A DNA stretch of 64,000 bases from Coriobacteriia bacterium (lineage in GTDB: Bacteria > Actinomycetota > Coriobacteriia > Anaerosomatales > Anaerosomataceae): assembly GCA_030652115.1 (NCBI GenBank), contig JAUSBK010000008.1:1-64000 (forward strand), read 5' to 3'. Below are positions 1-64,000 of the stretch, piece by piece. Under the pieces are notes generated by a model. The model made no database searches, was not told the DNA's origin, and saw only the letters and a program-made list of their open reading frames with translations. The position numbers and the translations under genes were made by a program. How positions within the stretch are numbered: position 1 is the first letter of the stretch; every line of letters starts with the position of its first letter.

Positions 1-1
1 T

Positions 2-733
2 CCGGTGGCCGTTGCGGACGCCTACAGCACGCCCGTGAACACCGCGAAGGTCGTTGCCGCGCCCGGCGTTCTCGCCAACGACACCGACACGGAGAGCAAC
101 CCGCTCACCGCGATCAAGGTCACGAACCCGTCGCACGGGTCTGCGACGCTCAACAGCAACGGATCGTTCACCTACACCCCCACTGCGAGCTGGAGCGGCA
201 CCGACAGCTTCACCTACAAGGCCAACGACGGCTCGGCCGATTCCAACACGGTCACCGTGACCATCACCGTGACCCCAGGCGCCCCGGTGACGCTCGCCCC
301 GGTCTATCGCTTCTACAACTTCACCAACAACACGCACTTCTTCACACCGTCGCTCGAAGAGGCCAACGGTGTGATCGCCAACTACCCGAAGGTCTTCCGC
401 TACGAGGGCATCGCCTACTACACCAACCCGGCTAACAACACGCAGCCGCTCTACCGCTTCTACAACCGCAACAGCAGCAGCCACTTCTATACCGCCTCGG
501 CCCAGGAAGCGGCGCACATTCTCGCCACGTGGCCGACCATCTTCCAGCTTGATGGCCAGACCTACTCGGTGAACCCCGCGCCGGTCGCCAACAGCGTGCC
601 CGTCTACCGCTTCTTCAATCGCACGAACGGCAGCCACTTCTACACGGCCTCGGCCGAAGAGGCCGACATGGTGATCGCCAACTGGTCGAACGTCTACAGC
701 TTCGAAGGGCCGGCATTCTGGCTCGGGCAGTGA
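2..733 (+). CDS. Secreted/surface repeat protein, C-terminal part (Ig/cadherin-like domain + three DUF5648 repeats)
   Basis: The frame is open at the left window edge, so the N-terminus and any signal peptide are missing; the stop is TGA at 731-733. The first ~90 visible residues look like a Big_9/cadherin-like (VCBS/tandem-95 type) domain, with VLANDTD, GSFTYTP and FTYKANDG. Three modules of ~45 residues then begin at 299, 446 and 599. Each has the pattern PxYRFxN, then HFxT, a short acidic helix, and YEG/FEG; this matches DUF5648 (PF18885), a module of unknown function found on secreted bacterial proteins. The protein ends directly after the third module. The CAP-domain protein at 30633-32234 carries the same triple module, so the two may share a surface-binding role (inference). 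The family is likely; the function is unknown. Confidence 0.8.
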   Translation, partial: PVAVADAYSTPVNTAKVVAAPGVLANDTDTESNPLTAIKVTNPSHGSATLNSNGSFTYTPTASWSGTDSFTYKANDGSADSNTVTVTITVTPGAPVTLAPVYRFYNFTNNTHFFTPSLEEANGVIANYPKVFRYEGIAYYTNPANNTQPLYRFYNRNSSSHFYTASAQEAAHILATWPTIFQLDGQTYSVNPAPVANSVPVYRFFNRTNGSHFYTASAEEADMVIANWSNVYSFEGPAFWLGQ

Positions 734-799
734 TGCGCTGAAACCTCGGTCTTGTGCGAGATTTCTGTCCGAATGGCAGGTTTTGTCGTGCTGGCATCG

Positions 800-805
800 T
801 ATACT
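800..805 (+). promoter_or_regulatory. Candidate -10 box (TATACT) for the multihaem cytochrome gene
   Basis: TATACT matches the sigma-70 -10 consensus at five of six bases and lies 66 bases before the chosen start at 872. No convincing -35 box sits at the usual spacing. If used, it excludes the more upstream in-frame ATG at 752. Confidence 0.35.
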
Positions 806-871
806 GTCAACAAGCATGGGCGGTCCGCCACCGGCGAATGGCTAATCGCTTGGCACGAGTGGAACGGTGAC

Positions 872-3841
872 ATGATCCAGGGTATGGGGCTCCTCCGCAG
901 AGCAGTCACGAGGGGCGTTGTTCTCGTCTCTCTGGTTCTGGCTCTCGGTATACCCGCCACCGCATTCGCCGAGGCCCCCCACGTTGCCACCACCCCCACG
1001 CCGGATACCTGCTCGATGTGTCACCGCGCGCACACCGCTCCGGCCGACTTCGGCCGCATCGACGCCGACAGCTGGGAGATGACGTCCTCCGCGCTCGCGA
1101 TCGCGGTGCCGGTCGCCGAGGGCGACACGGCACTCTGCTACGTCTGCCACGGGGTCGACGCTCTCGGGTCGGGCACGCCGATCGGCGGCGACTTCGCCGA
1201 GACCTCCATCCACACGCTGGCGCCTACGGCGAGCCCGTTCGGCCCCTCGGTCAAGTACTGCAGCAACTGCCACGACAGTCACGGCGCCGCCGAGAGCGCT
1301 CCCGGCATCCCCTACGCCAAGCTGCTTCGCGCTCGCACCGAGAGCGGGACTGCCGTGTATCGGGACTCGGAGTACTGCGGCACGTGCCATGAGGTGCGAG
1401 TGGAGAGCCGATTCCCCGGCGTGACGGTCTACGAGCAGACGGCGCACTACGGGTCGCTTCCCAACCCGGCGAGCGGCACGCTCATCCGGTGCTCGATCTG
1501 CCACGAAGAGCACGGCTCGGCGATCGCACCGCTCGTGATCTCGGAGGTGACGCCGCCTTCGGTCACCGCCACCGAGACCGTGACGGCGAACGACCGGACC
1601 TTCTGCTTCACCTGCCACCCTGATGAGAGTGGCGTCTACCCGGGCGAGGACGACTACGACGATTCGGCGCACGGCTCCTCGGATGCCACCACGACGATCC
1701 CCGGCGAGTGGCCGGCCGACGACGCGGAGCGCCTGGTGGGCGAGTGTCAGGTCTGCCACGCGCCGATGGGGCGCGATGACGGCGACGGTGCGCCGATCCC
1801 CACGCTCCTCGAAGCCGAGTACACAGCGCTCTGTCTCAGCTGCCACGATACGGATGGCCCCGCGGAGACCGACGCCAGCCCGCTCCTGTATCCGGACACC
1901 GCGGCCACGCAGCTCGAGATCGTTGCCGGGTTCTCGGCGGAGACGACGACCGTGATCTTCAGCACCGTCGCCGTGTGGGGCACCGATGCAGCCGATACAG
2001 CGCCACGCGACCTCGTGGGGCCGCGCTTCTACGAGTCCGCCGTAGGGACGTCAGGAATACTGGCGGTCGGCGACATCGACGGTGTTGACGGGCAGAACGT
2101 CGTTGTGGCTGACCAATCGTCCAACAAGCTCTTCCTGTTCGCTCCCGATGCTCTCAAGGGCCTGTCGTCGTACCTCTTCGAGCCGGGCTGGATCGCGATC
2201 GGTGGCATCGCCGACTTTCTCGCGATCGCGGACGTCATCGATGATGCAAGCAACCGGCCCGAGATATGCGTGATCGTCGGAGACACGCTCTACGTCTATC
2301 GCTACGACATCGTCGGCAACCCGCTTGAGAGCGTGGGCTCCGTGTCCGGCCTCGGCGCGGACATCACGGGCCTTGCCGCCGGTGACCTCGACGCTGACGG
2401 CGTGGCCGAACTCGTGGTGACCGACGCGGACGCGCCCGAGATCCACATCATCGACGGTGGCACCGGCTCGCTCGTGGCCACCACCCGTGCGGCCAAGGCC
2501 GGCGTGCGGGGGCCGAGCATCGGCGACGTAGATACAGCGCCCGGCATCGAGTTCGCGGTGGCCAACGCCGACGAGGTCACCGACCAGGTGACCGTCTACG
2601 ACGACGAGGGAAACGAGATCGACAGCGCCTCGCTGTCAGGTGCGGGCACCGCGAAAGCGTGGGATACGCTCATCGCCGACGTACTGCCCGGCTCGGTTCC
2701 GGCCGGTGATGAGCTCGTGGTCGCTGCGAATGGCGCCGAGGGTGACAGCCACGTGCTCACCTTCCTGCAGGCCGTCGGTGGCGGCATCGGCACCTCGGCT
2801 AGTTACCTCACCGGCCCCGGCTACGGCACCGGATCACTTGCCGCCGGAGACATCGATGGCGACACGTACGCCGAGCTGATCGTCGGCAACGGCGGCTACT
2901 GGAGCCGGGTCATCACTGAAGCGGCGCCGCCCAGCGTGCAGGTCTTCAACCACAATGCGGGCCAGACCGCGTTCGACACGACGCTCACAGAAACGCTCCA
3001 CGCCGGCGGCGTCGAGCGCGCCGGTGCGGCGCCCACGCTCGCGGTCGCCGACCTCGGCGGCGTGGGACCCTCAAGGCACCCGGTGGGCGTGCGGGAGGAC
3101 GCACACGAGGTGGACGAGGCAGCGCCGGTCCTCCGCCACGTGGAGTGCGTGGACTGCCACAACTCGCATGAGGCGACCTCCACCGTCGGCATCGCCCCGG
3201 CAGCGTACGGTCGCATCCTCGGCACGAACGGGGCCACGGCGGCGCTCGTTGCTGCCGAGCCGGTGACCAACGAATACGAGCTCTGCTACAAGTGCCACTC
3301 GGCCTACCAGGACGAGGCTGGCCTCGAGGGCTCGAGCGACATCTCGGCGCTGTTCGATGCGGGTAACGCGAGCATGCATGCGGTCGAGCAGGCGCAGACG
3401 ACGACGATCAACGTCGAGACGTTCGAGGACAGCTGGGACGAGGACTCGGTGCTCTACTGCATCGACTGTCATGCCACCGCCGAGGCCACGCCGGAAGTCG
3501 CCGGTCCGCACTCCTCGGCCGAGGCGCCGATCCTGCGCTCGCCCTATCTCGGTGTCGCGCCGTCCAACATGGATGGGCTGTGCTACGACTGCCACAAGTA
3601 CGCCGTGTACTACACGGGAGCGGACGACACGGTTGCCGCGACGGGAAGCGCCTTCCGCAATGGCGCGGTTGTACTCCACAATCTGCACGTGGCAGACCAC
3701 GGCTTCGGCTGCGCTGCGTGTCACGACACGCATGGCGTCGAGGACAACGAGCGCCTCATCCGGGACACGATCGACTTCGACGCGGCGACGCGAACCTGCG
3801 AGGGCGCGTGTCATCCGCTCGGCATCACCTACACACCCTAA
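872..3841 (+). CDS. Secreted 14-haem c-type cytochrome with an internal FG-GAP beta-propeller
   Basis: Predicted length is 989 residues. The start at ATG 872 (or ATG 884) puts a signal peptide first: basic residues LLRR, a hydrophobic run and AFA-EA as cleavage site. An in-frame ATG at 752 would add 40 residues without signal character. Eight CXXCH motifs (CSMCH, CYVCH, CSNCH, CGTCH, CSICH, CFTCH, CQVCH, CLSCH) occupy residues ~47-325. Next come roughly 350 residues with FG-GAP/integrin-like calcium-loop repeats (GDIDGVDG, GDLDADG, GDIDGDT). Five more CXXCH motifs (CVDCH, CYKCH, CIDCH, CYDCH, CAACH) follow, and last a CX3CH (CEGACH, 3797-3814). Many motifs are followed by xxH (CHDSH, CHNSH, CHDTH), as in doubly His-ligated multihaem proteins. 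No C-terminal membrane anchor is visible. The likely role is extracytoplasmic electron transfer; the partner is unknown. The nearby ccm and haem genes would supply its cofactor. Confidence 0.88.
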   Translation: MIQGMGLLRRAVTRGVVLVSLVLALGIPATAFAEAPHVATTPTPDTCSMCHRAHTAPADFGRIDADSWEMTSSALAIAVPVAEGDTALCYVCHGVDALGSGTPIGGDFAETSIHTLAPTASPFGPSVKYCSNCHDSHGAAESAPGIPYAKLLRARTESGTAVYRDSEYCGTCHEVRVESRFPGVTVYEQTAHYGSLPNPASGTLIRCSICHEEHGSAIAPLVISEVTPPSVTATETVTANDRTFCFTCHPDESGVYPGEDDYDDSAHGSSDATTTIPGEWPADDAERLVGECQVCHAPMGRDDGDGAPIPTLLEAEYTALCLSCHDTDGPAETDASPLLYPDTAATQLEIVAGFSAETTTVIFSTVAVWGTDAADTAPRDLVGPRFYESAVGTSGILAVGDIDGVDGQNVVVADQSSNKLFLFAPDALKGLSSYLFEPGWIAIGGIADFLAIADVIDDASNRPEICVIVGDTLYVYRYDIVGNPLESVGSVSGLGADITGLAAGDLDADGVAELVVTDADAPEIHIIDGGTGSLVATTRAAKAGVRGPSIGDVDTAPGIEFAVANADEVTDQVTVYDDEGNEIDSASLSGAGTAKAWDTLIADVLPGSVPAGDELVVAANGAEGDSHVLTFLQAVGGGIGTSASYLTGPGYGTGSLAAGDIDGDTYAELIVGNGGYWSRVITEAAPPSVQVFNHNAGQTAFDTTLTETLHAGGVERAGAAPTLAVADLGGVGPSRHPVGVREDAHEVDEAAPVLRHVECVDCHNSHEATSTVGIAPAAYGRILGTNGATAALVAAEPVTNEYELCYKCHSAYQDEAGLEGSSDISALFDAGNASMHAVEQAQTTTINVETFEDSWDEDSVLYCIDCHATAEATPEVAGPHSSAEAPILRSPYLGVAPSNMDGLCYDCHKYAVYYTGADDTVAATGSAFRNGAVVLHNLHVADHGFGCAACHDTHGVEDNERLIRDTIDFDAATRTCEGACHPLGITYTP

Positions 3842-3890
3842 GGATTCGGGGCAGTTCCCGGGCGACGCTGCGCATGTCAGGGGCGCCAGG

Positions 3891-3896
3891 TAGAAT
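3891..3896 (+). promoter_or_regulatory. Candidate -10 box (TAGAAT) for the yhaO-yhaN pair
   Basis: TAGAAT lies 33 bases upstream of the GTG start at 3930, in the 88-base gap after the cytochrome gene. No good -35 hexamer was found at 16-18 bases, so support is weak. Confidence 0.3.
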
Positions 3897-3929
3897 CACG
3901 CTGTTGGTCCGAGTCCGCCAGGAGGGGTT

Positions 3930-5186
3930 GTGGCAGAGCCGGTTCGTTTCGTGCATGCAGCAGACCTGCATCTCGACGCGCCCTTCAAGGGCGTGGACGC
4001 CACTGATGCGCGCGTCGGTGACGCGCTGATCGCGTCCACGTATGACGCGCTTGACTCGCTCGTTGCCGCTTGCATCGGTCACGATGCGGACTTCCTGGTG
4101 ATCGCGGGAGACGTCTACAACGCGAGCGAGAAGTCCCTGCGCGCCGAGTTCGCCTTCCGCGACGCGTGCGTGCGTCTCAACGAGGCGGGCATCGGCGTGT
4201 TCGTTGCACGAGGGAACCACGACCCGGCGAGCGGTCGCTCGGCGGGGATCACGCTGCCTGAGAACGTGCACGTCTTCTCCGAGCACGAAGTCGAGCGCAT
4301 CCCGATCGAGCGCAGCGGGCGGATCGTCTGCGCGCTGTACGGCAGGTCGTTCCGCACTGCCGCCGAGAAGAGCAACCTTGCGACGAGCTTCAGCCGTCAG
4401 GCCAGCGACCCGCTCGCCATCGGCGTGCTTCACGCGAATGTCGGCGGCCGAACGGACTACGAGCCCTACGCGCCCTGCTCGCTCGAGGACCTGCGTGCCG
4501 CGCGGATGGACTACTGGGCGCTCGGGCACATCCACAAGCCCGAGGTCCTTGCTGAGCACCCGGCCGTGGCCTACAGCGGCTGCACGCAGGGGCTGAGCCC
4601 GAACGAGTCGGGGCTGCGTGGCTGCCGCATCGTCACGCTCGATTCCGAGGGTGCCACAGCCGAGTTCATCCCCACGTCGAGCGTGGTCTGGACCCGGCAG
4701 ACGGTGGACATCGCCGGGGTGGAGAGCATCGAGGAGCTGCTGACGGCACTTTCCCGCGCGGTCGACGAGGCGAGCCGTGCCGCCGAGGGTCGTCCGGCCG
4801 TGACACGCATCGAGATCGCAGGACGCAGCGTCGTTCATGCCGAGCTTGCGCGTCCGGGTGTGCTACGTGACGTGCTCGCAGACGTGCGGCCGGCAGCGCT
4901 CGAGCGGGATCCGTGGGTGTGGGTCGATCGCATCGCAGACGCCACGCGGCCCGTGTACAGCCTGGACACGCTGCGCGAGAGCGCGGACTTCGCGGGCGAT
5001 CTCGTTCGCTTGACCGATGCGCTGCTCGCCGACGAGCGGGTGCTTCTCGCACTCGTGGACGGCGCATCTGGTCCGGTCCTCTCGGCTATGGATGCGCGAG
5101 ACGTGCCCGCCGTGGACGCAGCTTCGCTGCTCGCGCGTGCGCGTGACCTTGCGCTCGATCGCATGCTCGCCGAGGAGGACCGATGA
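3930..5186 (+). CDS. yhaO: DNA repair exonuclease of the SbcD/YhaO metallophosphoesterase family
   Basis: This 418-residue protein starts at GTG 3930, five bases after a strong AGGAGGGG site. The N-terminal half has the calcineurin-like metallophosphoesterase motifs in order: AADLHLD (DxH), AGDVYN (GDxx), ARGNHD (GNHD), a lone His in GVLHAN and LGHIH (GHxH). These bind two metal ions. The family (YhaO, SbcD, Mre11) acts as a nuclease subunit partnered with an SMC-like ATPase. The next gene is such an ATPase and overlaps this one by four bases (ATGA), which supports a complex. The C-terminal ~150 residues probably form the capping/ATPase-binding region. Length fits YhaO better than the shorter classical SbcD. 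Confidence 0.85.
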   Translation: MAEPVRFVHAADLHLDAPFKGVDATDARVGDALIASTYDALDSLVAACIGHDADFLVIAGDVYNASEKSLRAEFAFRDACVRLNEAGIGVFVARGNHDPASGRSAGITLPENVHVFSEHEVERIPIERSGRIVCALYGRSFRTAAEKSNLATSFSRQASDPLAIGVLHANVGGRTDYEPYAPCSLEDLRAARMDYWALGHIHKPEVLAEHPAVAYSGCTQGLSPNESGLRGCRIVTLDSEGATAEFIPTSSVVWTRQTVDIAGVESIEELLTALSRAVDEASRAAEGRPAVTRIEIAGRSVVHAELARPGVLRDVLADVRPAALERDPWVWVDRIADATRPVYSLDTLRESADFAGDLVRLTDALLADERVLLALVDGASGPVLSAMDARDVPAVDAASLLARARDLALDRMLAEEDR

Positions 5187-7897
5187 GGCTTCGGCGCATC
5201 GAGGCGGAGCGCTACGGCGCGCTCGCGGGCGCCACGCTCGGCGAGCTGGGAGACGGCTTGACGATCGTGCACGGCCCGAACGAGGCCGGGAAGTCGTCGT
5301 TCACCGCGCTCGTGCGCCACGTGCTGTACCGGTATCCCACCGGTCGCGACAGCGAGGCGGGATACGCGGTCGGCGGGGAGGGCCGCTGCGCGCGGCTCGT
5401 GTTCGAAGACGATTCCGGCGCGTGGGTGATCGAGCGCACCGAAGGTACCCACGGCGGGCGGGTGAGCGTCCGCACGCTCGCCGGTCCGGACCGGCCCGAA
5501 CTGCTCGATGAGCTCACGCGCGGCGTGAGCGAGCTCGCCTACCGGACCGTCTTCGGCTTCGGGCTTGGCGAGATGGCGGCCATCGAGGACCTTCGCAGCG
5601 AGGGCGACAGCGTGATCTCACGCCTGTACGCCGCGAGCGCCGGCCTCCGGGTGAGTCCGCAGGAGGTGCGCGCGGCCGTGGACCGCGAGGCAGCCGACCT
5701 GTTCAAGGCCGCCGGTCGCAAGCCGCCGGTGAACGCACTCATCGCCGAGTTGCGCTCGAGTCGCGCCGAGCTGCGCGGCCTGCGCACGGAGGCAGAATCG
5801 TTCATGGCCGACCAGGAGCACCTGGCCGAGCTGGCGGCGCAGCTGGACGAGGCCCGGGGCGTCCGCGACGCGGCCCGCGAGCGGGCGACCGGTCTGGCTG
5901 TGGCCGTGGAGCGTGCCGACGAGAAGCTCGGGATCATCGATGCGCAGGAAGAGGTGCTCAAGACCCTTCGGCGCGAGCGGAGGCAGCTCGAGGAAGAGGC
6001 TTCCGGGATCACGGTCGACGAGGCGCTGCTGGCGGTGGCTCCCGAACTCGACGCGCTGCTCGAGGAAGCTGCGGGCCACACTCGCGCCACACAGTCGCTC
6101 GGCGAGCTCGAAGGCGCGCTCGTGCGCGCCGAGACGCGGGCCGCAGACGCCGCCGCCCGCACGGGGCTCTCCGCCGAGACGCTTGCCGGTCTCGGCGACG
6201 GTCATGACTGCACCGCCGCGATCGAGGAGGCTCGCGAGGACCTGCAGCGCCTGCATGGGCTCGCCGACTCGCGCAGCGAGGCCGTGCAGCGGACCGCGGA
6301 GATCCGCGCGGCCGCGCAGGGAGCGCTCGCGCGGGCGGTCGGCCCGCTCGGCATCTCGGGCGACGCCGACGAGGTCATCGCCGAGCGTCTCGCCGCGGTC
6401 GATGCGCTCGAAGTGGTGCGTGGTGGCGCACACGTCACTGGCCGACCTCGGGCCGACATTCCCGTGCTCATCATGTTGCTCTCCGGCCTCGTGGCACTCG
6501 GCACGGGTGTCTTCCTGCGCGAGTGGGTGACCGTGGGCGTCGGCGCAGTGCTCGCCGTGCTCGGCGTCGTGTTCCTGCTCGGCGGTCGTCGCGGCGTGCT
6601 GCACGCGCCTGCCGGCGATGAACACGTCTACCTCACGATGCTCGGCCTCAGCGCCGAGGCGGGAGTGCTTGAGGTCTCGCGCGCGCGGCGCGCACTCGAG
6701 GCTGCACGTTCGGCGGCCGAGGCGGCTGCGGCGGCAGAGCGCGAGGCCCGTGAGGCCGAGCGCGAGGCGTCGCTCGCCTTCGACTCGCTCGAGACCCGGC
6801 AAACGCTGTGGTCGGCGTGGCTCGCAGAGCGAGGGTTGGACGCGTTGCTGAGTCCGGCTGCAGCGGCTACTCTCGTCGCACTCGTGCGCGACGCGCACGT
6901 CGGCGGGGTGGCAGCCGAGGACGCGCGGCAGGCCTATGGTCATGCTGCCGAGCAGCTCGACGCATTCGCCGTCCGCTTCGCCGATGCGGCGCGGCCGTTC
7001 ACCGAGGCGCCTGCCGTGCTATCGCGGGATGACGTGCCGGCGCTGGCGAATCGCCTGAGAGATGCGTTGACCGCCGCCCGGGCCGCTGTGGCCCGTCGTG
7101 ACGAGGTCTCCCGCGCGATGACGGCGCTCGATGAGCGCATCGCCGACGAGGGCGATCGCGCTGCGAAGGCGTCGGGCGAACTGCTCGAGGTGCTCGCGCG
7201 GTTCGATCTGGCGGAAGGCGGGACGCACGAGGACCTTCGCCTGCTGTGCGCGGGCGCGGAGCGGGAGCAGGCTGAAGCGAACGCCGCCTACGACGAACTC
7301 GCGCAGACGAAGCATCAGCTCGAAGGTCGGCTCGAGAGCGGTGCACGGGAACGGCGCATCGGTGAGCTCCATCTGACGGAAGCCGGACTTGCCGAGCGCC
7401 TTGAAGACGCAGTTGACCGCCATCTCGTGCTGGCGGTCGCGTCACGCCTCTTGACCGAAGCGCAGGACCGCTACCAGCGCGAACGCCAGCCGGAGGTCGT
7501 GCGGAGCGCAAGCCGGCACTTCACGACGATGACTGACGGCCGCTACACGGGTCTCGCCGTCCCGCTCGGCGACGGCCGCATCGAGGTCTTCGACGCACGT
7601 GCCAACACGCGGACTTCGGAGTTGCTGTCGCGCGGCACCGCCGAGCAGCTGTACCTCGCGGTGCGGCTCGGGCTCATCGGACAGCTGGGCGAGGTGGGCG
7701 CGGGGTTGCCCGTGCTGATGGACGACGTCCTCGTGAACTTCGATCCTGCGCGCCGCCGGGGCGCCGCAGAGGCGATCGCAGAGCTTGCCTCCGGGCGACA
7801 GGTCGTGTTCTTCACCTGCCACCCGGAGACCGCCGATATGATGGCCGAGGTCGCCGACGCACCCGTGCGCCTCGACCTGCCGCGCCTCGGCTGCTAG
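5183..7897 (+). CDS. yhaN: SMC-like AAA ATPase of the YhaN/SbcC type with an internal membrane hairpin
   Basis: A 904-residue ATPase starting at ATG 5183 inside the stop of the upstream nuclease gene. The Walker A motif GPNEAGKS is at residues 31-38. The ABC-type signature LSRGTAEQ is near residue 813, and Walker B with D-loop (VLMDDVLVNFD) near 844, the head-domain order of Rad50/SbcC proteins. Between them are long Ala/Glu/Arg-rich heptad stretches, i.e. coiled coil. Unlike SbcC, residues ~425-472 form two hydrophobic segments, a feature of the YhaN branch; no CXXC zinc hook was noticed. Expected role: ATP-driven partner of the 3930-5186 nuclease in DNA end processing, possibly membrane-attached. 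The gene ends three bases before a convergent gene. Confidence 0.82.
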   Translation: MRLRRIEAERYGALAGATLGELGDGLTIVHGPNEAGKSSFTALVRHVLYRYPTGRDSEAGYAVGGEGRCARLVFEDDSGAWVIERTEGTHGGRVSVRTLAGPDRPELLDELTRGVSELAYRTVFGFGLGEMAAIEDLRSEGDSVISRLYAASAGLRVSPQEVRAAVDREAADLFKAAGRKPPVNALIAELRSSRAELRGLRTEAESFMADQEHLAELAAQLDEARGVRDAARERATGLAVAVERADEKLGIIDAQEEVLKTLRRERRQLEEEASGITVDEALLAVAPELDALLEEAAGHTRATQSLGELEGALVRAETRAADAAARTGLSAETLAGLGDGHDCTAAIEEAREDLQRLHGLADSRSEAVQRTAEIRAAAQGALARAVGPLGISGDADEVIAERLAAVDALEVVRGGAHVTGRPRADIPVLIMLLSGLVALGTGVFLREWVTVGVGAVLAVLGVVFLLGGRRGVLHAPAGDEHVYLTMLGLSAEAGVLEVSRARRALEAARSAAEAAAAAEREAREAEREASLAFDSLETRQTLWSAWLAERGLDALLSPAAAATLVALVRDAHVGGVAAEDARQAYGHAAEQLDAFAVRFADAARPFTEAPAVLSRDDVPALANRLRDALTAARAAVARRDEVSRAMTALDERIADEGDRAAKASGELLEVLARFDLAEGGTHEDLRLLCAGAEREQAEANAAYDELAQTKHQLEGRLESGARERRIGELHLTEAGLAERLEDAVDRHLVLAVASRLLTEAQDRYQRERQPEVVRSASRHFTTMTDGRYTGLAVPLGDGRIEVFDARANTRTSELLSRGTAEQLYLAVRLGLIGQLGEVGAGLPVLMDDVLVNFDPARRRGAAEAIAELASGRQVVFFTCHPETADMMAEVADAPVRLDLPRLGC

Positions 7898-7900
7898 GCC

Positions 7901-9118
7901 CTAGGCGTTCGCGGGGAGCGGCGCCGGAACCGGCCCGTTGGCGGGCTGCTTGCCGAATACCCGGTCCCAATCCACGCGGCCGGTCTTCACCATGAAGAAG
8001 GCGAGCGTGAGTACCGATCCGACCGTAACGGCCAGACCCGTGAATCCCTGGAAGAAGAAGCTGTAGCTGAACAGCACGAGGAACACGAACTGGGCAAATG
8101 CGATCTCGACCAGGGCGCGGCCGCGTCCGAGCACCAGCGCGAGATAGCCGACGCACAGCGCGACCGAGGTGGCGCTCGCGATCGCGAAGGCGACGTTGAT
8201 GTCGATGTGGTCGGCAAGGTAGGCGAGCAGCAGGTGGAACGCGAAGAACCCGGCCGCCAAGAACGCGTAGTGCATCGGGTGGAGCCTGAGCCCGCTCGTC
8301 GCCGTGAGCAGCACGAGCGCCGCGAAGTAGAAGAGGAGCGACACGGGCGCAAAGAGCGAGATCCGCGCTGCAAGCGGCCCCGGGTTCTCCGGCTTCGGCA
8401 TGATGAGCCCGATCGGACGACCGGTCACGAGACTCTCGTACGTCCACACGAGCGACGCGCCGTCACCCTCGGCCCGGGCGTCTGTGGGCGACACCGCATC
8501 GGCGGGGTAGTCCACCTCGGCGAAGTCCGTGGTCATGGTGAGCGTGAAATCGTCCACGACCCGCGCTCCGTCCGGGGCGGGCAGGTAGCGCCACTCGTCG
8601 AGCCCCTGCGTGCGATAGCCGGTCTGCACCTCGGCGGTGTGCCCCGCAGGGAGCGCAAAGGTCGCCCGCGCGATGCCGTCGTCGTACACCACGGGCACCT
8701 CAGCTCCGTCCACGACCACTTTGAACCCGTCGTACACGCCGTCGTAGTTGGGGAAGGCGAAGTCCATAGAGGCCTGACCCGCCGCGGTGTCTGCGTTCGA
8801 GACGCGGTAGGTGGCGGCGAAGTCCACCGCGTACGTGGCGTACCACAGCAGTCCCTTGCGCCGCTGGTCGAGCGTGAAGTCGGCCGAAACGTCGGACCCG
8901 GCGATCGCGAGCGTCCGGTCGCCGCCCCCTTCGTCGCTTCGGAAGCTGAAGGCAGGCGCGTGCTGGGTCTGGGGTCCGCCCCAGAGTCCTTCGACCCGTT
9001 CGCCGAGCGACACGTCGGTGGTGTCGGTTCGGTACTGCACCGTGCCGGCGAGCACCATCCATCCGAGCGCAGCGACGACGAAGATGAATCCGATCGCGAC
9101 GAGCCTGATGACCTTCAT
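7901..9118 (-). CDS. CreD-like polytopic inner-membrane protein
   Basis: 405 residues, start ATG at 9118, preceded on the minus strand by GGAGGAGG. One N-terminal membrane segment (about residues 7-27) is followed by ~210 extracytoplasmic residues rich in beta-type sequence, then about six membrane segments from residue ~230 to the end. This layout, and the stretch around AFLAAGFFAFHLLLAYLADHI, resemble CreD (PF06123), a membrane protein of unknown biochemical function often near two-component genes. A histidine kinase and response regulator lie just upstream on the same strand (168-base gap), which fits. The match is by architecture and short segments only, so the family name is tentative. 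Confidence 0.5.
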   Translation of the reverse strand: MKVIRLVAIGFIFVVAALGWMVLAGTVQYRTDTTDVSLGERVEGLWGGPQTQHAPAFSFRSDEGGGDRTLAIAGSDVSADFTLDQRRKGLLWYATYAVDFAATYRVSNADTAAGQASMDFAFPNYDGVYDGFKVVVDGAEVPVVYDDGIARATFALPAGHTAEVQTGYRTQGLDEWRYLPAPDGARVVDDFTLTMTTDFAEVDYPADAVSPTDARAEGDGASLVWTYESLVTGRPIGLIMPKPENPGPLAARISLFAPVSLLFYFAALVLLTATSGLRLHPMHYAFLAAGFFAFHLLLAYLADHIDINVAFAIASATSVALCVGYLALVLGRGRALVEIAFAQFVFLVLFSYSFFFQGFTGLAVTVGSVLTLAFFMVKTGRVDWDRVFGKQPANGPVPAPLPANA

Positions 9119-9286
9119 GGGTCCTCCTCCGAGGGCGGCGGAACTGCTGCTTCAATCATCGTTGGGGGAGGTGGCATTCGGGCGGCGGTGCGGTACCGGA
9201 TGCCCGACGGTCGTGCATCGGCACGATGACGGGAGGATGCCGGGCGGGTGTTTTGGTCCGAGCGCGGAGCACCCGCGCAGGCCGTG

Positions 9287-10729
9287 CTACTCCCGGATCG
9301 AAGGCAGGCGCAGCGTGAAGATGGTGCCGCCGCCGTCCCGACGGGAGGCCGCGACGGTGCCGCCATGTGACCTCACGATGGCAGCGACGATCGCCAGGCC
9401 GAGCCCCGCGCCGCCTGTGGAGCGGTCCCGGCTCGCCTGCGCGCGGTAGAAGCGGTCGAAGACGTGCGGGAGGTCCTTGTCGGCGATACCGGGCCCCTCG
9501 TCGAGGACCTGCACCACCGATTCGTGTGCCTCGGCGGATATCCGGACCGTGACGGTGCGGCCCTCGGGCGTCATGCGCGACGCGTTGTCGATGAGGTTCC
9601 CGAGCACCTGCTGGAGACGGTCTTTGTCACCCAACACCGGCGGCGCGCTGCCTTCGATCTCGACCAACACCCCGCGCGCTTCGGTGAGAGGGGCGAGCCC
9701 CTCGACCGCGTGGCGGGCGGTCGTTGCGAGGTCGACCCGTGAGATCGGGATCTCGCCCGTGGCTCCCTCGATGCGCTGAAGTGTGAGCAGGTCGTTTGCC
9801 AGGCGCGCGAGCCGCTCGGACTCGCGTACGATCGTCGAGAGGAACTGGCGCGCATCGTCCTCGGGCACGTCGCCTTCGAGCAGGGTCTCCGCCGCACCGC
9901 GGATAGCCGTGAGCGGCGTGCGAAGCTCGTGGCTCACGTCCGAGACGAACCGCGTCTTGCGGTTCTCCTCTTCCTTGAGCTCGGTCACGACCGTCTGGAC
10001 CTCGTCGGCCATGGCGTTGAACGCCTCGGCCAGCGCACGGATCTCGCTCGAGCCGCGAGGGCGCATCCTGACCGAGTGGTCGCCGTTCGCGAACGCCACC
10101 GCGATCCGTGCGAAGTCGCGAAGCGGGGCGGCCAGCCAGCGGGAGAGCAACTCGGTCAGCAGGAGCGCGAACAAAGCGAAGAGCAGCACGGCCACGCCCA
10201 GGCGCAGCCGGTAGTCTCGCAGCAGCGTGCGGATCGAGAAGGTGGTGGCCGACGTGTACGCTACGCCCACGATCCGATCTCCGACGATCACCGGGTGCGC
10301 CACGTAGAGCGCCACCCGGCCATCCTCGGTGATCCGGGTTGCGGCGCCGCGCTCGCCCCGAAGCGCGCTTGCCACCTCGGGCGTCTCGGCGTACTTCGCA
10401 CCCGTCTCGCCAGGCTCGGCCGAGTCGACGAGCGCCTCGCCATCGGCATCGAGGATCCGGATGTGCGAGACGATCTGCGGTCCTACGCGGGCGAGCTGGT
10501 CGCTGAGGGCCCGGGCCTCGCCGGCCGTGAGTTCCTCGGCATCGTTCGCCTCGAGCTGCGCGGCCACCATCCCGGCCACCACGAGGCTCTCGGTGTCGAG
10601 CCGCTCCTCGAGTTTGCGCAGGCCGTAGCCCTCGAGCTCGGACAGGAAGTACGCCGAAAGGCCGAGCGCCGAGGCGATCGCCACCACGAGGAACGATGCG
10701 AGGAGGCGGGTGCGGATCGAGGTGCGCAT
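9287..10729 (-). CDS. Membrane sensor histidine kinase (HAMP, HisKA, HATPase_c)
   Basis: 480 residues, ATG at 10729, six bases after the stop of the response regulator gene. Order of parts: membrane segment 1 (residues ~9-30), an extracytoplasmic sensor of ~140 residues, membrane segment 2 (~176-195), HAMP (~196-250), H-box SDVSHELRTPLT with the phospho-accepting His at 267, N-box NLIDNASR, and G-boxes DEGPGIAD and GAGLGLAI. Domain order and length are those of PhoR/BaeS/ResE-type kinases. The sensor matches no ligand-binding domain that could be named, so the signal is unknown. It should phosphorylate the regulator encoded at 10736-11437. Confidence 0.93.
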   Translation of the reverse strand: MRTSIRTRLLASFLVVAIASALGLSAYFLSELEGYGLRKLEERLDTESLVVAGMVAAQLEANDAEELTAGEARALSDQLARVGPQIVSHIRILDADGEALVDSAEPGETGAKYAETPEVASALRGERGAATRITEDGRVALYVAHPVIVGDRIVGVAYTSATTFSIRTLLRDYRLRLGVAVLLFALFALLLTELLSRWLAAPLRDFARIAVAFANGDHSVRMRPRGSSEIRALAEAFNAMADEVQTVVTELKEEENRKTRFVSDVSHELRTPLTAIRGAAETLLEGDVPEDDARQFLSTIVRESERLARLANDLLTLQRIEGATGEIPISRVDLATTARHAVEGLAPLTEARGVLVEIEGSAPPVLGDKDRLQQVLGNLIDNASRMTPEGRTVTVRISAEAHESVVQVLDEGPGIADKDLPHVFDRFYRAQASRDRSTGGAGLGLAIVAAIVRSHGGTVAASRRDGGGTIFTLRLPSIRE

Positions 10730-10735
10730 CGGGGG

Positions 10736-11437
10736 CTAGACCGCGAGGCGGTAGCCGTACCCGCGTACCGTCTCAACGGCGCTCGGGTCGACGCCGGCGG
10801 CGGCGAGCTTATCGCGCAGCCGCTTGATATGCGTGTCCACCGTCTTCGTCTCGACGACGTACTGCCAGCCCCACGCCTCCTTGAGGAGGTGTTCGCGCGA
10901 GAGCACCTTGCCGGCATGGCGCATGAGGCAGGCGAGGAGCTCGAACTCCCGCGGGGTGAGGTCGATGTCGGTCCCGTCGGAGCGCGCGATGTGCGCTGCC
11001 TCGTCGAGCACGATGCCGGCTGCCTCCACGGGAGCGTCCTCGCGCGGGGTCTCCGCGGTGCGGGGGCCGCTGCGGCGGAGCAGCGCCTTCACGCGTGCGA
11101 TGAGCTCGCGCACACCGAAGGGCTTCGCGAGGTAGTCGTCGCCGCCGAGTTCGAGGCCGACGACCTTGTCGAGCTCGGTGTCGCGCGCCGAGAGGAACAG
11201 CACGGGCGTGTCGCCTTCGGCCCTGAGCCGACGGCACACTTCGTAGCCGTCGAGCCCCGGCAGCATGATGTCGAGCACCACCAGGTCGAACGGTGTCTCG
11301 GCGGCCAGATCGAGCGCCACCTGGCCGTCGGGTGCGGTGGTGACGTCGTAGCCCTCCTTGCGGAGGTTGTAGGATACGAACTGGAGGATCGATTCCTCAT
11401 CGTCGACGACGAGGATGCGAGCGGGCGCGGTGGTCAT
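10736..11437 (-). CDS. OmpR/PhoB-family response regulator
   Basis: 233 residues, start ATG at 11437, with GGAGG on the minus strand 7-8 bases upstream. The receiver domain (residues ~6-120) has the acidic pair VVDDEES, the phospho-acceptor Asp56 in VVLDIMLPG and the conserved Lys in LAKPFG. The C-terminal winged helix (~140-233) has LTPREFELL and ends in VRGYGYRL, typical of PhoB/OmpR DNA-binding domains. An open frame continues upstream across the coaX region on the opposite strand, but that part has no domain character and is rejected. It forms an operon with the kinase downstream. Targets are unknown; the adjacent CreD-like gene is a natural candidate (inference). Confidence 0.94.
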   Translation of the reverse strand: MTTAPARILVVDDEESILQFVSYNLRKEGYDVTTAPDGQVALDLAAETPFDLVVLDIMLPGLDGYEVCRRLRAEGDTPVLFLSARDTELDKVVGLELGGDDYLAKPFGVRELIARVKALLRRSGPRTAETPREDAPVEAAGIVLDEAAHIARSDGTDIDLTPREFELLACLMRHAGKVLSREHLLKEAWGWQYVVETKTVDTHIKRLRDKLAAAGVDPSAVETVRGYGYRLAV

Positions 11438-11468
11438 GGGCGTCCTCCGACAGTCGCGGTCATCTGCG

Positions 11469-11474
11469 ATGATA
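11469..11474 (-). promoter_or_regulatory. Candidate -10 box (TATCAT) for the two-component operon
   Basis: Read on the minus strand this is TATCAT, 32 bases before the regulator start, in the 105-base divergent gap shared with coaX. No clear -35 box. Confidence 0.3.
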
Positions 11475-11542
11475 GCACCGGGCCGCGTGGCCGCCGGGCC
11501 GTCTGTTGCCGGGTCGTCATGGTACGAGAAGGGTGGGGCGTC

Positions 11543-12307
11543 ATGATACTCGCCGTCGATATCGGCAACACGCAGACCGTTCTCGGCCTTATCGCCGAAG
11601 GCTCGATCGACAGCCGCTGGCGCGTGTCCACCGATCCCACGATGACCGCCGACGAGATCCGCGCGAAGATCGGCGGGCTGCTCGCGCTCGACGGACACTC
11701 CCGTGGCGACGTCGACGGCGTTGTGATCGCCTCGGTGGTGCCCACGCTCACGGCAGCCTATGAGGAGCTGGCCGAGCGCATGACGGGCGCCCGCCCGCTC
11801 GTGGTGGGACCGGGTCTCAAGACCGGTCTCGCGGTGGCCTACGAGAACCCGCGCGAGGTGGGGGCGGACCGCATCGTGAATGCGGTGGCGGCGATCGCCG
11901 CGCACGGGGCGCCGGTCATCGTCGTCGACTTCGGGACCGCCACGACCCTCGATGTGGTCGACAGCAGCGGCGCGTACCTCGGCGGCGCCATCGCGCCCGG
12001 GATCGAGACGAGCGCCGAGGCGCTCTTCCGCCGCGCGGCGCGGCTCTCGGCGGTCGACCTCGAACCGCCGACGCGCGTGATCGGCCGCAACACCCGCGAG
12101 TCCGTGCAGGCCGGTCTGCTCTTCGGCGAAGCGGCGCGGGTGGACGGACTCGTGCGGCGCACGTTCGTCGAGCTCGGCTACGAGTGTCCGGTGGTCGCCA
12201 CCGGCGGGCTTGCCGAGCGGATGGCGCCGCTGTGCGAGACGATCACGGCAGTCGACGTGGACCTCACGCTCAAGGGGCTTGCGCTCGTGTGGGAGCGCAA
12301 CGCCTGA
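11543..12307 (+). CDS. coaX: Type III pantothenate kinase
   Basis: 254 residues. ATG 11543 is chosen because the protein then begins MILAVDIGNTQT, the phosphate-binding loop that opens nearly all CoaX proteins. An in-frame ATG at 11519 would add eight residues. Other family marks are the Gly/Asp run GADRIVNAVAA, which holds the pantothenate-site Asp-Arg, and VVDFGTATTLDVV. The enzyme phosphorylates pantothenate in the first step of coenzyme A synthesis; type III enzymes use K+ or NH4+ and are not inhibited by CoA. It is transcribed away from the two-component operon, and its likely promoter region is the 105-base gap. Nothing links it functionally to its neighbours. Confidence 0.93.
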   Translation: MILAVDIGNTQTVLGLIAEGSIDSRWRVSTDPTMTADEIRAKIGGLLALDGHSRGDVDGVVIASVVPTLTAAYEELAERMTGARPLVVGPGLKTGLAVAYENPREVGADRIVNAVAAIAAHGAPVIVVDFGTATTLDVVDSSGAYLGGAIAPGIETSAEALFRRAARLSAVDLEPPTRVIGRNTRESVQAGLLFGEAARVDGLVRRTFVELGYECPVVATGGLAERMAPLCETITAVDVDLTLKGLALVWERNA

Positions 12308-12380
12308 GTCCTGCCAGCCGCACCCTCCTGCCCCGGCATGTGCTTTGCTCAAATGCGCTTGTGCGCGCGCCTGTCATGCG

Positions 12381-12409
12381 TTGGCCGCTGGCGGCGCGAG
12401 TGATACTAT
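12381..12409 (+). promoter_or_regulatory. Promoter of the ccm operon (TTGGCC - 17 - TACTAT)
   Basis: TTGGCC at 12381-12386 and TACTAT at 12404-12409 are 17 bases apart. Transcription would start near 12416, at the first base of GTTCAGGCA, leaving a leader of ~120 bases before ccmE. Confidence 0.5.
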
Positions 12410-12415
12410 CGGTGC

Positions 12416-12535
12416 GTTCAGGCAAGGGTGTTGCAGGCAAAGGTGCGTTCGCGGCCGTTTCAGGCCCCGCACGCTTGGTGTCGACGACTGCCGTCGTGCG
12501 TTCGCACGCGGTGTGAGCGAGGAGTGATCCGTTCA
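12416..12535 (+). promoter_or_regulatory. Leader of the ccm operon with near-perfect direct repeat and hairpins
   Basis: The leader opens with GTTCAGGCA, six bases after the -10 box, exactly as in the hemA leader. It contains a direct repeat: CAGGCAAGGGTG (12419-12430) and CAGGCAAAGGTG (12434-12445), 11 of 12 bases alike, 15-base period. Further on are short hairpins, for example CGACG/CGTCG and CGTGC/GCACG just before the ribosome site GAGGAG. The repeats could bind a repressor or form part of an RNA switch; which is not decided by the sequence. Confidence 0.4.
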
Positions 12536-13222
12536 GTGAACAAGCGGGCAAAGCAGCGTCTCATTGGGGTGACGATCCTCATTCTCGTGGCGGTCGCCGC
12601 GATCATCTGGTTCAGCGGCTTCATGAATGCCACGGCGACGCCGGTCTCGATCGCCGACGTACTGTCGGACGAGACTCTGGTGGGCACGCAGGTCGAGGTC
12701 ACCGGCCAGGTCGTGGCGGGCTCCTGGATCTCGGGCACCCAGCCGTTCGTCTTCGAGATCGAGGACGGCGAGGACGAGGAATCCGGTCGTGTCCGCGTGG
12801 TCTGGAACGATGTCGTGCCCGGCTCCTTCGGCGATGGCACGACCGCCACGGTCACCGGCACGATCGCCGCAGACGGCTCGGTCGAGGCCAAGTACCTCGT
12901 CACGAAATGTCCGTCGAAGTACGAGTCCGCGACCGGCGCCCTCACCGTGAACGACGTGCTCAACAGGGCCGATGAGTTCGCTGGCGCTGCTACGCTCAAG
13001 GTGACGGGATTCGTGGTCAACGGCTCGATCAAGGATGCCGGTGCGCCGGTCCGTTTCCAGATCGCCGATGACGCCACCGGCGGCACGGCGCTCGACGTCT
13101 CCTTCGGCGGCGGGCTGCCGGACGATCTCGCCGATGGCGTTAAGGTCGTCATCACCGGTTCGCTCGAGGAAGACGGTGTGTTCCAGTGTGCCGAGGTGGC
13201 CCTCGACGAGGCCGCTCAGTAG
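12536..13222 (+). CDS. ccmE: Haem chaperone CcmE, cysteine type, with a second OB-fold domain
   Basis: 228 residues from GTG 12536 (site GAGGAG, spacing ~11). An N-terminal membrane anchor (about residues 10-28) is followed by an OB-fold domain with the CcmE-like run GTQVEVTGQV. It ends in KCPSKYES, placing Cys125-x3-Tyr129 where E. coli CcmE has the haem-binding HxxxY. Cys-type CcmE is known from Desulfovibrio and others. A second OB-like unit follows (residues ~133-228: LTVNDVLN, LKVTGFVV, VVITGSLEEDG) and stops before any C/HxxxY, so it probably cannot bind haem covalently. The protein carries haem from CcmABCD to CcmF on the outer face of the membrane. It is the first gene of the ccm operon and lies 35 bases before ccmF. 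Confidence 0.85.
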   Translation: MNKRAKQRLIGVTILILVAVAAIIWFSGFMNATATPVSIADVLSDETLVGTQVEVTGQVVAGSWISGTQPFVFEIEDGEDEESGRVRVVWNDVVPGSFGDGTTATVTGTIAADGSVEAKYLVTKCPSKYESATGALTVNDVLNRADEFAGAATLKVTGFVVNGSIKDAGAPVRFQIADDATGGTALDVSFGGGLPDDLADGVKVVITGSLEEDGVFQCAEVALDEAAQ

Positions 13223-13257
13223 CTTCTCGCGATCCCGAGACCGAACGGAGCTGACGC

Positions 13258-15333
13258 ATGGACCTGGGTACCCTCGGCAATGTGCTGCTCGCGCTTGCGA
13301 GCGTGTGCGCAGTCGCATCGATGGTGTCGTTTGCCGCGGCAGGCAAGGACGGGGTGAACGCTCGCAGGGTGGGTTACCTGCTCACCTTCGGCGCTACCGG
13401 ATTCATCACTCTCGCGACCGTCCTGCTGGCCACCGCGTTCCTGAGCGAGAACTGGTCGCTGCAGTACGTGGTGTTCAACCACCCGACCATCACCGGCCCG
13501 TGGGCGTGGGTCTACCGCCTCTCGGGTGTATGGGCCGGGCGTGAGGGCTCGCTGCTCTTCTGGGAGTGGGTGCTCTCGATCTACGCCGCGTTCATCGCCG
13601 CCAAGTTCCTCAAGAGCGACAACCGCCTCGGCTCTACCGGCCTTGCGATCCTGAACTTCGTGCAGCTCTTCTTCCTGGCCGCGCTGTTCATCGACACGAA
13701 CAACCCGTTCGTGCTCACGCCGGCCGGATACGTGGATCCGGTCACCGGGGCGCTGCTGGTGAGCGCCGCGATGAACCCGCTCCTGCAGACGTGGGCGATG
13801 TTGTTGCACCCGCCGACGCTGTTCATCGGGTACGCGGGTCTTGCGGTGCCGTTCGCGTTCGGCCTCGCCGCGCTCATCACTGGTGACACCTCCAAGCAGT
13901 GGGTCGTGCTCTCGGACCGGATCACCGTCTTCTCCTGGCTGCTGCTCGGCATCGGCATCGGCCTCGGCTCGGTGTGGGCGTATTACGAGCTGGCGTTCGG
14001 CGGGTACTGGGCGTGGGACCCGGTGGAGAACGCGTCACTGCTCCCGTGGCTCACGGGCGTGGGACTCATACACTCGATGACCGTCTACCGCCGTCGCGAC
14101 GGGTACAAGGCCTGGGCGTTCATGATGGCTGCAGTCACCTTCGTATTCGTGCTGCTCGGTACGTTCATCACGCGCTCGGGCATCGTTCAGTCGGTGCATG
14201 CGTTCCAGGAGGACCCGCTCTCGTTCTGGCTGTTCCTCATCATGATGGTGGGTTCGCTGCTCGCCATGGCTGTCGGCGTGATTCTGCGCAAGGACCGTCT
14301 CACGAGCGACAGCGACGGATTTGAGCGCATCTTCTCTAAAGAGGGTTCGTACTACTTCAACAACGTGATCATGCTCATCTCGGCCATCCTGGTGGCCTAT
14401 CTCACCTTGGCCCCGGCCTTCCCATCGTGGATGCCGCTCGGCGGGCAGTCGGTCAAGATTCCCGCGTACGACGCGCTCGCGCGTCCGATTGGCATCTTCT
14501 ACATTCTCGTGATGACCGTCTGCCCGATCCTCTCGTGGGGCGGTGCCGGGTGGAAGAAGTTCTGGGAGAAGGCGAAGATGCCGGTCATCATCGGCTCGGT
14601 TCTCGCCGCCGCATTCCTGGCGATGTACGTGTTCTTCATGCTGCCGTTCTTCACGCCTAGCGCGGACGCGCCCACGTGGTGGCATCACTTCATCGCGATC
14701 GCGGGTGTCATCGTGGCCGGCTATGCCATCGGGCTCCCGATCTGGCTGTTCACCGACGGGGCTCGCAAGCGGGCTGCCGCGACCGAGACCTCGTTCGCCT
14801 CGGCGCTCGGGTGGATCGTCACCAAGGCCCGCACCCAGTCGGGCGGCTATCTGACGCACCTCGGCATGGGTGTGATCCTGCTCGGTCTCGTAGGTTCGAC
14901 GATGTTCGTGACCACGCACAACGCCACGCTGGCGCCGCAGGCGGGTGCGAGCTACGAGGCGAACGGCTACACGTTCAGCTACGTCGGGCTTGAGGAGACG
15001 CAGGAGAACGTGCCCGAGGGCGGTACGAAGGGTGATACCGTCTACACGCTGCAGACCGACGTCACCAAAGACGGCAAGAAGATCGACACACTCAGCCCGC
15101 AGATGCGATTCCCGCAGCAGCTTGCGCAGAACAACCAGAGCACCCAGCACGTGTCCATCATGCACGAGCCGTTCAAGGACGTCTTCCTGTCGTTCTCGGG
15201 CACCGATGCCGCCAACAACGCTGTGCTCACCATCAAGTTCTTCCCGATGCAGACGTGGGTGTGGGTCGGCTTCCTGATCACCATCATCGGCAGCGCGATC
15301 GCGGCGTGGCCCAAGAAGCAGCGGGCGGCGTAG
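13258..15333 (+). CDS. ccmF: Cytochrome c haem lyase subunit CcmF
   Basis: 691 residues starting at ATG 13258, about the usual CcmF length (~650). It is a polytopic membrane protein of the haem-handling family. The WWD-type motif appears as GGYWAWDPVENASLLPWL (near 14001-14054), with the flanking LHPPTLFIGYAG and TFITRSG blocks typical of CcmF. A large extracytoplasmic domain follows near the C-terminus (ASYEANGYTF onward), and a last membrane segment ends in a basic tail. CcmF takes haem from CcmE and attaches it to CXXCH cysteines. In classical systems it works with CcmH and CcmG, neither of which is encoded nearby. Confidence 0.95.
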   Translation: MDLGTLGNVLLALASVCAVASMVSFAAAGKDGVNARRVGYLLTFGATGFITLATVLLATAFLSENWSLQYVVFNHPTITGPWAWVYRLSGVWAGREGSLLFWEWVLSIYAAFIAAKFLKSDNRLGSTGLAILNFVQLFFLAALFIDTNNPFVLTPAGYVDPVTGALLVSAAMNPLLQTWAMLLHPPTLFIGYAGLAVPFAFGLAALITGDTSKQWVVLSDRITVFSWLLLGIGIGLGSVWAYYELAFGGYWAWDPVENASLLPWLTGVGLIHSMTVYRRRDGYKAWAFMMAAVTFVFVLLGTFITRSGIVQSVHAFQEDPLSFWLFLIMMVGSLLAMAVGVILRKDRLTSDSDGFERIFSKEGSYYFNNVIMLISAILVAYLTLAPAFPSWMPLGGQSVKIPAYDALARPIGIFYILVMTVCPILSWGGAGWKKFWEKAKMPVIIGSVLAAAFLAMYVFFMLPFFTPSADAPTWWHHFIAIAGVIVAGYAIGLPIWLFTDGARKRAAATETSFASALGWIVTKARTQSGGYLTHLGMGVILLGLVGSTMFVTTHNATLAPQAGASYEANGYTFSYVGLEETQENVPEGGTKGDTVYTLQTDVTKDGKKIDTLSPQMRFPQQLAQNNQSTQHVSIMHEPFKDVFLSFSGTDAANNAVLTIKFFPMQTWVWVGFLITIIGSAIAAWPKKQRAA

Positions 15334-15340
15334 GTCCGCG

Positions 15341-16072
15341 ATGGACGACGGGCCGAACACAGGCAACGCGCTGGAGGTCCGGGAGCTTACCCGGGCCTTC
15401 GGCGTGCGCAAGGCGCTCGACGGCGTCAGCTTCGATCTGCCCGAGCAAGCGTTCCTCTCGGTGTTCGGACCGAACGGCGCGGGGAAGACCACGCTCGTCA
15501 AGGTGCTCACCACGCTCCTCAACCCCACCAGCGGCTCCGCTAGGGTGCTCGGCCTCGACGTGGTAGCCGACGCGGTCGCGATGCGGAGCCGCATCGGCCT
15601 CATCAGCCACAACCCGCTGCTGTATCCGGACCTCACCGCCGAGGAGAACCTACTGTTCTTTTCGGAGATGTACGGCATCGACAAGCCGCACGTTCGCGTA
15701 GATGAACTCCTCGAGGCGGTCGAGCTCGATCACCGCAGACTCGATCTCACGCGCACCTTCTCGCGCGGCATGCTGCAGCGACTGTCGATCGCCCGCGCTC
15801 TCCTGCACCGGCCCGAGGTGATCTTCCTCGACGAGCCGTACTCGGGGCTCGACCCGCATGCGATGGACATCCTCGACGGACTCATCGCGCAGATCCGCGA
15901 CAAGCACACGTTCGTGATGATCAGTCACGATCTCGACAAGGGGCTGGAGCTCTGTAGTCACGCGCTCATCCTCGCGAAGGGTCGTGTCGTGCTCTTCGAG
16001 CCTCGCGAGGCGCTCGACGATGCTGTCTTCCGCGATACCTACCGCTCGACCGTGGGCATGGGGGTGGCGTAG
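15341..16072 (+). CDS. ccmA: CcmA, ATPase of the haem-release ABC complex
   Basis: 243 residues, ATG 15341, seven bases after ccmF. Walker A is FGPNGAGKTT, the signature is FSRGMLQRLS (the SRGMxQR variant common in CcmA) and Walker B is EVIFLDEPYSGLD. The H-loop His is in VMISHD. CcmA pairs with CcmB and uses ATP to release holo-CcmE from CcmCD. The gene is followed directly, without spacing, by ccmB. Its sequence alone would also fit other small ABC ATPases; the operon decides the assignment. Confidence 0.93.
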   Translation: MDDGPNTGNALEVRELTRAFGVRKALDGVSFDLPEQAFLSVFGPNGAGKTTLVKVLTTLLNPTSGSARVLGLDVVADAVAMRSRIGLISHNPLLYPDLTAEENLLFFSEMYGIDKPHVRVDELLEAVELDHRRLDLTRTFSRGMLQRLSIARALLHRPEVIFLDEPYSGLDPHAMDILDGLIAQIRDKHTFVMISHDLDKGLELCSHALILAKGRVVLFEPREALDDAVFRDTYRSTVGMGVA

Positions 16073-16777
16073 GTGGCGAACCTCTCCGGGCGTCAGTTCC
16101 GCGCCATGCTCAGGAAAGACCTTGTCATGGAGTTCCGCACCAAAGAGATGCTCACATCGATGGGCCTCTACTCGCTGCTCACGATGGTCGTGTACTTCGT
16201 TGCGCTGTCGCAGACCGGTGCTGGCTTTGACGTGCGCGACATCGCGGCAGGGTTGCTGTGGCTCGCGTTCATCTTCACCTCGATGCTGGGACTCAACCGA
16301 TCCTTGGTACACGAGAAGGACCAGGGCTGTCTGGATGCGCTGTTGCTGTCGCCGGTGGACCGCCCGGTGATCTTCTTCGCGAAGGTTGTGGGCAATCTGG
16401 CATTCCTGCTGGTGGTCGAGGCGCTCACGATCCCGGTGTTCGCCTTCTTGTTCCTGCAGGGCGGGGGCTTCGAAGTCGGTACGCTTGTGCTGATCCCGCT
16501 CGTGTTAGTCGCGGGCTCGGTAGGCATTGCGGGGGTGGGCACGCTGCTCGCTACGATGTCGGTGAACACGTCGGGGAAGGACTTCATCCTCCCGGTGCTG
16601 TTCATCCCGCTGGCGTACCCGCTGCTGCTCGGTGCGGTCACCGCCACGGCTGCCGCCATCACCGGCACGCCCGAGGCGCTCGGCACGTTCTGGGCAGGGA
16701 TGGCGTGGGTGTTCGGATACGATGTGATCATGCTGCTGGCCTCGTACGGTCTGTACGAGTTCATCGTCGGCGCGTAG
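16073..16777 (+). CDS. ccmB: CcmB, membrane subunit of the haem-release ABC complex
   Basis: 234 residues from GTG 16073, immediately after the ccmA stop. About six membrane segments are visible. Family features include the amphipathic N-terminus RKDLVMEFRTKEM, the GLNRSLVHEKDQG block and DALLLSPV. CcmB is the permease-like partner of CcmA. Length matches E. coli CcmB (~220). Confidence 0.92.
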   Translation: MANLSGRQFRAMLRKDLVMEFRTKEMLTSMGLYSLLTMVVYFVALSQTGAGFDVRDIAAGLLWLAFIFTSMLGLNRSLVHEKDQGCLDALLLSPVDRPVIFFAKVVGNLAFLLVVEALTIPVFAFLFLQGGGFEVGTLVLIPLVLVAGSVGIAGVGTLLATMSVNTSGKDFILPVLFIPLAYPLLLGAVTATAAAITGTPEALGTFWAGMAWVFGYDVIMLLASYGLYEFIVGA

Positions 16778-16815
16778 GCGCCGGCGGCGGCTGGTTTAGG
16801 AGGCAGGAGGCAACT

Positions 16816-17757
16816 GTGAAGTCCGCGAGCACCAGGGCATTCATCGCACTCGCGCTGGGAGGCGTGCTCACACTGGGTGCGTTCCTCGGCACGTTCTTCT
16901 GGGCCGGCGTGCCCGACTTCGGCTACGTCCGCACGGCGAACAGGACCGACTCGGTCCGCTACCAGGGCCCCTTTGAGGAGGAGATCGACGAGGCCCGGTA
17001 TCTGCAGAACTACGCGGACTATCAGGTCACGGTCGAAGCTGGCGGTGAGACGTTCGAGGGCCGGATCGTCGAGGTCACCGATGACGAGATCACCCTTGCG
17101 ACTGACACGGGTGACGCCAGCGCGCCCAAAGACGTCATCAAGGTGGACGAGTTCACCTCGGCCACGGTCTACGGCTCGACGTACGGGCGTCCCGACTGGG
17201 GCCAGAAGATCTTCTACTTCCACGTGCCGGTCGCCGAGATCTCATTCATCGTCTTCGCCGTGGCCGCGTTCTACGGCTTGCGCTTCATCATGACGCGCAA
17301 GCGCGAGTACGACGTAAAGGCGCGCATCTCGATGGAGGTCACGGTGGCCTTCATCACGATGACGATGGCCACGGGTATCCTGTGGACGAAGGCGGCGTGG
17401 GGCGTGTGGTGGGACTGGGAGCCGAGGCTCACCACGTACTTCATCCTCACGCTGCTTGCAATCGCGTACTTCGTGCTGCGCAATGCCGTCGAGGACGAGG
17501 AGCGCCGGGCGTTGTACGGGGCCGCGTTCAGCATCCTGGCGTTCATAGACGCGCCGATCTCCTTCTTCATCACCCGGCTCATCCCGTCGAACCATCCGGT
17601 CATCGAGCGGGGTGGTCTCGAGCCGCCGATGCTCATCAGCTTCATCGTGGCCCAGATCGGCATGCTGCTGATCGGATACGCGATCTACCAGGTCAGGATG
17701 GGCGAGATGACGCTGCAGGACCGTATCGAACGCGCCAAGTCACAGTTGGAAAGGTAG
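16816..17757 (+). CDS. ccmC: CcmC, haem delivery protein, with an inserted extracytoplasmic domain
   Basis: 313 residues from GTG 16816, placed five bases after a perfect AGGAGG. The WWD motif is present as WGVWWDWEPRLTT (around residue 198). The haem-ligand histidines are His136 (FHVPVAE) and His260 (NHPVIE), 124 residues apart, the spacing of His60/His184 in E. coli CcmC. Compared with the ~245-residue family norm there is an extra stretch of roughly 90-100 residues after the first membrane segment (about 30-125). It is rich in Asp/Glu and beta-type sequence (EVTDDEITLATDTGD) and should lie outside the membrane. CcmC loads haem onto CcmE. A ccmD-like gene follows after six bases. Confidence 0.9.
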   Translation: MKSASTRAFIALALGGVLTLGAFLGTFFWAGVPDFGYVRTANRTDSVRYQGPFEEEIDEARYLQNYADYQVTVEAGGETFEGRIVEVTDDEITLATDTGDASAPKDVIKVDEFTSATVYGSTYGRPDWGQKIFYFHVPVAEISFIVFAVAAFYGLRFIMTRKREYDVKARISMEVTVAFITMTMATGILWTKAAWGVWWDWEPRLTTYFILTLLAIAYFVLRNAVEDEERRALYGAAFSILAFIDAPISFFITRLIPSNHPVIERGGLEPPMLISFIVAQIGMLLIGYAIYQVRMGEMTLQDRIERAKSQLER

Positions 17758-17763
17758 CGCCCC

Positions 17764-17949
17764 ATGGATCCCACACTTGAAGAGGTCTACTCGCTCGTGC
17801 TCACGCAGTGGCCGCTCGTTGCCGGTGCTTACGCGCTGCTGTGGGTCGGCTTGATGGCCTACATCGGCTTCGCGCTGAAGCGCATGAATGGCCTGAGCAA
17901 GCAGCTCGACGTGCTCGAGGCAGCGCTCGAGCGTCGCTCCGCCGAATAG
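17764..17949 (+). CDS. ccmD: CcmD-like small membrane protein
   Basis: 61 residues, ATG 17764, directly behind ccmC. It has one membrane segment (about residues 16-37) followed by a charged, helical tail (KRMNGLSKQLDVLEAAL). CcmD proteins are short, one-span and poorly conserved, and help release holo-CcmE from CcmC. Position and shape support the name; sequence alone would not. Confidence 0.75.
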   Translation: MDPTLEEVYSLVLTQWPLVAGAYALLWVGLMAYIGFALKRMNGLSKQLDVLEAALERRSAE

Positions 17950-17976
17950 CCGCGCGTCAGTGAGAGAGGACCGACG

Positions 17977-18822
17977 GTGACCGAGGTCGCATTCGTCGCA
18001 TTCTGGCTTGCGATGGCCCTCTATGCGGGGGCCACGGTGCTCTACGCGTATCAGGTGGCCACGAAGCGCGCCGCTCTCTCGGCGTACGCGACACTCGCCA
18101 CCGGTGCGGGCTTCGTGCTGCACACGGCGTCCATCGGCCTGCAGTCGACCGCAACCGACGGCACCGAGCTCACCGGCGCCAATGTCCTCGTGCTGATGGC
18201 GTGGGCGCTCGTGCTCGTCTACTTCATCCTCGAGCACCTCATGAAGGTGAAGACGTACGGCGCGCTGCTCGTGCCGGCGGCGCTCGTGGTGCTCCTCGTC
18301 GGGCAGATCATGGGTGCAAGCCGCGGCGTGCTGGCCGACCTGTCGGCCGACCAGGCGGCGCTCCTTGATAGCTGGCGGGTCGGCATCCATGTCGCGCTCA
18401 TCAGCTTCGCCAACGCGGGCTTTGCAGTGAGCGCAGTCGGTTCGCTGCTCTACCTCATGCTCGAGCGGCAGCTCAAGCACCACAAGAGCAGCAAGCTGTT
18501 CAATCGGCTTCCGTCGCTGGCGCAGACCGACTCGGTTGCACGGCACTCGGTGTTCTGGGCGTTTCCCGTGTATACCGCGGGCATGCTGCTCGGTGCGCTT
18601 CGGGCGATCGAGACCGACGTTTCACTGTGGTGGGCCGATGCCCGGGTCGTGCTCGCGGGCCTGGTCTGGCTGGCCTTCGCGCTTTACGAGTTCATGCGCT
18701 GGCGCAAGGGCTGGGCCGGCCGCTCGGCTGCCTATCTCTCGCTCGTCGGATTTGCCCTGGTGATCGTGCTCGCGATCGTTGCGCGCACCATCCCGGCCGG
18801 CTTCCACGTATTCGGGCTCTAG
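17977..18822 (+). CDS. HemX/CcsA-family cytochrome c assembly membrane protein
   Basis: 281 residues from GTG 17977 with about eight membrane segments. It resembles HemX/YpjD/CcsA (PF01578): the central block HVALISFANAGFAVSAVGS, then LLYLMLERQLK, LPSLAQTD and a tail ending PAGFHVFG. A full WWDWEP haem motif is not present; the corresponding loop reads SLWWADARVV. In Bacillus and others hemX lies next to hemA and affects glutamyl-tRNA reductase levels. Here hemA follows after one gene, so HemX is the better reading. A System II CcsA role is less likely because no ccsB/resB is seen. Confidence 0.72.
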   Translation: MTEVAFVAFWLAMALYAGATVLYAYQVATKRAALSAYATLATGAGFVLHTASIGLQSTATDGTELTGANVLVLMAWALVLVYFILEHLMKVKTYGALLVPAALVVLLVGQIMGASRGVLADLSADQAALLDSWRVGIHVALISFANAGFAVSAVGSLLYLMLERQLKHHKSSKLFNRLPSLAQTDSVARHSVFWAFPVYTAGMLLGALRAIETDVSLWWADARVVLAGLVWLAFALYEFMRWRKGWAGRSAAYLSLVGFALVIVLAIVARTIPAGFHVFGL

Positions 18823-18829
18823 GAGCGCC

Positions 18830-19666
18830 GTGACGGACTGGACCGACATACACGTGCTCGTCACCGGAGGCTCGAGCGGCCTCGGGTTGGCCACGGCCGA
18901 GCTGGCCGCCGGTCGCGGTGCGCATGTGACCCTCATCGCCCGCGATGAGGCGCGTCTCGCGACAGCGCGCGAGCGCGTTGAGGCCGCTCGCACGCACGCG
19001 TCGCAGCGCGTGGTCGTACAGGCAGCCGACGTGGGCGAGCGTGAGGCGCTCATGGCCGCGATCGCGAGCGCCGAGGCCGAACTCGGCCCCGTCGAGATGC
19101 TCTTCGCGTGCGCGGGCTACTGCACCCCCGGCCGCTTCGTCGAGTTGCCGCTATCGGCCTTCGAGGAGCATGTCCGCGTGAACTTGCTGGGCGTCATCCA
19201 CGCCACGCGGGCGGTCGTGCCCGGGATGGTGGAGCGCGGCCACGGACACGTGGCGCTCGTGTCGTCGATGGGCGGGCTCGTGGGCGTGTACGGCTATTCG
19301 GCCTACAGCGCGGCGAAGTTCGGGGTGACCGGCTTCGCCGAGGTTCTTCGCTGCGAGCTCAAGCCGCACGGTATCGGCGTCACGCTGCTTGTTCCGCCAA
19401 ACATCGATACCCCCGGCTACGCCCGCGAGATCGCGGTGGAGCCTGCAGAGACGAAGGCGATCAACGGGATAGCGCGCACGCGCAGCCCCGAGAAGATCGC
19501 CCGGCTGTTCGTGCGGGGCGTGGAGCGCGGTCACTTCCTCGTGCTGCCGGGTCTCAGTAACAAGCTGCTCTACCGGCTCGAGGGTCTGTGGCCCGAGCTG
19601 TTCTTCGCGCTCTTCGACAGCACCGTCGCCGGAGCGCGCAAGGAGGCGACCGCTCATGCCGAATGA
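18830..19666 (+). CDS. Short-chain dehydrogenase, 3-ketodihydrosphingosine-reductase-like
   Basis: 278 residues from GTG 18830, with AGGAG overlapping the upstream stop codon. Classical SDR marks: TGGSSGLG nucleotide loop, ACAGY (NAG-type), catalytic Ser in VSSMGG and YSAYSAAK (YxxxK). The segment LVPPNIDTPGYARE followed by PAETKAI strongly recalls KDSR/TSC10 enzymes, which reduce 3-ketosphinganine. Whether this organism makes sphingolipids cannot be judged; no serine palmitoyltransferase is in the window. The gene sits between hemX and hemA without an obvious haem role. Confidence 0.75.
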   Translation: MTDWTDIHVLVTGGSSGLGLATAELAAGRGAHVTLIARDEARLATARERVEAARTHASQRVVVQAADVGEREALMAAIASAEAELGPVEMLFACAGYCTPGRFVELPLSAFEEHVRVNLLGVIHATRAVVPGMVERGHGHVALVSSMGGLVGVYGYSAYSAAKFGVTGFAEVLRCELKPHGIGVTLLVPPNIDTPGYAREIAVEPAETKAINGIARTRSPEKIARLFVRGVERGHFLVLPGLSNKLLYRLEGLWPELFFALFDSTVAGARKEATAHAE

Positions 19667-19711
19667 GCTGCCGCTCCTCGATTTTCGGTCCTCGGTTCGC
19701 GCAGAGGATGC

Positions 19712-19897
19712 TACGATTAACTCGTTCAGGCACGAACGGGTCGCGCACACTCGGCGCGGCCACAACACCGCCCCCGCCGGGCCTGCTTGCCTGAACAACA
19801 ACGCACTGCACCGGCGGGGGCGACCCAGCCCACTCACGTCCGCACTGCGGATGTCTGCGCCCGCAAGACGCCCCTGCATGGAAGCGAGCCGATCCTG
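19712..19897 (+). promoter_or_regulatory. hemA promoter and structured leader with interleaved inverted repeats
   Basis: A -10 box TACGAT (19712-19717) is followed six bases later by GTTCAGGCA (19724-19732), the probable transcript start. That arm is perfectly complementary to TGCCTGAAC at 19788-19796. A second perfect 12-base pair, CGCCCCCGCCGG (19769-19780) with CCGGCGGGGGCG (19811-19822), starts inside the first stem loop and ends outside it, so the order is A1-B1-A2-B2. GGGTCGC (19738-19744) can also pair with GCGACCC (19820-19826), competing with B2. A small hairpin follows (CGTCCGC/GCGGATG). This is pseudoknot or alternative-fold topology, as in riboswitches. No known riboswitch consensus was recognised. 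Confidence 0.5.
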
Positions 19898-21268
19898 ATG
19901 CACCTCGTCCTTGTCGGACTGAGCCATAAGACCGCGCCGGTCGCTATCCGCGAGAAGCTGACGTTCTCCGCAGCCGTTCAGGAGGACGCGCTCAACCGTC
20001 TGGCGCGCCTCGACGGCATCCGCGAGGCCGTCATCGTCTCTACCTGCAACCGCACCGAGGTGTACGCGGTCGCCTCATCGGAAGATGGGGGCGTCGAGTC
20101 GGTCATCGCGTTTCTCGCGGACTACCACGATCTCGACCGGCACGAGCTGTCGCGCTACCTGTACGTGATCACGGGCGACGCGGTCGTGCGTCACCTGTTC
20201 AGGGTGGTCGCCTCGCTCGACTCGATGGTGGTGGGAGAGGCCCAGATCCTCGGCCAGGTGAAGGAAGCGTACGAGCACGGCTTCAATGCCGATGCCACCA
20301 GCCGTGTCTTCAACAAGCTCTTCCGCCAGAGTTTCGAGGTGGGCAAGCGGGTGCGTACGGAGACCGCGATCGGCGAAGCGGCCGTTTCGATCAGCTACGC
20401 GGCTGTGGAGCTGGCGAAGAAGGTCTTCGACACGCTCGACGGGCGCACGATCTTGATCCTCGGCGCCGGCAAGATGAGCGAACTCACCGCCAAGCATCTC
20501 GTGAGCAACGGCGTCGCGCGTGTGCTCGTGGTGAACCGCACGTTCGAACGGGCGCAGGAGATGGCAGCGCGCTTCTCGGGCACCGCGGTGCCGTACGAGA
20601 GCCTCTACGAGGCGGTCCGTGAGTCGGACATCGTGATCTCCTCCACCGCGGCAACCGAGTACGTCGTCACCAAGCGCGACCTCGCGCCGGTGTCGCGCAC
20701 GCGCACCCGGCCCCTCTTCCTCATCGACATCGCCGTACCCCGGGACATCGATCCGGCCGTGAACGACCTCGGCGGCGTGTTCCTGTACGACATCGACGAT
20801 CTCAATGGTGTGGTCTCCTCAAACCTCGAGGAGCGCATGAGCGAAGCCCATCGGGCCGAGGGGATCATCGACGAGGAGATCACGGCCTTCTACGCCTGGG
20901 TCGAGTCCATGGAGGTGGTCCCCACGGTCGCGGCGATCCGCGCTAAGGCCGAGGTCATCCGCGAGATGGAACTCGAGAAGGCGCTGAAGCGCCTCGATCT
21001 CGGCGAGAAGGACCGCAAGACCGTGGAGGCGCTGACCTGCGCCATCGTGAACAAGATGCTGCACGGTCCCACGGCGCGTCTCAAGAAGGCGGCGGCGGGC
21101 AAGGACGGCTACGAGTACATGGAGATGGCCCGGGCGCTCTACGGTCTGGAGGACTCCGAGGAGAAGTCCGGCCCCGGTGCGTTCCGCAACCTCCTGAACC
21201 TGCGGGCGCGTGAGATCGTGGACAAGCAGAAGGAGACAGGGGACAACATTGGCGACTGTGGAGCGTAA
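19898..21268 (+). CDS. hemA: Glutamyl-tRNA reductase
   Basis: 456 residues. ATG 19898 gives the family's standard beginning MHLVLVGLSHKTAPV. The nucleophilic cysteine is Cys50 in STCNRTEVY, with DSMVVGEAQILGQVK in the substrate domain and the NADPH loop LGAGKMSE. A C-terminal helical dimerisation domain completes the usual length (~420-460). The enzyme reduces glutamyl-tRNA to glutamate-1-semialdehyde, the first committed step of C5-route tetrapyrrole synthesis. An intergenic leader of ~170 bases precedes it. Its end overlaps the TTG start of hemC by 20 bases. Confidence 0.96.
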   Translation: MHLVLVGLSHKTAPVAIREKLTFSAAVQEDALNRLARLDGIREAVIVSTCNRTEVYAVASSEDGGVESVIAFLADYHDLDRHELSRYLYVITGDAVVRHLFRVVASLDSMVVGEAQILGQVKEAYEHGFNADATSRVFNKLFRQSFEVGKRVRTETAIGEAAVSISYAAVELAKKVFDTLDGRTILILGAGKMSELTAKHLVSNGVARVLVVNRTFERAQEMAARFSGTAVPYESLYEAVRESDIVISSTAATEYVVTKRDLAPVSRTRTRPLFLIDIAVPRDIDPAVNDLGGVFLYDIDDLNGVVSSNLEERMSEAHRAEGIIDEEITAFYAWVESMEVVPTVAAIRAKAEVIREMELEKALKRLDLGEKDRKTVEALTCAIVNKMLHGPTARLKKAAAGKDGYEYMEMARALYGLEDSEEKSGPGAFRNLLNLRAREIVDKQKETGDNIGDCGA

Positions 21269-22211
21269 CGAACTGGTGATCGGCACGCGGGGCAGCAAGC
21301 TCGCTCTGTGGCAGTCCGAGTACATCAAAGCCAAGGTCGAAGCGCTCACCGGCCTGCCGGTGAGCCTGAAGATCATCAAGACCACCGGGGACAAGATCCT
21401 GGACGTGCCGCTCGCCAAAGTGGGCGGCAAGGGGCTGTTCACCAAGGAGCTCGAGGTGGAGCTCCTCGCCGGCACCGTCGACCTCTGCGTGCACTCCATG
21501 AAAGACGTTCCCACCGAGCTTCCCGAGGGTCTCGTGATCGCTGCGATGCCCGAGCGCGTGGATCCCCGCGATGTGATCGTCAGCGGCGCCGGATTCGACC
21601 TCGTCACCCTGCCGCAGGGTGCCCGCATGGGCACGTCGTCGCTTCGCCGCGTGGCTCAGGTGCGGGCGCTTCGGCCCGATCTTGAGATCGTGGACGTGCG
21701 CGGGAACCTCGACACGCGCATGCGCAAGGCCGAGGACGGTGAGGTGGACGCGGTCATCCTGGCTGCGGCCGGGATCACACGCATGGGCTGGGCCGAGCGC
21801 ATCACAAGCTACATCCCGACCACGCAGATGGTCCCGGCGGTGGGGCAGGGCGCGATCGGCATCGAGATTCGCGAGGACGACGAATACATGCTGCATGTGA
21901 TGCAGCAGATCGGGCATCCCGAGACGATGGAGTGCGTGACCGCTGAACGCGTGGTCATGTGTCGGCTCGAGGGAGGGTGCCAGGTCCCGATCGGCGCGTA
22001 CGCGCGCTACGAGGACGACACGCTCACGATGGATGCGGTCGTCGGCTCGGTGGACGGCACGCACATCGTTCGCGAGCAGCTGTGCGGAGACGCCGGCGAG
22101 CCCGAGGCGCTCGGCGAGGCGATGGTCGAGCGACTGCTCGCACTCGGCGCCGGCGAGATACTCGAATCCATCCGGGGCGCCGCAGGCGCCGATGAGCTGC
22201 TCGGTACCTGA
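21249..22211 (+). CDS. hemC: Porphobilinogen deaminase (hydroxymethylbilane synthase)
   Basis: 320 residues. The proposed start is TTG 21249, five bases after AGGGGA, overlapping the end of hemA; GTG 21258 is an alternative. The start motif VIGTRGSKLALWQ, the loop VHSMKDVPTELPEGL and RRVAQVRALRPDL are family marks. The dipyrromethane-cofactor cysteine is Cys244 in LEGGCQVPIGAYA. It links four porphobilinogen units into hydroxymethylbilane. Length is normal. Confidence 0.95.
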   Translation: MATVERNELVIGTRGSKLALWQSEYIKAKVEALTGLPVSLKIIKTTGDKILDVPLAKVGGKGLFTKELEVELLAGTVDLCVHSMKDVPTELPEGLVIAAMPERVDPRDVIVSGAGFDLVTLPQGARMGTSSLRRVAQVRALRPDLEIVDVRGNLDTRMRKAEDGEVDAVILAAAGITRMGWAERITSYIPTTQMVPAVGQGAIGIEIREDDEYMLHVMQQIGHPETMECVTAERVVMCRLEGGCQVPIGAYARYEDDTLTMDAVVGSVDGTHIVREQLCGDAGEPEALGEAMVERLLALGAGEILESIRGAAGADELLGT

Positions 22212-22223
22212 GCGGAGGTCGCG

Positions 22224-23054
22224 GTGATCGCTGACGCCACCGATGCGCGTCCGGTCGACGGACCGCTTGCGGGTACCTGCGTGCTCGTGACCCGCGCGCC
22301 TCATCAGGCGGCAGCGCTGGCGGAACCGCTTGCCGCGCTCGGTGCCGAGGTGCTGATCGCGCCCGCGATCGACACGATAGACCCCGAGGACTGGGGGCCG
22401 GTCGATGCCGCGATCGCGGGACTCGACTCCTACGACTGGGTGATCCTCACCTCGGCCAACGCGGTCGATCGCTTCCTCGGACGCATGGCGGAGCGCGGCA
22501 TCGCACGCTCGGCGCTGACCGGCATCCGCATCGCGGTCGTCGGCTCGGCCACCGCCGAACGGCTTCAGGAGCACGGCGTGACGCCCGACCTCATGCCCGC
22601 TGACTTTCGCGGCGAGGGCCTCATCGAGGCCTTTCGCGCTGTGGGCGCCGGTGCCGGTGTGCGGTTCTTGCTGCCGCGCGCCGCCTCGGCACGAGAGATC
22701 CTTCCCGAGACGCTGCGAGCGGACGGCGCCGAGGTCGACGTGGTGGCGGTGTACCGGACCGTGCCGGCGCAGCCCGAACCGGCGGTGATCGAGCGGCTGC
22801 GCTCCGCCGAGGTGGACGTTGTCACCTTCACGAGTCCTTCGACCGTGCGCCACTTCGTCGCCTGGCTCGAATCAGCAGGACTCGACGCGAGCGCGGTACT
22901 GGGTCGCGCCGCGGCGGCAAGCATCGGGCCGGTCACGACGGAGGCCCTTCGGGAGCGCGGCTACGATGTGCCGATCGAGGCCGCCGGGTCGACGATGCGC
23001 TCGCTCGTGGACGCGATCTCGGCGGTTGTCACAAAGCGGTCCGGCATCCGATGA
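22224..23054 (+). CDS. hemD: Uroporphyrinogen-III synthase
   Basis: 276 residues from GTG 22224 with GGAGGTC four bases upstream. HemD proteins are poorly conserved, but the two-lobe pattern is visible: VLVTRAPHQAAALAEPL at the start, LTSANAV, then VAVYRTVPAQPE and FTSPSTVRHFV in the second lobe. It closes hydroxymethylbilane to uroporphyrinogen III. Position directly after hemC supports this. No fused SUMT (CobA) methyltransferase domain is present, so the enzymes that turn uroporphyrinogen III into sirohaem must be elsewhere. Confidence 0.9.
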   Translation: MIADATDARPVDGPLAGTCVLVTRAPHQAAALAEPLAALGAEVLIAPAIDTIDPEDWGPVDAAIAGLDSYDWVILTSANAVDRFLGRMAERGIARSALTGIRIAVVGSATAERLQEHGVTPDLMPADFRGEGLIEAFRAVGAGAGVRFLLPRAASAREILPETLRADGAEVDVVAVYRTVPAQPEPAVIERLRSAEVDVVTFTSPSTVRHFVAWLESAGLDASAVLGRAAAASIGPVTTEALRERGYDVPIEAAGSTMRSLVDAISAVVTKRSGIR

Positions 23055-23164
23055 CCGGCACTCTCGGCACGGCTGTCGCCTCGGTTGACAGCGGGCAGGT
23101 GAGTCGGCAGACTGTTCTATGCTCTGCGACCCTGGCAGGCACGGCCGTTCAGGGTCTCACACGT

Positions 23165-23240
<76 letters not shown>

Positions 23241-23256
23241 CATGTACACAACGTCA

Positions 23257-23285
23257 GGGGCGGCCGAACCAAACGGGCCGCCTTT
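23257..23285 (+). terminator. Intrinsic terminator after tRNA-Ala
   Basis: GGCGGCC (23259-23265) pairs perfectly with GGCCGCC (23276-23282), extended by two G-U pairs, with a ten-base loop. It is followed by only three T residues, so efficiency may be moderate. It would separate the hemACD-tRNA transcript from the downstream unit. Confidence 0.6.
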
Positions 23286-23293
23286 GGCTGTCC

Positions 23294-23299
23294 TACAAT
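23294..23299 (+). promoter_or_regulatory. Candidate -10 box (TACAAT) for the small membrane protein and hemB
   Basis: TACAAT (five of six consensus bases) lies just past the tRNA terminator and 35 bases before the ATG at 23335. No clear -35 box. Confidence 0.4.
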
Positions 23300-23334
23300 G
23301 AAGCGGTTGGAATCACAAACGAGAGGACCATCTC

Positions 23335-23568
23335 ATGGGCACAGTGGCCACGACCAACGCCTTCCTCACCTGGTTCGCCGAGTGGGGCCAGGTCGCATAC
23401 GTGGGGATCCAGATGGCCTTCTGGACTGCCATCGCCGTGGCGGCGCTGATCATCGCGCTGCAGTACAAGAAGTACGTGACCTACAAGGTGGGCGGCAAGA
23501 ACGCTCCCTCGGCGGATGCCGCTGTCTATGCCGACGCCAGTCCCGAGGTCGAGGCGTTCGTCGAGTAG
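23335..23568 (+). CDS. Small single-span membrane protein of unknown function
   Basis: 77 residues from ATG 23335, with GAGAGGA eight bases upstream. The first ~20 residues are polar to aromatic (NAFLTWFAEWGQ). A strong membrane segment follows (about 24-43), then YKKYVTYKVGGKN and an acidic, alanine-rich tail. No family is recognised. Codon use resembles its neighbours, the ribosome site is good and its own -10 box and upstream terminator are visible, so it is likely real. It lies 83 bases before hemB. A role in haem metabolism or transport is possible only by position. Confidence 0.7.
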   Translation: MGTVATTNAFLTWFAEWGQVAYVGIQMAFWTAIAVAALIIALQYKKYVTYKVGGKNAPSADAAVYADASPEVEAFVE

Positions 23569-23651
23569 CGTCTGACGGGCACGCCGTTCGCTGATGTCCG
23601 TTGAGCCATGTCGGGTGCCGACACCGACCATGCCTTCCGAGGAGGTCTCTC

Positions 23652-24632
23652 ATGGAGTTTCCGGAGTACCGTCCGCGCCGCCTTCGCCGCACCCCGGCGA
23701 TGCGCGCGCTCATCCGCGAGACCACGCTCTCCCCATCGCAGCTCATCTACCCGCTCTTCGTGAAGTTCGGCACGGGCAAGCGCGACGAGATCGCCTCGAT
23801 GCCGGGCGTGTTCCAGCTGACGCTCGACCAGCTTCCCGCCGAGATCGACGAACTGAAGGCGCTCGGCATACCGGCGGTGATCCTCTTCGGTCTGCCGGAC
23901 GCGAAGGACGAGGCCGGCAGTGGCGCGTTTGCCGAGGACGGCATCGTGCAGCAGGCGATCCGTGCCATCAAGGCGCACGATCCCGAGTACATGGTCATCA
24001 CCGACGTCTGCATGTGCGAGTACACGAGCCATGGGCACTGCGGCGCGCTCGACGAGCACGGCTGCGTGCTGAATGACGTCACCCTGGAGATGCTCGCCAT
24101 GACGGCGGTCAGCCATGTCGAGGCCGGTGCGGACATGGTCGCTCCTTCGGATATGATGGACGGCCGCGTGGCTGCGATCCGCGCCGCGCTCGACGCCGAG
24201 GGCTTCTCCGAGGTGCCGATCATGGCCTACTCGGCCAAGTACGCGAGCGCGTACTATGGCCCGTTCCGCGACGCAGCCGACAGCGCGCCCGCCTTCGGCG
24301 ATCGCCGTGCCTACCAGATGGACGCGGCCAACGGCGACGAGGCGCTCCGTGAGACCGCACTCGACATCGCCGAGGGCGCTGACATCGTGATGGTCAAGCC
24401 GGCGCTCGCGTACATGGACGTCATCCGTCGCGTGAAAGACGAGTTCGGCTATCCCACCTGTGCATACAACGTCAGCGGCGAGTATGCGATGGTCAAGGCC
24501 GCCGCCGCCAACGACTGGATCGACGAGAAGCGGGTCGTGCTCGAGACGCTCACCGGCTTCAGGCGGGCCGGCGCCGACATGATCATCACGTACCACGCGA
24601 AGGACGCCGCGCGCTGGCTCACGGAAGGCTAG
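23652..24632 (+). CDS. hemB: Delta-aminolevulinic acid dehydratase (porphobilinogen synthase)
   Basis: 326 residues. ATG 23652 follows GGAGG by six bases and gives the usual start with [14 protein letters not shown]. The Schiff-base lysines are Lys196 (YSAKYAS) and Lys249 (VKPALAY). The Cys-rich loop [14 protein letters not shown] matches the zinc-binding class. The enzyme condenses two ALA molecules to porphobilinogen. Length is standard. Confidence 0.96.
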
Positions 24633-24638
24633 AGACCG

Positions 24639-24992
24639 ATGAGCGTCACTGCCAGGAGAAGGCTTCCGATCTACACGACCAACGATGCCCCCGCGGGCTT
24701 CCGCATCGAGCGCACGCTCGGGTTGTGCTGGGGGATCACCGTGCGCAGTCGCGACGTGATCGGGACGACGATCGCGGGCCTGCGCACCATCATCGGCGGC
24801 GAGATAAACGAGCTCTCCGAGCTGGCCGAGCACGCCCGCGAGCAGGCGCTCGAGCGGCTGGAGGCGAACGCGCAGCAGATGGGCGGCAACTGCATCATCG
24901 GCATGCGCTTCGACTCCACTGAGATCATGCAGTCCACCAACGAGATCATCGCGTACGGGACGGCCGTCGTCGTCGTGCCGGTGTCCGAGTGA
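24639..24992 (+). CDS. YbjQ-family (DUF74) protein
   Basis: 117 residues from ATG 24639, six bases after hemB. It matches the YbjQ/heavy-metal-binding-domain family (PF01906): an N-terminal strand with IYTTND, the segment LGLCWGITVRSRD, a helix with AREQALERLEANAQQMGGN, then IGMRFDS and a C-terminal strand. Members form pentamers and have no settled function. Linkage to haem genes is not a known family trait. Translational coupling to hemB and a 23-base gap to ahbD suggest co-transcription. Confidence 0.8.
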   Translation: MSVTARRRLPIYTTNDAPAGFRIERTLGLCWGITVRSRDVIGTTIAGLRTIIGGEINELSELAEHAREQALERLEANAQQMGGNCIIGMRFDSTEIMQSTNEIIAYGTAVVVVPVSE

Positions 24993-25015
24993 TCAGATAA
25001 CGAGGAAGACGAACC

Positions 25016-26320
25016 ATGGCCGACAACGTAGGAAATGCGGACGCGCGACCCGACCTCGATCTGGAGCAGACGCTCGCCGATGCGGAGGCTGGCTGCGGCG
25101 AGACCGCGGTGGCCATTCCGCTGGGAAGGCCCGCCTCACCGGCGGGCCACCCTGGTGGTCACCCGGGCGCGACTCAGCGGCATGGCGGCGCACGCAGCGT
25201 GGGCTTCCAGCCCGGCGGCGGCCCCGAAGCGATCGCCTATCAGGAGCGTACCGGCGTCAAGGCGCCGCGCATCATCGCGTGGGAGATCACGCGCTCGTGC
25301 AACCTGTCGTGCGCGCACTGCCGTGCGGCGGCCGAGTTCGGCCACTACGAAGGCGAGCTGTCGCTCGAGAAGATCAAGAGCGTCATCGACGACATCGTCA
25401 CCATCTCCAACCCGATCGTGATCCTCACCGGCGGCGAGCCGCTCATGCGCCCGGACATCTGGGAGATCGTCGATTACCTGCACGAGAAGGGCGCCATGCC
25501 GGTCATCGGCACGAACGCCACCCTCATCACCGAGGACATCGCTTCGAAGATGGCCGAGCACAAGATCCCGCGCATCAGCGTGTCGATCGACTTTCCCACC
25601 GCCGAGGAGCACGATGCCTTCCGCGGCCAGCCCGGCGCCTTCGACTCCTCGATCGCGGGCATCAAGATGGCCAAGGCCCACGGCGTGGGCGTGCAGATCA
25701 ACATGACGGTCACCACGCTCAACCACACCAAGGTCGAAGCCGTGCATGACCTCGCCGAGGCTCTCGGCATCGACGCGTTTCACATCTTCATGCTGGTGCC
25801 GACCGGTCGCGGCAGCGATCTGCTCGACAAGGAGCTTCCGCCCGAGGAGTACGAGAAGGTGCTCACCTGGGCGTACCACCGCCAAAAGACGAGCCCGCTT
25901 CACTTCAAGCCCACCGACTCGCCGCACTACTACCGCATCATCCGGCAGCTCGCCAAGGCCGAGGGTAAGAAGGTCACGCGCGAGGAGTACGGCCTGGACG
26001 CGATGACGCGCGGCTGCCTCGGCGGCATCACCTTCTGCTTCATCAGCCACGTGGGTGACATCCAGCCGTGCGGCTACTTCAACATGCAACTCGGCAACGT
26101 GAAGGACGAGCCATTCTCGAAGATCTGGACGGAGTCGAAGGTCTTCAACGAACTCCGTGACTACTCGCTCCTCAAGGGCAAGTGCGGCGCGTGCGAGTAC
26201 AAGGCGGTCTGCGGCGGATGTCGTGCGCGTGCGCTCGAGATCACCGGCGACTATCTTGAGTCTGAGCCGTACTGCGTGTACGTGCCGGCCGGTTGGACGG
26301 GCGACGCCGAGCAGTCCTGA
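25016..26320 (+). CDS. ahbD: Radical SAM haem b synthase AhbD
   Basis: 434 residues from ATG 25016. The radical-SAM cluster motif is Cys95-x3-Cys99-x2-Cys102 (SCNLSCAHC), preceded by IIAWEITR, and followed by LTGGEPLMRPDIW. The block FHIFMLVPTGRG, the TRGCLGGITFCFISHVGDIQPC segment and the C-terminal SPASM-type cysteines (KCGACEYKAVCGGC) are characteristic of AhbD. The alternative AhbC/NirJ type starts with a different motif context. AhbD converts Fe-coproporphyrin III to haem b by oxidative decarboxylation of two propionates. An N-terminal extension of ~75 residues, with a Gly/Pro/His-rich stretch (GHPGGHPG), is unusual. The fused decarboxylase gene follows. Confidence 0.88.
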   Translation: MADNVGNADARPDLDLEQTLADAEAGCGETAVAIPLGRPASPAGHPGGHPGATQRHGGARSVGFQPGGGPEAIAYQERTGVKAPRIIAWEITRSCNLSCAHCRAAAEFGHYEGELSLEKIKSVIDDIVTISNPIVILTGGEPLMRPDIWEIVDYLHEKGAMPVIGTNATLITEDIASKMAEHKIPRISVSIDFPTAEEHDAFRGQPGAFDSSIAGIKMAKAHGVGVQINMTVTTLNHTKVEAVHDLAEALGIDAFHIFMLVPTGRGSDLLDKELPPEEYEKVLTWAYHRQKTSPLHFKPTDSPHYYRIIRQLAKAEGKKVTREEYGLDAMTRGCLGGITFCFISHVGDIQPCGYFNMQLGNVKDEPFSKIWTESKVFNELRDYSLLKGKCGACEYKAVCGGCRARALEITGDYLESEPYCVYVPAGWTGDAEQS

Positions 26321-26355
26321 TCGCGCTCGGGCCCTATCAGGCCCCGGAGGATACG

Positions 26356-27339
26356 ATGTCCCACCCCCTGGACCACACTGCAGAGCAGGTGCTGACCGTG
26401 CTTGCGGGCGGCCTGCCTGTCACGGCACGTCCGTATGCTGAGCTCGGCACCCGTGCGGGCCTGCCCGAGGCGGACGTCCTCTCGGTGCTGAGGGCGCTTA
26501 GGGACGGTCACCGCGTCCGTCGCATCGGCGCGGAGTTCTCGCCGGCAGGGCTGGGCTACCACGCGGCCCTCGGCGGGCTGGCCATCCCCGAAGACCGCAC
26601 CGAAGACGTGGCATCTATGCTGGGCGCGCTGCCCAACATCACCCACGTCTTCGAACTCGATGACCGGTACCGGCTGTGGTACGTCCTGGCCTCGCCGTCG
26701 CGCACGCGGCTCGAGATCGCCGAGGCCGAGCTCGCGCGCAGCGCGGGGGCGGCGGACCGCTATCGCGTGCTTCCGGACGAACTCTACAAGGTCACTGCGG
26801 CATTCGACACCGACGGCGCCCCCGAGATACCGGACCGCATAGACGCCGAGGCGGGTCCCGCGCTCGACCGGGACGAGAAGGCGCTCGTGCGACTCCTCCA
26901 GGGCGACCTGGCACTCGCCGAGCGGCCGTTCGCGGAACTCGTGCACACCCTCGGCGAGTGCGGCTTCGACATCGACGAACGGTGGGCGCTCGATCGCACG
27001 CAGGACCTGGCCGCGTCGGGCGCGCTGCGCCGCATCGGCGCTACGCTCCGCACGCGCGAGGAGCCGTGGCGCTCGGCGCTCACGGTCTGGCGCTCTCCGC
27101 GCGATCCGGCGGCCGCTGGCGCTCTCATCGCGTCCTTCCCCGAGGTGCTGCACGCGTTCGAGCGACGTGTGCCCGGCGGCATGGCGGTTCTGGCCGTGAT
27201 CGAGGGCCAGACGCGTGCTGAGATCGACCGTGCGATCGAGCGTATACGCATCGCGGGCGAGCTGGACGCGCCGCGCATCGCCTACCCGCTGCGCGAGTAC
27301 GCGCGCTCACCGATGCGGTACTTCACCGAAGGGGACTGA
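26356..27339 (+). CDS. ahbAB: Fused sirohaem decarboxylase AhbA-AhbB
   Basis: 327 residues. ATG 26356 is five bases after CGGAGG. The protein consists of two Lrp/AsnC-like halves. The N half (about 1-160) has RRIGAEFSPAGLGY and THVFELDDRYRLWYVL. The C half (about 175-327) has a winged-helix start, LRRIGATLRTREEPW and HAFERR. AhbA and AhbB are normally separate ~150-170-residue subunits of one enzyme that removes two acetate carboxyls from sirohaem, giving 12,18-didecarboxysirohaem. Here they are one chain, and the two RRIGA blocks mark the duplication. It lies between ahbD and hemL. The next enzyme, AhbC, is not in the window. A pure transcription factor is unlikely given this context. Confidence 0.85.
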   Translation: MSHPLDHTAEQVLTVLAGGLPVTARPYAELGTRAGLPEADVLSVLRALRDGHRVRRIGAEFSPAGLGYHAALGGLAIPEDRTEDVASMLGALPNITHVFELDDRYRLWYVLASPSRTRLEIAEAELARSAGAADRYRVLPDELYKVTAAFDTDGAPEIPDRIDAEAGPALDRDEKALVRLLQGDLALAERPFAELVHTLGECGFDIDERWALDRTQDLAASGALRRIGATLRTREEPWRSALTVWRSPRDPAAAGALIASFPEVLHAFERRVPGGMAVLAVIEGQTRAEIDRAIERIRIAGELDAPRIAYPLREYARSPMRYFTEGD

Positions 27340-27356
27340 CTCGCTTCGCTGACTGA

Positions 27357-27362
27357 TATACT
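27357..27362 (+). promoter_or_regulatory. Candidate -10 box (TATACT) for hemL
   Basis: TATACT sits in the 64-base gap between ahbAB and hemL, 41 bases before the hemL ATG. A weak CTGACT lies only 15 bases upstream as -35. hemL may therefore also have its own promoter. Confidence 0.35.
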
Positions 27363-27403
27363 CGCGTTTCGGCCGTCACAGACCTTGTAGGGGGCGCCTC
27401 TCC

Positions 27404-28687
27404 ATGAACCATGCACACTCCTCGGACCTGTTCGAGCGCGCCCAGCGCGTCATCCCGGGCGGCGTGAACTCGCCGGTCCGTGCGTTCCGCAGCGTGGGCA
27501 CTGACCCGCTCTTCTACGAGCGCGCGAAGGGTTCGCGCGTGTGGGACGCCGACGGCAACGAGTACATCGACTTCGTCGCCTCCTGGGGTCCGATGATCCT
27601 CGGCCACGGCCCGGACGTGGTGCTCGACGCGGTGCGGGCCCAACTCGATCGCGGCACGAGCTACGGTGCGCCGACCGAACTCGAGGTGCGCATGGCCGAG
27701 GCGGTGTGTGCCGCGGTTCCCTCCGTCGAGATGGTGCGCATGGTCTCGAGCGGCACTGAGGCCACGATGAGCGCGATCCGCCTCGCGCGCGGCTACACCG
27801 GCCGCGAGAAGTTCATCAAGTTCGACGGCAACTATCACGGTCACTCCGACGCACTGCTGGTGGCTGCTGGCAGCGGTCTGCTGACCCTGGGCATCCCCGG
27901 CACTCCCGGTGTCACCAAAGGCGCCGCCCAGGACACTATCGTGCTTCCGTACAACGACCTCGACGCGGTTGCCGCGGCGCTCGCCGCAGAAGGCGACGAG
28001 ATCGCGGCGATCATCGTCGAGCCGGTCTCCGGCAACATGGGAGTCGTTCCGCCCGCCGAGGGTTTCTTGCAGGGTCTGCGCGACCTGTGCGATACACACG
28101 GTGTCGTGCTCATCTTCGACGAGGTCATCACGGGCTTCCGTGTGGCGCTCGGCGGCGCGCAGGAGCGCTACGGCGTCATGCCCGACCTCACCACGCTCGG
28201 CAAGATCATCGGTGGCGGCTTCCCGGTGGGCGCCTTCGGCGGCAAGCGGGAGATCATGGACCAGCTCGCGCCCGTGGGTCCCGTCTACCAGGCCGGCACG
28301 CTCTCGGGCAATCCGGTGGCGATGGCGGCGGGTCTCGCGCTCATCGCCGAGCTCTCGAAGCCGGGGATCTACGACGAACTGGAGCGCAAAGGCGCGCGCC
28401 TTGAGGCGGGGCTACGGGCGGCCGCCTATGCTGCCGGGATCGACGCCTACTTCACGCGCGTGGGCGCCATGGCGTGCATCTTCTTCACCGCCGAGGTGGT
28501 GCGCGACTGGACGACCGCTTCGACGAGCGACACCGATCGCTACGCCCGCTACTTCCGAGGCATGCTCGACCGGGGTATCGTGCTCGCACCGAGCCAGTTC
28601 GAGGCCACGTTCGTCGGCATGGCGCACAGTGATGCGGACATCGATGCGATGACCGACGCGGCAGGAGAAGTGCTCGCCACGCTATGA
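27404..28687 (+). CDS. hemL: Glutamate-1-semialdehyde 2,1-aminomutase
   Basis: 427 residues from ATG 27404, with an AGGGGG site upstream. Family marks: [19 protein letters not shown] at the N-terminus, [30 protein letters not shown] and the PLP-binding Lys267 in TLGKIIGGG. It converts glutamate-1-semialdehyde, made by HemA, to 5-aminolevulinate. Length is standard. It closes the haem block; the next gene is convergent. Confidence 0.96.
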
Positions 28688-28705
28688 CGGCCACGGGTTC
28701 CGGAC

Positions 28706-29434
28706 CTAGTCATCGTCCTGTGAATCGTCGCGCGAAGGCCAACGGGGGGCCAGTTCGCGCGTGAACCTTGCCAGTTCCTCTCGCTGGTGGCGCAGTTTCT
28801 CGCGCGCCGCGTCCACGAGGTTCTGTGATTGCGCGGAGTAGCGTTCCGTGCACATGACGGTCTCGGACTCTATGCGGTGCCGATCGCTCTCAGCGACCTC
28901 GGTCGTCGTCTCGTGGAACGCAGACCCCGGGCGGGTCTCGTCCGCCTCCGTCTCGATGATCTGACGCCCGTCAGGGTAGAGCCAGACGCGGACCAGGTTC
29001 GTGCTCGTTGCGCCGAGGCGCTGCAGCTCCTCGTGATAGACAATGCCCTCCGGCGACAGCTGGGTGAAGCTTCCCGGGCCGTGATCGATCCGGCCACCGG
29101 GTGCTCGGCCGAGCCGCTCCCGCCAGTCGCGGTGTTCCTTCATCCGCTGCGCGTCGGGGATAGAGGCGAGCGCTGCGTCAAGGTCAAAGTCGGGCTGCGA
29201 GTCCGCCCGTGCCGCCTTCTGCGCCTCCCCGTCGGATGCCTGTGAGTCGGGGCAGACGAGTCCAGGACCCAGGTGGCCGTCCTTGCGAGCGCCGCAGATG
29301 GTACACGGGGCCCCGTTGGCGTCACAGCTCTCGCACACTTCCCCGGCTCTGTCGAATCGAACTCCGCAGTACGCGCACTTGAATCCGTGCTCGTCGCAGC
29401 ACACTTGGTATTCTGCAGGCGTGTAGGTACTCAC
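28706..29434 (-). CDS. Hypothetical protein with N-terminal cysteine-pair (zinc-ribbon-like) region
   Basis: 242 residues from GTG 29434, with GGAGGGAG seven bases upstream on the minus strand. The first ~60 residues contain CAYC, CESC and CTIC pairs plus single cysteines, suggesting two zinc knuckles. The middle has no recognised domain (LVRVWLYPDGRQIIETE). The C-terminus is a charged helical stretch (AAREKLRHQREELARFTREL) ending in an acidic tail. No family is recognised. It is convergent with hemL and divergent from galU, so probably monocistronic. A DNA- or protein-binding role is only a guess. Confidence 0.65.
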   Translation of the reverse strand: MSTYTPAEYQVCCDEHGFKCAYCGVRFDRAGEVCESCDANGAPCTICGARKDGHLGPGLVCPDSQASDGEAQKAARADSQPDFDLDAALASIPDAQRMKEHRDWRERLGRAPGGRIDHGPGSFTQLSPEGIVYHEELQRLGATSTNLVRVWLYPDGRQIIETEADETRPGSAFHETTTEVAESDRHRIESETVMCTERYSAQSQNLVDAAREKLRHQREELARFTRELAPRWPSRDDSQDDD

Positions 29435-29610
29435 GGTGCTCCCTCCGCAGGCTGCCTGTAACGACGTGTGTACCCGCTTCCGGGCTGCCCCGCGCGACCG
29501 CTCTGGCCTGGCGCGCGGTTACCTCGGCGGGTGGGTTGGAGTACCCTGTGATGTTGCGTACGGATTCCGGTGCGCACGAGCACTTATGCCACCTTAGAGA
29601 GGGCACACGC

Positions 29611-30462
29611 ATGAAGGCCATCATCCCCGCCGCGGGACTCGGCACCCGGTTCCTTCCGGCCACCAAGGAGCAGCCGAAAGAGATGCTGCCCGTGGTGAGC
29701 AAGCCGGTCATCCAGTACGTGGTGGAAGAGGCGGTGGCTGCCGGCGTGAACGACGTTCTCGTCGTGACCGGCAGGGGTAAGCGTGCCATCGAGGACCACT
29801 TCGACCGCTCCGCGGAACTCGAGGACCTGCTCGAGAGGAGCGGCAACACCGAGAAGCTGCGACAGATCCGCGCCATCCCGGAACTCGCGAACGTCTTCTA
29901 CGTCCGGCAGGGTCGGCCTCGCGGACTCGGTCACGCCGTGCTGTGCGGTGCGCCGCACACCGGCGATGAGCCGTTCTACGTGATGCTCGGCGACGTCCTC
30001 GTGCCGAAGAACGACTGCCTGCCCAGGCTCAAGGCGGTCTACGACCGGTATGGCGCGTCGGTCCTTGCGGTCGAACCTGTCGAGCAGCAGTACGTGAGCC
30101 GGTATGGCGTCATCGCCGGCACGGAAGTCGAGCCCGGCGTATGGAAGATCACCGACCTCGTCGAGAAGCCCCCGGCCAACGAGGCTCCCTCTAATCTGGC
30201 CATCTTCGGGCGCTACCTGCTCACCCCCGAGGTCATGCGCATTCTTCCGCGTGTGGATGCGGGCCGTGGCGGCGAGATCCAGCTCACTGATGCGCTACGG
30301 AAGCTCCTGGAGACCCAGGAGATCTACGCCATCACGATGGACTGCGTCGGCTACGACACCGGCAACGTTCTGTCGTGGCTTGAGGCCAACATCGCAATTG
30401 CGCTCGATACCGAGGAGTACGGCATCCAGCTGAGGGAACGCCTCGGCCGTCTGCTGCGCTAG
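29611..30462 (+). CDS. galU: UTP-glucose-1-phosphate uridylyltransferase
   Basis: 283 residues. ATG 29611 gives the family start MKAIIPAAGLGTRFLPATKE, with the KEMLPVV block directly after; AGAGAGGG lies upstream. Also present are the substrate motif RPRGLGHAV, the metal-site GDVLV and the second-lysine region WKITDLVEKP. It makes UDP-glucose, a precursor for glycans, and opens the surface-polysaccharide locus. The ~290-residue length is typical for bacterial GalU. Confidence 0.95.
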   Translation: MKAIIPAAGLGTRFLPATKEQPKEMLPVVSKPVIQYVVEEAVAAGVNDVLVVTGRGKRAIEDHFDRSAELEDLLERSGNTEKLRQIRAIPELANVFYVRQGRPRGLGHAVLCGAPHTGDEPFYVMLGDVLVPKNDCLPRLKAVYDRYGASVLAVEPVEQQYVSRYGVIAGTEVEPGVWKITDLVEKPPANEAPSNLAIFGRYLLTPEVMRILPRVDAGRGGEIQLTDALRKLLETQEIYAITMDCVGYDTGNVLSWLEANIAIALDTEEYGIQLRERLGRLLR

Positions 30463-30503
30463 GTCCCTGGCAACGACCGTTCGTCGCCTTCGACTGCCGG
30501 ATA

Positions 30504-30534
30504 TCACTTTGAATCTGCCGTTCGGCAAGTGATT
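30504..30534 (+). repeat. Inverted repeat upstream of the CAP-domain protein
   Basis: ATCACTT (30504-30510) and AAGTGAT (30528-30534) are perfect complements around a 17-base loop that itself holds GCC-GTTC-GGC. The site lies ~100 bases before the ATG at 30633. It could be an operator or an RNA hairpin. No T-run follows, so it is not a clear terminator of galU. Confidence 0.35.
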
Positions 30535-30632
30535 TGCAACCGCTTGCGCTCAAGTGCGTCTCTCCGCGTGCCGACACCGTAGAGAGAGTTCTGTTCCGCA
30601 CGGCCGACGGCAGCATCACCAGGGGTGTGTTG

Positions 30633-32234
30633 ATGAATCAACAGCGTTTGTTCGCGCGCGCTCATGTGTCGCTCGTCGCCGCCTCGGTGGCGTGCGCGCT
30701 TCTCGCGAGCCTGGGCTCCTTCTACGCTCCGGCGAGCGTGCTTCCCAAGGCCGTTGCCGCCACGTTCACCGTGGACACCTCGGCGCGTACCGAAGACCAG
30801 GTGCGCGCGGCATGGGCGCAGCTGAAGCCCGTCTACACCGGCTCGGCGTACTCGGTCGTACCGAGCGTCGTGGCGCCCTACGCACCGGGCGACGCAGCGG
30901 CAGGGTACCGCACCGACGGCGTGAACATGATCAACTTTGGCCGCTACCTTGCCGGTTTGCCGCGCGACGTGACGCTGTCCTCCACCAGGAACTCGAACGG
31001 GCAGTACGGTTCGGTGCTGCTCTCGGCATCCACGTTCTCGCACACCCCGCCGAAGCCGGCCGCCATGGACGACTCGTTCTACGCGATCGGCTACGCCGCG
31101 ACGAGCTCGAGCAACATCGGCGGCGGCTACACCACGAGCTGGTCGTTCCAGAAGGGCTGTCTCGACGATGACGACGCGGGCAACATCACCCGGGTCGGTC
31201 ACCGGCGCTGGCTGCTCAACCCGCGGATGCTCTACACCGGCATCGGGTATGCCGAGGGCTACCACACCACCTATGCGTTCGACTCGTCGCGCTCGTCCAC
31301 CGAGGTGAGCTACGACTTCGTCGCCTGGCCGTCGGCGGGCGTGTTCCCGGTGGATTTCGCGAGCCGCTACACGCCCTGGTCCGTCACGCTCAACCCGGCG
31401 AAGTACGACTGGGACGCAACGCGCACCGGGCACACGGTGACGATGCGTCGCGTGCGGGATGGGGCCACGTGGACACTCGATGCCGCCGACACCGACACGA
31501 CCGCGGAGTACTTCAACGCCGACTTCGGCGGCTACGGCGTGGCGAATGTGTTCATCTTCCGGCCGGATCCGGCGACCATCGCCTACGCGCCCGGTGACCA
31601 GTTCGACATCACGCTCAGCGGCGGCATCTACGCCGAGGGAACGAAGACGCCGGTCTCCGTGAGCTATCGCACCAGCTTCGGCGCACTCACGGGCGCGTCC
31701 ACGACGTTCGCGTCACCGCTTGACCCCACGACCCCCGAGGATCCGACGATCCCCGAGGATCCGACGACACCCCCCGCCCCGACGACCACGTTCGTGCCGG
31801 TCTACCGGTTCTTCAACAAGGCCATTAGCAGCCACTTCTACACCGCCTCGGTCACCGAGCGCGATGCCGTGATCGCCCGATACGCAGCGACCTACGCCTA
31901 CGAGGGCGTTGCGTACTCCATCAACACTGCGAACCCAGCCAACTACGCGCCGCTCTACCGCTTCTTCAACAAGTCCAACGGCAGCCACTTCTATACGCCC
32001 TCGGTGGCCGAGCGGGACGCGGTCATCGCGCAGTGGTCGGCTACGTACGCCTACGAGGGACCCGCGTACAACGTCTCGCTCACATCCGGGGGCTGCGCGC
32101 CGATGTACCGCTTCTACAACAAGACCAACGGCAGCCACTTCTACACCGTCTCCGCCGAGGAGCGGGATGCGGTGATCGCGGGCCTTGCGCACATCTACAG
32201 CTACGAGGGCATCACGTACTTCGTGGGGAACTGA
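30633..32234 (+). CDS. Secreted CAP-domain protein with three C-terminal DUF5648 repeats
   Basis: 533 residues. ATG 30633 opens a signal peptide (basic start, hydrophobic core ending near AVAAT). Residues ~50-240 look like a CAP/SCP (PF00188) domain, with VNMINFGRYLAGLP, SHTPPKPAAM and a GHRRWLLNP block as in bacterial CAP proteins. A beta-rich region follows, then a Pro/Thr/Glu linker built from repeated TPEDPT units. Three DUF5648 modules follow (from ~31797, 31951 and 32098), each with YRFxN, HFYT, ERDAVIA and YEG. The modules match those of the protein at 2-733. It is probably cell-surface or extracellular. CAP function is uncertain. A strong terminator follows. Confidence 0.8.
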   Translation: MNQQRLFARAHVSLVAASVACALLASLGSFYAPASVLPKAVAATFTVDTSARTEDQVRAAWAQLKPVYTGSAYSVVPSVVAPYAPGDAAAGYRTDGVNMINFGRYLAGLPRDVTLSSTRNSNGQYGSVLLSASTFSHTPPKPAAMDDSFYAIGYAATSSSNIGGGYTTSWSFQKGCLDDDDAGNITRVGHRRWLLNPRMLYTGIGYAEGYHTTYAFDSSRSSTEVSYDFVAWPSAGVFPVDFASRYTPWSVTLNPAKYDWDATRTGHTVTMRRVRDGATWTLDAADTDTTAEYFNADFGGYGVANVFIFRPDPATIAYAPGDQFDITLSGGIYAEGTKTPVSVSYRTSFGALTGASTTFASPLDPTTPEDPTIPEDPTTPPAPTTTFVPVYRFFNKAISSHFYTASVTERDAVIARYAATYAYEGVAYSINTANPANYAPLYRFFNKSNGSHFYTPSVAERDAVIAQWSATYAYEGPAYNVSLTSGGCAPMYRFYNKTNGSHFYTVSAEERDAVIAGLAHIYSYEGITYFVGN

Positions 32235-32257
32235 GGCGCCGAATCGTTGACAGACTG

Positions 32258-32286
32258 AGGGCCGCATCCAGACAGGGTGCGGCCCT
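32258..32286 (+). terminator. Strong hairpin terminator after the CAP-domain gene
   Basis: AGGGCCGCATCC (32258-32269) pairs with GGGTGCGGCCCT (32275-32286): 12 pairs including one G-U, with a five-base loop. No U-tract follows, as often in high-GC actinobacteria. Confidence 0.65.
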
Positions 32287-32294
32287 ACTGATGG

Positions 32295-32404
32295 TATCCT
32301 GTGATGGTTCTGCCGGGCTCGAGGCTCGGAGTCCACGCGTGGACGCTGCCAGTGGCCGTCCACGCATGATGCAGCTGCCGGACACCGCCAACTGGAGGGC
32401 ACTG
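32295..32404 (+). promoter_or_regulatory. rfbF leader: -10 box, perfect palindrome and competing hairpin
   Basis: TATCCT (32295-32300) is a possible -10 box. GTCCACGCGTGGAC (32331-32344) is a perfect 14-base palindrome. Its right part, GCGTGGACG (32337-32345), also pairs perfectly with CGTCCACGC (32357-32365), and an inner GCC/GGC pair extends that stem. The two structures exclude each other in RNA; in DNA the palindrome and third half-site could bind a dimeric regulator. Confidence 0.4.
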
Positions 32405-33172
32405 ATGAAGGTAGTCATTCTTGCAGGCGGTCTCGGTACGCGCCTGTCCGAGGAGACGAGCGTTCGGCCGAAGCCGATGGCCGAGATCGGCGACAAGCCG
32501 ATCCTCTGGCACATCATGAAGATGTACAGCCACTACGGCTTCAACGAATTCGTCATCTGTCTGGGCTACAAGGGCTACATGATCAAGGAGTACTTCTCCA
32601 ACTACTTCTTGCACAACTGCGACGTGACCTTCGACATGCGCACCAACGAACTCGCGGTGCATCAGAACGTCAACGAGCCCTGGAAGGTGACACTCGTCGA
32701 CACGGGCGCGGAGACGATGACGGGCGGCCGCGTGAAGCGTGTGGCCGAGTACCTCAACGGCGAGCGCTTCATGCTCACCTACGGTGACGGCGTCGCGGAT
32801 GTCGACATCCCTGCGCTGCTCGCGTTCCATGAGGCGCATGGCAAGCAGGCGACGCTTACCGCCGTCCAGCCGCTCGGCCGCTTCGGCGCGCTCGATGTGG
32901 AGGGTGACGCGGTGCGCTCGTTCCGCGAGAAGCCCCTCGGCGATGGCGACTGGATCAACGGCGGCTTCATGGTCCTCGAGCCGGGCGTGCTCGACCGGAT
33001 CGAATCGGACGAGACGATCTTCGAAGGGTATCCACTGCAGTCGCTCGCTGCCGAAGGCGAGCTGCGCGCCTACCAGCACGCGGGCTTCTGGCAGCCGATG
33101 GACACACTGCGCGACAAGCGACACCTGGAGGACCTCTGGGACTCGGGTTCAGCGCCGTGGAAGGTGTGGTGA
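32405..33172 (+). CDS. rfbF: Glucose-1-phosphate cytidylyltransferase
   Basis: 255 residues from ATG 32405. The start MKVVILAGGLGTRLSEETSV and the RPKPMAEIGDKPILWHIMK block are diagnostic of RfbF/AscA. LTYGDGVADVD holds the metal-binding Asp. It makes CDP-glucose from CTP and glucose-1-phosphate, the entry to 3,6-dideoxyhexoses and related branched sugars. rfbG overlaps its end. Confidence 0.95.
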   Translation: MKVVILAGGLGTRLSEETSVRPKPMAEIGDKPILWHIMKMYSHYGFNEFVICLGYKGYMIKEYFSNYFLHNCDVTFDMRTNELAVHQNVNEPWKVTLVDTGAETMTGGRVKRVAEYLNGERFMLTYGDGVADVDIPALLAFHEAHGKQATLTAVQPLGRFGALDVEGDAVRSFREKPLGDGDWINGGFMVLEPGVLDRIESDETIFEGYPLQSLAAEGELRAYQHAGFWQPMDTLRDKRHLEDLWDSGSAPWKVW

Positions 33173-34302
33173 GGGTGGCCGAGCTCTTCGGCAACGCATA
33201 CGCCGGACGGCGCGTGCTCATCACTGGACACACCGGCTTCAAGGGCTCGTGGCTGGTCGAGTGGCTGCTGATGCTCGGCGCCGAGGTGAGCGGTTACGCA
33301 CTCGAGCCGCCGACGGACCCGAGCCTGTTCGACGAGCTGGGTCTCGCCGAACGGCTCACGCGGCACGTCATCGGCGACGTGCGCGATCTCGCGCACCTTC
33401 GCGAGGTGATACGGGCGGCCGCACCCGAGATCGTGTTCCACCTCGCAGCACAGCCGCTCGTGCGGCTTTCGTACGAGACGCCGGTCGAGACCTACGAGAC
33501 CAACGTCATGGGCACCGTGAACCTCCTGGAGGCGGCTCGGTCGTGTCCGTCTGTGCGCGCGATCGTGGTGGTCACCTCCGACAAGTGCTACGAGAACCGT
33601 GAGACCGGCCATGCGTACCGCGAGGGCGACGCGATGGGCGGTTACGATCCGTACAGCTCCTCGAAGGGCTGCGCCGAGCTGGTGACCGCGGCATACCGCC
33701 GGTCGTTTTACGGCGAGGCGTCGCCGGTGCGCATCGCGAGCGTCCGCGCCGGCAACGTCATCGGCGGCGGTGATTGGGCGGCCGATCGCATCGTGCCCGA
33801 CTGTATCCGGGCGCTCGAGGCGGGAGCGCCGATAGTGGTGCGCAACCCGGACGCGGTTCGTCCCTGGCAGCACGTGCTCGAGCCGCTCTCCGGCTACCTG
33901 TACCTCGGGAGCCGGATGCTCGGCGGCTCCGCCGATTTCGACGGACCGTGGAACTTCGGCCCGGAGGAGCAGGGCACCGTGCCCGTGCGCGAGGTGGCCG
34001 ACGCGATCGTCGCGGCATGGGGTTCCGGCACGTGGACGACGCCCCCGCAGCCGGGCGGTCCGCACGAGGCGCACCTGCTCGTGCTCGACATCACCAAGGT
34101 GCATGAGCACCTCGGCTGGCGACCGCTATATCCGGTGGCGCGCACGCTCGAGGTGACCGCCGCATGGTACGCCGCTCGGCACGAGGGCGCCGACATCGTG
34201 GCCATCACCGGGGCCGACATCACCGCATACGCCGACGAGGCCGTCCGCACGGGCGCCGTGTGGGCGAACGACCGCACCACAGGAAGCGAGCAGACCACGT
34301 GA
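33169..34302 (+). CDS. rfbG: CDP-glucose 4,6-dehydratase
   Basis: 377 residues from GTG 33169, which overlaps the rfbF stop as GTGA and is four bases after GGAAGG; GTG codons at 33157, 33166 and 33175 are alternatives. It is an extended SDR: nucleotide loop ITGHTGFKGSW (the CDP-glucose dehydratase form), FHLAAQPLVRLSYE, VTSDKCYEN and the catalytic YSSSK. It makes CDP-4-keto-6-deoxyglucose from CDP-glucose. The gene overlaps rfbH by four bases. Confidence 0.94.
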   Translation: MRVAELFGNAYAGRRVLITGHTGFKGSWLVEWLLMLGAEVSGYALEPPTDPSLFDELGLAERLTRHVIGDVRDLAHLREVIRAAAPEIVFHLAAQPLVRLSYETPVETYETNVMGTVNLLEAARSCPSVRAIVVVTSDKCYENRETGHAYREGDAMGGYDPYSSSKGCAELVTAAYRRSFYGEASPVRIASVRAGNVIGGGDWAADRIVPDCIRALEAGAPIVVRNPDAVRPWQHVLEPLSGYLYLGSRMLGGSADFDGPWNFGPEEQGTVPVREVADAIVAAWGSGTWTTPPQPGGPHEAHLLVLDITKVHEHLGWRPLYPVARTLEVTAAWYAARHEGADIVAITGADITAYADEAVRTGAVWANDRTTGSEQTT

Positions 34303-35636
34303 GTGAGAGCGAACGCGCGCAGCAGCTGCGCCAGGAGGTACTGGCCAAGACGGCCGAATACTACGCCGAGGCCTTCGGTGGAACGGCCGCCTTCGAGCCG
34401 GGCGCGTCGCGCGTCCCGTATGCCGGGCGCGTCTTCGACGAGCGTGAGATCGTGTCGCTCGTCGACTCCTCGCTCGACTTCTGGCTCACGTACGGCCGTT
34501 TCTCGAGGCGTTTCGAAGAGGAGTTGGCGGCTTTCCTCGGCCTCAAGCACTGCTTCCTCGTGAACTCGGGCTCCTCGGCGAACCTGCTCGCGTTCTCGGC
34601 GCTCACCTCGCCGCGACTCGGCGAGCGGCGGATCGAACGCGGCGACGAGGTCATCACCGTTGCGGCCGGCTTCCCGACCACGATCGCCCCGGTGGTGCAG
34701 TACGGCGCGGTGCCGGTGTTCGTGGACGTGGTGCTCGAGACCGGCAATATCGACGTGACGCAGCTGGAGGCGGCGCTCTCGCCGCGCACGAAGGCGGTCA
34801 TGCTGGCGCATACGCTCGGCAACACCTTCGACGTGGACGCAGTCACTGCGTTCTGTGAGCGCCACGGCCTGTGGCTCATCGAGGACAACTGCGACGCGCT
34901 CGGCTCGAAGTGGCGCGGGCGGTACACTGGCGGCTTCGGTCACGTCGGCACGTCGAGCTTCTACCCGCCGCACCACATGACGATGGGCGAGGGTGGCGCG
35001 GTGTACACCGATGACGATGAGCTCGCCGCCATCGTGCTTGCGATGCGCGACTGGGGCCGCGACTGCATCTGCCCCTCGGGTGTGGACAACCGCTGCGGCA
35101 AGCGGTTCAGCCAGCAGTTCGGCACGCTGCCGTTCGGCTACGACCACAAGTACGTCTACTCCGAGTTCGGCTACAACCTGAAGGTCTCCGACATGCAGGC
35201 GGCCGTGGGTGTGGAGCAGCTGAAGAAGCTCCCAGGCTTCATCGCCGCGCGCAGGCGCAACTTCGACCGCCTGACCGAACTGCTCGCGCCGGTGGCCGAC
35301 ACGGTCATTCTGCCGGTGGCCACCGAAGGCGCCGAGCCGAGCTGGTTCGGCTACCTGATGACGGTGCGCGAGGGGAGTGGCGTCACCCGCGACGTGCTCG
35401 TGGAAGCGCTCGAGCGCGCCAAGGTGCAGACGCGGATGCTCTTCGGCGGAAACATGGTCCGGCAGCCGTGCTTCGATGAGATGCGCGAGAGCAGCGAGGG
35501 CTACCGCATCGTTGGCGAGCTCACGAACACCGACCGCATCATGACCGATGCATTCTGGATCGGTGTGTATCCGGGGATGACAGACGAGATGCTGGTGCAC
35601 ATGGCCGACGTGATCGTGCGGACGGTCCGCGGCTAG
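34299..35636 (+). CDS. rfbH: CDP-4-keto-6-deoxyglucose 3-dehydrase (E1)
   Basis: 445 residues from GTG 34299 (GTGA overlap with rfbG). It is of the DegT/DnrJ aminotransferase fold, but the PLP lysine is replaced by His225 in FYPPHHMTMGEGG, as in E1/RfbH dehydrases. The [2Fe-2S] ligands are visible as Cys198-x57-Cys256-x-Cys258-x7-Cys266, the E1 pattern. It removes the C3 hydroxyl of CDP-4-keto-6-deoxyglucose with PMP; electrons come from an E3 reductase, which is not in the window. The product, CDP-4-keto-3,6-dideoxyglucose, can be reduced to abequose-type sugars or used by YerE. Confidence 0.95.
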   Translation: MSESERAQQLRQEVLAKTAEYYAEAFGGTAAFEPGASRVPYAGRVFDEREIVSLVDSSLDFWLTYGRFSRRFEEELAAFLGLKHCFLVNSGSSANLLAFSALTSPRLGERRIERGDEVITVAAGFPTTIAPVVQYGAVPVFVDVVLETGNIDVTQLEAALSPRTKAVMLAHTLGNTFDVDAVTAFCERHGLWLIEDNCDALGSKWRGRYTGGFGHVGTSSFYPPHHMTMGEGGAVYTDDDELAAIVLAMRDWGRDCICPSGVDNRCGKRFSQQFGTLPFGYDHKYVYSEFGYNLKVSDMQAAVGVEQLKKLPGFIAARRRNFDRLTELLAPVADTVILPVATEGAEPSWFGYLMTVREGSGVTRDVLVEALERAKVQTRMLFGGNMVRQPCFDEMRESSEGYRIVGELTNTDRIMTDAFWIGVYPGMTDEMLVHMADVIVRTVRG

Positions 35637-35714
35637 CGCGGCTCCGGACGGCTGCGCGAGGCGGGCCGCAGCGGTCCGCCGGGTTGTGAACAACAGACAG
35701 GGGAGTGAGTCTGC

Positions 35715-36713
35715 GTGGATCTGAAGGGCAAGAGGGTCACTGTCACTGGCGCTGATGGCTTCATCGGGAGCCACCTGGTTGAGGCGCTCGTCGCGCACGG
35801 CGCAACGGTGCGCGCGTTCGTCTTCTACAACTCGTTCGGCACGTGGGGATGGCTCGATACGCTGCCGAAGGAGTTCCTCGGCCAGGTCGAGGTCACGATG
35901 GGAGACGTCCGCGACGCCAACTTCGTGCGCGAGAGCCTCACGCGCGCCGACGCGGTCATGCACCTCGCGGCACTCATCGGCATCCCGTACTCTTACGTGG
36001 CGCCCGACACGTATGTGGACACGAACATCCGCGGCACGCTGAACGTCTTGCAGGCGGGCCGCGCACTCGATCTCGAGCGCATCATGATCACCTCGACCTC
36101 CGAGGTGTACGGCACCGCGCTGTACGCACCGATCGACGAGAAGCACCCGGTGCAGGGGCAGTCGCCGTACTCGGCGTCCAAGATCGCCGCCGACAAGATG
36201 GGCGAGTCGTTCTTCCGCTCGTTCGACGCGCCAGTCGTGACCGCGCGGCCGTTCAACACGTACGGCCCGCGCCAGTCGGCCCGGGCGATCATTCCCACGA
36301 TCATCACGCAGCTGCTGGGTGGCGCCGAGACCATCCAGCTCGGCTCGCTCCACCCGACCCGCGACCTCAACTACGTGACCGACACGTGTGCCGGTATGAT
36401 TGCGCTCACCGAGTGCGACGCGGCCATCGGCCGCGAGGTGAACATCGGCACCGGTCGCGAGATCACGGTGGGCGCGCTCGCCGAGGCGCTCATCGCCGCT
36501 GTCCGTCCGGGTACCGGTATCGTGAGCGCCGACGAGCGGCAGCGCCCCGAGAAGAGCGAGGTGGAGCGGCTGCTCGCGGACAACCGCCTGATCACGGAGA
36601 TCACCGGCTGGGCGCCGCAGGTCACGCTCGAGGAGGGTCTGCAGCGGACCGTGGAGTGGTTCAGCGACCCCGCCAACCTCGCCCGCTATAAGTGGGGCAT
36701 CTACAATGTCTGA
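35715..36713 (+). CDS. legB: LegB-type nucleotide-sugar 4,6-dehydratase
   Basis: 332 residues from GTG 35715, after GGGGAG. Extended SDR with TGADGFIGSHL, the characteristic AFVFYNSFGTWGWLDTL, catalytic TSTSEVYG and YSASK. The YNSF-x-WGWLD block is typical of LegB, which in Campylobacter legionaminic acid synthesis dehydrates GDP-GlcNAc. The next genes are other leg/ptm homologues, which supports this reading over a generic dTDP-glucose dehydratase. Overlaps legC by eight bases. Confidence 0.87.
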   Translation: MDLKGKRVTVTGADGFIGSHLVEALVAHGATVRAFVFYNSFGTWGWLDTLPKEFLGQVEVTMGDVRDANFVRESLTRADAVMHLAALIGIPYSYVAPDTYVDTNIRGTLNVLQAGRALDLERIMITSTSEVYGTALYAPIDEKHPVQGQSPYSASKIAADKMGESFFRSFDAPVVTARPFNTYGPRQSARAIIPTIITQLLGGAETIQLGSLHPTRDLNYVTDTCAGMIALTECDAAIGREVNIGTGREITVGALAEALIAAVRPGTGIVSADERQRPEKSEVERLLADNRLITEITGWAPQVTLEEGLQRTVEWFSDPANLARYKWGIYNV

Positions 36714-37890
36714 TCCCGCGCTCCGCTTCCTGTCGCTGTCGGTACCGGTGGTCACCGGCAACGAGCGCGCGTACGTCAACGACTGTCTGGATACCGGCTG
36801 GCTGTCCGGCGCGGGCGCCTACGTGGGCAAGTTCGAAGCCGCCGTGTGCGAACTCACCGGCGCGCGCTACGCGGTTGCATGCGCGAGCGGCACGGCCGCG
36901 CTCCACGTCGCACTGCTCATCGCGGGCGTCAGCCCCGGGGACGCGGTCATCGTCCCCACAGCCACGTTCATCGCCTCGGCGAACTCGGTTCGCTACTGTG
37001 GCGCCGATCCCGTGCTCGTGGGATGCGACGATCGCCTCGGCCTCGATCCGGCGCTGCTCGAGGAGTATCTGGCGACCAACCTGGATCCGGCCACCGGCAC
37101 GGTGATCGACGCTGCCAACGGCCGGCCCGTGAAGGCGATCATGCCCGTCCACATCTTCGGCGATCCGTGCGACATGGAGCGGATCCTCGCGCTGGGCGAG
37201 CAGTACTCGATTCCGGTGATCGAGGACGCGACCGAGAGCCTGGGCTCCCGCTTCACGGAAGGGCCACTTGCCGGGAAGGCCACCGGCCCGCTCGGCTTCG
37301 CCGGCACGTTCTCCTTCAACGGCAACAAGATCATCACCACGGGCGCAGGCGGCATGCTCGTCACCAACGATGAGGCCGTAGCCGCCCGCGCCCGCTACCT
37401 CTGCTACCAGGCCAAGGACGATGCGCTGCGCTACGTCCACGGTGCGGTGGGCTTCAACTACGCCATGAGCAACGTCGCGGCGGCCATCGGTCTCGGGCAG
37501 ATCGAGCAGCTTCAGGAGAAGATCGAGGTCAAGCGCGCGAACCGCGCCCGCTACGTGGCCGGCTTTGCCGGAGCGCCAGGCCTGCGTTTCCTCGAGGCGC
37601 CCGCCGGGACCGACCCGAACTGCTGGTTCTACACGCTGTTGGTGGAGCCGGACGAGTTCGGCATGGATCGTGAGGAGCTGATGAACCGGCTCACCGAGGC
37701 GGGGATCCAGACCCGCCCGCTGTGGCTGCCCGTGCACATGCAGGTGCCGTATGCAGGCTGTACTGTCGTGGGCCCTGAGCGTGCGGTATGGTACTGGGAA
37801 CGGATCCTCAACCTGCCCTGCACGAGCGATCTTGTCGCCGACGACGTCGACCGGGTCGTGCAGGCCGTTCGTTCGTTGTACAGGAGCTAG
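36706..37890 (+). CDS. legC: LegC-type sugar aminotransferase (DegT/DnrJ/EryC1)
   Basis: 394 residues from ATG 36706, inside the legB stop region. PLP lysine is Lys208 in [13 protein letters not shown]. The N-terminus LSVPVVTGNERAYVNDCLDTGWLSGAG and the VHIFGDPCDMERI block fit LegC enzymes, which transaminate the 4-keto sugar made by LegB. It stops three bases before the next gene. Confidence 0.87.
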   Translation: MSDPALRFLSLSVPVVTGNERAYVNDCLDTGWLSGAGAYVGKFEAAVCELTGARYAVACASGTAALHVALLIAGVSPGDAVIVPTATFIASANSVRYCGADPVLVGCDDRLGLDPALLEEYLATNLDPATGTVIDAANGRPVKAIMPVHIFGDPCDMERILALGEQYSIPVIEDATESLGSRFTEGPLAGKATGPLGFAGTFSFNGNKIITTGAGGMLVTNDEAVAARARYLCYQAKDDALRYVHGAVGFNYAMSNVAAAIGLGQIEQLQEKIEVKRANRARYVAGFAGAPGLRFLEAPAGTDPNCWFYTLLVEPDEFGMDREELMNRLTEAGIQTRPLWLPVHMQVPYAGCTVVGPERAVWYWERILNLPCTSDLVADDVDRVVQAVRSLYRS

Positions 37891-37893
37891 CCC

Positions 37894-38958
37894 GTGCATC
37901 CCCAGTTGACGGACATCACCGTTTCGCCGGACATCATGATCGTCGACGCGCTGCGCGTCCTCGACGAGACGGGTGGCAAGATCCTGATCGCGGTGGAGGG
38001 CGGCGCGCTGGTGGGCGTACTCACCGACGGTGACATCCGGCGGCACATCCTGGCGGGCAAGACGCTCACCGAACCTCTATCGGCGGCGATGAACCGCGAC
38101 CCGGTGCGCATCGGGTCAGGCGCCTCCGAGACTGAGGTCCGCGACCACATGATGGCGCGCCGCGTGCACTGCATGCCCGTGGTGGAAGCCGACGGCTCGG
38201 TGGTCGACGCCGTGTGGTGGGCCGATGTCTTCGCCGACCCGGTGGGAATGCCCCGCACGCCCGCGAACGTGCCCGTTGCGATCATGGCCGGGGGAATGGG
38301 CACCCGACTCGACCCGTTCACCCGCATCCTGCCCAAGCCGCTCATCCCCGTGGGCGACAACCCGGTGCTCCGACTGATCATGGATCGGATGCACGACCAG
38401 GGGTGCACGCGGTTCCTGGTCTCGCTCAACTTCAAGGCGAGTCTGATACGTGCGTACTTCAGTGACGAGGACCTGCCGTACCCGCTCGACTTCTTCGACG
38501 AGGGCGAGCCGCTTGGCACCGCCGGGAGCCTCTCGCTCATGGCCGCCTCGCTCGGCGAGACCTTCATCCTCACCAACTGCGACAACATCATGGACATCGA
38601 GTTAGCCGACCTCGTGAAGCAGCACCGGGAGGCGGGGAACCTCATCACGCTCGTCGCGTCGATGAAGCATGTGGTGCTGCCGTACGGGATCATCGACGTG
38701 GGTCCCGGCGGCGCGCTCGAGGCGCTTCACGAGAAGCCGCGGTACGACCTGCTGGCCTCCACCGGCATGTACGTCATGGAACCCGGGGTACTCGATCTGA
38801 TCGTCCCCGAGGAGCGCACCGACGCGACCGATCTCATCGCACGGGCCATGAATGCCGGCTCGCGCGTGGGCGTGTACCCGATCCCCGAGAGGCTCTGGCT
38901 CGACGTCGGCCAGCTGGAGGAGCTGCAGTTCGCCCTCGACCGACTGGGAATCCGGTGA
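37894..38958 (+). CDS. ptmE: CBS-domain sugar-phosphate nucleotidyltransferase (PtmE-like)
   Basis: 354 residues from GTG 37894, eight bases after AGGAG. Residues ~1-115 form a pair of CBS domains (VLTDGDIRRHIL, MPVVEADGSVVD). A nucleotidyltransferase domain follows with MAGGMGTRLDPFT, LPKPLIPVGDNP and ILTNCDNI. This fusion is that of Campylobacter PtmE, which makes GDP-glucosamine for the legionaminic route, and of related mannose-1-P-type enzymes. The nucleotide used here cannot be proven from sequence. CBS domains may bind adenine nucleotides for regulation. Confidence 0.83.
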   Translation: MHPQLTDITVSPDIMIVDALRVLDETGGKILIAVEGGALVGVLTDGDIRRHILAGKTLTEPLSAAMNRDPVRIGSGASETEVRDHMMARRVHCMPVVEADGSVVDAVWWADVFADPVGMPRTPANVPVAIMAGGMGTRLDPFTRILPKPLIPVGDNPVLRLIMDRMHDQGCTRFLVSLNFKASLIRAYFSDEDLPYPLDFFDEGEPLGTAGSLSLMAASLGETFILTNCDNIMDIELADLVKQHREAGNLITLVASMKHVVLPYGIIDVGPGGALEALHEKPRYDLLASTGMYVMEPGVLDLIVPEERTDATDLIARAMNAGSRVGVYPIPERLWLDVGQLEELQFALDRLGIR

Positions 38959-39956
38959 GCGGGCCGCGGATCATCGCCGAAGCCGGCGTGAACCACAACG
39001 GATCGCGCGAACGTGCCCTGGAGATGGTGGACGCGGCGGCTGCGGCCGGCGCGGACGTCGTCAAGTTCCAGAGCTTCGACCCCGTGTCGCTCGTCTCCGC
39101 AGGTGCGGTGAAGGCCGACTACCAGGAGAAGCAGACCGGCTCGGGCACACAGCTCGACATGCTCGCCGCCCTCACGCTCGACGAGGCCGCGCATGCGGCA
39201 CTGCTTCGGAGGTGCGCCGAGCGAGGCATCGCGTTCCTCTCGACCCCCTTCGACGTGCGGAGCGTCGGTCTGTTGGCCTCCCTCGGCGTGCGCGAGTACA
39301 AGCTGCCCTCCGGTGAGATCACCGATCTGCCCGTCCTGCGGGCGGTCGCCGGTTTCGCCGAGAGCGTGCTGCTCTCAACCGGTATGGCCACGCTCGAGGA
39401 GATCGGCGCGGCGCTCGACGCACTCGAGGCCGCCGGACTACCGAGGGACCGCGTGACGCTGCTGCACTGCACCACCGAGTACCCGGCGCCCATCGACGAG
39501 GTGAACCTGCTGGCGATGCGCGAGCTCGCCGACACGTTCGGCGTTCCCGTGGGCTACTCGGATCACACCGAGGGGATCGAGGTGGCGATCGCCGCCGCCG
39601 CGCTCGGCGCTGTCGTCATCGAGAAGCACTTCACGCTCGACCGGACGTTGCCGGGGCCCGATCATGCGGCAAGCATCGAGCCCGATGAGCTGGCCGCGCT
39701 CGTCTCGGCCACCGCGAAGGTCGCCCGCGCCCTCGGCACGGGGCACAAGGCACCCACACCCTCGGAGTTGCGGAACGCGCCGGTGGTGCGCAAGAGCATC
39801 GTCGCGGCGCGCGCTATCGAGGCGGGCGAAGCGTTCACCGCGGAGAATCTGACCGCCAAGCGGCCCGGCACGGGTCTGAGCCCGATGGTGTGGGACTCGG
39901 TCATGGGGCGCGTCGCTGCGCGGCGCTTCGAGGCGGACGAGGCGATCGAACTGTGA
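38955..39956 (+). CDS. legI: Nonulosonic acid synthase (LegI/NeuB family)
   Basis: 333 residues from GTG 38955, overlapping the previous stop by four bases. NeuB barrel features: IIAEAGVNHNGSRERA, VKFQSFDP, LSTPFD, YKLPSGEIT, LSTGMATLEEI, LHCTTEYP and GYSDHTEG. The last ~60 residues form the SAF/antifreeze-like domain (VRKSIVAARAIEAGE). It condenses phosphoenolpyruvate with a 6-carbon diamino-sugar or ManNAc to a nine-carbon sugar acid. Neighbouring genes favour legionaminic over sialic acid. Confidence 0.88.
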   Translation: MSGPRIIAEAGVNHNGSRERALEMVDAAAAAGADVVKFQSFDPVSLVSAGAVKADYQEKQTGSGTQLDMLAALTLDEAAHAALLRRCAERGIAFLSTPFDVRSVGLLASLGVREYKLPSGEITDLPVLRAVAGFAESVLLSTGMATLEEIGAALDALEAAGLPRDRVTLLHCTTEYPAPIDEVNLLAMRELADTFGVPVGYSDHTEGIEVAIAAAALGAVVIEKHFTLDRTLPGPDHAASIEPDELAALVSATAKVARALGTGHKAPTPSELRNAPVVRKSIVAARAIEAGEAFTAENLTAKRPGTGLSPMVWDSVMGRVAARRFEADEAIEL

Positions 39957-41143
39957 GCATCCGGGTAACGCTCGTCACCACCAGCCGGGCCGACTACGGG
40001 CTGCTCTACCCGCTCATGATGCGGCTGCGCTCCGATGCGCGATTCGCGCTCAGCGTGGTGGTCACTGGCGCGCATCTCGCCGAGGAGCACGGCCTCACCG
40101 TGCGCGAGGTCGAGGCCGACGGCATGCCGATCTCGCATCGTGTGGTGCTGCCCGCCGGTGATGACAGCCGCGGCGCGACGGCCCGCGCGATCGGCGCCGC
40201 CGTTCCCGCGCTCGCGGCCGCGTTCGAAGAGAGCGTGCCCGATCTCGTGGTGCTGCTCGGCGACCGCTTCGAGACGTTCTCGGCGGCCACCGCGGCGCTC
40301 GTGCTGGACGTCCCCATCGCGCACATCCACGGTGGCGAGGTCACCCTCGGCTCGCTGGACGACCCGTTCCGGCACGCGATCACCAAGATGTCCACGCTGC
40401 ACTTCACGGCGGCCGAGGAGTATCGCCGTCGGGTCGTGCAGATGGGCGCTCCGGGTTTCGCGGTCTTCAACACCGGCGCCCTGGCGGTCGACAACGTCGT
40501 CGGCACCGAGTTCCTCACGCCCGAGGTGTTCGCCGGGTCGTTCGGTGTGGTCTGCGACGAGACCACACTTCTGCTCACGTTCCATCCCGTTACGCGCCTC
40601 GGCGATTCGACCGCCGAGGCCGATGAGTTGCTCAGGGCGCTCGACTCTCTGCCGCGCTTCCGCGCGCTGTTCACCACGCCGAATGCGGATGCGGGCGGGC
40701 GCGCACTGCTCGCGCGGCTGGAGGCGTTCCGCGACGCGCATCCCGGGCGCGTGGACATCGTGACCTCGCTTGGGCGCGTGGGCTATCTGTCGGCGGCGAA
40801 GAACGCGGCCGCGGTGGTGGGCAACTCCTCGAGCGGGCTCATCGAGGTGCCCGCACTCGGCGTGCCGAGTGTGGACATCGGCACGCGGCAGGCGGGGAGG
40901 GTCCGCCCGGAAAGCGTGATCCACGCCGATCCGGACGCCGCTAGCATCGCCGCGGCCATCGAGCGGGCCACCTCTCCCGAGCATCGTGCGTTCGCACGCA
41001 CCGCTCCCAATCCCTACGGCGACGGGCACGCTGCGGAGCGCATGGCTGAACTGCTCGCCGATCGCGCGCTGGTTGCGCGTGCGCGCGAAGCCGGCTTCAG
41101 CGATCTGGAGTTTGAAGGACCGCACGATCGAGAAGAGGTCTGA
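39953..41143 (+). CDS. legG: Hydrolysing nucleotide-sugar 2-epimerase (LegG/NeuC family)
   Basis: 396 residues from GTG 39953 (GTGA overlap). The start VTLVTTSRADYGLLYPLM is the NeuC/LegG signature; LLGDRFETFSAATAAL and HIHGGEVTLGSLDD follow. VVGNSSSGLIEVPALG is shared with WecB-type epimerases. It releases the nucleotide and inverts C2, giving the free sugar used by LegI. Confidence 0.87.
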   Translation: MSIRVTLVTTSRADYGLLYPLMMRLRSDARFALSVVVTGAHLAEEHGLTVREVEADGMPISHRVVLPAGDDSRGATARAIGAAVPALAAAFEESVPDLVVLLGDRFETFSAATAALVLDVPIAHIHGGEVTLGSLDDPFRHAITKMSTLHFTAAEEYRRRVVQMGAPGFAVFNTGALAVDNVVGTEFLTPEVFAGSFGVVCDETTLLLTFHPVTRLGDSTAEADELLRALDSLPRFRALFTTPNADAGGRALLARLEAFRDAHPGRVDIVTSLGRVGYLSAAKNAAAVVGNSSSGLIEVPALGVPSVDIGTRQAGRVRPESVIHADPDAASIAAAIERATSPEHRAFARTAPNPYGDGHAAERMAELLADRALVARAREAGFSDLEFEGPHDREEV

Positions 41144-41907
41144 TGAGCGATCCGACCACCTACGAGGACCTGTTCAGCTGCGCCGGGCGCACCGTGCTCG
41201 TGACCGGCGGCGCCGGGCTGCTCGGCCGCGAGGTCTGCGCTGCCTTGCGCGCATGGGGTGCGGACGTCTGGATCGCGGACGTGATGGCGGATGCGGGCGA
41301 CGACCGCGCCGTGGTACTCGACATCACCTCGGAGGAGTCCATCGCCTCGGTCTACGACCATGTGATCGCCACATCGGGCAGCCTGGACGTGCTCGTGAAC
41401 TGCGCGTACCCCCGCACCGGCGACTGGGGCGAGAAGCTCGACACGGAGTCGCTGGATTCGTGGCGCGAGAACCTCGACAGCCACCTCGGCGGCTACTTCG
41501 CCACGTCCCGCGAGGCGGCACGCCGCATGGCCGAAGCGGGCGGCGGCGCCATCATCAACTTCGCCTCGATCTACGGGGTCGTCGGGCCGAGCTATGAGGT
41601 CTATGACGGCACGTCGATGACGATGCCCAGTGCGTACGCGGCCATCAAGGGCGGGATCATCGGCATCACCCGTCTGCTTGCTACGTATTACGGGCCGAGC
41701 GGTGTGCGCTGCAACTGTGTTTCGCCGGGCGGCGTCGAGGACCGCCAGGCCGAGGCGTTCGTAGAGCGCTATGCGACGCTCACGCCCCTCGGCCGGATGG
41801 CTAAGCCGCGCGACATCGTGGGTGCGGTCGTCTTCCTGGCGTCCGATGCGGGCGCGTACGTTACCGGGCAGAACATCATCGTTGACGGCGGGTGGTCGGC
41901 GCGATGA
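41143..41907 (+). CDS. SDR oxidoreductase (PtmA-like)
   Basis: 254 residues; ATG 41143 shares one base with the previous stop. Classical SDR: VTGGAGLLGREV, NCAYPRTG, NFASIYG, Tyr/Lys in SAYAAIKGG, and SPGGVEDRQAE. Close in size and context to Campylobacter PtmA, which sits in the flagellin legionaminic acid locus and has been assigned to early hexosamine supply. The exact reaction is not established from sequence. Confidence 0.8.
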   Translation: MSDPTTYEDLFSCAGRTVLVTGGAGLLGREVCAALRAWGADVWIADVMADAGDDRAVVLDITSEESIASVYDHVIATSGSLDVLVNCAYPRTGDWGEKLDTESLDSWRENLDSHLGGYFATSREAARRMAEAGGGAIINFASIYGVVGPSYEVYDGTSMTMPSAYAAIKGGIIGITRLLATYYGPSGVRCNCVSPGGVEDRQAEAFVERYATLTPLGRMAKPRDIVGAVVFLASDAGAYVTGQNIIVDGGWSAR

Positions 41908-42881
41908 GCGTGCCGGTGCCCGAGCGCGTCTGTGTGGTCGGCAGCGGGTCGATCGCCCAGCGTCACGTGCGCAACTTGCTCGCGATGGCTGTGAGTGAGG
42001 TCGTCGTGGTGACGGCGCGCGACGTCTCGGAGGTTGAGGAGTTCGGCGACCCGCGCGTGCGCGTGGAGCCGGTGATCCCCGCCAACTGCCCGCGCGTGGC
42101 GATCGTGGCGAATGCCACGGATCTGCACGTCGCCACCGCCCGCGCGCTCGTGGCCGCGGGTGCGCATGTGCTCGTGGAGAAGCCGGCCGCCGTCGGGCCT
42201 GGAGACGATCTCAACGCCCTTTGCGCCGAGGCCGAGGCCGCCGGCGCGACGGTACTCGTTGCCTACAACCTGCGCTTTCTCGGCGTCTTCCGGCGCATCG
42301 CGGAGCTGCTCGAGGGCGGCACGCTCGGACGGCGCCTCTTCGCGCGCATCGAGGTGGGGCAATGGTTGCCCGACTGGCGTCCAGATCGCCCGGTGACGGA
42401 GCTCTACAGCGCCTCGGCGGAGCGGGGTGGTGGCGTGGCGCTCGATCTGTCGCACGAGGTGGACTACCTGTACATGCTCTTCGGCCAACCCGTTGACTGG
42501 GTGACTCGAACTTCGCACACCAGGATCCTCGGCATCGACGCCCCGGACGTCTTCGACGGCGTCTATTCGTTCGATGACGGCTTCAGCTGCACCGTCCACA
42601 TGGACTACCTGGAGCGCACGCCCCGGCGTCGTATCCGGTTGGTCGCATCGGCGGGCGTTATCGAGTGTGACATCATCGCCGGGACGCTCGCGGTCACTGC
42701 CGGCGGAAGCACCGTCATAGATGACGACCCGACGCTGTTCGATGCCCGGGGCAGCTACACCGCCGAACTCGAGGCGTTCTTCTCGGCGATTACAGGGCAG
42801 ACCGTCGAAGGCGCGACGCTCCCGTCGCTCGAGGAGGCTGCGCGCGTCCTCGAACTGCTCGCGGACCGGAAGGCCTGCTGA
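41904..42881 (+). CDS. Gfo/Idh/MocA-family oxidoreductase (PtmF-like)
   Basis: 325 residues from ATG 41904 (ATGA overlap). N-terminal Rossmann part with VVGSGSIAQRHVRNLL, then VEKPAAVG (the EKP motif of the family) and a C-terminal alpha/beta domain with DLSHEVDYLYMLFG. Order and neighbours recall ptmF of the Campylobacter ptm/leg locus. Substrate unknown; likely a nucleotide sugar or hexose phosphate. Confidence 0.8.
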   Translation: MSVPVPERVCVVGSGSIAQRHVRNLLAMAVSEVVVVTARDVSEVEEFGDPRVRVEPVIPANCPRVAIVANATDLHVATARALVAAGAHVLVEKPAAVGPGDDLNALCAEAEAAGATVLVAYNLRFLGVFRRIAELLEGGTLGRRLFARIEVGQWLPDWRPDRPVTELYSASAERGGGVALDLSHEVDYLYMLFGQPVDWVTRTSHTRILGIDAPDVFDGVYSFDDGFSCTVHMDYLERTPRRRIRLVASAGVIECDIIAGTLAVTAGGSTVIDDDPTLFDARGSYTAELEAFFSAITGQTVEGATLPSLEEAARVLELLADRKAC

Positions 42882-42882
42882 C

Positions 42883-43941
42883 ATGACCGTGACCAACCCC
42901 TTGGCGGCCGATCTCGACCACGTCGTGGACTGCACCGGTGCGCTCTGGGAGCAGCTCAGGGGCGGCCGGCTGTTCATCACCGGCGGCACCGGGTTCGTCG
43001 GCCGCTGGATGCTCGAGAGCTTCGCGCGCGCGAACCGGGAGCTCGGGCTTGGCGCGCACGTCATCGCGCTCTCGCGCGACCCGGCGCGCTTCGCCGCGAA
43101 GGCTCCGCACCTTGTCGCCGATCCGGCGATCGAGTTCGTCGCGGGCGACATGCGCACGTTCGCGTTCCCCGAAGGCAACATCACGCACGTACTCCACATG
43201 GCCACCGAGACCAACCAGATCGCCGCGTCCGCACGGCCATCGCTCGAGTTCGACACCGCCGTGGAGGGCACGAGGCGCGTGCTCGCTCTCGCCGCGGAGC
43301 GCGGGGTGGCGGGCATGCTCTACACGAGCTCGGGCGCCGTCTACGGACGCCAGCCCTCCGATGTCACGCACGTGCCCGAGGACGCCGGGATCGCGCCCGT
43401 GCCGAACGACGTGGGTGCAGCGTATGCGCACGGCAAACGCGCCGCCGAGTTCCTGTGCGCGGCGGCTCATGCCGAGGTCGGCACGCCGGTGGCGATCGCA
43501 CGGCTCTTCGCCTTCGTGGGGCCGCACCTGCCGATGGACGCCGGGTATGCGGTGGGCAACTTCATCCGTGACGCGCTCGCCGGAGCCCCGATCCGCATCG
43601 GGGGTGACGGCACACCGATGCGCTCGTATCTGTACGCCGCCGATCTCGCGTGGTGGCTGTGGACGGTCCTGCTCGCAGGCGCGCCGGCGCGCGCGTACAA
43701 TGTGGGCTCCGATGCCGAGCTCAGCATCCGCGAACTCGCCGACACCGTGGCCCGCACGCTCGACGGCGCGGCCGAGGTGGAGGTCGCGAAGCAGCCTGTG
43801 GCGGGTGCGCCGCCGCGGCGCTATGTGCCCGACGTGACGCGCGCTCGGGAGGAACTCGGACTCGCACCGCTGGTGACTCTGGAGGACGGCATCGTGCGAA
43901 CGGCCGCATGGTACCGCGCCACGAAAGGTGACTCACGATGA
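42883..43941 (+). CDS. Extended SDR, NAD-dependent sugar epimerase/dehydratase or reductase
   Basis: 352 residues from ATG 42883, two bases after the previous stop. Features: FITGGTGFVGRWML, ATETN, YTSSGAVYG, YAHGKRAAE (the YxxxK position reads YAHGK) and a substrate loop with GGDGTPMRSYLYAADLAWWL. It could act on the CDP-4-keto-3,6-dideoxy sugar, as RfbJ- or YerF-type reductases do, or be a dehydratase of the leg branch. Position immediately before the ThDP enzyme suggests the former (inference). It overlaps the next gene by four bases. Confidence 0.78.
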   Translation: MTVTNPLAADLDHVVDCTGALWEQLRGGRLFITGGTGFVGRWMLESFARANRELGLGAHVIALSRDPARFAAKAPHLVADPAIEFVAGDMRTFAFPEGNITHVLHMATETNQIAASARPSLEFDTAVEGTRRVLALAAERGVAGMLYTSSGAVYGRQPSDVTHVPEDAGIAPVPNDVGAAYAHGKRAAEFLCAAAHAEVGTPVAIARLFAFVGPHLPMDAGYAVGNFIRDALAGAPIRIGGDGTPMRSYLYAADLAWWLWTVLLAGAPARAYNVGSDAELSIRELADTVARTLDGAAEVEVAKQPVAGAPPRRYVPDVTRAREELGLAPLVTLEDGIVRTAAWYRATKGDSR

Positions 43942-45737
43942 TCGTTGCCGACTACATGTTCGAGAACCTCGCGTCCCGCGGAGTGAAGGACGTCTTCACG
44001 GTGGCGGGCGGTGGGATCATGTTCCTGCTCGACGCGCTCGGCAGGAGCGCCGACATCACCTACTGGGCGAACTCCCACGAGCAGGCATGTGCGATTGCCG
44101 CTGAGTCGTACGCGCGCATCACCGGTGACCTTGGCGTGTGCCTCGTGACGAGTGGCCCCGGTGCTACCAACGCGCTCTCGGCCATCCCCGGCGCGTTTGT
44201 CGACTCGGTGCCCGTGCTCGTCATCTCCGGGCAGGTCCGCACCAACCTGATCGCCGACTACGCCAAACACCGCCAGATCGGGCCGCAGGAGATCAACGTC
44301 ATCGACATGGCGCGTCCAGTCACCAAGTACGCTACGACCGTCATGCATGCCGCCGACATCCCCGCCGAGCTCGAGAAGGCCGCGCGCATCGCCACTTCGG
44401 GCAGGCCGGGGCCGGTGTGGCTGCAGATCCCCCTCGACATCCAGTCCGCCGAACTCGATCCCGAGTGGATTACAGCGGCGGCGCATGCACCGGTGCCGGA
44501 GGCCCTCGAGCCCGGTACGAACGATCCCGCTTCGATCGGGCGCGTGGCAGAGCTGCTCCGCGGCGCCAGGCGTCCGGTGATCGTCACGGGCAACGGCATC
44601 CACATCGCACACGCCGAGACCGAGTTCGTGCGCTTCGCCGAGCACGTCGGCTGCCCCGTAGTGGCCACGATGGGCGGCATGGACCTGCTGCCGGAAGACC
44701 ACCCGCAGTACCTCGGCCGCTTCGGCCCCACCGGCCAGCGCCGTGCGAACTTCACGCTCCAGAACGCCGACCTACTGTTGTGCCTCGGCGCGAGCATGGC
44801 CGTGAAGGACGTCGGCTTCGACACGAGCGGTTTTGCGCCGAAGGCGCGTCGCGTGATGGTGAACATCGAGGCCGAGGAGATGCGCAAGCCGCATTTCATC
44901 GCCGACGACGCCGTCCTGGCCGATGCCAAGTGGTTCCTGGACCGCTTCGTCGCCGAGGTCCCGGTGCACGACACTGCCTTCGATTCGCGCTGGCTCGAGG
45001 TGGCAGCCGCCTGGAAGCGCGACTACCCGATCGTCACCGACGATTACTACGAGGATTCCGAACACGTGAACACCTATGTGCTCGCCGCAGAGATCGGACA
45101 CGCCTGCGAGCCCGGTGAGATCGTGCTTACCGGCAACGCCTCGGACGCCGTCTCGATCCATCACTCGTTCGCGGTCAAGCCGGGCCAGCGTGTCATCACC
45201 AATTACGGTTACGGTGCGATGGGCTGGGACCTGCCCGCCGCGGTGGGCGCGTGCATCGCGTCTGAAGGTGGCCGCACGGTGCTCGTGACCGGCGATGGCA
45301 GCATCCAACTCAACATCCAGGAGCTGCTCACCATCGGCCATAACTGCCTCAACGTGAAGGTGTTCGTCCTCAACAACGGCGGCTACGAGACGATCCGCGC
45401 CACGCAGACCAACTTCTTCGACGGCCGCTTCTACGGTTGCCATGCCGAGTCCGGCCTCGCCAACCCGCGTTTCGGCGCGCTCGCCGAGGCCTACGGCCTC
45501 AGGTACAAGCTGCTCTCGACCAACGACGATCTTGCCGACGGCATCGCCGAGGTCATGGCCGAGGACGGCCCGTGGCTCGTCGAGGCGAACATCGACTTCC
45601 TGCAGGAGAAGAAGCCCAAGACGGTCTCGCGCAGGCTCGAGGATGGGACGATGGTGTCGCCGTCGCTCGACGATCAGTACCCGTTCCTGCCGCGCGAGGA
45701 GCATGCCGCGGTGATGGGGCTCTTCAGTGACGAGTGA
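43938..45737 (+). CDS. ThDP-dependent acetolactate-synthase-like enzyme, candidate YerE-type sugar ketolase
   Basis: 599 residues from ATG 43938 (ATGA overlap). The cofactor-activating Glu48 is in NSHEQACAIAAESYAR, followed by SGPGATNALSAIPGAFVDSVP. The ThDP/Mg motif begins TGDGSIQLNIQELLT and ends LNNGGY. A central FAD-binding-like domain lies between. Overall it resembles IlvB, but no ilvN or other branched-chain amino-acid gene is near. In Yersinia, the homologue YerE uses pyruvate to add a two-carbon branch to CDP-4-keto-3,6-dideoxyglucose, exactly the product expected from rfbFGH upstream. That role is inferred. The next gene starts inside its end. Confidence 0.82.
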   Translation: MIVADYMFENLASRGVKDVFTVAGGGIMFLLDALGRSADITYWANSHEQACAIAAESYARITGDLGVCLVTSGPGATNALSAIPGAFVDSVPVLVISGQVRTNLIADYAKHRQIGPQEINVIDMARPVTKYATTVMHAADIPAELEKAARIATSGRPGPVWLQIPLDIQSAELDPEWITAAAHAPVPEALEPGTNDPASIGRVAELLRGARRPVIVTGNGIHIAHAETEFVRFAEHVGCPVVATMGGMDLLPEDHPQYLGRFGPTGQRRANFTLQNADLLLCLGASMAVKDVGFDTSGFAPKARRVMVNIEAEEMRKPHFIADDAVLADAKWFLDRFVAEVPVHDTAFDSRWLEVAAAWKRDYPIVTDDYYEDSEHVNTYVLAAEIGHACEPGEIVLTGNASDAVSIHHSFAVKPGQRVITNYGYGAMGWDLPAAVGACIASEGGRTVLVTGDGSIQLNIQELLTIGHNCLNVKVFVLNNGGYETIRATQTNFFDGRFYGCHAESGLANPRFGALAEAYGLRYKLLSTNDDLADGIAEVMAEDGPWLVEANIDFLQEKKPKTVSRRLEDGTMVSPSLDDQYPFLPREEHAAVMGLFSDE

Positions 45738-46734
45738 AGTCCAGCAGAGCGTGGATGCACCGGCTCCCGCCGGGAAGCCCCGCAATGCGACGATCGACGG
45801 CCTGAAGTACCTCGCCGCTGCCGGCATTGTGCTGCACCACGTGGCGGCGAACCCCGGAGGCAGGATAGCGACCTTCCTCATGGTGGCGCCGCTGTGGTCG
45901 CTCTTCTTCTTCTTCGCCGTATCGGGCTACTTCCACGGGGAGACCGGAGGCAGGGGAGGGCGCTGGTTGCTCCGGCGTATCACCCGCCTCGGTGTTCCCT
46001 ACGCACTGTGGAGCCTGATCCTTGTCGCATGGAGTCAGCGCGAGGTGCTTCAGGGTGCGCCGTTCGCACTGCCCGAAATCACGAACGTGGTGTTCCTTGC
46101 AGGCGCCCACGGTATCCTGTGGAGCCTCCCGATGCTCATCTACTTCGCCATCGCGGTGGAGATTCTCGCCCGAAACGCGCTCATGCGACGGCTGCTCCTC
46201 GGGTTGTGCATTGCGCTGACCGTTGCGCTGTACTGGTCGCCGCTGTGGGAGACGGTGGCAACACACCCTCTCGCCAACTTCCTCCTCGCGCCGAGATGGC
46301 TCGTCGCGTACCTTGCAGGGATGGAGGTCAGGGCGAGCCGCCTGAGGCCGGCCCCCCGTAGTCTGCTGTGGCTTGCGCCCGCCGCGATGGTTGCCGTCGG
46401 GCTACTGCGACTTGGGTCGTCGTTGCTCGATCCACGTGTCCACACGACGCTCGAGACCACGCTGTGGATCGGCACCGCGCTCGCCATTCTGTGGGGCGCG
46501 CGCAACGGCCTTGCCTGGTTCGGAGTTGACCGACTCGCCTGGGGACGGGACTACCTCATCGGGGTGTACGTGACGCACATCCTGTGGCTGCAGTTCTTCT
46601 TCGCCATCGTGCCGTCATGGAAGGTGACGAGTATCGTGTGGGTCCCGCTCATGTGGGCCGCGGTCCTCGGTGCGGCGACACTCACGGTCTGGTTGCTACG
46701 TTCCAATCGTGTCACGCGCGTGATGGTCGCCTAA
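45727..46734 (+). CDS. Membrane acyltransferase (acyltransferase_3 family)
   Basis: 335 residues from GTG 45727, overlapping the ThDP gene by 11 bases. About ten membrane segments. Family marks of PF01757: IDGLKYLAAAGIVLHHV near the start and FFFFAVSGYF. It probably moves acetyl or another acyl group onto a glycan at the membrane. Acceptor unknown. Confidence 0.8.
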   Translation: MTSEVQQSVDAPAPAGKPRNATIDGLKYLAAAGIVLHHVAANPGGRIATFLMVAPLWSLFFFFAVSGYFHGETGGRGGRWLLRRITRLGVPYALWSLILVAWSQREVLQGAPFALPEITNVVFLAGAHGILWSLPMLIYFAIAVEILARNALMRRLLLGLCIALTVALYWSPLWETVATHPLANFLLAPRWLVAYLAGMEVRASRLRPAPRSLLWLAPAAMVAVGLLRLGSSLLDPRVHTTLETTLWIGTALAILWGARNGLAWFGVDRLAWGRDYLIGVYVTHILWLQFFFAIVPSWKVTSIVWVPLMWAAVLGAATLTVWLLRSNRVTRVMVA

Positions 46735-46752
46735 GACCACCGGAAGGACGTT

Positions 46753-47928
46753 GTGAAAAAGCTCGCCGACATCCAGAAGCTCAGGGCGTTCGCCATCCTT
46801 ATGGTCATCCTCGGCCACACGGGTCTGAGCTTCCCGAACGCCCTCATACACGGCTACACGGGAGTCAGCCTGTTCTTCGTCATCTCGGGCTATGTCGTGA
46901 CGCGCTCTATCATCCGGCGGCTGCCCGGTACGCGTGCCGCTCTCGATCGCGAGCACGCGACCTTCCTGAGGGACTTCTACCTGAGACGCGTCTTCAGGAT
47001 CCTGCCCGTCGCCACGTTCTGGGTGCTCATCTCCATCGTCGTCGTGGCTGGTATCGCGATGATCGGCGAGGGCGTCGTGTGGCCGCTGCCGTGGACGCAA
47101 GAGGTCAAGTGGCTTCTGTCAGGCCTGTACAACTACCGGTTCGCCGCCGCAAGCACGTCGGGGATGTTCGGTCACTACTGGTCGCTCGCCGTCGAGATGC
47201 ACTTCTACGTCCTGCTGCCCCTTCTGGTGTTAGCGGTGCGGAGCAAGAAGGCGCTCATCGGAGTCTGCGCGGCGGGCGTTGTGGCGGTATCCACGGTGTT
47301 CCGGGCGATGACGCCGTCGGCGGCCATCGGGTTCCTTACGCACACACAGGCCGACGCGCTGCTTATGGGAGTACTGATCTGCCTGCTCACCGATGCTGAC
47401 GTGCCGCAGGCGCAGGCCCCGATCGCCGAGCGTAGGATCCCGATGTGGGCGAAGAACGGCATCATGCTGTCTCTTCTGGCGGCACTCTTCGTCCTTCCGT
47501 CGTACTTCGACGGCAGGTGGGATCCGATCTACAAGTACCCGGTCTTCACCGCGCTCGCGTCGTTGATCGTCTACCTGGCACAGCGGGACACCGGCTGGGT
47601 GCTTGGCGGCATGCCCGCCCTCGGGCGGCTCTTCTCGTATCTCGGCGACCGATCGTTCTCGCTGTACGTCAGTCATCCCATACTGTGGGTAGCGCTCATG
47701 CCGGTTGTGATGCGGCGGCTGGGCGATACAGTGCCGGCCTGGGTCACGACCACGGGGGCGGGTATCGCCATCCAGTTCGCGGTCATGTTGCTGGTGGCGC
47801 TTGCCGTTGCGGAAGCCTCGTACGCCCTCTTCGAGCTGCCCTACATCGACTACGGCAAGAGCGTCATCCGTCGCCTGCGCGAACGCGGGAACGCGGCCGC
47901 GCTCGCCGATGCCGGCGGGCATGGTTAG
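46753..47928 (+). CDS. OafA-like membrane O-acyltransferase
   Basis: 391 residues from GTG 46753. Start LADIQKLRAFAILMVILGH (acyltransferase_3 motif with the catalytic His), LFFVISGYVV, RRVFRILP and HYWSLAVEMHFYVLLPLL are all typical of the OafA branch. Ten or eleven membrane segments. It likely O-acetylates a polysaccharide repeat unit. It ends four bases inside the convergent methyltransferase gene. Confidence 0.88.
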   Translation: MKKLADIQKLRAFAILMVILGHTGLSFPNALIHGYTGVSLFFVISGYVVTRSIIRRLPGTRAALDREHATFLRDFYLRRVFRILPVATFWVLISIVVVAGIAMIGEGVVWPLPWTQEVKWLLSGLYNYRFAAASTSGMFGHYWSLAVEMHFYVLLPLLVLAVRSKKALIGVCAAGVVAVSTVFRAMTPSAAIGFLTHTQADALLMGVLICLLTDADVPQAQAPIAERRIPMWAKNGIMLSLLAALFVLPSYFDGRWDPIYKYPVFTALASLIVYLAQRDTGWVLGGMPALGRLFSYLGDRSFSLYVSHPILWVALMPVVMRRLGDTVPAWVTTTGAGIAIQFAVMLLVALAVAEASYALFELPYIDYGKSVIRRLRERGNAAALADAGGHG

Positions 47929-48656
47929 CGGGGTTTTCGCGCCACCACGATGATCGAGACGCCCCATGGCAGCCGCATGTGGCGCAGCAGCGCCATCTCG
48001 AGCCTGAACACGTGGTAGAAGGCGGCGTTGAGCGGACCCGGCGGCACCTTCTCGGTGGCTCCGCGCTTGCCGATGAGCTTCTCGGCCATGCGTTGCACCA
48101 CGGCCAGTGGGAACAGCAGCGTGTTGAAGTACGACGCGCGCTCCACTTCGAGCCCTGCGGCGGTCACGGTCTGCTCGATCTCGAATCTGCGGTAGCGGCG
48201 CTGGTGCGCATTCAGCGTGTCGTGCGGTCCCCACAGCCATGCGAACGCCGGGACCGTAACGAGTGCGATACCGCCAGGCCGCAGCACCCGTGCTATCTCC
48301 AGCGCGGCAGAGATGTCGTCATCGAGGTGTTCGAGTACGTCCAGTGCCGTGACCACATCCTGACTCGCCGATTCGAACGGGAGTGGATCAGCCGTTCCTG
48401 CGATGACGTCAAGATGCCGCTGAAGGCACGTCTCCCGCGCTCCGGTGTCAGGTTCCACGCCACGGCAGCGGGTGTCGGGGAAGTGCTCACGCAGGTGGCA
48501 TAGTGCCCCGCCCGTCCCGGCTCCGACGTCGAGCAGGTCGGCGATGTCGCCGTGCACGTGCAGCCTCAGTTGATCGGCAACGATTTCACGGCGTGCCCTG
48601 AACCACCAGTGGCGGTCTTCGAGTGAGCCGAATGATGCCAGGTAGGTCGGATCCAT
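47925..48656 (-). CDS. Class I SAM-dependent methyltransferase
   Basis: 243 residues with start ATG at 48656; further upstream codons lack domain character. Motif I is LLDVGAGTGG, then GVEPD, and DVVTALDVLEHLDDD with LRPGGIALVTVP. The N-terminal DRHWWFRARREIV is common in methyltransferases of glycan loci. It lies on the minus strand among + strand genes, so it is separately transcribed. Substrate unknown; O-methylation of a glycan is plausible. Confidence 0.85.
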   Translation of the reverse strand: MDPTYLASFGSLEDRHWWFRARREIVADQLRLHVHGDIADLLDVGAGTGGALCHLREHFPDTRCRGVEPDTGARETCLQRHLDVIAGTADPLPFESASQDVVTALDVLEHLDDDISAALEIARVLRPGGIALVTVPAFAWLWGPHDTLNAHQRRYRRFEIEQTVTAAGLEVERASYFNTLLFPLAVVQRMAEKLIGKRGATEKVPPGPLNAAFYHVFRLEMALLRHMRLPWGVSIIVVARKPR

Positions 48657-48780
48657 GCACGTCCCGTCTGCCGATGACTGCGGTCGCGTGGGGCGCCACG
48701 CCTGTGACACTACATGCCCGCGGTGGTGCAGTCCAGGTCGCGTCGGAGTACTGAGCGCCAAAGGATCAGTGAGCGTCGCA

Positions 48781-48789
48781 TGCTATCGT
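48781..48789 (+). promoter_or_regulatory. Candidate extended -10 (TGCTATCGT) for the GT2 operon
   Basis: TG-C-TATCGT lies 52 bases before the TTG start at 48842, in the 185-base divergent gap with the methyltransferase. No -35 box needed or seen. Confidence 0.35.
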
Positions 48790-48841
48790 ATGCAGAGGTC
48801 TCGCCACGGTGCGGCGAGCGTGCGAACAGCAAGGAGACAGC

Positions 48842-49813
48842 TTGTCATCGGCCACCGCTAATCCGCTTCTTTCGGTCGTCGTACCGGTCTACGGTAGCGA
48901 GCAGATCCTGCCTCACACGCATCGCCGACTGACCGAGGTGCTGTCGACGATTCCGGGGCTCGATCACGAGATCGTGTTCGTGAACGACGGCAGTCCCGAC
49001 GATGCGCTGCGCGTACTGCGCGAAATCGCGGCCATCGATCCCCGGGTACGTGTGGTCTCGCTGTCGCGCAACTTCGGTCATCAGGTGGCCATCTCGGCGG
49101 GACTCGATGCCGCATCGGGTGATGCGGTGGTCACCATCGATGATGATCTACAGGACCCGCCCGAGGTGATCGTCGAGATGGTCGAGCGCTGGCGTGCGGG
49201 TTGCGGCGTGGTGTACGGGAAGCGCGTCGAGCGCAAGGGCGAGGGATCGTTCAAGCGGGTCTCGGCAGCGCTGTTCTATCGGCTGCTGTCGTGGATGAGC
49301 GAAACACCGCTGCCGCTCGATGCAGGCGATTTTCGCCTGCTCGACCGCAAGGCGGCCGACGCGCTGCGAAGCATGCGCGAGGAAAGCCGATACATCAGGG
49401 GCATGGTGGCGTGGCTCGGTTTCGAGCAGTGTGCGGTGGAATACTCGCGCGACCCACGGTTCTCGGGCAAGGGCAACTACACCATGCGTAAGCTGCTCCG
49501 ACTGGCGAGCGACGGCATCGTGAGCTTCTCGAGCAAACCGCTCCTGCTCGCTGGCCGATTTGGCGCTGCCGTCACCATCGTCGGGTTCCTCTACGGGATG
49601 TACCTCGTCGTGAACAAGATGGTGCACCCTGACGCCGTACTCCAAGGGTGGACTTCGGTAGTCCTCATCGTGCTCTTCCTCGGCGGCGTGCAACTCATGT
49701 CCATTGGCCTGCTCGGCTCATACATCGCGCGCATCTTCTACGAGACCAAGGGTAGACCGCTGTACTTCGTGAGCGAGTTGCACAACTTTCCCGCCGAAGA
49801 GGGCGAGAGCTGA
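48842..49813 (+). CDS. GT2 glycosyltransferase, undecaprenyl-phosphate type
   Basis: 323 residues from TTG 48842, five bases after AAGGAG; no better start fits. GT-A domain with SVVVPVYGSEQIL, VNDGSPDDAL, SLSRNFGHQVA and the DxD region TIDDDLQDPPE. Two C-terminal membrane segments (from residue ~240) fit the GtrB/ArnC/DPM group, which transfer sugars to polyprenyl phosphate. With GtrA at 55347 it could supply a lipid-linked sugar for glycan side branches. Confidence 0.9.
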   Translation: MSSATANPLLSVVVPVYGSEQILPHTHRRLTEVLSTIPGLDHEIVFVNDGSPDDALRVLREIAAIDPRVRVVSLSRNFGHQVAISAGLDAASGDAVVTIDDDLQDPPEVIVEMVERWRAGCGVVYGKRVERKGEGSFKRVSAALFYRLLSWMSETPLPLDAGDFRLLDRKAADALRSMREESRYIRGMVAWLGFEQCAVEYSRDPRFSGKGNYTMRKLLRLASDGIVSFSSKPLLLAGRFGAAVTIVGFLYGMYLVVNKMVHPDAVLQGWTSVVLIVLFLGGVQLMSIGLLGSYIARIFYETKGRPLYFVSELHNFPAEEGES

Positions 49814-50781
49814 TGCCGCCTTCGCTTGAGCCGACCGGCGCGATGATGACCGGGCGGCAGTGTGTGGTCTTCGGCGGGTCGGGCTTCATGGGTTCGCACA
49901 TCGTGTCCCGGTTGATCTCAGAGGGCGCATCGGTGCGGTCGCTGGACCTGGCGCCCTGCCCCGTTGCGGGAGCCGAGAGCGTGTGTGGGGACATCACCGA
50001 TGCGGCGCTCGTGACCTCGGTTATCGAGGGCGTCGATCACATCTACTGTTTCGCGGGTGGGCTGGGTGCGCTGCGCTCGCTCGAAGAACCCGTGCGCGAT
50101 CTGGAGACGAGCGCGGGTGCGCAACTCGTGTTGCTGGAGGCCGTGCGCGCGTATGCACCAGAGGCCAGTGTGGTCTTCGCGGGGTCGCGGCTCGAGTATG
50201 GGACACCTGAGCGTCTTCCACTCTCAGAGGATCACCCGCGGCGACCCTCGAATCCTTACGCACTTCACAAGGCGCTCTGTTCGGACTACTACCACCTGTA
50301 CGCTCGACTCTATGGGCTTCACACGGTGGTGCTCCGGCTGCCAAACCCCTACGGGCCACACATCGTCGGAGGACCCGCGAACGCCGGATACGGGATTCTG
50401 AACCTCTTCGTGGACTGTGCGATCAGGTGTGAGCCAATCCGCCTCTACGGAGATGGCTCCCAGCTTCGCGACTTCGTGCACGTGGATGATGTCGTTTCGG
50501 CCGCTGTTGCCGCATCCCTCACTCCGGACGCCGGGGGGAGGGCCATCAACATCGGCTCTGGCGTCGGTACATCGTTGCTGGAAGCGGCGAACCTGGTCAT
50601 GACAGTGTGTGGTAGCGGCACCGTGCTGACCGGAGAGCCGTGGCCGCTTGATGCGGCCTCCGTTGAAACGGGGGACTACTACTTCGACATCTCGATAGCC
50701 CGCGAGGTTCTCAACTGGGCCCCGACGGTGTCGCTTGAGCAGGGGCTGGCCACGCTCCTCGAAAGCGCCCGGTCGCGATGA
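49813..50781 (+). CDS. NAD-dependent sugar epimerase/dehydratase
   Basis: 322 residues, ATG 49813 sharing one base with the previous stop. Extended SDR: VVFGGSGFMGSHIVSRL, FAGSRLEYG and the catalytic YALHK. RLPNPYGPH and FVHVDDVVSAAV are substrate-loop features of UDP-glucose 4-epimerase-like enzymes. Substrate not assigned. Overlaps the next gene by four bases. Confidence 0.85.
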   Translation: MPPSLEPTGAMMTGRQCVVFGGSGFMGSHIVSRLISEGASVRSLDLAPCPVAGAESVCGDITDAALVTSVIEGVDHIYCFAGGLGALRSLEEPVRDLETSAGAQLVLLEAVRAYAPEASVVFAGSRLEYGTPERLPLSEDHPRRPSNPYALHKALCSDYYHLYARLYGLHTVVLRLPNPYGPHIVGGPANAGYGILNLFVDCAIRCEPIRLYGDGSQLRDFVHVDDVVSAAVAASLTPDAGGRAINIGSGVGTSLLEAANLVMTVCGSGTVLTGEPWPLDAASVETGDYYFDISIAREVLNWAPTVSLEQGLATLLESARSR

Positions 50782-52388
50782 ATGTGTCCTCGATGTCCAC
50801 GGCGCAGGTACGGTCTGGACGCCGCTTCCTGACAGGATGGCTCGACGCCGCCACGCTCACAATCATCGCGGCGTACACCGCCGGATGGGGACTCATCCTC
50901 TTCAACGGCGGCCGGTACTGGGATGACTGGTGCCTGGTCCGGCTGTCGGTGCCTACCGCGCTGACGATGGCTGACATGCCCGGTCAGCCATGGCAGGGCT
51001 ACCTGTGGCTCGTCATCTCCTGGGTGCCGGGCGTGGAGTACATCCTGCATGCACTGACCTTCCTGCTGTTCCTCGCTGTGGCGATCATTCTTCACCGACT
51101 GCTCCGCAAGACGCCGGGTGTCTCGTCATCGATGGCCCTGACGGTCTCGCTACTGTTCGCGCTCTTCCCCGTGAACGCCGCGAGGGTGGCACACATCGAC
51201 TTCCAGTACACCGTCACACTGGCCGCGTTCTACGCAGCCTGGTACCTCGTGGTGATCGATCTGGATCGGCCCCGTCTGGCCCGAAGAGCCATCTCCGCGG
51301 TGCTGTTTGCATTTGCGCTCGTGACGACGGCATCGATGCTGATGTTCATAGCCATCGTCATCGGACACGTGCTGTGGATTTGCCGCGGCGATCTCGCGAA
51401 CACGACCAAGCGGCAAGGACTCCTGAAGCAGTACGGGTACCTGATTCTGCTTCCGGTGATCGCGGTGCTCTACCGCGCGTTCGCACAGGTGCCGTGGGGC
51501 CTCTACGAGGGGTACAACCAGTTCGGGTTGCACTCGATCACGGGCTTGCTCGAGCTACCGGCCGCTGTGAGGGGATCATTGTTCGCGCCGCTCCTTCCGG
51601 CCTTACCCGCGCTCGGCCTTGCGGTACCAATCTACCTGCTTATGCGATCGCGCAAGCGGAGAGAGGGCGAAGGCGACGATATCGGTTACGCCAAGATCGC
51701 AGGCGCGGGTGTCATAGCGCTTGTGTTCGCGCTGGTTCCGTACCTTGCTGTAGGTAAGATCCCGCAGCAGGTCGGTGTCGACGCATGGGACAGCCGGCAT
51801 CAACTGCTCGTTCCACTCGGGGCCACTCTCATCCTCTATGCAGGCGTGATGGCGCTCGTTCGCTCGCTCAAGATCGACAGGCGCGTCGGCCTTGCCGTCC
51901 TACTTGCGCTCACTGCGGGATTCGTCGTCATGGACGCGCGCTTCGCGCTCATGTACCAGGCGGACTGGTACAAGCAAGTGGCCCTGATGGCCGAGATGCG
52001 GGCGAGCGAGGCGTTTCGCGATGGCAACTACTTCGTCATCCGGGATGAGGCAGTAGAGCTCAACGCGCTCGACCGCCGCTACCTCCCGTATGAGTTGAGC
52101 GGCATGATGTACAGCGTCTTCGATGAGCCCACGCGGTTCGCCTGGGACGAAGCGCTCGGCGCCGGCTATGCGGCGCAGCTCACGGCGTACAGGGAGTATC
52201 GTCAGTACCACTGGTGGGAGTGGGAGGAGCCTGTACGCGGCTACACGGTGACGATCCGTCCGGGCGACACGGACATACGCCACGTTCCCACGCTGCTCGA
52301 ACTCATGTGGCGCGAGCGCGTCGATCGCCCCGGCTTCGATGAGCGACTCGAGGGTGTTCTCGAGGTCAGCGCCGAGCCTGCCGAGTAG
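50778..52388 (+). CDS. Polytopic membrane protein with DDW motif, GT-C-like, paralogue 1
   Basis: 536 residues from ATG 50778 (ATGA overlap). About ten membrane segments. After the first lies a loop with GGRYWDDWCL; an acidic motif there is a hallmark of GT-C glycosyltransferases. Later comes VGKIPQQVGVDAWDSRHQLLVPLG and a ~110-residue soluble C-terminal part. The protein at 53631 has the same plan and motifs, so the two are paralogues. No named family is recognised. It may be a lipid-linked-sugar glycosyltransferase or a polymerase; the window has no other Wzy candidate. Confidence 0.7.
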   Translation: MNVSSMSTAQVRSGRRFLTGWLDAATLTIIAAYTAGWGLILFNGGRYWDDWCLVRLSVPTALTMADMPGQPWQGYLWLVISWVPGVEYILHALTFLLFLAVAIILHRLLRKTPGVSSSMALTVSLLFALFPVNAARVAHIDFQYTVTLAAFYAAWYLVVIDLDRPRLARRAISAVLFAFALVTTASMLMFIAIVIGHVLWICRGDLANTTKRQGLLKQYGYLILLPVIAVLYRAFAQVPWGLYEGYNQFGLHSITGLLELPAAVRGSLFAPLLPALPALGLAVPIYLLMRSRKRREGEGDDIGYAKIAGAGVIALVFALVPYLAVGKIPQQVGVDAWDSRHQLLVPLGATLILYAGVMALVRSLKIDRRVGLAVLLALTAGFVVMDARFALMYQADWYKQVALMAEMRASEAFRDGNYFVIRDEAVELNALDRRYLPYELSGMMYSVFDEPTRFAWDEALGAGYAAQLTAYREYRQYHWWEWEEPVRGYTVTIRPGDTDIRHVPTLLELMWRERVDRPGFDERLEGVLEVSAEPAE

Positions 52389-52394
52389 GGCACC

Positions 52395-53333
52395 TCACTC
52401 GTCGAAGTTGAGCCGCTCGCGCTCGACCACCAGCGGCCGCTTCTGGACCTGCGTGTGGATGGCGCCCACGTACTCGCCCACAACGCCGAGGAACATCAGC
52501 TGCACCGAGGAGAAGAAGAACAGCCCGATGGCCATCGGCGCTACGCCGAAGGACACCTCGGTCCAGTTGAACAGCTTGTAGATGAAGAATCCGAGACCGG
52601 CGAGCAGACTCATGATGGCGGTGGCGAAGCCGATCAGACTCGCCAGGCGCAGCGGCACCTTCGAGTGACTCGTGAAGCCGAGCATGGCCATGTCGAACAA
52701 CGTGTAGAAGTTGTTCTTGGTCACGCCGCTCTTGCGCTTCTGCTGCTTGTACGCGATGCGCTTCACGGGATAGCCGAACTCCGAGATCAACCCGCGCACG
52801 TACGGGTACGGGTCATTGAGCGCTCGCAGCTGTTCGATCACCTCGCGGTCGTACAGGCCGAATCCGGTGATGTGCTGGAGCAGTGGCACCTCGGCCATGG
52901 CGGTGACGATCTTGTAGTAGACGCTCCGGAGCAGGAAGAAGAGCCCGAACTCCTCGCTCTCGGTCTTCTGCCCGAGCACGATCTTGTAGCCCTCCTCGCT
53001 CCATCCTTTGAGGAACTCGGGGATGAGCTCGGGCGGGTCCTGCAAGTCGGCCACCATCGCGATGATGGCGTCGCCCTTGGCCTGCAAGAGCGCGTTGTAC
53101 GGCGACCGGATATGGCCGAAGTTGCGCATGTTGAAGATCACCTTCACGCGCTTGTCCCGGGCGGCGAGCTCCCGCAGCTTTTCCTGCGTTCCGTCAGTGG
53201 ATGCGTTGTCCGCGAAGATCAGCTCGAATTCGTAGTCGGTCGCCGAGAACGCCTCGGCGACCTGCTCGTAGAGGGGAACGACGTTGCCCTCTTCGTTCAT
53301 GCAGGGGACGACCACGCTGATGAGTCTCTTCAT
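52395..53333 (-). CDS. GT2 glycosyltransferase, DPM/GtrB-like
   Basis: 312 residues, ATG at 53333. GT-A fold: SVVVPCMNEEGNVVPLY, FADNASTDGT, NMRNFGHIRSP and MVADLQDPPELI. Two C-terminal membrane segments (residues ~225-290) end in QKRPLVVERERLNF. It likely makes a polyprenyl-phosphate sugar. Opposite in strand to its neighbours; its end lies six bases from the convergent 50778 gene. Confidence 0.9.
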   Translation of the reverse strand: MKRLISVVVPCMNEEGNVVPLYEQVAEAFSATDYEFELIFADNASTDGTQEKLRELAARDKRVKVIFNMRNFGHIRSPYNALLQAKGDAIIAMVADLQDPPELIPEFLKGWSEEGYKIVLGQKTESEEFGLFFLLRSVYYKIVTAMAEVPLLQHITGFGLYDREVIEQLRALNDPYPYVRGLISEFGYPVKRIAYKQQKRKSGVTKNNFYTLFDMAMLGFTSHSKVPLRLASLIGFATAIMSLLAGLGFFIYKLFNWTEVSFGVAPMAIGLFFFSSVQLMFLGVVGEYVGAIHTQVQKRPLVVERERLNFDE

Positions 53334-53630
53334 TACGGGTGCGCCTTCTCTTCGGCGGGCATCGGTAGCGTCAAAGTCGCCAGCAGGATCGCATGGGTGA
53401 GCTGCTTGCACCCGCACACGGACCACAGCGCAGGCGTCCCGAGGGACCCCCGACATCCTAGCATCGGCACTGCTGGCTTGCCATTCCTCTGCTTCGCCGC
53501 CATCATGGGTGCGTTCCTGCGCATACCTACCATATTCTTCCTCATGTCCGACGATTGTCCGGATCTGGAAGAGCTGCGGTCCGAGATTCCCAGGCTCCTG
53601 GTCCGGTCGATTCGATAGGAGGGCAGTGGG
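53334..53630. other. Divergent intergenic region with candidate promoters on both strands
   Basis: This 297-base gap separates two divergent genes and has no plausible ORF. On the minus strand TGCTAGGAT (53463 down to 53455) is an extended -10 for the GT2 gene. On the plus strand TTGCCA (53478-53483) and CATCAT (53501-53506) with 17-base spacing could drive the membrane protein at 53631. A good ribosome site AGGAGGG lies at 53617-53623. Confidence 0.4.
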
Positions 53631-55271
53631 GTGGCATCAGCCGCAGACACGGTCGAGCGCACCGGTCTCGAGTGGCCTTCGGGCCTGAGGATCGCCTTCA
53701 TCGCCCTTGTCTACTCGCTCACGCATGCCGTCAGCCTGCTCAACCGCGGTCTGTATTGGGACGACTGGGTGTTCTGGAAGCTGGACCGGCAGGTTCTTGC
53801 GACGGCGGTCGCCGAGATGGGCTCCACGTGGCCAGCATCCATAAACGACCTGTTCTACTACAGCCAGTCGGGCATCACGTTCAGCAGATTCCTGACCTTC
53901 GCGTCGATGCTCGTCGCCTCCCTGCTGCTCTACGATGTGCTGCGGCGCTTGCCAGGAGTCAGTCGCGATGCGGCCATGTGGATTGCGATGGTCTTCTCGG
54001 TCTTCCCGGCCTTCGAGTCTCGCATCGCGCTTGTCATGGTTGGGTATCCGTTGAGTGTTGCCCTGTTCATGTGTTCTCTCTGGCTCCTGGTTCGTTACGG
54101 GCCTCGCCCGCCCATACCGGTGCGGGTGCTCATGGCAGTTCTCTTCTTCATCTCGTTCCGCACGGGTTCGCTCCTCGTCTTCTTCGCGGTCGTGCCTCTC
54201 CTCGTGCTTATCGTGCATCCCCCTGAAACGCGCGGCCTCGGGCACATCGTCCGTCGCCTCCTCGGCTATGCGGATCAGTTGATCTTGCCTGTGGCCTACT
54301 GGGTCGTGACGCGCGTGTGGTTCCAGCCCTCCGGGCGCTACGCCGACTACAACACCCCCGGTAGCGCCAATGACGGTTTCCTCGAGCTGCTTGGAACCGG
54401 TCTCTACAACGTTCTTGTGGGACCGATAGTCAAAGCTGCGGGATCGCTGCCGTTCAAAGTGCCGCTCGCTGTTGGGTTTGTGGTGTGCGTGGTCGTGGCG
54501 CTGATGTTGTGGCGCAGACCGCTCCAGCACTCCAAGCGGTGGGCACAGCTGGCGCTCACCGGTCTGGCGATGCTCGTGCTCGCCGTCGCGCCGTACGCCG
54601 CAGTAGGCAAGGCGCCCGGTAACTACGGATGGGACACCCGCCATCAGCTGCTGGTGCCCTTCGGGGGCGCGTTTCTGACGGTGGCGTTCGTGTACTGGTT
54701 GGTTCGCGGTGGCCGCGTGAGTCGACGAATCGGATACGGCGTTCTCGTGCTTTCAATCGGCATTTCGGCCGTCGTGCATGTCAGCAGCTATCTGGCATAC
54801 GAGCGCGACTGGCTCAAGCAGCGCGCGCTCATAGTGGCGTTCCAGGCGGACCCGGTTGTGCGCGACTCCCACTTCATCCTCCTTGAGGACGAGACGCAGG
54901 ACCTGGACGTGACTCAGCGCATGTTCTACGAGTACACGGGGATGCTCGCCGAGGCGTTCGGAGATGAGACGCGATACGCGGTGGGACGCGTCTACTACTT
55001 CGGCAACTACCAGACGGTGACTCACAATGTCGCGTACGAGCCGTACTACAAGGCAGGGGACTGGGCCGGTGGTCCCCCGGACTGCCTCGTCACCATCGTG
55101 CGAGGTGATCTTGATCTGCGCCGGACCTCACAGGTGCTCCGACTGATGATCCTCGACTGGACGGACCGGGCCGCGCTCGACGCCGAGCTCGGGAGGGCCC
55201 TTTCGGTCCACGCCAGACCGTACACGGCTGCCGATCGCCACATCGACGCGTACCCGCCGCTCATGCGCTAG
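53631..55271 (+). CDS. Polytopic membrane protein with DDW motif, GT-C-like, paralogue 2
   Basis: 546 residues from GTG 53631, seven bases after AGGAGGG. Same design as the 50778 protein: first loop with RGLYWDDWVFWKLD, about ten membrane segments, VGKAPGNYGWDTRHQLLVPFG and a soluble C-terminal part with DETRYAVGRVYY. Conserved acidic YWDDW and RHQLLVP motifs suggest a shared active site or substrate. No known family recognised. Possible roles: GT-C glycosyltransferase or glycan polymerase. Confidence 0.7.
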   Translation: MASAADTVERTGLEWPSGLRIAFIALVYSLTHAVSLLNRGLYWDDWVFWKLDRQVLATAVAEMGSTWPASINDLFYYSQSGITFSRFLTFASMLVASLLLYDVLRRLPGVSRDAAMWIAMVFSVFPAFESRIALVMVGYPLSVALFMCSLWLLVRYGPRPPIPVRVLMAVLFFISFRTGSLLVFFAVVPLLVLIVHPPETRGLGHIVRRLLGYADQLILPVAYWVVTRVWFQPSGRYADYNTPGSANDGFLELLGTGLYNVLVGPIVKAAGSLPFKVPLAVGFVVCVVVALMLWRRPLQHSKRWAQLALTGLAMLVLAVAPYAAVGKAPGNYGWDTRHQLLVPFGGAFLTVAFVYWLVRGGRVSRRIGYGVLVLSIGISAVVHVSSYLAYERDWLKQRALIVAFQADPVVRDSHFILLEDETQDLDVTQRMFYEYTGMLAEAFGDETRYAVGRVYYFGNYQTVTHNVAYEPYYKAGDWAGGPPDCLVTIVRGDLDLRRTSQVLRLMILDWTDRAALDAELGRALSVHARPYTAADRHIDAYPPLMR

Positions 55272-55346
55272 AGGCCGCGGCCGCGTGCCTTCTGCGGCAT
55301 GGTCTATCATTTGGTGACCTCTCATTCACGGAAGGTGCGTTCACAC

Positions 55347-55904
55347 ATGCGCTTGCTGCGGTGGCTCATGAACGACGAGCGCGTCAGGTACCTTGCTGTG
55401 GGCGGCTGGAACACGCTCTTCGGCTACCTGCTGTTCCTCTTCATGCTCTGGCTGCTGGGTGGGCCCGTGGGCTCGCTAGAATCCTCGAGTGTGCCAGCGA
55501 TCAAGTGGATCGGCCGCGAGTACTACCTGATCGTCGGGTGGGTTGGCTGGGTCTTCGCGGTCGCTCAGAGTACCGCCACCATGAAGTACCTCGTCTTCCG
55601 CAAGGGGGGCAGCTTCTGGCGCCAGACGTTCCGTGCCTACTTCGTGTACCTACCGTCCCAGTTCATCGGGACCGGTCTGCTCTGGTTCGTGGTCCGTGTG
55701 GTCGGCCTGTCGCCGCAGATCGGCGCGCTCGTCAACACGGCGATCGTCACGGTCGTGAGCTACCTCGGGCACAAGTACTTCACATTCCGCACGCCTCTTG
55801 AGGTCGGAGAGATCAGCGAAGAGGTGTTCGAGGATGGCGAGCAGTCCGAGCCTGATGACGCTACCGGTGGCGCCGCCGCGGAATCGGCGACCGGCGATGC
55901 GTAG
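55347..55904 (+). CDS. GtrA-family membrane protein
   Basis: 185 residues from ATG 55347. A possible -10 TATCAT is at 55305-55310. Four membrane segments, with VRYLAVGGWNTLFGYLLF at the start and SYLGHKYFTFRT at the end of the core, are GtrA (PF04138) marks. A C-terminal acidic tail of ~35 residues is extra. GtrA proteins are thought to flip or help use polyprenyl-phosphate sugars made by GtrB-type GT2 enzymes, two of which are encoded nearby. Confidence 0.88.
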   Translation: MRLLRWLMNDERVRYLAVGGWNTLFGYLLFLFMLWLLGGPVGSLESSSVPAIKWIGREYYLIVGWVGWVFAVAQSTATMKYLVFRKGGSFWRQTFRAYFVYLPSQFIGTGLLWFVVRVVGLSPQIGALVNTAIVTVVSYLGHKYFTFRTPLEVGEISEEVFEDGEQSEPDDATGGAAAESATGDA

Positions 55905-57690
55905 CATGCCCCCGGATAGCCGCCGCGGCGCGTGGCGGGGCGTGGGTTACTACGCCGGTATCTGCCTGGTGGCGCTGCTCCTCGGCATCTGGGTGCTCGG
56001 CCTGGCCGGGAATCTGGCGAGCGTGCCCATCACCTACACCGATGATGGCATCGCTGCGTCGGTGGGCGTTAAGGGCATCATCGAGAACGGGCATGCGTAC
56101 AGCAATGCGTGGCTGGGTGCCCCCGATGCAGCGGAGTACTTCGACTTCCCGAACGCCGATGCGTCCTCAATCGCCACGATCTGGCTGATCTCGCGGTTCG
56201 TCCGCAACTACGTGGCGGTGCTGAATCTGTTCGCGCTGCTGACGTACCCGCTGATTGCTGCGGCAGCCGCATGGTCGCTGCGGCGGCTCGGCATGAGCGG
56301 GCCGGTCGCGGCGGTCTGCGCACTGCTCTACGCGCTGCTGCCGTTTCACCAGTCGCGCGTGACCTTCCACCTGTTCTTGAGCGCGTACTTCGTCGTCCCG
56401 CTTGTGATCGCGCTGGTGGCCGACGTTGTCCTGCGGCCATCGGGTGCAGCCGTCACTGGACGCCGGTGGCTCGGGCTGCCTCTGTGGTCGTGGGGGGTCG
56501 TGCTCCTCATGGGTACGTGTGGCATGTACTACGCGTACTTCGGTCTGGTGCTTGTCGTGCTCGCGGGGATGATCGCGGCATACCGCGACCGCACGTGGCG
56601 GGCTCTGCTGCCTGCGCTTGTGGTGGTTGTCGGCGTAGTCGTGCTGCTTGCTCTGCAGATGGCGCCGAGCTACGCGTACTGGGCGAACGAAGGTCGCAAC
56701 AACACCGGCGACTCGCGGCAGCCCGTGGAGTCGGACTTCTTCGGTCTGCGCCTCACACAATTGGTCTATCCGATGGACGATCACCGAATCGCGCGCTTCG
56801 CGCAGGCCAAGCAGTTCCTGCACGACTCGCTCGAGATGATCTCGCCGAGCATGGCATTCATCGCCTACGACTCGTCGCTCGGCGTGGTGGGCGCGCTCGG
56901 TCTGCTCGTGCTCGGGTTCTGGGCGCTGACCGCCCCGTTCCGCGCGCCGCCCGGCGGTGCCCACGGCACACCGGGCAAGCTTGCATTGCTGGGCGTGGCG
57001 TCGTTCCTGCTCGGCACTGTTGGGGGCGTCGGCTCGGTCATCGCGTTCCTGGGCTTCCCGCAGATTCGTGCGTATGACCGCATCACCGTCTACGTTGCGT
57101 TCGCCTCGATCGCGGCGGTCGCGTGGGTTGCCGACGTCTTCGTGGCGCGGGTGGTACGCGGCGGCTGGAGCGGTGCGAGGCGGGTAGCGGTCGCGATCGG
57201 ACTTGCGCTGCTGCTTGTGGTGGGCGTGCTCGACCAGACCAACCCTGCGGCTGTGGCTCCCGACTACGACGAGATCTCCGCGGTATTCGACAGCGACGCT
57301 GCCTTCGTCTCCGATGTAGAGTCGGCGCTGCCCGATGATTCGCTCGTCTTCCAGCTCCCGTACGTCACGTATCCGGAGGGTCCTGCCCCCGAGGGCACGG
57401 GAGTGTACGATCCCCTGCGCCTGTACTTGCACTCGGCTACTCTTCACTGGAGCGCGGGCGCCTTCGCAGGTCGCGAGGCAGCGACCTGGCAGGCTGAGAC
57501 CACCGAGCTCGATGTCGACGCGATGCTCGCCCGGCTTGCCGAGGAGGGATTCGCGGGCCTTACCGTCGATCGGCGTGGCTACGATGACGGCGGACGGGAA
57601 CTCGAGGCGGAGATAGCCTCCGCACTCGGCGACCGTGACCCGGTCGAGAGCCCGGACGGCCGCTACGCGTTCTTCGTGCTCGAGAAGTAG
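55897..57690 (+). CDS. Large polytopic membrane protein, GT-C/YfhO-like
   Basis: 597 residues from ATG 55897, overlapping the gtrA-like stop by eight bases (ATG 55906 possible). About twelve membrane segments follow a first loop with TYTDDGIAASVGVKG and an acidic DAAEYFDFPNAD. The ~150-residue C-terminal domain has FQLPYVTYPE, LHSATLHWSAGAF, FAGLTVDRRGY and SPDGRYAFF. That tail pattern occurs in membrane proteins of glycan loci related to YfhO/GT-C enzymes. The reaction is not known. It is not an obvious paralogue of the DDW pair. Confidence 0.68.
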   Translation: MRSMPPDSRRGAWRGVGYYAGICLVALLLGIWVLGLAGNLASVPITYTDDGIAASVGVKGIIENGHAYSNAWLGAPDAAEYFDFPNADASSIATIWLISRFVRNYVAVLNLFALLTYPLIAAAAAWSLRRLGMSGPVAAVCALLYALLPFHQSRVTFHLFLSAYFVVPLVIALVADVVLRPSGAAVTGRRWLGLPLWSWGVVLLMGTCGMYYAYFGLVLVVLAGMIAAYRDRTWRALLPALVVVVGVVVLLALQMAPSYAYWANEGRNNTGDSRQPVESDFFGLRLTQLVYPMDDHRIARFAQAKQFLHDSLEMISPSMAFIAYDSSLGVVGALGLLVLGFWALTAPFRAPPGGAHGTPGKLALLGVASFLLGTVGGVGSVIAFLGFPQIRAYDRITVYVAFASIAAVAWVADVFVARVVRGGWSGARRVAVAIGLALLLVVGVLDQTNPAAVAPDYDEISAVFDSDAAFVSDVESALPDDSLVFQLPYVTYPEGPAPEGTGVYDPLRLYLHSATLHWSAGAFAGREAATWQAETTELDVDAMLARLAEEGFAGLTVDRRGYDDGGRELEAEIASALGDRDPVESPDGRYAFFVLEK

Positions 57691-57811
57691 GGAGCCGGCG
57701 TCGGTCGCCCTTGGCTGACGCATCCCGCGGTCTGCCCGCGATTGGTCGATTCCGCGTGGTTGACGGCACGGCTACGGGGCCTTCCACCTGCGGGGGAGGG
57801 CCGGAACCCTG

Positions 57812-57820
57812 TGCTAGACT
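57812..57820 (+). promoter_or_regulatory. Candidate extended -10 (TGCTAGACT) for the flippase gene
   Basis: TG-C-TAGACT lies 84 bases before ATG 57905 in a 214-base gap. A TTGACG at 57760-57765 is too far away to serve as its -35. Confidence 0.35.
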
Positions 57821-57904
57821 GCCGATGTTCGTACCCGCCCGGCGACCCTCGCGAGGAGCGCAGAACCAGATGTCTTCATCCGTCCCCTGTCCGGCTTTGC
57901 GCGC

Positions 57905-59518
57905 ATGAGCGCCGCCGGACCCGACCGGGCAGACGTGACGTTGCCCGAGTCGGAGGACATCGAGCCGCCGGACATCCCCGTCGTACCTGAAACGCCGCTG
58001 GCGTACAGGGCGGCGAGGAACTCGGTGTGGGGCATGGTGAACTTCGCCTGGCCGCTGCTTGTCGCCCTGGCGGTCCAGCCGTTCATGGTGGTGCGTCTCG
58101 GCCAGGAACTCTACGGCGTGCTCACGATCGTTGGCGTGACCCTTGGCTTCTTTGGAGTGCTCGATCTGGGAATCGGTGCCGCGGGCACCCGCCAGGTTGC
58201 TGCCTACCACGCGCGCAGCGAGCCCGGGCAGGTGAACAAGGTCGTCTCCACGATGCTCGGATTCTACCTGGTGGTAGGCGTCGTGGTGGGGGGCAGCATC
58301 ATGCTGCTCGCGGACGTGTTCGTCACGCGGTGGCTGTCTATTCCCGCGGACCTGCAGCACACGGCACGGATCGCCTTCTACCTCGCGGGGCCGAGCTTCC
58401 TCGTCTCGATTGTCACCGGCGCGTTCGCCTCGATTCCAACCGCGCTGCAGCGCTACGACGTCTCGACGAGGATCGGCATCGCGATCAGCGCCATCAGCAC
58501 GGTGGTCGTGGTGACACTGCTTGCTCTGGGCAAGGGGCTCGTCGAGATCCAGATTGTGGGCCTGGTGTTGGGCGTGGCTGCGATGCCGGTTCACTTCGTG
58601 GCGGCCAAGCGCCTGCTGCCAACGCTTGCCGTGAGACCGCACTGGGACCTCGCGATGTTCCGCGAGCTCTTCAGCTTCGGCGGGTACTTCCTCATCTCGA
58701 CGATCGGCGTGATGGTGCTCTACCAGCTCGACAAGTTGCTCGTGGGGAACATGCTCGGGGTGGCGGCCGTGACTCTGTACGTCGTTCCGGGAGGGCTGGC
58801 GCGCCAGGTACAGGGCCTCACCGCTGCAGCAACAGGCGTTGTGTTCCCCATGTCGGTCACGCTGTTCGAGACCGATCAGCGAGAGCGGTTGCATCGTCTC
58901 TACATCGAGGGCAGCCGGATGGTCTACATCCTCATCACGTGCATCGCCGTTCCGCTTGCCGCCTTCGGCGACAGGTTCCTGCGCTACTGGATGGGACCGG
59001 AGATCGCGGCCGGCAGCTCGCTGGCGCTCGTTCTTCTGGCCGCCACGTACTACCTGTTGAGCTTCACCGCGATACCCTGGCAGATCGCCAATGGCGCTGG
59101 ATGGGCGAAGGTGAACGCCCTGTTCACGGTTGCTATGGCGGCAGCGGACATAGGGCTGTTCTTCGTCCTTGTGCCTCGCTTCGGCGTTCCCGGAGCGGCG
59201 GCTTCGTACCTCATCGCCGCGCTGCTCGGCGTCCCGATCCTTGTGCGCACGATCGAGCGGCGCGTGCTGGCGATGTCCGGCTTCGAGTTCCTCAAGGTAT
59301 ACTGGCGAATCGGGCTTGTGGGCGCGATCCAGCTTGCTTTGGCGCTGCTCATGCGCCCGCTTTGCGGCAGCCTGCTCACGACCGCCGCGGTGATGCTTGT
59401 GTCCGGGGCATCTTTCGTGGGGCTGTACCAGCTGCTGGGTTTCGTACAGGAGAGCGACCGGCAGCTACTGAAGGCGCTGGTGGCGCAGTTCACCGGCAAG
59501 CGTGCTCACACGACGTAG
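57905..59518 (+). CDS. Wzx-type polysaccharide flippase (MOP superfamily)
   Basis: 537 residues from ATG 57905. Twelve to fourteen membrane segments. N-terminal NSVWGMVNFAWPLLVALAVQPFMV and GLGAAGTR-like (IGAAGTRQVAAY) segments fit the polysaccharide_synt family (PF01943). It moves lipid-linked repeat units across the membrane. Ends ten bases before the perosamine-synthase-like gene. Confidence 0.88.
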   Translation: MSAAGPDRADVTLPESEDIEPPDIPVVPETPLAYRAARNSVWGMVNFAWPLLVALAVQPFMVVRLGQELYGVLTIVGVTLGFFGVLDLGIGAAGTRQVAAYHARSEPGQVNKVVSTMLGFYLVVGVVVGGSIMLLADVFVTRWLSIPADLQHTARIAFYLAGPSFLVSIVTGAFASIPTALQRYDVSTRIGIAISAISTVVVVTLLALGKGLVEIQIVGLVLGVAAMPVHFVAAKRLLPTLAVRPHWDLAMFRELFSFGGYFLISTIGVMVLYQLDKLLVGNMLGVAAVTLYVVPGGLARQVQGLTAAATGVVFPMSVTLFETDQRERLHRLYIEGSRMVYILITCIAVPLAAFGDRFLRYWMGPEIAAGSSLALVLLAATYYLLSFTAIPWQIANGAGWAKVNALFTVAMAAADIGLFFVLVPRFGVPGAAASYLIAALLGVPILVRTIERRVLAMSGFEFLKVYWRIGLVGAIQLALALLMRPLCGSLLTTAAVMLVSGASFVGLYQLLGFVQESDRQLLKALVAQFTGKRAHTT

Positions 59519-59528
59519 TGGAGGCGTG

Positions 59529-60629
59529 ATGATCCCAGTCTACCGGCCCTTCATAGGCGCAACCGAGAAGGCGTACGTCGCCGACGCGGTCGAATCGACG
59601 TGGATCTCCTCGAAAGGCGCGTATCTGCAGCGCTTTGAGGAGGGCTTTGCTGCCTTCATCAGTGCCGGTCATGCCGTCGCAACCTGTAACGGCACCGTGT
59701 CGTTGCACCTCATCCTCGAGGCACTCGGTCTGGGCGCGGGCGACGAGGTCATCGTGCCCACCCTGACGTACGTGGCCTCGGTCAATGCCATCACATACAC
59801 CGGCGCCACCCCGGTCTTCGTCGACTCCGACCCGGTGCACTGGAACCTCGACCCCGCCGATGTGGCCGCGAAGATCACGCCGCGCACCAAGGCGATCATG
59901 GTCGTGCACCTGTACGGTCATCCCGCCGACATGGATCCGATCCTTGCCCTCGGCCGCGAGCACGGCATCCCGGTCATCGAAGACGCCGCCGAGGCGCACG
60001 GCGCCGAGTACCGTGGCCGCCGCGTGGGGGCGATGGGGCTTGCCGGGTCGTTCAGCTTCTTCGGCAACAAGATCATCACCACCGGTGAGGGTGGGATGGT
60101 CGTTTCCAACGACGCCGAGTTCGCCGAGCGCTGCCGCCATCTGCGGGGGCAGGGCGTGTCGCCCACGCGCACCTACTGGCACGATGTGGTCGGCTTCAAC
60201 TACCGCATGACGAACATCGCCGCTGCAATCGGCGTTGCACAACTCGAGCGTGTCGACGACGTGATCGAGACCAAGCGCCGCCTCGCTCATCGATATGTCG
60301 AGGCGCTCGCGGATGTCGAGAGCCTCACGCTGCCCCCGGAGATGCCGTGGGCGCGCAGTGTCTACTGGATGGTGTCCGTCCTCGTGGAACCGTCACTCCG
60401 TGACCCGCTCATGGCATATCTCAAGGAGCGCGGCATCGAGACCCGGCCGTTCTTCTACCCGGCGCACACGCTGCCGATGTACGAGACGTCCAGCCGCTTT
60501 CCCGTTGCCGAGCGCCTCGGCGCATCGGGCATCAACCTGCCATCGTTCCCCGAACTCACCGATGCCGAGATCGACGAAGTGTGCGCGGGCATTCGCGGCT
60601 TCATGGCCGAGGGGGCACACGCCCGATGA
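59529..60629 (+). CDS. Perosamine-synthase-like sugar aminotransferase
   Basis: 366 residues from ATG 59529. Starts [53 protein letters not shown] and [11 protein letters not shown] are close to RfbE/Per enzymes. PLP lysine is Lys181 in [13 protein letters not shown]. Perosamine synthase transaminates GDP-4-keto-6-deoxymannose. ManC, which makes GDP-mannose, is two genes downstream and an acetyltransferase overlaps directly. The 4,6-dehydratase (Gmd) is not in the window. Confidence 0.87.
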
Positions 60630-61246
60630 GCGATCTCGTCGTCTTCGGCGCGGGTGGACTTGCCCGCGAAGTTGCCGAGTACGCCCGGGCGATGTCCGAC
60701 GCTCCACGCATCGTCGGGTTCATCGACGCGGACGCGTCCCGTGCAGGTGAGGTCCTGAATGGCGTGCCGATTCTCGGTTCTGTTGAGGCGCTCCCTCCCG
60801 GGCGACCGCTGCTGGGCGTTGCGGGCGCTGGCAACACCGCGCCGCGCCGGGAGCAGATCCGCGAGATGGAGGCCGCCGGCCTCGACCCGATGCTCGTGGT
60901 GCATCCAACCGCCGTGGTACTGCCTTCGGCGACTATCGGACCCGGCAGCATCGTGGCGCCCACCGCAGTGGTGAGTTCGAACGCGGTCGTGGGAGCGCAC
61001 GTTCTCGTCAACTACGGGGCAACCGTGGGCCACGACGTGCGCGTCGGAGAGTGCGCCGTGGTGGGTCCCGGGTGCCGCGTATCCGGATGGGTGACACTCG
61101 AAGATGACGTGTATCTAGGCGCGGGGGCGATCATCTTACCGGGCCTGACGATCGGCCGGGGCGCTGTGGTCGGTGCCGGTGCCGTGGTCACGAGGGACGT
61201 ACCTGCCGGCATGACTGTCATCGGTGTTCCGGCCCGGTCACGCTGA
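60626..61246 (+). CDS. NeuD/PglD-family sugar acetyltransferase
   Basis: 206 residues from ATG 60626 (ATGA overlap). An N-terminal Rossmann-like domain ([24 protein letters not shown]) precedes a left-handed beta-helix with hexapeptide repeats ([17 protein letters not shown]) and the catalytic-type His in TVGHDV. Family members N-acetylate 4-amino sugars (PglD, PerB) or help sialic acid synthesis (NeuD). Coupling to the aminotransferase points to N-acetylperosamine (inference). It could also serve as the LegH-type step. Confidence 0.88.
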
Positions 61247-61312
61247 GGCACCGGTCAGTTCGAGGATGCCGGCCGCGACCGCCGGGTACGACGCGATAGG
61301 GAGCAGACTGTC

Positions 61313-62794
61313 ATGAACAACGATCGACCCGCACTGCATGCGGTCATCCTTGCAGGTGGTAGTGGCTCGCGGTTCTGGCCGCTTTCGCGCGAGATGAACC
61401 CCAAACAGATGCTCACGATCTTCGGCGGCATCAGCCTGATCGCTCGCGCGGTCCGACGGATCATGCCGTACACCGCGCCCGATGCGGTGCACGTTGTGAC
61501 CGGGGAACCGCTGTTCGACGAGCTTAGGAACCATCTCATCTCGAACGAGGAGCTATCGCACCTCTCGATTGACTACATGGTCGAACCGATGGGCCGCAAC
61601 ACGGCACCCGCGGTCGCGCTGGCTGCGGCGGTGCTCGTGGAACGGGACCCCGAGGCGATCATGATCATGCTGCCCTCGGATCACCTGCTCGAGGACGGCG
61701 AGATGTGGCGCAACACCATCGCGGCGGCCACAGGCCTGGCAGCAGCGGGGCAGATGGTGACGATCGGCCTCAAGCCGTCGCGACCCGAGACCGGCTATGG
61801 ATACATCCACGCCGGCGATGAGATTCCTGGAAGCATCGTGGGCGAGGTCCGCGGGCATGTGGTGGCGGCCTTCATCGAGAAGCCGGACGCCGAGACGGCC
61901 CGGCGCTTCGTTCAGGAGGGCGGCTACCTCTGGAACTCAGGCATGCTGGTGGCGAAGGCCTCGGTGATCCTCGACGAGCTCCGACGTGCGGGTGACGCAG
62001 CACGGACGCCCGAGTCGGTCGATGGCCGCCGCATCGCCGATGTGGCCGAGCAGCTTGCCCACCTCGATCGCGCGGAGTGGCTCACCGACGAGGGGCGTGC
62101 TCTCTACGGCTCGCTGCCGGCCGTCCCCTTCGACAAGGCGGCGCTGGAAGTCTCGGCGAACGTCGCGGTGGTGCCGACCGATCTCGACTGGTCCGATGTG
62201 GGCTCGCTGCTGTCAATCGCGCAGCTTGGCGATGCGGACGCGCGAGGCAACGTGCTCGTTGGCAGGGCATATGACGTCGATTCACGCGGGACGATCGTCT
62301 ACTCTCCCGACCGCCTGGTCGCCACGCTCGGGCTTGAGGACGCGGTGGTGGTGGATACGGCCGACGCGACGCTGGTAGTGGCAAAGGACCGCGTGCAGGA
62401 CGTTCGCCTGATCGTCGACATGCTCAAGAAGGTGGGCGCCGAGGAGGTCAGCACGTCGCGGTCCTCGCTACGGCCGTGGGGGAGCTGGACGCTGCTGATG
62501 AGGGGCGATGGCTTCCAGATCAAGTCGATCGATGTCTTGGCGGGCAAGCGGCTGTCCGTGCAGAGCCACGAGCGCCGCTCGGAGCATTGGATCGTCATCG
62601 CGGGCGAGGCGCGCGTGCTTCGCGGCGAGGAGGAGGTCGTGCTGCACGCGAACGAGTCGGTCTACCTGCCCGCAGGAATCGTGCATCGCCTCGAGAATCC
62701 CGGTTCGGCTCCGCTCAAGGTCATCGAGGTAGCGGTGGGCGAGTACCTCGGCGAGGACGACATCATCAGGTACTCCGACGACTACGGGCGCTAA
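61313..62794 (+). CDS. manC: Bifunctional mannose-1-phosphate guanylyltransferase/mannose-6-phosphate isomerase
   Basis: 493 residues from ATG 61313. The GMP domain has ILAGGSGSRFWPLSRE, NPKQML, MGRNTAPAVAL, FIEKPD and LDWSDVGS. The C-terminal type II PMI cupin has RPWGSW, VQSHERRSEHWIV and YLPAGIVHRLENPG. Full length for ManC/AlgA. It makes GDP-mannose, needed for the perosamine branch and other mannose-derived residues. Confidence 0.95.
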   Translation: MNNDRPALHAVILAGGSGSRFWPLSREMNPKQMLTIFGGISLIARAVRRIMPYTAPDAVHVVTGEPLFDELRNHLISNEELSHLSIDYMVEPMGRNTAPAVALAAAVLVERDPEAIMIMLPSDHLLEDGEMWRNTIAAATGLAAAGQMVTIGLKPSRPETGYGYIHAGDEIPGSIVGEVRGHVVAAFIEKPDAETARRFVQEGGYLWNSGMLVAKASVILDELRRAGDAARTPESVDGRRIADVAEQLAHLDRAEWLTDEGRALYGSLPAVPFDKAALEVSANVAVVPTDLDWSDVGSLLSIAQLGDADARGNVLVGRAYDVDSRGTIVYSPDRLVATLGLEDAVVVDTADATLVVAKDRVQDVRLIVDMLKKVGAEEVSTSRSSLRPWGSWTLLMRGDGFQIKSIDVLAGKRLSVQSHERRSEHWIVIAGEARVLRGEEEVVLHANESVYLPAGIVHRLENPGSAPLKVIEVAVGEYLGEDDIIRYSDDYGR

Positions 62795-62824
62795 CTGCCG
62801 TGCTCCGGAACGGGGAGTCAGCCA

Positions 62825-64000
62825 GTGCGTGATCTGAGCCGGATAGCCGTCATCGATCACGTGAGCCATGGCGGCGTGAGCCGTTTTCTGCTGGCGCTCA
62901 TCACGCACATGGCGGCGATGCATCCCGAACTCACGCTCGTGTACTACGTGTCGCAGACCAACATCGAGCGCGACGATCTCGAATCGAAGCTCGCCCCGAT
63001 TCCGAACGTGACGCTTCGTTCGATTCCGTCTCCCATCCAGCCTCCGCAGGAGCCAGGGCTGCCACAGCCCGGGCGCGAGTCTCTCTGGAAGGCCACCGCG
63101 GCGGTTCTGAAGGCGGTGCCGCCGCTTCACAAGGTGCTGCTGGGCATGCTCGTATTCGTGAAGAACCTGAAGACGCCACCTCCTCCTGCGTGGTGGGAGT
63201 ACCGCATGCCGGATGACGTCGTGGCCGAGCTGGGCGAGTTCGATGTGGCCTACTTCGGCTGGCCGTACTACACCGAGCCGGTAAGCTTTCCGACCGCGAC
63301 GGTGGCCACCTTCCACGACTTCCACTACAAACACTTTCCGGAGTCCTACAGTACTGGCCAGCTGCGCATTCTCGACGCGGATACCACCGAGTGGCTCCGC
63401 CGCTGCCGCACGGCGGTGACCTCGACGCACTTCATCCACGACGAGCTTCTGGGGTACTTCCCGCAGGTCTCCGTGCCGGTCGAGATCGTGTACCTCGCCT
63501 CGTACGGATTCCACCATCCGGTGGAGGGCGCCGTCGAGGAGGCTGTCGAACGGTTCGGCATCAAGCGTCCGTTCGCGCTCTACAGCGGAGGCTGCAGCGG
63601 CCACAAGAACGTGGCCCGGATCCTCGAGGCCGTTGGCATCCTGAAGCAGCAGGGAGCGCCGGTTCACCTCGTCATCAGCGGAGCCGGCACCGATGCCATA
63701 GGCCTCACCGCAACGGAGCCGACCATGGACTCCGTCCGCGTGATGAACGAAGCCATCGAGCGCTACGGCCTGGTGCGGGGGGAGGACTACCACCCGCTCG
63801 GTTACGTGAGCAACGCGGATGTGGACGCGCTTACGGCAGGCGCCGACCTTGTGGTATCGGCCTCGATGTACGAGGCGGGCTGTGGCCCCGCGATGGACGC
63901 CTGGCTGGCCGGCGTGCCCGTGGCGTTCTCGAACATCCCGCCCTTCATCGAGCAGACGGAGCGATTCGGCGTTCAGGCCTGGATCTTCGACCCGCTCGAT
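62825..64000 (+). CDS. GT-B glycosyltransferase (GT4-like), cut by the right edge
   Basis: 392 codons are visible from GTG 62825, seven bases after GGGGAG; no stop before the window end. The N-terminal half has IDHVSHGGVSRFLLAL and FHDFHYKHFPESY. The C-terminal half has ALYSGGCSGHKNVARILEAV, YVSNADVDALTAGADLVVSASMYEAGCGPAMDAWLAGVPV in pieces typical of GT4 donor sites (E-x7-E region as EAGCGPAMDAW). It presumably adds one sugar of the repeat unit. Acceptor and donor unknown. Confidence 0.85.
   Translation, partial: MRDLSRIAVIDHVSHGGVSRFLLALITHMAAMHPELTLVYYVSQTNIERDDLESKLAPIPNVTLRSIPSPIQPPQEPGLPQPGRESLWKATAAVLKAVPPLHKVLLGMLVFVKNLKTPPPPAWWEYRMPDDVVAELGEFDVAYFGWPYYTEPVSFPTATVATFHDFHYKHFPESYSTGQLRILDADTTEWLRRCRTAVTSTHFIHDELLGYFPQVSVPVEIVYLASYGFHHPVEGAVEEAVERFGIKRPFALYSGGCSGHKNVARILEAVGILKQQGAPVHLVISGAGTDAIGLTATEPTMDSVRVMNEAIERYGLVRGEDYHPLGYVSNADVDALTAGADLVVSASMYEAGCGPAMDAWLAGVPVAFSNIPPFIEQTERFGVQAWIFDPLD

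Follow-up and report, generated by a model that had tools for sequence, protein, structure and literature searches.

The glutamyl-tRNA reductase gene hemA in the window analysed here, a 64,000-nucleotide stretch of a Coriobacteriia genome (contig JAUSBK010000008.1, forward strand), is preceded by two inverted repeats of 9 and 12 nt interleaved in the order A1-B1-A2-B2, raising the question of whether its leader is a pseudoknotted regulatory RNA and what such an RNA would sense. The first-pass annotation had suggested a possible pseudoknot or two-state, ligand-sensing RNA on the strength of these repeats and of a third pairing (GGGTCGC/GCGACCC) competing with B2. Both repeats are present as 100% matches, the gene that follows carries the Pfam domains GlutR_N, Shikimate_DH and GlutR_dimer and is hemA as named there, and the observation stands as a real feature. 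The interpretation is partly supported, a third helix and a partner leader at the cytochrome c maturation (ccm) operon having been overlooked.

Structure of the hemA leader

The features of the hemA leader in the window are as follows.
19709-19717, + strand: extended -10 promoter element TGCTACGAT of the hemA transcript, conserved in homologous leaders; predicted start G19724
19724-19732, + strand: A1 (GTTCAGGCA), 5' strand of helix A, where the hemA transcript is predicted to begin; covaries with A2 across lineages
19738-19744 and 19820-19826, + strand: 7-nt repeat GGGTCGC/GCGACCC (I12), 100% match
19769-19780, + strand: B1, 5' strand of helix B, CGCCCCCGCCGG; 12-nt perfect repeat with B2, covarying
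19781-19787, + strand: GCCTGCT (L2/D2), which in relatives lengthens A2 towards the ccm leader, pairing with GTTCAGGCAAGCAGGC there (up to 16 bp)
19788-19796, + strand: A2, loop strand, TGCCTGAAC; cis pairing with A1 (9 of 9)
19786-19796, + strand: A2 plus 19786-19787, complementary over 11 bp to the 5' end of the ccm leader in the window
19800-19807, + strand: C2, AACGCACT; pairs with ccm C1 at 12442-12449 (8 bp, -10.2 kcal/mol), its cis partner being lost in the window
19811-19822, + strand: B2, 3' strand of helix B; repeat with B1, covarying
19836-19854, + strand: P4 hairpin, ACGTCCGCA C TGCGGATGT, of variable sequence, present in the window's family (from the repeat and the relatives read)
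19898-21268, + strand: hemA (Pfam), first gene of hemA-hemC-hemD-hemB

The position of A1 relative to the promoter is conserved: a TAnnnT motif lies 5-8 nt before A1 in 69 of the 74 homologous leaders with A1, in 65 of them with an extended TG. From this -10 spacing A1 is predicted to form the very 5' end of the hemA message, so that transcription would start at 19724, where helix A begins, and not downstream of 19732. The window leader also folds better than shuffled sequence (RNA z -4.6, with 0 of 200 shuffles as good), helix A being omitted from the predicted fold because it crosses helix B.

Helix B (19769-19780/19811-19822) is paired in 98.5% of cells over 84 distinct sequences and changes on both sides at 11 of its 12 pairs, with 0 of 500 shuffles as good; in one genome of lineage f21 (L106) the stem has been replaced completely. 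Helix A is nearly invariant within the window's order, with G-U changes only, and covaries between lineages, where three pair positions switch type on both sides, as in GTCCAGGC/GCCTGGAC (L139) or GTTTAGGCAAGC/GCTTGCCTAAAC and GTTTAGACAAGC/GCTTGTCTAAAC (lineage f46). Matched partners of helix A outscore swapped ones (z 13.6, 0 of 2000), a permutation result that, like the other permutation and covariation tests given here, carries phylogenetic dependence and is inflated by relatedness, most of the compared sequences coming from metagenome-assembled genomes. Since the paired bases of A and B are kept across two classes with compensatory changes in both stems, these two helices are not a product of chance; the first-pass annotation had called such a topology rare by chance.

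The third helix, C (GGTGCGT/ACGCACC), has one strand between A1 and B1 and the other between A2 and B2; A, B and C are therefore mutually crossing pairwise. Compensatory double changes from G-C to A-U at three pairs accompany a matched-versus-swapped z of 8.0 (5.7 on 35 distinct C2 sequences; 0 of 2000). The window itself has a decayed cis helix C, the best cis match being 4 bp, and a local hairpin, strong there, replaces it in the A1-B1 linker. As a general feature this hairpin was rejected, C1:C2 pairing giving a better account of the linker in most relatives. As for the GGGTCGC/GCGACCC pairing, the 7-nt complementarity exists in the window, and the proposed conserved two-state switch was rejected because relatives lack GGGTCGC at that position, leaving it private to the window genome. 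By comparative sequence analysis, the hemA leader is a conserved structured RNA with crossing predicted helices A, B and C; its conserved structure and compensatory changes are those of a structured cis-regulatory RNA family, and the regulatory-type pseudoknot originally suspected is supported.

Further features lie between B2 and hemA. P4 (19836-19854) shows apparent compensatory differences among relatives. Many relatives (e.g. L028, L030 and L102) carry a Shine-Dalgarno-like GAGGG/GGGGG in B2 and, some 7 nt beyond it, NTG-YCC, which opens very short frames. In L102 this NTG place behind B2 is taken by the start codon of hemA, and the window's subclade does not have the feature. Start-like codons are frequent there by eye, but a leader peptide behind B2 was rejected, since neither peptide nor length is conserved and the window's subclade lacks it.

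Distribution and gene context

hemA is present in 59 of the 61 genomes searched, and its leader was read in 30. A covariance model built from the read leaders matches 65 of 69 genomes of the order (Anaerosomatales-type Coriobacteriia), once in each and before hemA, with divergent copies in a further three lineages (families f17, f20 and f21) of the same class. With a second and a third model the element was also detected in a second class of actinobacteria (17 of 36 genomes). Three model matches (L107, L108 and L109) were discarded as lying in coding or unrelated places. A pattern scan for the loop over 84,980 species gave no credible copy beyond these two classes, its matches in ANME-2, Amoebophilaceae and Bosea being judged chance. 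At the gathering cut-off, Rfam 15 matched only a tRNA in the window and assigned the leader to no family; permissive thresholds gave unrelated best sub-threshold matches at the hemA leader, the T-box model had no match there, and no family was matched at 18 related loci. This bears out the earlier remark that no known riboswitch consensus was recognised, and the candidate element is previously uncatalogued, seen over two actinobacterial classes.

Within the order the element heads hemA-hemC-hemD-hemB; in the window a tRNA-Ala (cgc) gene (23165-23240) lies between hemD and hemB. In lineages f46 and f98 of the second class it heads a ccm-hemX-sirC-hemA-hemC operon, with gene names assigned by eye from translations and sirC not seen in f98, and in f87 it heads hemA and a U-run is present. 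In lineage f74 the element is flanked by moaC and a moaB-hemX-sirC-hemA operon, and TTTTTT follows B2. Lineage f21, in which hemA was not found, has the element after the ccm genes, with a terminator-like hairpin directly behind in two of three genomes (L098 and L099); this f21 hairpin at the 3' end of the ccm operon (L098, L099 and L106) is possibly a 3'-UTR small RNA. The position is thus consistently in the 5' UTR at the head of hemA or ccm-hem operons, with f21 (after ccm) and f74 (moaB first) as exceptions. A U-run follows B2 in lineages f87, f74 and f93; the window has none. Three f74 loci (L140, L142 and L143) show a link to molybdenum cofactor genes, the hairpin and T-run lying between moaC and moaB in L140 and L142 and before moaB-hemX-sirC-hemA in L211.

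Complementarity between the hemA loop and the ccm leader

The loop, CTT(G/A)CCTGAACA, is kept in lineages f20, f21 and f74 although A1 is missing nearby; something else must therefore need it. Searching for the complement of the loop turned up 15 exactly matching nucleotides in genome G006, 8 kb from hemA; the window has an exact GTTCAGGCA at 12416, and both matches fall at the predicted +1 of the ccm operon. A second G006 match, considered as another hairpin, was rejected as the ccm leader read on the opposite strand. In the window the ccm operon lies 7.3 kb upstream of hemA and opens with the 5' segment seen in the hemA leader, the promoter reading TGATACTAT, 6 nt, G12416, then GTTCAGGCAAG..GCAGG..GGTGCGTT and then ccmE, with a predicted mRNA start at 12416. 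Its features are as follows.
12401-12409, + strand: extended -10 element TGATACTAT of the ccm operon, spaced from GTTCAGGC as at hemA
12416-12426, + strand: copy of A1 (GTTCAGGCAAG) where the ccm mRNA is predicted to begin; complementary to 19786-19796
12442-12449, + strand: copy of C1, GGTGCGTT, in the ccm leader; complementary to 19800-19807
12536-13222, + strand: ccmE, first gene after the ccm leader (Pfam CcmE)
13258-15333, ccm operon: ccmF (Pfam)
15341-16072, ccm operon: ccmA-like ABC ATPase (Pfam)
16073-16777, ccm operon: ccmB (Pfam)
inside 16258-17757, ccm operon: ccmC (Pfam)
17977-18822, ccm operon: cytochrome c assembly protein (Pfam)

The pattern of an extended -10, 6 nt and GTTCAGGC occurs in 48 of the order's 69 genomes. 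Many of these have two copies in the same orientation, one at ccm and one at hemA, separated by 7-8 kb; the reversed-pattern control is found in none of the 69. In the 34 ccm leaders read, pairing with the hemA loop averages 14.4 bp against 10.7 bp in cis and is longer than that of the cis strand in 31 genomes; these leaders were gathered by a pattern that demands GTTCAGGC and so fixes the first eight bases, and the evidence for ccm therefore comes from the positions after 8, the C segment, six f20/f21 genomes identified independently of the promoter pattern, and co-loss.

The C1-like segment of the ccm leader pairs better with C2 of its own genome than with that of swapped genomes (0 of 2000) and better than shuffled leaders do (18.8 versus 12.2), and in the window it supplies what cis helix C has lost (GGTGCGTT/AACGCACT, 8 bp). 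For the A segment, matched pairing with ccm was not above swapped pairing within the order, because A2 is nearly invariant there. Outside the order, two lineages keep the A1 segment at ccm alone. In two f20 genomes, G064 and G083, the ccm start reads GTTCAGGTA and the hairpin TACCTGAAC, so that two sites about 7 kb apart carry matching changes; G087 and G085, of the same lineage, accommodate the T by a U-G pair, and in G085 the C segments match as well (GCGTAC/GTACGC). Two hemA-less f21 genomes carry GTTCAGGCAA at the ccm start and the hairpin at the 3' end of the same operon. In G040, hemA is present, the hairpin is absent and the ccm leader likewise lacks GTTCAGG, both parts having been lost, while G609 (lineage f87) has a full hemA element and yet a ccmE leader without A1. 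Taken across these lineages, the hemA loop also matches the predicted 5' end of the ccm message.

Two smaller observations concern the same sequence. One genus (L349, L350, L351 and others) and a single additional genome have a third promoter whose predicted start carries GTTCAGGCA, ahead of an adenosylhomocysteinase-like gene (VQHDVKDLSLAAAGKARIEWAD); the A1 part alone is present, which may be chance or a further target. GTTCA at 12416-12420 of the window can pair over only 5 bp with TGAAC at 12537-12541, at the start of ccmE (GTGAACAAG), in the predicted folds of several leaders.

Proposed mechanism, alternatives and related systems

We propose, with slightly more confidence than doubt, that the element is a conserved riboregulator tying haem synthesis to cytochrome c maturation, in which the hemA hairpin pairs with the 5' ends of both mRNAs. 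Comparison of sequences shows that hairpin B exposes a loop, D2-A2-C2, complementary to the predicted 5'-terminal ~30 nt (A1-D1-C1) of two transcripts. One partner is the hemA mRNA itself, in cis, giving the pseudoknot of mutually crossing A, B and C; the other is the ccm mRNA, either as the leader of a separate operon or, where hemA has no separate promoter, as the far 5' end of the same message, so that pairing may be in trans or long-range in cis on a read-through message. The hemA and ccm 5' ends would compete for the single loop, and the ccm end, with its longer duplex, would oust the cis strand; in this way haem demand would be read from how much ccm mRNA is present. Information may flow in either direction, ccm expression informing hemA or the reverse. 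Loop occupancy would set whether hairpin B acts on hemA expression, probably as a terminator where a U-run follows B2, and elsewhere, including the window, perhaps through ribosome access or mRNA stability.

The alternative closest to the original suggestion is a ligand-sensing riboswitch, in which A, B and C form a predicted aptamer for haem or another compound of the tetrapyrrole pathway, complete in cis at hemA, with the ccm A1-D1-C1 strand as either the other half of a split aptamer or a decayed copy. The pseudoknot architecture with its near-invariant loop, the strict tie, in both classes, to operons for haem synthesis and cytochrome c maturation, and the ready terminator platform offered by the U-run behind hairpin B in some lineages all suit this reading, but most of the near-invariant bases are engaged in pairing with 5' ends, and in several lineages the partner strand is absent in cis and sits at the ccm operon, unlike an ordinary cis aptamer. 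We regard a riboswitch of this kind as unlikely, if a serious candidate, and because the ccm leader is a partner RNA, an RNA-RNA regulator is at least as likely as a ligand-sensing riboswitch. A hybrid, a pseudoknot split across the 5' ends of two operons in which the hemA hairpin is completed by its own or the ccm 5' end and senses haem or a precursor, seems to us rather improbable; if true, it would be the long-missing haem riboswitch, as a sensor common to two messages.

Three further readings were also considered. A 5'-end protection or processing signal, with A1 sequestering the 5' end or coaxial A and B forming an RNase III site, would set the stability of the hemA and ccm mRNAs with no signal involved, and agrees with the location of A1 at the predicted +1 in nearly all leaders and with the hemA-less genomes, where a hairpin at the 3' end and A1 at the 5' end of the ccm operon resemble a 5'-3' closure. 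A generic stabiliser would, however, need neither a loop sequence kept in both classes nor helix C, and its confinement to about two operons per genome would be unexpected, making this improbable. A DNA operator, with GTTCAGGCAAG..GGTGCG at +1 of both operons and the inverted leader copy as sites of a common repressor, would explain why two functionally linked operons share the sequence at +1, and identical changes at both sites are expected if the sites follow a protein. Against this, helix B covaries massively and has no operator-like conservation, and helices A and C often use G-U pairs, as suits RNA of this strand; moreover the inverted copy reads C then A about 3 nt apart while the promoters read A then C with a longer spacer, so these are not the same composite site, and we find an operator very doubtful. 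The last reading, that the repeats have no function and are kept merely by close relationship or overlapping constraints, has in its favour no more than the usual warning about repeats shared by related sequences; conservation across both classes, compensatory changes included, and independent co-loss refute it in the main, and it is scarcely credible.

With or without a ligand, conserved pairing between a single leader loop and the +1 ends of both operons would offer a new means of balancing haem supply against cytochrome c use, and the pairing extends to organisms in which hemA was not found. The comparisons suggest that the haem and cytochrome c assembly pathways are coordinated by direct RNA-RNA pairing.

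Among known leader RNAs, the H-type pseudoknotted riboswitches (e.g. preQ1-I, SAM-II and fluoride) are likewise compact leader pseudoknots in which a hairpin loop pairs outside its hairpin. The hemA element differs in that helix C crosses both other helices, the pairing partner is the predicted 5' end of the transcript itself and Rfam gives no match. No natural haem riboswitch is known, an absence that has been remarked upon (PMC9971707), and our literature search found neither a heme riboswitch nor a small RNA link between hemA and ccm. A haem riboswitch, if one exists, would be expected upstream of hemA and haem-using operons, the predicted position of the element described here; the conserved pseudoknot in the hemA leader makes the question directly testable, and a haem-responsive version, if true, would fill the noted gap (PMC9971707).

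The nearest precedents for the proposed logic, by analogy, are SreA and icaR. SreA and SreB are products of Listeria SAM riboswitches that act in trans on prfA mRNA (PMC8079631); there, as proposed here, the structured leader of one operon pairs with the 5' UTR of another mRNA and links metabolism to another system, and the hemA loop has the corresponding conserved, covarying complementarity to the 5' UTR of another mRNA, read with phylogenetic and sampling caveats. Unlike SreA/SreB, the hemA loop also pairs with its own 5' end, the target site is at a predicted +1, hemA and ccm are operons of a single pathway, Rfam offers no matching riboswitch model and no ligand is known. The arrangement in hemA-less lineage f21 resembles the pairing of 5' and 3' UTRs in icaR of Staphylococcus aureus (PMC3868564), from which it differs in having as downstream partner a conserved hairpin loop of a predicted three-helix pseudoknot, and as target the +1 region rather than the Shine-Dalgarno sequence.
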